Source: a virus. From it: a stretch of 21,658 nt of DNA. A model generated the notes under the pieces. That model saw nothing but the letters and a program-made list of their open reading frames with translations, searched no databases and was not told the origin of the DNA. This document shows, piece by piece, positions 1 through 21,658 of the stretch. The first letter of the stretch is position 1; each line of letters opens with the position of its first letter. Position numbers and translations under genes: made by a program. Location of the stretch: the IMG/VR virus record IMGVR_UViG_3300032220_001353, positions 1 to 21,658 of that record, one strand, 5' to 3'.

Positions 1-372
1 TACTTCAGGATGAAGTTCGGCTCCATAGGTAACTGAGGGATTTTGTTGGAATGTTCCAAATCCTTGTCCTAAATTCGCTGGGTTTAATTTACTTAGTAGA
101 TCATCTCTTAAAAGTCTAACAGTGAGGGGCCAACTAAAATCAACACCTAAATCACTTACAGGAGATTCTGTTCCTCCTATTTCTACTAAAGCAAATAACA
201 TTACAGGATCAGCAAAGTTTCTTCCTTCAAAGGCTTCACCATACATGTTAGTTTTAGTTTCACCTACTTTATATTTGTAATAAATAATTTCTTGTGATAT
301 AATGTTTCCCATCAACTCTCGGTTGACTCTTCGGAACATACTAATATCTCTGGAACCGCCGTATAATGCCAT
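1..372 (-). CDS. Putative neck / head-tail connector protein (gp14-like), partial
   Basis: The frame opens with ATG at 372 and runs 124 codons to the window edge without a stop, so the C-terminus is missing. The protein begins MALYGGSRDISMFRRVNREL and continues with a YYKYKV segment and an NMYGEAFEG segment. This start, followed by an Asn-x-Tyr-Gly-Glu motif, resembles neck or connector proteins that I recall from marine T4-like phages. The gene lies 1 base after the stop of the 374-1606 gene (TAATATG), and an AGGA lies just upstream of the ATG, so it is the next gene of the same operon. The position after another neck-like protein supports a head-tail joining role. The assignment to gp14 itself is uncertain; it could be another connector protein. 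Confidence 0.6.
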   Translation of the reverse strand, partial: MALYGGSRDISMFRRVNRELMGNIISQEIIYYKYKVGETKTNMYGEAFEGRNFADPVMLFALVEIGGTESPVSDLGVDFSWPLTVRLLRDDLLSKLNPANLGQGFGTFQQNPSVTYGAELHPEV

Positions 373-373
373 A

Positions 374-1606
374 TTATCCTATAAAAATTGTCATTGGTAC
401 TTGGTTTATTTCAGCAACACGAGCTACTGATTCTGCTGCTCTTCTTTCAAGTAATGATTGACGAGAAGTTTGATCAAAATATTCTCTTAATCTTGTTATT
501 AATGCTTCTTTTTCTGTTGCTGATGCTGATACTAGGTCATCACCATTTAATGTTACTTCTGCTCCGGGAATTGGGATTGATGAATATTTATTTCTTACTA
601 ATCCTAATACTTCTTTAGCTTTAGCTAATGTATATTCAAAAATCCACATTCTACCAATTGAATTAATTTTAGAATATGTTGGATTTACATAAGGTACATT
701 TGATGTGTTTGAAATTTTATTTGTACCATCTCCAAAAGCTGCCTCTATTCTATCTTGAACTTTAAGAAAATCAAATACTAAATAATGTCCATATCCTAAT
801 CCTCCACCATCATCAATACCTAAATCAAAATCACCAGTTCCAGGAACCGGGAATACTGAAATAATATTATTTACTATATTAAATGTATAATTTGAAAGTG
901 TTACTGTATTGTTCATCTCAATAGCTTGGATGTTTTGAATGGTAAAACTTGTAGGCATCATCAAATAATTTGAATAACCATATCCCATACCATATACACC
1001 AGCTGCGGGTACACCACCTAAACCATTTCCTGCACCTGTTCCTAACATTGGAGCATACATTTGACTAATAGCGGGTGGCGGTTGGTAAAATACATTTTTT
1101 ATTTCAATACCACCTACAATACCATTTGCTTCAGCCCAAGCTGCTAGATCATAATCTTGTACTCCTGGGAGGAGGACTAATTGGCCTTTATACCAAGTTA
1201 CGTTACCTCCAGCTCCTGCTTCTTCACCATATTGTTGAGATAATCTAACAATACTAGAGAATGTAGGTGTAACTACATCTGTGTTTACATCTACAGATGT
1301 TGGTGCTCCTTCTAAAGATAAATAATTATCTCTTGTTTGAAAAGCATATAATTCGTTACCATAAATTGTAACAGCTTCTTCAAAACCAGCCCAAAAATTA
1401 ATATCTTGTAATTCGACATTTTCAATAGGATATCCTAAACGTAATGCACAAAAGTTAGCAACTTTATTAGCATCAGTTTGGAACTGGCTATCAGTATCAT
1501 AAAATCCAAATGGAGTTGGTGGTGGCCATACACTAGGTGTGCCATAATAAGATGCTGAGACTTGAGCAAATGAGGATGAACCAGGCCAAATAGGAATGTT
1601 TGCCAT
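374..1606 (-). CDS. Putative neck / head-tail connector structural protein
   Basis: This 410-residue protein probably forms part of the neck between portal and tail. Its N-terminal third has the segment LGYPIENVELQDINFWAGFE (about residues 57-76), which resembles the helical N-terminal region of gp13-like neck proteins in marine T4-like phages, where a LG-YP-x-V-E-L-x-D pattern precedes an E-E-A helix. The middle is Gly/Pro/Tyr-rich (about 170-225). The C-terminal third has a helical stretch with VRNKYSSIPIPGAEVTLNG, then a Glu/Arg-rich helix, and ends in VPMTIFIG. No transmembrane segment or signal peptide is visible. It follows a beta-rich virion-type gene and precedes another neck-like gene by 1 base. 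Family membership is from memory of related proteins; the structural role is well supported by context, the exact gp13 equivalence less so. Confidence 0.62.
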   Translation of the reverse strand: MANIPIWPGSSSFAQVSASYYGTPSVWPPPTPFGFYDTDSQFQTDANKVANFCALRLGYPIENVELQDINFWAGFEEAVTIYGNELYAFQTRDNYLSLEGAPTSVDVNTDVVTPTFSSIVRLSQQYGEEAGAGGNVTWYKGQLVLLPGVQDYDLAAWAEANGIVGGIEIKNVFYQPPPAISQMYAPMLGTGAGNGLGGVPAAGVYGMGYGYSNYLMMPTSFTIQNIQAIEMNNTVTLSNYTFNIVNNIISVFPVPGTGDFDLGIDDGGGLGYGHYLVFDFLKVQDRIEAAFGDGTNKISNTSNVPYVNPTYSKINSIGRMWIFEYTLAKAKEVLGLVRNKYSSIPIPGAEVTLNGDDLVSASATEKEALITRLREYFDQTSRQSLLERRAAESVARVAEINQVPMTIFIG

Positions 1607-1615
1607 ATTTTTTTA

Positions 1616-2038
1616 TTAAGTTGTTACAATGTAATACTCTATACTTGCTGCACTACTTGAAGGTTGTACTTTAACTGATTGGATATCACTAAATGTTAAT
1701 CCACTTGTACTACCAGTCATTTTACTAGTAGAAATCATATATGAACTTCCAGTAGCAATCAAATAACTCATAGCTTCTGTTGAAGAAGATACAATTAATT
1801 TAATAGGAGTAACGGTTGAATTATTAGTTACTCTAACGTACTGTACACTACTTGTTACAAAAGTACCAGCACCAGGAACTGAATCCATGGAAAATAATGT
1901 TGTAACAGATCCTGTAGGTACACTTAAAATTCTATTATCAACATAATTAACATTGTTAATTGTTTGAGTTACTGAGGACCCTACGTTATCCCCATTCAGT
2001 GTTAATATCTCAAATATTTGTGAGGTGAAAGTTGCCAT
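1616..2038 (-). CDS. Beta-rich putative virion structural protein
   Basis: This 140-residue protein is rich in Ser, Thr, Val and Asn, with alternating hydrophobic and polar residues typical of an all-beta virion protein. It has no charged clusters, signal peptide or enzymatic motif. The segments VQYVRVTNNS, IKLIVSSS and EYYIVTT read as beta strands. The start ATG at 2038 is preceded by an A-rich leader without a Shine-Dalgarno sequence. It lies between phoH and the putative neck genes, 9 bases before the next start, so it is probably a small head, neck or decoration component. I do not recognise the family with certainty. Confidence 0.6.
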   Translation of the reverse strand: MATFTSQIFEILTLNGDNVGSSVTQTINNVNYVDNRILSVPTGSVTTLFSMDSVPGAGTFVTSSVQYVRVTNNSTVTPIKLIVSSSTEAMSYLIATGSSYMISTSKMTGSTSGLTFSDIQSVKVQPSSSAASIEYYIVTT

Positions 2039-2044
2039 GCTTTT

Positions 2045-2058
2045 TATTAATAAATATT
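2045..2058 (-). promoter_or_regulatory. Candidate late-promoter-like motif upstream of the beta-rich structural gene
   Basis: The minus strand reads AATATTTATTAATA, ending 6 bases before the ATG at 2038, in the 39-base gap after phoH. It is a variant of the recurrent TATAATATTTATAA motif found in other gaps of this window. It may be a promoter element; an AT-rich spacer is the alternative. Confidence 0.3.
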
Positions 2059-2077
2059 AAAAAGCTATGGCTCATTC

Positions 2078-2812
2078 CTATTTTTTTAACTTTCCGCTTG
2101 TTCCTGCAGAACCAGTTATAATTCCTATTTCTGCTGCTTCTTCATACAATGAAATTAAATCATCTACAATTGGATCTCTGTGATTTTTAACTAATGTAAT
2201 AGAACACATATTTTTAATTTTGCGTCCTGCTGTATATAAGAATCTAAAACCTGAATCGCGTCGGGATTTTAAATCTACTTGGTGGTCATCACCACATACA
2301 ATCATTTTTGAACGTAAACCAATACGAGTAGCAATCATTTCCATTTGTTCATGAGTAACATTTTGTGCCTCATCAACAATAATACATGAATCCAAAAATG
2401 TTCTACCTCGCATAAATGCTAAAGGTACAATTTCAATAGCACCATCTGCTATTAATTTTTCAACCTTTTCTTTATCATATAAAGCATACATATTTTGATA
2501 AATTGGTTGAATCCATGGATCCATTTTTTCTCTTAAGTCACCTGGAAGAAAACCAATTTCTTCTTTTGATACTGTTGGGCGTGTAATTATAATTTTTGTA
2601 AAGTGTCGTCTTAAAAGACCATCTAAGGCAACTTGAACCGCTAGTAATGTTTTACCGCTACCAGCTCTACCAGCTAAAATTGTTAATGTATTTTTTAATA
2701 TTTCATCTTTAGCGTTTTTCTGCTCTTCGTTTAAAGGAATTTTAAAATTTATTGGGTTTTTCACTATTCGTTTTTCTCTAAATACCTCGTCGGTATGATG
2801 GTTTGAAGTCAT
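2078..2812 (-). CDS. phoH: PhoH-like ATPase
   Basis: This 244-residue P-loop ATPase of the PhoH family is a common auxiliary gene in marine phages. The Walker A motif GRAGSGKT is at about residues 48-55, followed by the family-typical TRPTVSKEEIGFLPGD segment (78-92). The Walker B/DEAQ motif IIVDEAQN is at about 144-151 and the GDDHQVD sensor-like motif at about 174-180. The family is related to the N-terminal half of superfamily 1 helicases; its role in phages is unresolved, with phosphate stress and RNA metabolism both proposed. The start at 2812 overlaps the end of the phosphatidylserine decarboxylase gene by 35 bases. The next in-frame Met is past the Walker A motif, so this start must be close to correct. 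It is the last gene of the three-gene accessory cassette. Confidence 0.93.
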   Translation of the reverse strand: MTSNHHTDEVFREKRIVKNPINFKIPLNEEQKNAKDEILKNTLTILAGRAGSGKTLLAVQVALDGLLRRHFTKIIITRPTVSKEEIGFLPGDLREKMDPWIQPIYQNMYALYDKEKVEKLIADGAIEIVPLAFMRGRTFLDSCIIVDEAQNVTHEQMEMIATRIGLRSKMIVCGDDHQVDLKSRRDSGFRFLYTAGRKIKNMCSITLVKNHRDPIVDDLISLYEEAAEIGIITGSAGTSGKLKK

Positions 2813-3527
2813 TATCTTGGAAATTAATTTTTACTAATTTATCAAGTCCTGCGTTAACATGCATTGTATCATCTAATACAGTCTCGAAATTAAATCTTTC
2901 GTCTAAAGGCAAAACTAAATCTACTTGTGACCCCCATCGAATTAGACTAAATCTTTCGTTTTGAGCACATAGATCTAATTGCTTTTTAAATGGAGCAATC
3001 ACATTTACATCTTCATCTGCAATTTGTATTAGATAGTATGTGTAATCAAGAGAAGGAACATACACTTTGTTAAACATGCGTTCATTGTACTTTAAGTACT
3101 CCATATTATTTGGGTTGATTACCTTATTTAAGATATCCTTCTCAACCGCTAACATGGGTTTGTTTGTAGATTCAATGGGTTCTAATGATTCATATGTAAG
3201 TACACCACCATAAGGTATTCTGTTAATATGAACATCATAAAATGACATAAATATACCAATTACTAATGATGGTTTATCATATTCATCATTACCCATTACA
3301 TCTTTAAGAGTATAATTCATACCCTTAATTTCAACAACTGCTTCATCAGGTTTTACAACCTTTTGATATATAATAGTTCCATCAGCTGGGCTGTAGAAAT
3401 GTTCATGATCAATGTAAGTTGGGCGGATTGGATCTCTAAAGAAAAAAGTATTAGATAATTCGCCTATAGGAAGTTTAGATAATTCTTTAACTTCTCCATT
3501 TAACCATTCTGTTAATGTCTGTGCCAT
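2778..3527 (-). CDS. psd: Phosphatidylserine decarboxylase (pyruvoyl-dependent)
   Basis: This 249-residue protein has the full motif set of the short phosphatidylserine decarboxylases, which convert phosphatidylserine to phosphatidylethanolamine. FFFRDPIRP at residues 28-36 and SPADG at 46-50 match the N-terminal signature, with Asp49 as the likely member of the processing triad. SFYDVHINRIP at 95-105 carries the conserved His100. RFSLIRWGSQVDLVLP at 192-207 contains the Gly199-Ser200 bond expected to self-cleave, leaving a pyruvoyl group on the alpha chain. The protein has no strong transmembrane segment. Its ATG overlaps the stop of the upstream guanidino-enzyme gene (TAATG), which indicates translational coupling. 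A related pyruvoyl decarboxylase with another lipid substrate (archaetidylserine-type, for example) is possible; the family call is strong. Confidence 0.88.
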   Translation of the reverse strand: MAQTLTEWLNGEVKELSKLPIGELSNTFFFRDPIRPTYIDHEHFYSPADGTIIYQKVVKPDEAVVEIKGMNYTLKDVMGNDEYDKPSLVIGIFMSFYDVHINRIPYGGVLTYESLEPIESTNKPMLAVEKDILNKVINPNNMEYLKYNERMFNKVYVPSLDYTYYLIQIADEDVNVIAPFKKQLDLCAQNERFSLIRWGSQVDLVLPLDERFNFETVLDDTMHVNAGLDKLVKINFQDNDFKPSYRRGI

Positions 3528-4444
3528 TATAGGAGAGATTTAGAATGATCAACTCTATTTAAATGCATCATCATACAAGATAACATAGCACCCGATTTCA
3601 TATATTCTGATAGATTAAATATTACAGGTTCCATACCGTTATCAGAACAAATTTTTTCTAGTGTTTTTATTTTATTTTTTTCACCTTCATAATATTCGTG
3701 TGATTTTTTTAATTCTGAAATATTAGAAGCACATAAAATCATGTTTCCTAATCTTACTGAGTTAGTCATTCCACCTAAAGCATCATCAACAGTAACATCA
3801 ATAATATCAGTATGTTTTTCTAACATTTTAATTTCTTCAGGATCATATAATTCTGTACAAACTAATGTTTGATCTTGATTTAATGCGAAGATAGAACAAT
3901 CTAAATGGTACATATATTCATCAGTCATTGCTAACTTAAGAATATTCATATCAAATTCTTTTTCCATCCATTCATAAGCTTTAACATTTGAACGGATACC
4001 ATAACCACCAATATAAACATTATCATATAGATATTTAATATCAGCTTCACCTTCCCATTTATAAGGGGAAATATGAGTTTTATAACCCATTTGGTTAAAG
4101 AATTTTTCACCTACTAATTCTTCACCTTTACGAGGGTCAGAAGTATAATTTGATAATAAAATAACATTATCATCTTTAATATGAGGTAATTGAAGTCCTA
4201 AATTAGCTACATAAACTTGATCTTGAAGATTTCCTTCAGAGGGTAACAAATAAACTAAAGATTGGCCTGATACAAAATTGTATAAGTCCATAAATTGTTT
4301 ATAAGCTTTAGGTCTATTAATTGCTAATTCATCATCTGTTAATTCTTGCATCCAGATGTTGTTAGGATCACTTGTTGCTAAAGTGAAGGGGAAGTTCATT
4401 ACAAAACTTTGTAAAGGCAACTGACTTGGTGTTTCTTTAATCAT
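3527..4444 (-). CDS. Guanidino-group-modifying enzyme (amidinotransferase / DDAH-like, COG1834 type)
   Basis: This 305-residue protein looks like a member of the pentein fold superfamily that includes dimethylarginine dimethylaminohydrolase and amidinotransferases, which attack guanidino groups through a catalytic Cys. The family landmarks are in order: DQVYVANLG (75-83), LSNYTSDPRKGEE (97-109), EGEAD (131-135), a GGYGIR segment (146-151), YHLDCSIFAL (179-188) with His180 and Asp182, and SGAMLSCMMMHLNR (284-297) with the likely nucleophile Cys290. The key residues look intact, so it is probably active. The substrate (arginine, methylarginine, agmatine or another guanidine) cannot be told. The gene is first after the major-capsid terminator, with its own putative promoter, and overlaps the decarboxylase gene through TAATG. 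Confidence 0.78.
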   Translation of the reverse strand: MIKETPSQLPLQSFVMNFPFTLATSDPNNIWMQELTDDELAINRPKAYKQFMDLYNFVSGQSLVYLLPSEGNLQDQVYVANLGLQLPHIKDDNVILLSNYTSDPRKGEELVGEKFFNQMGYKTHISPYKWEGEADIKYLYDNVYIGGYGIRSNVKAYEWMEKEFDMNILKLAMTDEYMYHLDCSIFALNQDQTLVCTELYDPEEIKMLEKHTDIIDVTVDDALGGMTNSVRLGNMILCASNISELKKSHEYYEGEKNKIKTLEKICSDNGMEPVIFNLSEYMKSGAMLSCMMMHLNRVDHSKSLL

Positions 4445-4463
4445 GTAACTAATTTTATGTTTT

Positions 4464-4478
4464 GTTATACATATTATA
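4464..4478 (-). promoter_or_regulatory. Candidate promoter motif for the guanidino-enzyme/psd/phoH cassette
   Basis: The minus strand reads TATAATATGTATAAC, 19-33 bases upstream of the ATG at 4444. It matches the recurrent TATAATATTTATAA motif of this window with a T-to-G change. A terminator lies immediately upstream, so this operon needs a promoter within 4445-4493, which supports the call. Confidence 0.45.
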
Positions 4479-4490
4479 TAGGCCTATATA
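4475..4490. repeat. Perfect 16-bp palindrome TATATAGGCCTATATA
   Basis: A perfect inverted repeat with no loop overlaps the upstream edge of the candidate promoter motif, in the gap between the capsid terminator and the accessory cassette. It could be an operator for a dimeric regulator. Confidence 0.5.
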
Positions 4491-4493
4491 AGT

Positions 4494-4520
4494 AAAAAAA
4501 AGCCCCGATTTCTCGGGGCT
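4494..4520 (-). terminator. Rho-independent terminator after the major capsid gene
   Basis: An 8-bp stem (AGCCCCGA paired with TCGGGGCT, 4501-4508 with 4513-4520) closes a 4-base loop and is followed on the minus strand by an uninterrupted T run (A tract 4494-4501 on the plus strand). It lies 25 bases past the stop of the capsid gene. A weaker T run on the other side (TTCTTTT) might allow some function in the other direction. Confidence 0.92.
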
Positions 4521-4545
4521 TCTTTTAATCTAATGTTGTTCTAAA

Positions 4546-6261
4546 TTAGATAGTATTTAATCCATTTACATAGATTTTACCATAGAATTCAGGACGTAAC
4601 ATTTTCTTAGCGTAACGAGTCAAGAGACCTTTACGTGGAGTAAATGTATCTGGATCGTACACTAATGGTGTCATAATTAATGGAATGTATGGAGCGAATA
4701 CAGCACCTGTTTCCAAGAACTGAGAACCTCTATAACCCATAAGGATTAAGTTTTCAGTCATGTAAGGGTTTTTGTAAACTTTGTAACGACCATTAACTGA
4801 ACCTACTTTTTGTACACCGAAAGCGTATTCCATTTGATCAGCTTCACCATTGTTTGTAGAAGCGAATCCTGGGATTGACTCAAGGATAGTAGCGATTGTA
4901 GGAGAAGTTACTAAGAAGTTAGCACCTCCACGTAAAGTCAACTGGTGGATTTTATTAGATACTTTTTGGATTTTAGTACCTAATGTTTGGAACCACTGAC
5001 CTTGTGTGTTGTAGAAACCTTGTGTTCCTGAAGCAGCACTGAAAGCACCGTTTGAATAAACTGTGTTGTTAATAGCTGACCAGTACTCAGTTGCAGCAGC
5101 AGCATCTTCAATCAACATATCTAAAATTTCCAAATCAATTTCCATTGAAATGTACTCAGACATGATGTTTGTTAATTCCGCTTCAGCATCGATGTTTTGG
5201 TAAGCAGCTAAATCTTGTGCAAATTCAGGAGTCCATACAGCTTTCAACTTTTTAGTCTTAGCAGTGATGGCTTGAGATTGCATTCTTACGTTAATCTCTG
5301 GGATAGCGATTTGAGTGTTTGAAGTAGCATTCGGTACTGAGAAAGAACCTGAAGCTTCGAAATCACCACGACCAGATCCACTGTAGTTATTACCACCTGA
5401 ATAAGTTGGAATACCATCTGCATTACCTGCTTTCTGGTAAGTAACTGTATAAGCACCATTTTCTAAGATTTGTGCTGTAGAAGCAGTTACATAGAAAGTA
5501 ATAGTATTAGCAGTGTAGTTGTAAGAAGTAAACTGGTTTAAGTTAGTAGCTGTAACAACGTTTGAACCTGAAGAGATAATAAATCCACGAACTGCATCTT
5601 GGTCAAATCCTGGAAGGTTTGTTGATGCTGCAGGGAAAACGATTTCCTTGATAGTACCAGCAGCAACTGAAGCTGAAAACTCAGAATCAAAATCAACATC
5701 TTGGAAAGAAGCAGATGTAACACCAGCGGATGCTGTAATTGCTACTGCAGAACTTGAGAAGTTGTTAGTTGCGTACGTAAAACGACCCTCAGGACCACCA
5801 TATAAACCACCTACTGCCTCGGGAGTAGAGAATGGGAATTGAGAAGCGGTATTACGAGTACCATAAAGTGATTGACCTTCAGTAAATGGAGACTTAGTGT
5901 TACCATATTGAAAATCTAAGAAGAACACTAGGCCAGAAGGCATGTTCATTGGTTGAACTGAAACGAATTCTTTTGCTACGATGGTACCGAATACTTTACG
6001 TACCAATGGAAGAGCAATACCAGCCCAGTTTTCACCTTGTCCGTTAGAAACGAATGAAGAGTTAGAAGAGATTTGGTTTGTTTCAGTTACTAATTGTTTA
6101 GCTTGGTTTTCTAACATGATTGACATGTTATTTTTCTCAAGCTCGCCTAAGCCTTCCAATAGTCCTGTTTTAGACCATTTTCCAGCTAATTTAGCAGCGT
6201 CGCTTTGAAGTGACTTCCAAGAGCCAGCTGCGCTTTCTAATAATTGTTGTACTTGTGACAT
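4546..6261 (-). CDS. 23: Major capsid protein (gp23-like)
   Basis: This 571-residue protein (T4 gp23 is 521) is the HK97-fold shell subunit of a T4-like prohead. The N-terminal 60 residues are helical and charged, like the delta piece that the prohead protease removes. A V-T-E sequence at 58-60 is a plausible cleavage site near the (I/L)-x-E consensus, and the mature chain would start at Thr61. NWAGIALPLVRKVFG (78-92) corresponds to the conserved start of the mature capsid core, and MPSGLVFFLDFQYG (107-120) matches the gp23 family. The C-terminal YAKKMLRPEFYGKIYVNGL is also family-typical. The start lacks a Shine-Dalgarno sequence and follows an A-rich leader. It is the second gene of the scaffold-capsid operon, followed by a strong terminator. 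Confidence 0.95.
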   Translation of the reverse strand: MSQVQQLLESAAGSWKSLQSDAAKLAGKWSKTGLLEGLGELEKNNMSIMLENQAKQLVTETNQISSNSSFVSNGQGENWAGIALPLVRKVFGTIVAKEFVSVQPMNMPSGLVFFLDFQYGNTKSPFTEGQSLYGTRNTASQFPFSTPEAVGGLYGGPEGRFTYATNNFSSSAVAITASAGVTSASFQDVDFDSEFSASVAAGTIKEIVFPAASTNLPGFDQDAVRGFIISSGSNVVTATNLNQFTSYNYTANTITFYVTASTAQILENGAYTVTYQKAGNADGIPTYSGGNNYSGSGRGDFEASGSFSVPNATSNTQIAIPEINVRMQSQAITAKTKKLKAVWTPEFAQDLAAYQNIDAEAELTNIMSEYISMEIDLEILDMLIEDAAAATEYWSAINNTVYSNGAFSAASGTQGFYNTQGQWFQTLGTKIQKVSNKIHQLTLRGGANFLVTSPTIATILESIPGFASTNNGEADQMEYAFGVQKVGSVNGRYKVYKNPYMTENLILMGYRGSQFLETGAVFAPYIPLIMTPLVYDPDTFTPRKGLLTRYAKKMLRPEFYGKIYVNGLNTI

Positions 6262-6294
6262 TGTTTTTAGTTGTTTTTTTTAGTTATTAAAAAA

Positions 6295-7437
6295 TTATTT
6301 TGTAATTCCTGCTAAATGTTGCCATCTAGCAAATTGATCATTTACCTCAAGAATTGGAGATTTTGTTGGAGCAATTCCTGCAGCTTTAGAAGCACCACCC
6401 ATCATAGATTCAGTTACTGAAGATTTTTTGGATTTAGGTTCATTTGATAAAGTTTCAAATACCAATTTTGCTTCTTTAGCAGTAGTTGCTTTGTCAAAAG
6501 CTTCCAATACTTTTACTTTTTGACTTTCGGTCAAGTTTTTAGATCTGAAGATTTTGTTAGTGTAAAGTAATTTAGCATTTAACAAATTAACTTCGTTTAA
6601 GTCAGTTTTAATAGTTTCGATAGTAGAATAAGCTTCGTCAAGTTTAGCTTCCATTTCTTTTAGCTTTTTCTTGTAATCTTCTTTACCTTCTTCTTCAGCA
6701 GTGTCTTTTTTGTCACCACGTTTAGCAGCAGGTACGTCACCTTTGTTACCACCGTACTTTTTTCTTTCAGCTAACTCAGCTACTAATTCGTCGATGTTAA
6801 TTTCTTCTTCTTCCGAAGCTTCCATTTCTTCACCTTCTCCTTCTTCACCTTCTTCACCTTCAATTTCGCCTTCTAGTTCCCCTGCGGATACCATATCGGC
6901 GATTACTGATTCGATAAATGATTTAAGATCATCTTCAGTCATGTTTTCAAGATCAATTTCCTCATCATCACCCATTTCTACTTCAGCTTCACCAGCTTCT
7001 GCTTCTTCCTCTGCTACATTACCTTTAGCAGTAGGACCTTTAGGGTCATTGATTAGGTCTTCTTCACCTTCCATCATTTCCTCTTTTTCTCCTTCTTCCA
7101 TTTCATCGAGTTCTCTAAGAAGTTCATCTAAGTCCATTTCTTCTAGGTCTGATGCTTCATCCATTTCTCCAGCTTCATCCATTGTTTCAGCTTCATCCAT
7201 TTCTTTTGCTTCGTCCATGTCGAAATTTTCTTCCATTTCCTTCTTGTCCTCCATTTCAGCTACTTTCTTGTCTTCAGCTTCATCCATATCATCCATTTCA
7301 GCTAACTTTGCAGCTAGTTTTTCACGAATCATTGGGTTGAAAACTTCTTCAAGAGCAGCTTTTGCATTTGCAATAGCAGTTTCTTTAACGGCTTTTGCAT
7401 CAGCGATTGCTTCTTTTAGCAAGTCTCTGTTGTTCAT
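6295..7437 (-). CDS. 22: Prohead core scaffolding protein (gp22-like)
   Basis: This very acidic 380-residue protein is the internal scaffold on which the prohead assembles and which the protease later degrades. I chose the ATG at 7437 because GAGGA lies 8 bases upstream; a TTG 15 bases earlier would use that same sequence as codons. The N-terminus (MNNRDLLKEAI) is a helical Ala/Lys/Glu region, the centre is dominated by Glu, Asp and Met with MDEA repeats, and the last 120 residues are a coiled coil plus LLYTNKIFRSKNLTESQKVK, a signature of gp22-like proteins in T4-type phages. Several I/L-x-E tripeptides provide protease sites. It lies directly before the capsid gene, as gene 22 does in T4. 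The acidic centre has little sequence specificity; the call rests on the C-terminus and position. Confidence 0.88.
   Translation of the reverse strand: MNNRDLLKEAIADAKAVKETAIANAKAALEEVFNPMIREKLAAKLAEMDDMDEAEDKKVAEMEDKKEMEENFDMDEAKEMDEAETMDEAGEMDEASDLEEMDLDELLRELDEMEEGEKEEMMEGEEDLINDPKGPTAKGNVAEEEAEAGEAEVEMGDDEEIDLENMTEDDLKSFIESVIADMVSAGELEGEIEGEEGEEGEGEEMEASEEEEINIDELVAELAERKKYGGNKGDVPAAKRGDKKDTAEEEGKEDYKKKLKEMEAKLDEAYSTIETIKTDLNEVNLLNAKLLYTNKIFRSKNLTESQKVKVLEAFDKATTAKEAKLVFETLSNEPKSKKSSVTESMMGGASKAAGIAPTKSPILEVNDQFARWQHLAGITK
7153..7218 (-). repeat. 18-bp tandem repeat encoding MDEA units in the scaffold gene
   Basis: Four Met-Asp-Glu-Ala units occur at a six-residue period inside the scaffold coding sequence, visible on the plus strand as repeated gcttcatccat/gcttcgtccat. 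A related MDEA lies about 20 residues earlier. The period and near-identical codons suggest expansion by slippage or unequal exchange in a low-complexity acidic region. Confidence 0.7.
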
Positions 7438-7517
7438 ACTGTTTGTCCTCAAATTTGTTTGTTGGAAATACGCTTAATGTTGACGATTGTCGAAGCGTAA
7501 TAAAATTTATTAATTTA

Positions 7518-7538
7518 ATGCAATATATAAGATTGCAT
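7518..7538. promoter_or_regulatory. Inverted repeat in the leader of the scaffold-capsid operon
   Basis: ATGCAAT and ATTGCAT form a perfect 7-bp inverted repeat with a 7-base spacer. It lies in the noncoding stretch 7438-7586 between the protease-operon terminator and the scaffold ATG, which must contain the promoter for the scaffold and capsid genes. The minus strand also reads CATAATATGC at 7535-7544, close to the recurrent TATAATATTTATAA motif. A promoter or operator role is inferred; nothing else is evident in this leader. Confidence 0.4.
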
Positions 7539-7586
7539 ATTATGACGATACATATATCAAGATTCTTCAAAATTGAATTTTTAAGG

Positions 7587-7629
7587 AAAAAAAGACCCGC
7601 AAGCAGTTCTTATGGTATGCTGTGCGGGT
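7587..7629 (-). terminator. Rho-independent terminator after the prohead protease gene
   Basis: ACCCGCA (7595-7601) pairs with TGCGGGT (7623-7629), and the stem extends by AGCA/TGCT across a one-base bulge, closing a loop of about 12 bases. On the minus strand it is followed by CTTTTTTT. It lies about 33 bases past the protease stop and separates that operon from the scaffold-capsid operon. Confidence 0.88.
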
Positions 7630-7661
7630 ACAATTTTAAATTGCCTAAGGTAGCAGGCGTC

Positions 7662-8267
7662 TTAAAAAATAGGACAAGTCCCATTAGCGCAAAGTATCTC
7701 AGTTAATAGAGAATTTACTTTTGCAAATTTATTTTCAGGAAGATTTTCTTTACCTTCTCTAACTAAATGCATATATGAACCTGGGTTAGAAGGAGTAGAT
7801 ACAAAATCCCAACATAATAGTTCAAAGTCATCTTGTACTTCTAAAGTTTCACCTATTTGTTTTAATGAACCCATACCACGAGATGATACACCTACAGTAA
7901 CATTATTATCTATAAGCGCCTTTAAAATATTACCAGACATAGTTGGCAATATCTCTAATTTACCCATTACTTTATCACCATTCCACCAAATTTCACGTAT
8001 GATATGTGATACATTTTTTAGATTGATAATAGTGGAATCAGGATGATCTAATTCTCCTGTGGCTCTATTTTCTTTAACCATTTGGGAATATTTGTCAATT
8101 TCTCTTTCCCAAAGTTCTTTTGGATAATATCTTCCGTTCCCGTTTTTTACTTCGGCTGTAGCAAGTATTCCTTCAACTAAAGGATTACCTGAAGGGGCTT
8201 TAAGACCTTCATTTAAACTTTTAGGTGTTACTGAAAACGGGATCGTTTCAATTAATACTTGTTTCAT
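7662..8267 (-). CDS. 21: Prohead protease (gp21-like, serine protease)
   Basis: This 201-residue protein is the head maturation protease of T4-like phages, which cleaves scaffold, internal proteins and major capsid protein after I/L-x-E sites. VEGILATAEVKNGNGRYYP (31-49) and GELDHPDS (71-78) with His75 match the family. VGVSSRGMGS (125-134) carries the catalytic Ser, most likely Ser128 or Ser129. LLCWDFVSTPSNPGS (150-164) is the conserved segment near the third catalytic position. The length is close to T4 gp21 (212). The start ATG follows the preceding stop with one base between them. It is the last gene of the terminase-portal operon and lies before scaffold and capsid, as in T4. Confidence 0.94.
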   Translation of the reverse strand: MKQVLIETIPFSVTPKSLNEGLKAPSGNPLVEGILATAEVKNGNGRYYPKELWEREIDKYSQMVKENRATGELDHPDSTIINLKNVSHIIREIWWNGDKVMGKLEILPTMSGNILKALIDNNVTVGVSSRGMGSLKQIGETLEVQDDFELLCWDFVSTPSNPGSYMHLVREGKENLPENKFAKVNSLLTEILCANGTCPIF

Positions 8268-8268
8268 A

Positions 8269-8883
8269 TTATTTCTTTTTATCTAAATCGCCGTAGCCAC
8301 TTGATTTATATTTTCCTTTTGGAGCTTTAGGTTCACCTAATCCAGGTGCTTCAACTTGATATCCAATTCCTTTAATACCAGCAAAAGCATTTTTGTGGTA
8401 ATAGTTAATATCTTTAGCCATGTTTTTAGCAACAATAGCTTTTAATTCATCAACTGTTTTTTTAGAATTTTTAGGATCACCCATTTCAGTTAAATACCCT
8501 AATAAAAATGATTGACCATAAAGATTATCAATATTTTTAGGATCTCTATTATCAAATTGATGATCTAAAGCTGCTTGAACATCTTTATCGATTTTATCAA
8601 ACGTGTTTTGATCACCATATTCTTTTTTGTCTTTAACACCTACTGCTTCTTCAATTTTTTCATTAAAAATTTTAAACCAGTCAGGTTGAGCAGGTGATTG
8701 TGTAACAACACCACCAATTGCTTCACTTAAAAGACTTTTACTTTTTAAGATAGAAACAGCAGAATTAAAATCATTACCATGAGCTATATACTCAGGAAAC
8801 ATATTTCTTGCTACTTTAAGAAAATGGTCTTTATTACCTTTTCCTTCCTTAATAAGTTGGTATTCTTGTTGTAGAGTTTTCAT
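8269..8883 (-). CDS. Conserved phage protein, candidate prohead core/internal protein
   Basis: I do not recognise a named family for this 204-residue, Lys/Asp/Asn-rich soluble protein. It begins MKTLQQEYQLIKEGKGNKDH, and I-K-E followed by Gly at about residues 11-14 fits the T4 prohead-protease consensus (I/L-x-E then a small residue). T4 internal proteins carry a similar short capsid-targeting peptide of the MKTYQEFIAEA type. The C-terminal third (YYHKNAFAGIKGIGYQ, then a Lys/Gly/Pro-rich tail) is unlike any enzyme I know. The gene lies directly before the protease, with one base between stop and next start, in the position of T4 core genes 67/68. A core or packaged internal head protein is a reasonable inference. 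Confidence 0.65.
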   Translation of the reverse strand: MKTLQQEYQLIKEGKGNKDHFLKVARNMFPEYIAHGNDFNSAVSILKSKSLLSEAIGGVVTQSPAQPDWFKIFNEKIEEAVGVKDKKEYGDQNTFDKIDKDVQAALDHQFDNRDPKNIDNLYGQSFLLGYLTEMGDPKNSKKTVDELKAIVAKNMAKDINYYHKNAFAGIKGIGYQVEAPGLGEPKAPKGKYKSSGYGDLDKKK

Positions 8884-8885
8884 TT

Positions 8886-8899
8886 ATTATAAATATTAT
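8886..8899 (-). promoter_or_regulatory. Recurrent TATAATATTTATAA-like motif
   Basis: The minus strand reads CATAATATTTATAAT, overlapping the stop of the 8896-9177 gene and ending 2-3 bases before the ATG at 8883. The closeness to the ATG would imply a leaderless message or a start for a later gene, so promoter function at this copy is doubtful. Confidence 0.3.
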
Positions 8900-9177
8900 G
8901 TGTATAAAATTACGGGGGCACTACCTGCAGCTAAACTACAAGAAGTTATACCTAATGGAATTGTTTTTCCTGCAGGGATTGTGAAGGAAACACCTGTTGC
9001 TTCCACAACAGAACCATTAGTTGCTATTGAGTTACCATATTTAAAGGCTGTAATGGTAGATCCTGTTGGGGATGTGAATGAGCCTGTTCCTAAAGAAGTT
9101 ATACCTGCAAAAGAGCCTGTAGCTGAGTTTCCTGCTGTTAAAATTACACCACCAAAATTTACGGGGATATTTGCCAT
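8896..9177 (-). CDS. Small Gly/Ser/Thr-rich putative structural protein
   Basis: This 93-residue protein is rich in Gly, Ser, Thr, Ala and Ile, with almost no charged residues. It looks like a small beta-structured virion component, perhaps a head decoration protein. Short repeats are visible (TGSFAGITSLGTGSF, about residues 20-34). The N-terminus MANIP also occurs in the neck protein at 374-1606, which may be chance. It lies 4 bases after the stop of the preceding gene, between the portal and the protease. No named family is recognised; an outward-facing decoration role is inference only. Confidence 0.6.
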   Translation of the reverse strand: MANIPVNFGGVILTAGNSATGSFAGITSLGTGSFTSPTGSTITAFKYGNSIATNGSVVEATGVSFTIPAGKTIPLGITSCSLAAGSAPVILYT

Positions 9178-9181
9178 GTTT

Positions 9182-10039
9182 TTATTTTTTAAATAATTCT
9201 ATTAAATCGTTTACATAATCGTTTGCTAAATCAGTTCCATACATTACAGCAAATGAATCTGGGTTTTCTCTATAGTAATCCATAGTTTCATGTTTTGCTT
9301 GTTGTAAAAATGGTATTAACTCATTTAACTTTCTTTCTAATTCATCAAATCCTAATAAACGGGATGCGATAAATTTCTTTTTATCTGGGTCTGTTATGTT
9401 TAATCCTGCTAAATAATCTTCTACATCAGTATTTGCTTCCCATAATGGTTTAACAATAATACCTTTTGCTGCTTTATTTAGTTTTTTTTTGTCTACTAAT
9501 TTGTATTTAAAATCTTTAACATAAATATTATCTTTTACACCTTCAGGACCTGCTGAAGGGCCAGGACCAAATGTAGCACCAGGACCTTCTTTTACTTTTT
9601 TAAATCCTGCTTGAGTATAAGCACCATATGTAGATTTTCTAGGTGAGGGACCATTATGGTTTTCACCTTCACCTCCTGATACAAATCCTGAATTGGAAGA
9701 TATTGTATTATCTTCAAATAACATTTTTATTTTAGCGTACTCTTCAGGGTAATTTTTTCTTACATGAGTACGTAATTCATTAAATGTTTTAGTTAATTCT
9801 TGTTGAAGTTTTAACATTGTAGAATCTGAACGGACATCTTTAGTTTTAATTAAACTGTCCATAAATTCTTTTGTTGTTTTTAAATTTTTAAATACTGAGG
9901 TAAAATCGGGAGTTTGTTCGATATCCCAAGTAATTCTACCAGTTTCAGGATCAATATCAGTAACTGTAGATTTTGTACCTCTATTGTACTCTACATCACC
10001 AACTTCTAATTCTTTTAATTTGTATTTAAAATTACCCAT
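9182..10039 (-). CDS. Candidate prohead core protein with a capsid-like N-terminal-arm motif
   Basis: This 285-residue protein of unknown family is rich in Lys, Asp and Glu. Residues 107-109 are L-F-E, a fit to the prohead-protease consensus, and the following residues (ISSNSGFVSGGEGENHNG, 113-130) closely match the major capsid protein directly after its own presumed cleavage site. A Gly/Pro-rich linker follows (150-168), then a helical C-terminal domain. FKYKL occurs at residues 4-8 and again at 177-181, which might mark two related halves. The gene overlaps the upstream one by 8 bases and lies between portal and protease, where T4 has core genes 67 and 68. I infer a processed core or capsid-bound internal protein. 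Confidence 0.62.
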   Translation of the reverse strand: MGNFKYKLKELEVGDVEYNRGTKSTVTDIDPETGRITWDIEQTPDFTSVFKNLKTTKEFMDSLIKTKDVRSDSTMLKLQQELTKTFNELRTHVRKNYPEEYAKIKMLFEDNTISSNSGFVSGGEGENHNGPSPRKSTYGAYTQAGFKKVKEGPGATFGPGPSAGPEGVKDNIYVKDFKYKLVDKKKLNKAAKGIIVKPLWEANTDVEDYLAGLNITDPDKKKFIASRLLGFDELERKLNELIPFLQQAKHETMDYYRENPDSFAVMYGTDLANDYVNDLIELFKK

Positions 10040-10889
10040 TTGCTTTTTGAAGTTCTTCTAAAAGTGAATAATATTGTAATAAATTAACTAAATCATCATT
10101 ACCTACATTAGCAATTTTGCCTAAAGGTAATATCATATTGTTAACTTCTTTTAATTTTATTTTTACAACTTTATCAGTAACTTTTTTAGTTACTTCATTT
10201 AATTCATTTTTGATTTCTTGAACCTTAGTATTATAAAATTCTTTTAATTTTGGAGTTGAATCAACAGAATTAATAAATTCTTTTAATACTGATTTTTGAT
10301 TGTCATTTAGATTTGCATATTTACCGTTAAATTTTTCTAACATAACTTTATATGTTAAAATACGTAAATCTTTATCATATGATTGAAATTCAGTCATCAA
10401 ATCATCTTCTACTTTTTGTTTATCAATAGCACGTGTTGTTAAACTTTCTAGAATAGCAATTTTATTATTGATTATTTGATCAGGATTTGATAATAATTCA
10501 CTGTTATATATTTCAACCAAAGTATATAAAGCAGCATGGGTTTTATAAGTTGGTAGTTTTGTTTTAAAAAACTCATCTAAATTATAGTGTTTAGATATTT
10601 CTTTAATTAAGTTATATTTTTGTCTTTTTAAGGTACCTCTGTTTAGGTTTTTAGATGATTCAATAACCGAATTAATTACAACTTCTGCTTTACCTTCTGT
10701 AAGGTTTTTATGTTTAGATAAAGTTTCATACAATTTGTATTCTCTTCCTAATTCAGTTTTAACAAAATATTTTTTTAGAATATGTGTTGCTTTTGAATCT
10801 TTACCCGACAAAGTATCTGATGTAATTTGCCTGACTAGGAGTTCAAATAGAATACCCGTATTCTTATATTTAGAATGTTTTATGTTCAT
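10032..10889 (-). CDS. Conserved phage protein of unknown function
   Basis: This 285-residue protein is Lys/Asn/Leu-rich and predicted to be almost wholly alpha-helical, with no signal peptide, transmembrane segment or enzyme motif. The N-terminus NTGILFELLVRQITSDTL (about 11-28) is its most distinctive part and resembles a conserved start I recall in uncultured marine T4-like phages. AAGG lies immediately against the ATG, which is unusually close for a Shine-Dalgarno sequence. The gene is between the portal and the candidate core protein, overlapping the latter by 8 bases, so a head-assembly or scaffold-helper role is likely but unproven. Confidence 0.6.
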   Translation of the reverse strand: MNIKHSKYKNTGILFELLVRQITSDTLSGKDSKATHILKKYFVKTELGREYKLYETLSKHKNLTEGKAEVVINSVIESSKNLNRGTLKRQKYNLIKEISKHYNLDEFFKTKLPTYKTHAALYTLVEIYNSELLSNPDQIINNKIAILESLTTRAIDKQKVEDDLMTEFQSYDKDLRILTYKVMLEKFNGKYANLNDNQKSVLKEFINSVDSTPKLKEFYNTKVQEIKNELNEVTKKVTDKVVKIKLKEVNNMILPLGKIANVGNDDLVNLLQYYSLLEELQKANG

Positions 10890-10902
10890 CCTTAAAGGTT
10901 TT

Positions 10903-10917
10903 ATTATAAATATATAA
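10903..10917 (-). promoter_or_regulatory. Recurrent TATAATATTTATAA-like motif
   Basis: The minus strand reads TTATATATTTATAAT, 14-28 bases upstream of the ATG at 10889 in the short gap after the portal gene. The plus strand contains the octamer TATAAATA, the T4 late-promoter consensus, but in the antisense direction. Confidence 0.35.
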
Positions 10918-10923
10918 AGATTT

Positions 10924-12825
10924 TTATTCTCTTATTTGACTTTCATCTAATAGTGATTCTTTCGGTTTATCTTCATTATTTGAAATCTTTTTAACCATAC
11001 TTTCAATTAATGATTTGTTTTTAAGATAAACTTGTTTTGCTTCTAATGCTAATGGAGAATTTCCTTTAAATTGAGGACGTACTGAATCAGATTCATTATC
11101 ATCGTTTTTCATTCCTTTTGCTCCTAATCTGTCTTTACCTAAGAAATCATCTTGAGTATTACGATCTGTTACTTTTTCTTCAGGACGACCTAATTCTAAA
11201 TCATCTCCATAACCTACTGGAAGGTTTTCTGGTTCTGAGTACATTCTGCCTTTGCCGTATAATGAAGCTAAATCATGTGGTGTACCATATGAACGACCTG
11301 TCATTTTAGGATCATTACCTTCTTCTTCTAATTGTTTAAATCTAAATGAACGTTTTTGATCTTCAGCTAATAAATCTCTGTATTCATCATATTCATCTTG
11401 GCTGAAATTAAATATATGATCATAAATCCAATCTGTTGGTAATAATTTAGTATCCATGATATTTTTAGCTAATTCAACCTTTTGGGTTAATAAAGCAATT
11501 TTTTCTTGATCATAGATAATTGATGGACCTGTTAAATCTAATTCAAAATTAGTTAATTCATCACCAGTGTAACCTTGCGAATATAAATGAACTAATGCGA
11601 TCTTATATAATTCTGATAAGGTAATGCGTTGTATACGGTCAATTGTGCGAGCAAAACGTATATCTTCAGCAGCTAATGTTGCTTTACCACTTAAGTCCTT
11701 ATCATAACCCATAAATGCTTTTGGAACTTTAAGGGCTGCAAATAATTTATCACGTAAATAGGTAACATCTTGAATACCATCATATTGTAAACCAGGTGTA
11801 GTTTCAATTTTAGTTGATGTATCATTTCCACGAATTGGAATATAAAAATCTTCAAGTAAGTTTTGTTGATTGTATTTTAGGTTATATTCACCTGTTTGGC
11901 TATCCATTAATGGAGTACGTTTCATTGTAGAAATTGTTTTCTGCATGAAATTTTCTACTTCATTTGGTGGGATAGAACCTACGTTAATATAAAATATACG
12001 TCTATCTGGGCTACGAGAAATTCTGTGAATTAACATAGCATCTTCCATCAAAACATATTGTTTAAAAATACGACGAGCTGGTTCCAAATATGAACGACCA
12101 TAAGGAAGATAATTAACATCTGTTAATAATCTAAAGTGAGCCATTTCATAATTATCAAAGAAAATACCTTGTTCATTATCATTAAATGTTCCTAAATTAG
12201 GAGCACCATAATAACCTGAACCACCTGCATAAATACCTTCAGGTGAATATCTAAATCTTATAGCATTTGGATGTTCTTTATCGTAATTTTCTTGTCTTTC
12301 AATATGATATGCAGTATAAGGAATAACATTATACACACCATATTTTTCAGCAATCTCCATTTTAAGGAAAAAATCACCATATTTACACATTTGGCGAATC
12401 CAAGACCAAAGATTGAATTCAATATTTAATACATCATAAAATAAGTTATATAAAATTTGTTGAATATCTTCGTTATTACTTTTAATTCGAAGTACTTCAC
12501 CTAAATCATTCTTTAATGTACTTTCATCAGCAACAATATCAAGTGCAGAAGCTACAATCGCATCATAATCCATATTATCATAGTCTGAGTAGACCATGGT
12601 TCTAAGGTACTGCCAATTTATGTTAATCTGCGCACCTAATAGTGATGTAGAGGATGGAGAATATAATCGATTATATCTATCCATTAATGAATTTGTAGCA
12701 ATATCTCCTGATTGTTGGATAGAGTCTACATCCATTACTTTTAATTCATTTCCGCCTACATTTCTTATAATAACATCTGTTGAAAACAATCGTTGTAATC
12801 GGGTGAATAAACTAGTATCTGCCAT
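10924..12825 (-). CDS. 20: Portal vertex protein (gp20-like)
   Basis: This 633-residue protein forms the dodecameric portal ring at one capsid vertex, through which DNA is packaged and ejected. ASALDIVADES, the WSWIRQMCKYGDFFLKMEI segment and MLIHRISRSPDRRIFYINVG are hallmarks of gp20-like portals, as are GYDKDLSGKATLAAEDIRFA and the following helical crown region. It is about 110 residues longer than T4 gp20 (524). The extra length is a polar, disordered-looking C-terminal tail beginning near residue 490. The start ATG has an A-rich leader without a Shine-Dalgarno sequence. It follows the terminase gene directly, with no tail sheath or tube genes between them as in T4. Confidence 0.95.
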   Translation of the reverse strand: MADTSLFTRLQRLFSTDVIIRNVGGNELKVMDVDSIQQSGDIATNSLMDRYNRLYSPSSTSLLGAQININWQYLRTMVYSDYDNMDYDAIVASALDIVADESTLKNDLGEVLRIKSNNEDIQQILYNLFYDVLNIEFNLWSWIRQMCKYGDFFLKMEIAEKYGVYNVIPYTAYHIERQENYDKEHPNAIRFRYSPEGIYAGGSGYYGAPNLGTFNDNEQGIFFDNYEMAHFRLLTDVNYLPYGRSYLEPARRIFKQYVLMEDAMLIHRISRSPDRRIFYINVGSIPPNEVENFMQKTISTMKRTPLMDSQTGEYNLKYNQQNLLEDFYIPIRGNDTSTKIETTPGLQYDGIQDVTYLRDKLFAALKVPKAFMGYDKDLSGKATLAAEDIRFARTIDRIQRITLSELYKIALVHLYSQGYTGDELTNFELDLTGPSIIYDQEKIALLTQKVELAKNIMDTKLLPTDWIYDHIFNFSQDEYDEYRDLLAEDQKRSFRFKQLEEEGNDPKMTGRSYGTPHDLASLYGKGRMYSEPENLPVGYGDDLELGRPEEKVTDRNTQDDFLGKDRLGAKGMKNDDNESDSVRPQFKGNSPLALEAKQVYLKNKSLIESMVKKISNNEDKPKESLLDESQIRE

Positions 12826-12844
12826 TTTGTTTTTTTATTATATA

Positions 12845-12857
12845 TATAAATATTATA
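12845..12857 (-). promoter_or_regulatory. Recurrent TATAATATTTATA motif upstream of the portal gene
   Basis: The minus strand reads TATAATATTTATA, overlapping the stop of the terminase gene and ending 19 bases before the portal ATG. It is the cleanest match to the motif shared by at least five gaps in this window, and its spacing suits a promoter with a short leader. Confidence 0.4.
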
Positions 12858-14418
12858 GCAACCAACTAACATCCTCCATTCCTTTATCTGTTTGAATAGA
12901 ATATGGATTTTTTACTTGGTTTTGACTATACGCCCCAACATACGTACTTTTACTCATATTTCCAAGCGTAGCTCGAGTCATATCGTGGGACTGTTGTTGA
13001 AATTTTAAAGATGTATCTCTTAAATACATTCCTATACCAAATGACATTACTAAATCATCATTGTATCCGCTTTGTGCTTCAGGTCTACCATTTTTCCAAA
13101 TAAATACTTTCATTTCTTCAAGTAATCGTTTTGATCTAATGGTTACTGATCTATCACCTATATATTCTCTAAATTTACTTATGACTAATGGTCTTGTTCT
13201 CATTGACATGGTAAAACCAGGAGTCATATCAGAATTACCTTCAAATACTTTTAAGTATGATTCGGCAGTCATAAGATCTGATTTAGGGGATTGATATAAA
13301 TTTCTATATCCTCTTTCAATAATAGCATCTAATGTTGCCCAACCAATTGAGGCATTTTCAACAACTAATAATGCATTATTATATTCAGAAGCTAAACCAA
13401 CTAAAAAATAACCATATTCTTTAGGAGGTAATTGTCCTTTATATTCTGCTACTTGAGTATTTGTAGCAATATCAATGACATGACAAGCAGAGGAATCTTT
13501 TCCATCGCCTCTAGCAACATCGGCCATAATCATATAATCTCTAGAATAATCTGCAGGTTCCCAAATCCATAAATTTTGATCAGCTCCTCTTCGTTCTAAA
13601 GGTTCTTGGATTGTTGTTTCTTTAATAAAATCTATCCATTCACTGTAGAACACAACATCTCCTGAGGTACTGAAATCACAGTCACATTCCTGGGATGCTA
13701 ATCTAGGATCACCTAGTAATTCATCTTGGCGTTTTCTCCATTCTTCATTTCGTTCAGGGTGAACATACCAAGGTAACTTAATTGGTAAAAAATCATTTTC
13801 TAAAGATTCTGCTCTAACCCAGGTTTGATGGAACCAGTTACCGGTACCATAAGGAGTTGATAATACAATTGCACCTCCTCCAGTTGCTAAAGTTTGTTGT
13901 GCTGATGCCCAAATCTCACCAATGTTTTCAATAAAAGCAGCCTCATCGACTACTAGTAAAGATACTGCTTCTGATCTACCTGCATCACTTGATGCTGAGG
14001 TAGCTTTAATTTGAGAACCGTTATTTAAACGAAGTGTTAATTTATTATGTTCGTCTGCTGGGATTTTTAACCATGAAGGTAAGTTATCATACATGAACTT
14101 AACCTTAGTAACCATATTTTTAGCGGTTTCCTGTTTAGTTGCAATACAGAGTACGTTTTTATCTTTATGAAATAACATTAACCATAAAGAATAACCTGCG
14201 GCTAATGTTGAGATACCTAATTGTCTTGATTTTAATACAATTGAATAAGGATTATCTCTAAATAATTTTAATGTTTTATCCTGGAATGGGTATAAGTTAA
14301 ATAAAACTCTACCTCTTTGAGGGTGTTGGATATGACAATATTTACGCATAAAGTGTGCCGGATCTTGGGCACACTTAATATATTCTTCGCGAATTATTTG
14401 TCTTAAATCTTGACTCAT
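12853..14418 (-). CDS. 17: Terminase large subunit (gp17-like)
   Basis: This 521-residue protein is the packaging motor ATPase and headful nuclease. In the ATPase domain the Walker A-type motif KSRQLGIST (63-71) matches the gp17 form (SRQLGKTT in T4), and the Walker B motif LLVVDEAAF is at 154-162. STPYGTGNWF (187-196) is the coupling motif. In the nuclease domain, MADVARGDGKDSS (298-310) provides Asp300, VVEN (352-355) provides Glu354 and YNDDLV (452-457) provides Asp454/455, the three acidic residues of the RNase-H-like site. I chose the ATG at 14418, which overlaps the stop of the upstream gene as ATGA; the frame is open 16 codons further, but that start would lie deep in the upstream gene. 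The small terminase is not in this window. Confidence 0.95.
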   Translation of the reverse strand: MSQDLRQIIREEYIKCAQDPAHFMRKYCHIQHPQRGRVLFNLYPFQDKTLKLFRDNPYSIVLKSRQLGISTLAAGYSLWLMLFHKDKNVLCIATKQETAKNMVTKVKFMYDNLPSWLKIPADEHNKLTLRLNNGSQIKATSASSDAGRSEAVSLLVVDEAAFIENIGEIWASAQQTLATGGGAIVLSTPYGTGNWFHQTWVRAESLENDFLPIKLPWYVHPERNEEWRKRQDELLGDPRLASQECDCDFSTSGDVVFYSEWIDFIKETTIQEPLERRGADQNLWIWEPADYSRDYMIMADVARGDGKDSSACHVIDIATNTQVAEYKGQLPPKEYGYFLVGLASEYNNALLVVENASIGWATLDAIIERGYRNLYQSPKSDLMTAESYLKVFEGNSDMTPGFTMSMRTRPLVISKFREYIGDRSVTIRSKRLLEEMKVFIWKNGRPEAQSGYNDDLVMSFGIGMYLRDTSLKFQQQSHDMTRATLGNMSKSTYVGAYSQNQVKNPYSIQTDKGMEDVSWLL

Positions 14419-14819
14419 AACAATATTATTATAAAAGCAATAGCACTTGCACCTGTTGTAATCCAAGCTATTCTTGCTTTATTTTTTGCTTTTTTAATCT
14501 GTTTATCTTTAATTTCTATTTCAGTATCTTTATTTTTAACAATTTGAGTATATTCATCCTCATTTTTCTTATATAAAGATATTGTAGTATCTTGTTTAAT
14601 AATAACAGAATCTTGATTTGAAATAATTCTAGATAAGATAACAATAGAGTCGCGAGCGACTCCTATTTGTTCTTTTAAATAATCACGTTCGGTTTTTACA
14701 AGTAAAGCTTTTTTTAAGGATTTACAAGGAACGCAACAAGTACTATCATTCGAAAGCGTTTGTGAACTCGCTAATAACGGAAGCGTTATTAAGAGAATTA
14801 ATGCGATTAGATTCTTCAT
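14415..14819 (-). CDS. Signal peptide / coiled coil / C-terminal TM protein, spanin-like
   Basis: This 134-residue protein has a signal peptide (MKNLIALILLITLPLLASSQ) whose cleavage would leave a residue near Gln20, a common Bacteroidota pattern. Residues 28-32 are CCVPC. A long coiled coil follows (about 42-112), and the C-terminus is a single transmembrane segment (116-134). A periplasmic coiled coil anchored at one end, encoded in a gene overlapping another coiled-coil membrane gene by 74 bases, resembles spanin systems that fuse inner and outer membranes at lysis. No classical lipobox is visible, which argues against a standard outer-membrane spanin. The gene ends in an ATGA overlap with the terminase. 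A different envelope function is possible. Confidence 0.6.
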   Translation of the reverse strand: MKNLIALILLITLPLLASSQTLSNDSTCCVPCKSLKKALLVKTERDYLKEQIGVARDSIVILSRIISNQDSVIIKQDTTISLYKKNEDEYTQIVKNKDTEIEIKDKQIKKAKNKARIAWITTGASAIAFIIILL

Positions 14820-15096
14820 TGAACTTTTGTTTATTTTTATTAGCTTTTATTTTTAAATTAGCTAATTCTTTTTTATCTTCTTCTATCTTAAGTTTAAAAC
14901 TATTAATTTCTAAAGATAAAGATTTGATTATAACTGTGTTAGAATCTATATTAGCTTGTAATGAGTCATTTTGTTTATGAAGATTATCAATTTTATTTTT
15001 ATAATCTATACTACGAGCATATTTAAGGTTTGTAGTAACAATAACAGCTATTATAACAACAACTGCATAACTCAAAATTTGATAAATATATCTCAT
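14746..15096 (-). CDS. N-terminal TM plus coiled coil protein, i-spanin-like
   Basis: This 116-residue protein has one N-terminal transmembrane segment (about residues 5-23, rich in Ile and Val) followed by a charged coiled coil that fills the rest of the chain. This is the layout of inner-membrane spanins (Rz type). Its 3-prime end overlaps the next gene by 74 bases in another frame, and that gene also encodes an envelope coiled-coil protein, much as Rz and Rz1 overlap. Its start overlaps the stop of the upstream gene (TAATG). No endolysin or holin is visible nearby, so the lysis call rests on architecture and gene arrangement only. Confidence 0.6.
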   Translation of the reverse strand: MRYIYQILSYAVVVIIAVIVTTNLKYARSIDYKNKIDNLHKQNDSLQANIDSNTVIIKSLSLEINSFKLKIEEDKKELANLKIKANKNKQKFNEESNRINSLNNASVISEFTNAFE

Positions 15097-15536
15097 TAAA
15101 AATTTTCGTCCTCGTCTTCCATTGATGGATTCATCAATGCTTCTAGTTCTTTTTTAATCTTAGTTAAATCTTTTAATTGTGCAAAGAATTTATCTTTTTC
15201 AGGTCCATCAGCATTTTTCCATTTGTTAGCAATTGATTTCATCAATTTAACTACACCTTCATGTTTTGATTTTAATTTAACTACTGATAGATTATTGTCT
15301 ATATCTTTTGCAGATGGTTCCATATCAAAATCATCTTCATTTTCTAGGGTAACACTTCCTCCTGCTTTTAAAGTATTGATAGGAGTTACTTTATCTTTTG
15401 AAGCAGCAAATTTAGGATCTTTTTGAAGAGCTGCAATGGATGCTGCACCAACATATGTTCCTTCTTCTACATTCTTTTCCGATAATTCAGCTACAATAAG
15501 TTCTTTAATGTATTCTTTGGCTTCTGATTTTTTCAT
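15096..15536 (-). CDS. Small charged protein of unknown function
   Basis: This 146-residue soluble protein is rich in Lys, Glu, Asp and Ala and has no recognised domain. The N-terminus (MKKSEAKEYIKELIVAELSE) is a helix with I-K-E and L-S-E tripeptides, and V-E-E followed by Gly at about residues 23-26 resembles a prohead-protease site. The C-terminal half is a helical Lys-rich region ending in an acidic tail. It could be an internal head protein, but this is weakly supported. It is separated from the kinase gene by 25 bases containing the recurrent AT-rich motif, and is coupled to the spanin-like genes by TAATG. Confidence 0.55.
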   Translation of the reverse strand: MKKSEAKEYIKELIVAELSEKNVEEGTYVGAASIAALQKDPKFAASKDKVTPINTLKAGGSVTLENEDDFDMEPSAKDIDNNLSVVKLKSKHEGVVKLMKSIANKWKNADGPEKDKFFAQLKDLTKIKKELEALMNPSMEDEDENF

Positions 15537-15552
15537 TGATAAAAATATTTTG

Positions 15553-15566
15553 TTATAAATATTATG
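15553..15566 (-). promoter_or_regulatory. Recurrent TATAATATTTATAA motif before the small charged protein gene
   Basis: The minus strand reads CATAATATTTATAAC, overlapping the stop of the kinase gene and ending about 16 bases before the ATG at 15536. The bases following it (AAAAT) also match the copy before the guanidino-enzyme gene. Confidence 0.4.
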
Positions 15567-16092
15567 AAAAAAGGGTAGATTTAACTTGTGCGATGCGTTT
15601 TTCAGTAGAACCAGTAATACGCACTAATTTTTTTATTCTATGTTTATTAGAATCTAATTGATGTTTAATAATAAAATCGATTGTTTCCCTATATTTTAGA
15701 TCCGTTTCACGAACTCCATTATTTTCCATTTCCACACCTTCAGGAGAAACATAAAATAAATAATCGTACTCATGTAGCATCGTTCTAGCAAATTCACAAA
15801 ATTTTTCCGCATCGTAATAATTCATTGATTGTGATGCTTTAGCAAACGCCATTACATCGATTATAGTACGATCAGTGATAATGTTTTCCTGCATTAGTTC
15901 ACTTGCTCGTTCTGCTAAAAATACAGCTTGACCCTTAGTTGTTGAATCAGTATTAAGTGGAATACCTAATTCCATTAAATACTTTGAACGTTCTGTTCTG
16001 AACGTATAATTTTTAAATTCAGGTAATTCTTTCAACGCATTAACTAACGTTGTTTTACCTACTGACATTGTTCCGCAAAAACCTATTTTCAT
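15562..16092 (-). CDS. P-loop ATPase/kinase of the AAA_28 (NadR-like) type
   Basis: This 176-residue protein carries a Walker A motif, GTMSVGKTT (7-15), at its very N-terminus, as nucleoside and nucleotide kinases do. TERSKYLMELGIPLN (33-47) and ENIITDRTIIDVMAFAKAS (74-92) match the NadR-type kinase/AAA_28 family, in which the DR motif contacts substrate. YDYLFYV (about 113-119) is the Walker B-like strand. The substrate is not determinable: deoxynucleosides, nicotinamide riboside and others are possible. It overlaps the cupin gene by ATGA, so the two are translated together. Confidence 0.75.
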   Translation of the reverse strand: MKIGFCGTMSVGKTTLVNALKELPEFKNYTFRTERSKYLMELGIPLNTDSTTKGQAVFLAERASELMQENIITDRTIIDVMAFAKASQSMNYYDAEKFCEFARTMLHEYDYLFYVSPEGVEMENNGVRETDLKYRETIDFIIKHQLDSNKHRIKKLVRITGSTEKRIAQVKSTLFS

Positions 16093-16472
16093 AATTGTGA
16101 TGATCCTGGTAATACTCTATAACTATCTTCTTCGTAATGTTTAGTTGATACCTCAAAAATGGTAGCTTCATCAGTAAGTGCCATTAATTGGTGTGGTTGA
16201 CCACGTTCTAAATCTACAACATCTCCTTCAACAATCCTAGTTGATTTAATAGTTGCTGATTCTGTATCAATCCATCTATATTCAAATTCTCCTTTGGAAA
16301 CATACCATGATTCTTCTTTAATCAAATGGTAATGCATTGAAAATTTTTCATCTTTTTTAAATACTAAAAGTTTACCACAATACGCATCATGGTTTGCAAT
16401 CCAAAGCTCGTGTCCCCATGCTTTTTCGTATTTATCTCCTTTACGGGGAATTGGTTCGTATTTATGTCCCAT
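16089..16472 (-). CDS. Cupin-domain protein (phosphomannose isomerase-like)
   Basis: This 127-residue protein is a single cupin barrel. HYHLIKEESWYVSKGEFEYRW (47 onward, split here as HYH at 47-49 and EE at 53-54) is the first cupin motif with two metal-binding His and a Glu, and GDVVDLERGQPHQL (83-96) is the second with His94. The layout resembles the cupin half of type II phosphomannose isomerases. The start ATG lies 2 bases after the preceding stop, and its end overlaps the kinase gene. Sugar isomerase, epimerase or non-enzymatic sugar binding are all possible; the fold is confident and the reaction is not. Confidence 0.75.
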   Translation of the reverse strand: MGHKYEPIPRKGDKYEKAWGHELWIANHDAYCGKLLVFKKDEKFSMHYHLIKEESWYVSKGEFEYRWIDTESATIKSTRIVEGDVVDLERGQPHQLMALTDEATIFEVSTKHYEEDSYRVLPGSSQL

Positions 16473-16474
16473 AT

Positions 16475-16735
16475 TTAAAATCTATTTGTTGATCCTTTTC
16501 CGGATGCTCCTTTATACCATGGAAGACCTTCTCGTTCTTTACGTGCTGCTTTCCATTCTAATTCTGTTAATTGAATACCGTTTAAATAATATTCACGCTT
16601 TCTATTGTTTCCTTCAGGAATTAAAGCTGGACCTTCCCAATTGTGTAGTTTATTATCGAATGTATAAGCTATAGTTCCATCGGGTTTAGCAAGCTTTTTT
16701 GAAGGGGCAAATTTTCTATTTGTTTGATTTTCCAT
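16475..16735 (-). CDS. Small protein with MORN-like NWEGPA...YYLNGI motif
   Basis: This 86-residue protein has the segment LHNWEGPALIPEGNNR (about residues 31-46), followed by EYYLNGIQL. The pattern, with a Gly-Pro-Ala turn and a later Tyr-Tyr-x-Asn-Gly-x, resembles the MORN-variant repeats common in large viruses and phages. The C-terminus is basic and Gly-rich. It lies 1 base after the FAD-enzyme stop (TAACATG) and 2 bases before the cupin gene, so it belongs to the accessory operon. Its function is unknown. Confidence 0.62.
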   Translation of the reverse strand: MENQTNRKFAPSKKLAKPDGTIAYTFDNKLHNWEGPALIPEGNNRKREYYLNGIQLTELEWKAARKEREGLPWYKGASGKGSTNRF

Positions 16736-16736
16736 G

Positions 16737-18089
16737 TTATTGATTAATTAAGTCTCCTTGATGGTTATCCCATTCACAAATGTAAGTATCATTTTTTAAT
16801 TCTCCAAGCACAGATTCAGCAACATAAATTGCTTGTGCTCCTGATACTGTAATACCTCTTGCACTTAAAGCATCTCCTACAAAGTGTACATTTGGGTAAT
16901 CAGCTAATGCTAAATTTTTGTAATCTACTTTTACCTCAGGTGAAAGATATTTTACTTCAGGAATGTAAATACCCCAATCATCCCCTAATGTTGGAAATAC
17001 TTTTCTCATATCGTCAATAAAATCAACAATATATTCAAAAAATCCATCAAACGCTTCCATTACCCCTAACAGTTGTAACCAACTAATTGGAGTTGAACTT
17101 ACACCATTTCCTTCAGATGTAGTTGATGGTTGGCGAGATGGACTATAATATAAACCAGTACCATTTGCTTGTACTTTATTTACTACATCACGTGACCATT
17201 TAAATGGATCTTTAATACCTTTTATTTCCATCAAGATACCAAAGTTAGTCATATTATTTCTATATGCTTCGTCTTTTTTGGCATGACCATTGTAACTATG
17301 ATCTCCATATGTTTCCTCTACAGCAACATAAGCAGCATTATTGTTTGTACAGAATGAACGTAATGATACTCCTTTATCATCAAATTTTCTATACAACTTA
17401 AAGTCATATGAAATATCAATTAGTTTTTGGAAGTGTTCTTGTGGTGCTTCAAATCGAACACCAATTTGTACTGATTTAGGTTCATCTGGGAGCTCATATT
17501 TGTTAGCTAATTCTTGAGCAAAATCAATGCCTGATTTGCCTACTGCAAATATAAGTTCATCATATTTGTCTCCGAATTCACCGCACATAACCATTTGATT
17601 ATCAAAATCAATACTAGTTACTTTAGTTTCCCATACAAATTCAACACCTTTAGATACTAAATAATCATACCAATTTTTAGCAATTTCAGATAGATAATCT
17701 GTACCTACATGCCATACTGGGAATAAACGTAAGCCGAAGTATGGTTTAATAAATTCAGGTTCTTCATGTGGATCAGAACATTGTACTTCTTCTGGTTTAG
17801 GGTGAAAACGTTTGAAATTAGTAATCACTTGATCCATCAATTCCATTGCTTTATCCTCACCTGTGTATTTTGACAATTGACCTCCAATTGCTGTATGGTA
17901 AGTTAATTTACCATCAGACCAACCTCCAGCACCTAAGAAACCTGTCATTACTTCTTCAGGTAAACGTTTGTATGGATCTTTACCCATATCAATTATTGTG
18001 ATCATTTCACCAGGATAACCATTATCAACGAGCTTTGTTGCTGCGTTTACACCTGCTACTCCTGCTCCAATAATTACTATTTTCTTCAT
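16737..18089 (-). CDS. FAD-dependent oxidoreductase (COG2509-like dehydrogenase)
   Basis: This 450-residue flavoprotein starts with a Rossmann nucleotide-binding motif (IVIIGAGVAG, with GxGxxG at 8-13) and an acidic residue at the end of the second strand (Asp34). GGWSDGKLTY (55-64) is a family-typical segment near FAD. The C-terminal FAD-binding motif is FVGDALSARGITVSGA (403-418). The combination of the GWSDGKL segment, a GIYIPEVKYLSPEV segment (373-386) and this C-terminal motif resembles the uncharacterised COG2509 group of FAD-dependent dehydrogenases. The substrate is unknown. It is the first gene after the terminator at 18123-18157 and leads the cassette with the small MORN-like, cupin and kinase genes. 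It has no obvious Shine-Dalgarno sequence. Confidence 0.85.
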   Translation of the reverse strand: MKKIVIIGAGVAGVNAATKLVDNGYPGEMITIIDMGKDPYKRLPEEVMTGFLGAGGWSDGKLTYHTAIGGQLSKYTGEDKAMELMDQVITNFKRFHPKPEEVQCSDPHEEPEFIKPYFGLRLFPVWHVGTDYLSEIAKNWYDYLVSKGVEFVWETKVTSIDFDNQMVMCGEFGDKYDELIFAVGKSGIDFAQELANKYELPDEPKSVQIGVRFEAPQEHFQKLIDISYDFKLYRKFDDKGVSLRSFCTNNNAAYVAVEETYGDHSYNGHAKKDEAYRNNMTNFGILMEIKGIKDPFKWSRDVVNKVQANGTGLYYSPSRQPSTTSEGNGVSSTPISWLQLLGVMEAFDGFFEYIVDFIDDMRKVFPTLGDDWGIYIPEVKYLSPEVKVDYKNLALADYPNVHFVGDALSARGITVSGAQAIYVAESVLGELKNDTYICEWDNHQGDLINQ

Positions 18090-18122
18090 ATTATTATCAA
18101 TGTTTAATGTTTAAATGTACAT

Positions 18123-18157
18123 AAAAAAAGTGGCGTCTCCAAATTTGGTGACGCCAC
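18123..18157 (-). terminator. Rho-independent terminator after the membrane-segment protein gene
   Basis: GTGGCGTC (18130-18137) pairs perfectly with GACGCCAC (18150-18157), and an inner CCAAATTTGG can extend the helix past one mismatch. On the minus strand it is followed by an uninterrupted T run. It separates the virion-type genes on the right from the FAD-enzyme cassette. Confidence 0.93.
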
Positions 18158-18181
18158 AGCTGTCATTTTTTTAATAAGATC

Positions 18182-18200
18182 GACGGGCTATGAATCCGTC
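18182..18200. other. Small hairpin in the 3-prime region before the terminator
   Basis: GACGG and CCGTC form a 5-bp stem with a 9-base loop between the stop of the 18211 gene and the terminator. An ACAGCTGT palindrome lies between the two hairpins. It may stabilise the message end or mark a 3-prime-derived small RNA; the evidence is only structural. Confidence 0.3.
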
Positions 18201-18210
18201 TATAAGTTTA

Positions 18211-18828
18211 TTATGATACTAGTTTCGAAATAAAATCTTTAATTTCACCACCTTTAACAGCACTTAAAGCTGTTTCTAATGTAGCTAAAGATAAGTTTTT
18301 AGATTGGATTGCTTTAATAGCAGTTGCCCCGGAGGCAATAAGAAATGTTGCTACAATTACGTGGAAGATTCCACTTGCTACTTTTTTCGCTTTTACTTCA
18401 TCTTTAATGAATTTTTTAACAATAGCTTCAATCGGAGCCATATATAAATGATGTAATTCATCTGCAATGTGTCCTAATTTAGCCATCCATTGGTTATAAG
18501 CTGCTTCATCATTAGGTTTTTTACCTAATACTTTGTTAACCATGTTGCCGGCTGCTTTACCTAATTTAGCCACTAACCCCATTATTGCGGGAAGTGCAAT
18601 TGCAATACTAGCAATAGTTAAAAGACCTTCATTTGTTGGTTGTTCTTTTTCTGATGCTTTTGTTAATTCAGTATCTAAACCTTTTATAATAGCAGACATT
18701 TCGTCTTTTACATCATCAACTACTGATTGTTCTTTATCATCTAGATTAATATCAACTTCTTGTAGATTTTTTTCTAACTGTCCTTCAGCTAAAAATTTTC
18801 TTAAATCAAATGCATCTGCTTGTTTCAC
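18211..18828 (-). CDS. Putative internal virion/membrane-segment protein with a protease-type N-terminus
   Basis: This 205-residue protein begins MKQADAFDLRKFLAEGQLEK. L-A-E followed by Gly (about residues 13-16) fits the prohead-protease consensus and the capsid-targeting peptide layout of T4 internal proteins. Two hydrophobic helices (about 68-88 and 154-176) and a Lys-rich middle suggest insertion into a membrane or DNA-ejection function. The start is a GTG that overlaps the preceding stop (GTGA); no in-frame ATG occurs for 43 codons, and the N-terminal motif would be lost with a later start. It is the last gene before a strong terminator. I infer an internal head protein ejected with DNA; a membrane protein unrelated to the head is the alternative. 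Confidence 0.6.
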   Translation of the reverse strand: MKQADAFDLRKFLAEGQLEKNLQEVDINLDDKEQSVVDDVKDEMSAIIKGLDTELTKASEKEQPTNEGLLTIASIAIALPAIMGLVAKLGKAAGNMVNKVLGKKPNDEAAYNQWMAKLGHIADELHHLYMAPIEAIVKKFIKDEVKAKKVASGIFHVIVATFLIASGATAIKAIQSKNLSLATLETALSAVKGGEIKDFISKLVS

Positions 18829-19091
18829 GATTTATGTATTTTTAATTTTAGTATTCCTGTTCCTTTAATTACACGATGCCATTCATGTTTTGGTATAAAT
18901 ATGGGTGAATTTATAGAAGTTGGAAGTTCATTTTCAAGTTGTAATTTCCAATCTGTTTCTCCAATTATTTCAACCGTTCTATTTTCATCATCCCTATGCC
19001 ACATAAGTTCTATCGGATCTATATTTTCAGTAAATTCACGAATAATATATTGATTTGTAACTTCTATGTCTTTATAGGGTTTACTCATCAT
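18825..19091 (-). CDS. Small conserved phage protein, possibly cupin-like
   Basis: This is an 88-residue protein when started at the ATG at 19091, which overlaps the upstream stop in the sequence ATGATGAGTAA; the adjoining ATG at 19088 is equally plausible. The frame also has a GTG further upstream, but that would lie inside the upstream gene. ELMWHRDDENRTVEIIG (in the first half) and FIPKHEWHRVIKGTGILKLKI (split: FIPKHEWHR, then IKGTGILKLKI) give two His-containing segments separated by beta strands, similar to a minimal cupin barrel. I recall comparable small proteins in cyanophages. No reaction can be assigned. Confidence 0.6.
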   Translation of the reverse strand: MMSKPYKDIEVTNQYIIREFTENIDPIELMWHRDDENRTVEIIGETDWKLQLENELPTSINSPIFIPKHEWHRVIKGTGILKLKIHKS

Positions 19092-19740
19092 AATTAAATT
19101 TAGTAGCATTAGATGCATTCCATCTATCTTGATTTTCACAAATCCATGTTTTTGTTGAAAATCTAAAATATGGAGTTTTTAAATTTGTTGATGGTGTTTG
19201 CGATTGATGTTTCCAAAGTATTCTATTGTTTGGTTGAGCAGCAAATTGACCATTATCTAATTTAATTATATTAAATGATTTATGTTCATTTGGAGTTTCT
19301 GCCCATGAAACATCTAATTCATTTGGGTCTGAAGAGCATGAATCAATGGTGAATAAATAATAACCAGGGGCTTTACTTTGATCTTTCATTACTGCTTCAC
19401 ACCTAGCATTTCTTAATCTTTGTTTTTTAATAACAGTTATATTGTATGAAAAACAATCCCAAAGTTGTAACCAATCTAAAGGATATAATTCATTTTCATT
19501 TATATCTGTTTTCCAAACGTATGCATGTAAGGGTAATTTATCGTACAAAGCACCATAATCATGAAGAAGTGATTCAAAGTATAATGCTTGATTAGGAATT
19601 GATTTTGTTGTTATCCAATGAGCAGATTCAAATTCTCCTTTTCCAAGAAGTTCTTTATTTTCATCTAACTCAAAGTCGTATAAAAATTCTTTTTTAATAA
19701 AAACCTCTATTGGAGGAATATTTGCTACTAAATAAATCAT
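19081..19740 (-). CDS. Conserved phage protein of unknown function
   Basis: This 219-residue soluble protein begins MIYLVANIPPIEVFIKKEFL and contains the segments LHDYGALYDKLPLHAYVWK (about 65-83) and LDWLQLWDCFSYNITVI (about 98-114), which resemble a protein conserved across cyanophages and other T4-like phages whose role is not established. The length agrees with that family. It is coupled to the upstream gene by TAATG at 19740 and overlaps the cupin-like gene by 11 bases. Its repeated association with small structural-region genes suggests a virion or assembly role. Confidence 0.68.
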   Translation of the reverse strand: MIYLVANIPPIEVFIKKEFLYDFELDENKELLGKGEFESAHWITTKSIPNQALYFESLLHDYGALYDKLPLHAYVWKTDINENELYPLDWLQLWDCFSYNITVIKKQRLRNARCEAVMKDQSKAPGYYLFTIDSCSSDPNELDVSWAETPNEHKSFNIIKLDNGQFAAQPNNRILWKHQSQTPSTNLKTPYFRFSTKTWICENQDRWNASNATKFNYDE

Positions 19741-20066
19741 TATTTTTCTCTTATTAATAATTCACCTAATACTTCTAAACGTCCAACTTCACGTTGGAAT
19801 TCAATTGGTGTCATATTTAAAGATATTTTTTTTAAGGTTTGTTCAAATTCTTTTGTAGCTGCTTCTTTATCAAATTTACCTTCAGTTGCTTTTTTATAAT
19901 AAGGAGCTTTAACTTTAAAGTGATGCCAAGTTAGAAGTGCTAAACCACCTTTTTCTTCAGCGTTTGAAGCTATTTTAGCAGCTCCTTCACCACGTTTTTT
20001 AGCAAATTCTTCAAAAGTTTCTTTAACTTTTCTTACTTCGTTTATTAATTGTAGTAGTTTTATCAT
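19740..20066 (-). CDS. Small conserved phage protein of unknown function
   Basis: This 108-residue basic helical protein contains LALLTWHHFKVKAPYYKKAT (about 43-62) and ends LEVLGELLIREK. I recall a similar TWHHFKVK...PYYKKA pattern in other phage proteins without a known function. I chose the ATG at 20066, one base after the upstream stop (TAAGATG); the longer version would use a TTG at 20078 inside the upstream gene. Its stop overlaps the next start as TAATG. Confidence 0.65.
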   Translation of the reverse strand: MIKLLQLINEVRKVKETFEEFAKKRGEGAAKIASNAEEKGGLALLTWHHFKVKAPYYKKATEGKFDKEAATKEFEQTLKKISLNMTPIEFQREVGRLEVLGELLIREK

Positions 20067-20067
20067 C

Positions 20068-20403
20068 TTAATTTTCAAATGGTGGTTCTAAAGAAACTAT
20101 AGTAGGATTAATTTGTTCATTTAAATTGTTTTGTAAGAAATCATAAATTTCTTGAATTCCTTTAGTACCAAAAGTATCATTTACCCATGTAATTACCTGT
20201 TCTTTAGTTAAAGATTCAAATATTGTAAAATTATTAGGGTCAGGAGGACCTATTTCTAAAGGTCCACTTATTTCAGAGGAATATGTGATTCCATTTGAAA
20301 TTTCAGTTGCAATACATTTCCAATGTATTTTATGTACTATATTTGTAAGACCATTTTCTAAAGTTTTACATTCTAATCTTAATATTGTCCAATTCATATC
20401 CAT
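20068..20403 (-). CDS. Small conserved phage protein (MNWTILRLEC family)
   Basis: This protein of 111 residues begins MDMNWTILRLECKT; the second Met (20397) matches the start I recall for a small protein widespread in cyanophages and other phages. The family pattern includes a beta-rich N-terminal half with LEIGPPDPNNFT (about 51-62) and a C-terminal helix with EQVITWVNDTFG. It often accompanies tail or structural genes, but its function is unknown. It follows a fibre-like gene by 7 bases. Confidence 0.68.
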   Translation of the reverse strand: MDMNWTILRLECKTLENGLTNIVHKIHWKCIATEISNGITYSSEISGPLEIGPPDPNNFTIFESLTKEQVITWVNDTFGTKGIQEIYDFLQNNLNEQINPTIVSLEPPFEN

Positions 20404-20410
20404 AATATTA

Positions 20411-21181
20411 TTAAATTACACCTCCAACTAAATTTCCACCAACATTAAAGGCACGAACAAGCATTGTTCCACTTATTTGCGTAATATTTTGTATGGTTGC
20501 GGATGCTATCCCTGCTCCTACAGACATATTCATAAGAACATGTCCTGAAGTTGTTGCACTACCACTAAATATAATCTGGCGTTGGGAGGCATTTGTGTTT
20601 CTTATATATACATTAACAGATCTCCCATCTGCTAAATTATTAATAATTAAACTTCTTGTTGCTGTAAGAGATGCAATCCAAGTTACTGACTGAGTTAGAG
20701 CAGCATCAATTGTTAAATTAGCATCTGATGTAGTTGTTTGTGTTCCACCCGCTAAATTATTTATAAGTCCTGCTCTAAATTCCCCAGTAGAAGGAATATA
20801 AGTAAGTGAATTGGAGGAAGAAATGATTACTTGTTGAGTCCCCCCACCTCCAGCATACGATGGAGTCCATAATAGATATTGTTGGATTGCTGCTGTTGTG
20901 TTTGCTCCAACTGTGGCTGTTAATGCTGTAGATGATGTTAAAGCAAATGAAGCTGTTGTTGTTAATGTGTTGGTAGATGAATTATATGTTAATGTTGAAC
21001 TATCTACTCGGGCTGCTCTGTTACCAGTAGTTCCATCAGCAAACATAACATAATAAGGACCTACACCAGTAGCTGTATCAGTTACGGTGATGGTTGATGC
21101 TGATTGAGCTGATACTGTATTAGATGCTGAAAGTGATAAAGAAGCAGTAATTGCTACTCCATTAATTGCTGTTATTCCCAT
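20411..21181 (-). CDS. Ser/Thr/Ala-rich putative fibre or other virion surface protein
   Basis: This 256-residue protein is dominated by Ser, Thr, Ala, Asn, Gly and Ile, with very few charged residues. Repeated short beta-strand patterns such as STLTYNSSTNTLTTTASFAL (about 82-101) are typical of tail-fibre shafts and adhesins. YYVMFADGTTGNRAARVDSS is a start segment I recall in uncultured phage fibre-like proteins. No signal peptide is present. It lies among small conserved virion-region genes. A tail fibre, whisker or head-fibre role is plausible; the receptor-binding part cannot be located. Confidence 0.6.
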   Translation of the reverse strand: MGITAINGVAITASLSLSASNTVSAQSASTITVTDTATGVGPYYVMFADGTTGNRAARVDSSTLTYNSSTNTLTTTASFALTSSTALTATVGANTTAAIQQYLLWTPSYAGGGGTQQVIISSSNSLTYIPSTGEFRAGLINNLAGGTQTTTSDANLTIDAALTQSVTWIASLTATRSLIINNLADGRSVNVYIRNTNASQRQIIFSGSATTSGHVLMNMSVGAGIASATIQNITQISGTMLVRAFNVGGNLVGGVI

Positions 21182-21191
21182 AATTTATTAT

Positions 21192-21658
21192 TTACCAGTA
21201 ACCACTAAAATTTTTACTTCCGCCTAATGACTTCCAATATCTTCCGATACGACAAGACCAATAACCGGCTGTTGTTCTATCTGTTTTTTGAGGACAGTTA
21301 TGTCTTTTGCTAAAAGCTTGTCTTGCTTTTGGGTTATTTACTTTACTAGATAATCCACCTGAGTCACCAAAAGATACTTTTTTAACTTTACCTTTATCCA
21401 TTACATAAACGTAAAATTTCTTTCCTGAAGCTCCACCTCTTTTAGGTTTTCCTAGGGAAACTTTTTTACCTTGATATTCGGCTTCATTTAATTCCTCATA
21501 TTTTGGTGGAACTCTACGTTTTGTTAATGTAGCATTTTTACCTGTTTTGTATATTAAATCCATATTATACTTAGAAGCAAGTTGAGATAATTGTTTGATT
21601 TCTTGAGGATCTAATTTATAATCTAATTCAATATCTAGATCACCACTATAATTAGAAA
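21192..21658 (-). CDS. Putative virion protein with a basic Cys-containing C-terminal domain, partial
   Basis: The frame stays open from the stop at 21192 to the window end, so the gene is 5-prime truncated; the ATG at 21563 is internal or an alternative start. At least 31 additional residues upstream of it are in frame (including SGDLDIELDYKLDPQEIKQL). The C-terminal domain is basic, with KKVSLGKPKRGG, KKVSFGDSGGLSSKVNNPKA and HNCPQKTDRTTAGYWSCR, and the two Cys may bind a metal or form a disulfide. I recall this domain at the C-termini of conserved proteins in T4-like marine phages, without an established function. Confidence 0.6.
   Translation of the reverse strand, partial: SNYSGDLDIELDYKLDPQEIKQLSQLASKYNMDLIYKTGKNATLTKRRVPPKYEELNEAEYQGKKVSLGKPKRGGASGKKFYVYVMDKGKVKKVSFGDSGGLSSKVNNPKARQAFSKRHNCPQKTDRTTAGYWSCRIGRYWKSLGGSKNFSGYW

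Follow-up and report, generated by a model that had tools for sequence, protein, structure and literature searches.

Co-varying segments in the capsid protein and a core-position protein of T4-like phages suggest mimicry of the capsid clamp by an internal head protein

Introduction

Why would two head proteins of a T4-like phage share 22 residues that, in both, directly follow a putative prohead-protease site? The question is raised by the window, by which we mean the whole 21,658-nucleotide stretch of viral DNA analyzed here, where one copy lies in the major capsid protein and the other in a core-position protein (Table 1). The phages concerned are an uncultured T4-like group, large and common in aquatic metagenomes, with few cultured members. 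If the second copy imitates the first, it would offer a means of attaching internal proteins to the shell or of releasing them during maturation, and a protein family without a Pfam or PHROG assignment would gain a concrete, testable role. In the open-access literature that we searched, we found no description of a core or internal protein of T4 type whose sequence repeats the start of the mature capsid chain.

Results

The window contains a T4-type head module with genes for the terminase, portal, core-position protein, 93-aa protein, 204-aa protein, protease, gp22-position scaffold, and capsid protein. Families assigned by Pfam and PHROG place the core gene between the portal gene on one side and the prohead protease gene on the other, ∼3 kb from the capsid gene, and put the capsid protein in the gp23 sequence family (PF07068 and phrog_138; E = 4.9e-75 and 7.7e-69). 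The label "core-position protein", given by the first-pass annotation, is fair as a statement of gene position, short of demonstrated identity with T4 gp67/gp68. Of the neighboring genes, that for the 93-aa protein was present in only 30 of the 51 relatives examined. Targeting-like starts were also observed in the proteins encoded at 18211-18828 and 8269-8883 (MKQADAFDLRKFLAE and MKTLQQEYQLIKE, respectively), and the LLSE of the 204-aa protein retains [LIVM]xE in 100% of 122 rows.

Table 1. Features of the window, with positions in the window and the evidence for each
Feature	Position	Strand	Evidence or remark
Portal protein, gp20 type	10924..12825	-	PF07230, E 1e-68
Core-position protein P0003, 285 aa	9182..10039	-	ORF between portal and protease genes
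N-terminal peptide MGNFKYKLKE, 10 residues, ending L-x-E	10010..10039	-	Site kept in 88% of 139 rows
Folded N-domain, residues 16-105	9725..9994	-	AlphaFold2; exchanged among lineages, missing in some
L-F-E, putative prohead-protease site preceding core segment	9713..9721	-	[LIVM]xE in 98% of 141 rows
Predicted disordered region with segment, residues 106-201	9437..9724	-	AlphaFold2 pLDDT <50 nearly throughout
Shared segment in core protein, first residue the P1 Glu	9650..9715	-	Residues 109-130, reads EDNTISSNSGFVSGGEGENHNG
V-K-E, further protease-like site ahead of GPGAT	9587..9595	-	85% of 130 rows
L-W-E, further protease-like site ahead of C-domain	9437..9445	-	91% of 117 rows
C-terminal helical domain, residues 206-284	9188..9424	-	AlphaFold2
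93-aa protein	8896-9177		
204-aa protein	8269-8883		
Prohead protease, gp21 type	7662..8267	-	PF03420, E 1.6e-29; phrog_207
Acidic scaffold-like protein, gp22 position	6295..7452	-	Position; LxE sites present, shared segment absent
Major capsid protein P0004, gp23 type	4546..6261	-	PF07068, phrog_138
Capsid propeptide, residues 1-60	6082..6261	-	Ends at VTE; removal inferred from T4 gp23
Shared segment in capsid protein, presumed N-fist of mature chain	6019..6084	-	Residues 60-81, reads ETNQISSNSSFVSNGQGENWAG

The first-pass annotation had counted about 15 identities between the two 22-residue segments. We confirmed 15 of 22 without gaps, the best ungapped 22-mer match of the pair, whereas the highest count among 200 core-protein shuffles was 11. 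BLASTP of the core protein against the capsid protein gave E = 3e-6, and when the capsid segment was compared with seven proteins of the window, the core protein scored z = 13.8 and every other protein 0.8 or less. In a profile comparison, the similarity of the two proteins was limited to 29 columns that start ∼7 residues upstream of the P1 Glu. A sequence search had hinted that the whole capsid propeptide might be homologous to the core N-domain; the profile comparison showed the two to be otherwise unrelated, and we rejected this idea. The segments are of low complexity (Gly/Ser/Thr/Asn) and agree residue by residue, including the Phe, GEN, and GxGxQ, with class-specific differences in the capsid and core copies alike. 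When the core region was shuffled with its composition preserved, scores averaged 20 and peaked at 39, versus an observed mean of 55.

AlphaFold2 modeled the core protein (mean pLDDT 61) with an N-domain up to residue 105, a low-confidence stretch (residues 106-201) whose Gly/Ser/Asn-rich segment has no predicted strand, and a helical C-domain. The model of the capsid protein was too poor for use (mean pLDDT 45). A tblastn search with the core protein found no match among 50,697 phage records, and a fold search with its model returned no PDB match at E 0.001 and one uncharacterized 117-aa viral protein (E = 4.7e-4). The N-domain comes in two dissimilar types that are swapped between phages, and some phages lack it. 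Three loci (L058, L060, and L061) without an N-domain have MGNFKYKIKPVSE directly ahead of the segment, and in the clade around L274, which also lacks it, the peptide there is 14 residues long and resembles MDKLKEIIRKKLKE; where such 13-14-residue peptides replace the domain, the cut motif is still present. The pattern of an N-terminal peptide ending in L/I-x-E occurs as MGNFKYKLKE and as the MDKLKEIIRKKLKE type, and certain members of the family have no KYK-type start. The FKYKL element of the window protein (10010-10039) is repeated past the linker as DFKYKLVD (9497-9511), and in many relatives both lie near LxE sites.

We then turned to 330 loci, namely the window, four regions from annotated phages, and the yield of five viral-contig scans, certain of these loci being overlapping stretches of one contig. 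A core homolog was found in 326 of the 330, and core and capsid genes together in 179. The protease-type Glu that the first-pass annotation had placed at the segment start of both proteins was borne out, with motif and segment conserved in both families: all 85 aligned capsids have [LIVM]xE ahead of the segment (VTE-type), as do 98% of the 141 cores in the alignment. The motif stands in a fixed register right before the segment, and the sequence upstream is variable in length. As a pattern, [LIVM]xE is permissive and present at many helical sites. At the chosen site of 116 distinct core-capsid pairs, which is [LIVM]xE by definition, P3 was most often L (73 pairs), followed by V (23), I (18), and M (2).

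Conservation of the segment itself, also anticipated for homologs of both proteins, held in most pairs and failed in 24 of the 116 distinct cores, which have no central FxxGxG. Sixteen of the 24 partner capsids retain the motif (GTG in 10, GVG in 5, GIG in 1), and eight have none. Because some cores have lost FxxGxG while the capsid often retains it, the segment is not indispensable; many cores without the segment still keep the cut site. The closest cultured capsid, at 54% identity, is that of Flavobacterium phage immuto, which encodes a syntenic 73-aa protein, immuto35A_198 (QQO92116.1; MKKSQIVKAVQEVLEE/MSTTGAVGGY...), with the segment minus its FxxGxG part. A core homolog is also encoded on a contig assigned by binning to a Flavobacteriaceae MAG (L335), and together with the relationship to immuto this hints at Bacteroidota hosts. 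The 268,739-base contig of L105 (also L211/L212) bears two distinct T4-like head modules, each of which brings a capsid gene, and is either a chimera or a phage having two.

Four classes of segment were distinguished: GG-x-GEN, to which the window belongs, GT-x-GEN, GTG, and GQG. Capsid and core shared a class in 30 (GG), 16 (GT), 18 (GTG), and 13 (GQG) of the 116 distinct pairs. The exceptions were the 24 motif-less cores, 13 pairs with different middle letters in GxG, and two motif-less capsids with a GQG core; no pair combined a GEN-type with a GxG-type copy. In three class GG contigs of 150-269 kb (E 10), and likewise in one 166-kb contig of class GQG, the segment was matched only by the capsid and core genes, and in contigs with a motif-less core only by the capsid gene, all of these being records that may be incomplete. 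The alignment score within a phage was 54.0, versus 35.4 ± 1.35 for permuted cross-phage pairs (0 of 20,000 permutations), and after thinning to 12 diverged capsids, which does not entirely remove relatedness, it was 52.7 versus 38.7 ± 4.0 (2 of 20,000). Within a class, a protein's own partner matched no better than a neighbor's (p = 0.22, 0.17, and 0.69).

When the first set was restricted to pairs having both motifs, the capsid-body tree explained each of the two states with the minimum of two changes. A core "backbone" tree gave five co-switches out of five; separate trees showed that the core N-domain is often exchanged (11 changes needed on the N-domain tree versus 3 on the C-domain, portal, and 204-aa trees), and the count is therefore inflated. 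In view of this exchange and of the few independent pairs in the wider set, we dropped the five co-switches as strong independent evidence. Tree-independent pairs in the wider set changed in the same direction (GG/GT, 1 of 1; GEN/GxG, 1-2), too few for a sign test, GTG and other GxG types agreed only in part, and loss of the segment in one protein had no reliable companion loss in the other. The tree-independent co-changes number only about 2-4, and the co-variation is deep. Overall, the alignments support co-variation of the core segment with that of the capsid at the class level.

Codon use bears on how the likeness is kept. The first-pass annotation had argued from differing codons that the segment is not a recent copy, and our counts agree: in the window, the two genes use the same codon at 5 of 14 identical residues. 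Across the 30 GG-class pairs, codon identity was 0.489, no more than the 0.53 predicted from codon usage, and for the three classes tested the values at identical residues were 0.489, 0.541, and 0.483 versus 0.53, 0.537, and 0.496 expected, with no sign of recent copying or conversion at the DNA level. Since codon identity equals the usage expectation, the likeness is maintained at the protein level.

Discussion

The N-fist of T4 comprises residues 66-91 of gp23*, directly past the gp23 cut (PMC7136217). It clamps neighboring capsomers after expansion, contacts four subunits, and helps form the Soc sites. Disordered in the unexpanded prohead, where gp23* lacks order in its N-terminal regions (PMC9958956), it gains order on expansion but stays disordered in the five portal-facing subunits (PMC7136217; PMC9958956). 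The T4 cut reads FLTE/AEIGG, and the capsid segment here is located likewise relative to its presumed cut. For this reason we favor, at roughly even chances and by analogy with T4, a core protein that is an internal head protein and whose mature end would mimic the capsid N-fist and bind its site or a vacant equivalent. The core protein would enter the prohead by its short, putative N-terminal targeting peptide, and the gp21-type protease would cut it after Glu109, leaving a mature protein whose first residues would copy those that open the mature capsid protein. By position this copy corresponds to the T4 gp23* N-fist; it would bind the capsid N-fist site or an equivalent vacant one, anchoring the internal protein to the shell or competing for the site during maturation. 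Cleavage, internal location, and a shared binding site of the core protein are all steps that we infer. We are more doubtful of a protease-timed version, in which the mature end of the core protein would be a decoy that fills sockets the capsid protein cannot, for example by the pentons or the portal, so that internal cargo would be clamped to the shell or expansion timed.

Mimicry of the N-fist is consistent with the class matching and with the within-phage score excess, thinned set included, but the co-variation is based on few tree-independent events and own pairs within a class are no better than neighbors' (p 0.17-0.69). The likeness is at the protein level and, in the 150-269 kb contigs, confined to capsid and core; against this, 24 distinct pairs have a motif-less core, 16 of them with a motif-bearing capsid, and 13 differ in the middle letter of GxG. 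The cut motif is in register and persists where T4-like short peptides replace the N-domain, and the segment falls within a region predicted to be disordered, the residues past the T4 cut being the N-fist; yet [LIVM]xE is permissive, and T4 gp67, gp68, and gp22 have no N-fist copy. Sequences that are similar and not complementary, matched by class, would also fit a tether in which the internal capsid and core segments bind each other in the prohead, like-to-like binding keeping the match and cleavage freeing the core, as would the disorder of the gp23* N-terminal regions in the unexpanded T4 prohead (PMC9958956). We consider such a tether improbable: the Gly/Ser/Asn-rich segments have no predicted strand, within-class matching is not above random, and the core targeting known in T4 is by propeptides (PMC9026906).

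Somewhat less probable still is extended recognition, in which the residues past the cut are read by the gp21-type protease, or by a docking site on it, and both substrates evolve with the protease. Both copies do stand right after the P1 Glu, with similarity reaching ∼7 residues upstream, but the gp22-position protein, the 204-aa protein, and other head proteins with a conserved [LIVM]xE show no segment, many segment-less cores retain the site, and T4 gp21 requires only the short L/I-x-E (PMC9026906). The low-complexity composition, the predicted disorder, and the tolerance of segment loss in some phages would suit a disordered spacer past the cut, conserved for composition only and arising by ancient duplication or by convergence of flexible linkers; we think this quite unlikely, given a residue-by-residue match that is class-specific in both proteins and lies above all composition-preserving shuffles. 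Gene conversion that homogenizes the segment between the core and capsid genes would have the short distance and the class matching in its favor, but codon identity at the usage expectation in three classes disfavors recent events and within-class excess is absent, and we regard conversion as very improbable.

Comparison with T4

Sequence comparison found no copy of the T4 N-fist in gp67, gp68, or gp22, and N-fist mimicry would therefore be a trait of this phage group and not of T4. The T4 N-fist did match gp21, but we set this match aside: it was borderline among seven comparisons, and it is internal to gp21 and does not follow a cut site. T4 gp67/gp68 have the same genomic position as the core protein here, past gene 20 and ahead of gene 21, and, like them, it is a presumed core protein with several LxE sites; Pfam, PHROG, and tblastn detected no sequence homology between them.

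Internal proteins of T4 have short capsid-targeting propeptides that are cut after L/I-x-E, and this short motif suffices for gp21 (PMC9026906). Like IPI, IPII, IPIII, and Alt, the core protein begins with a short peptide ending in L/I-x-E (9-14 residues in many members), is located in the head module, and is expected to mature in a protease-dependent manner. It showed no sequence match to them, its gene lies between the portal and protease genes, and, unlike them, it would mature to an N-fist-like start. The parallel between the T4 propeptides and the short peptide plus segment is one of layout, with no claim of homology. As with the gp23* N-fist, the capsid segment here directly follows a presumed protease cut; it differs from the T4 N-fist in sequence, and here a second protein has a matching copy.
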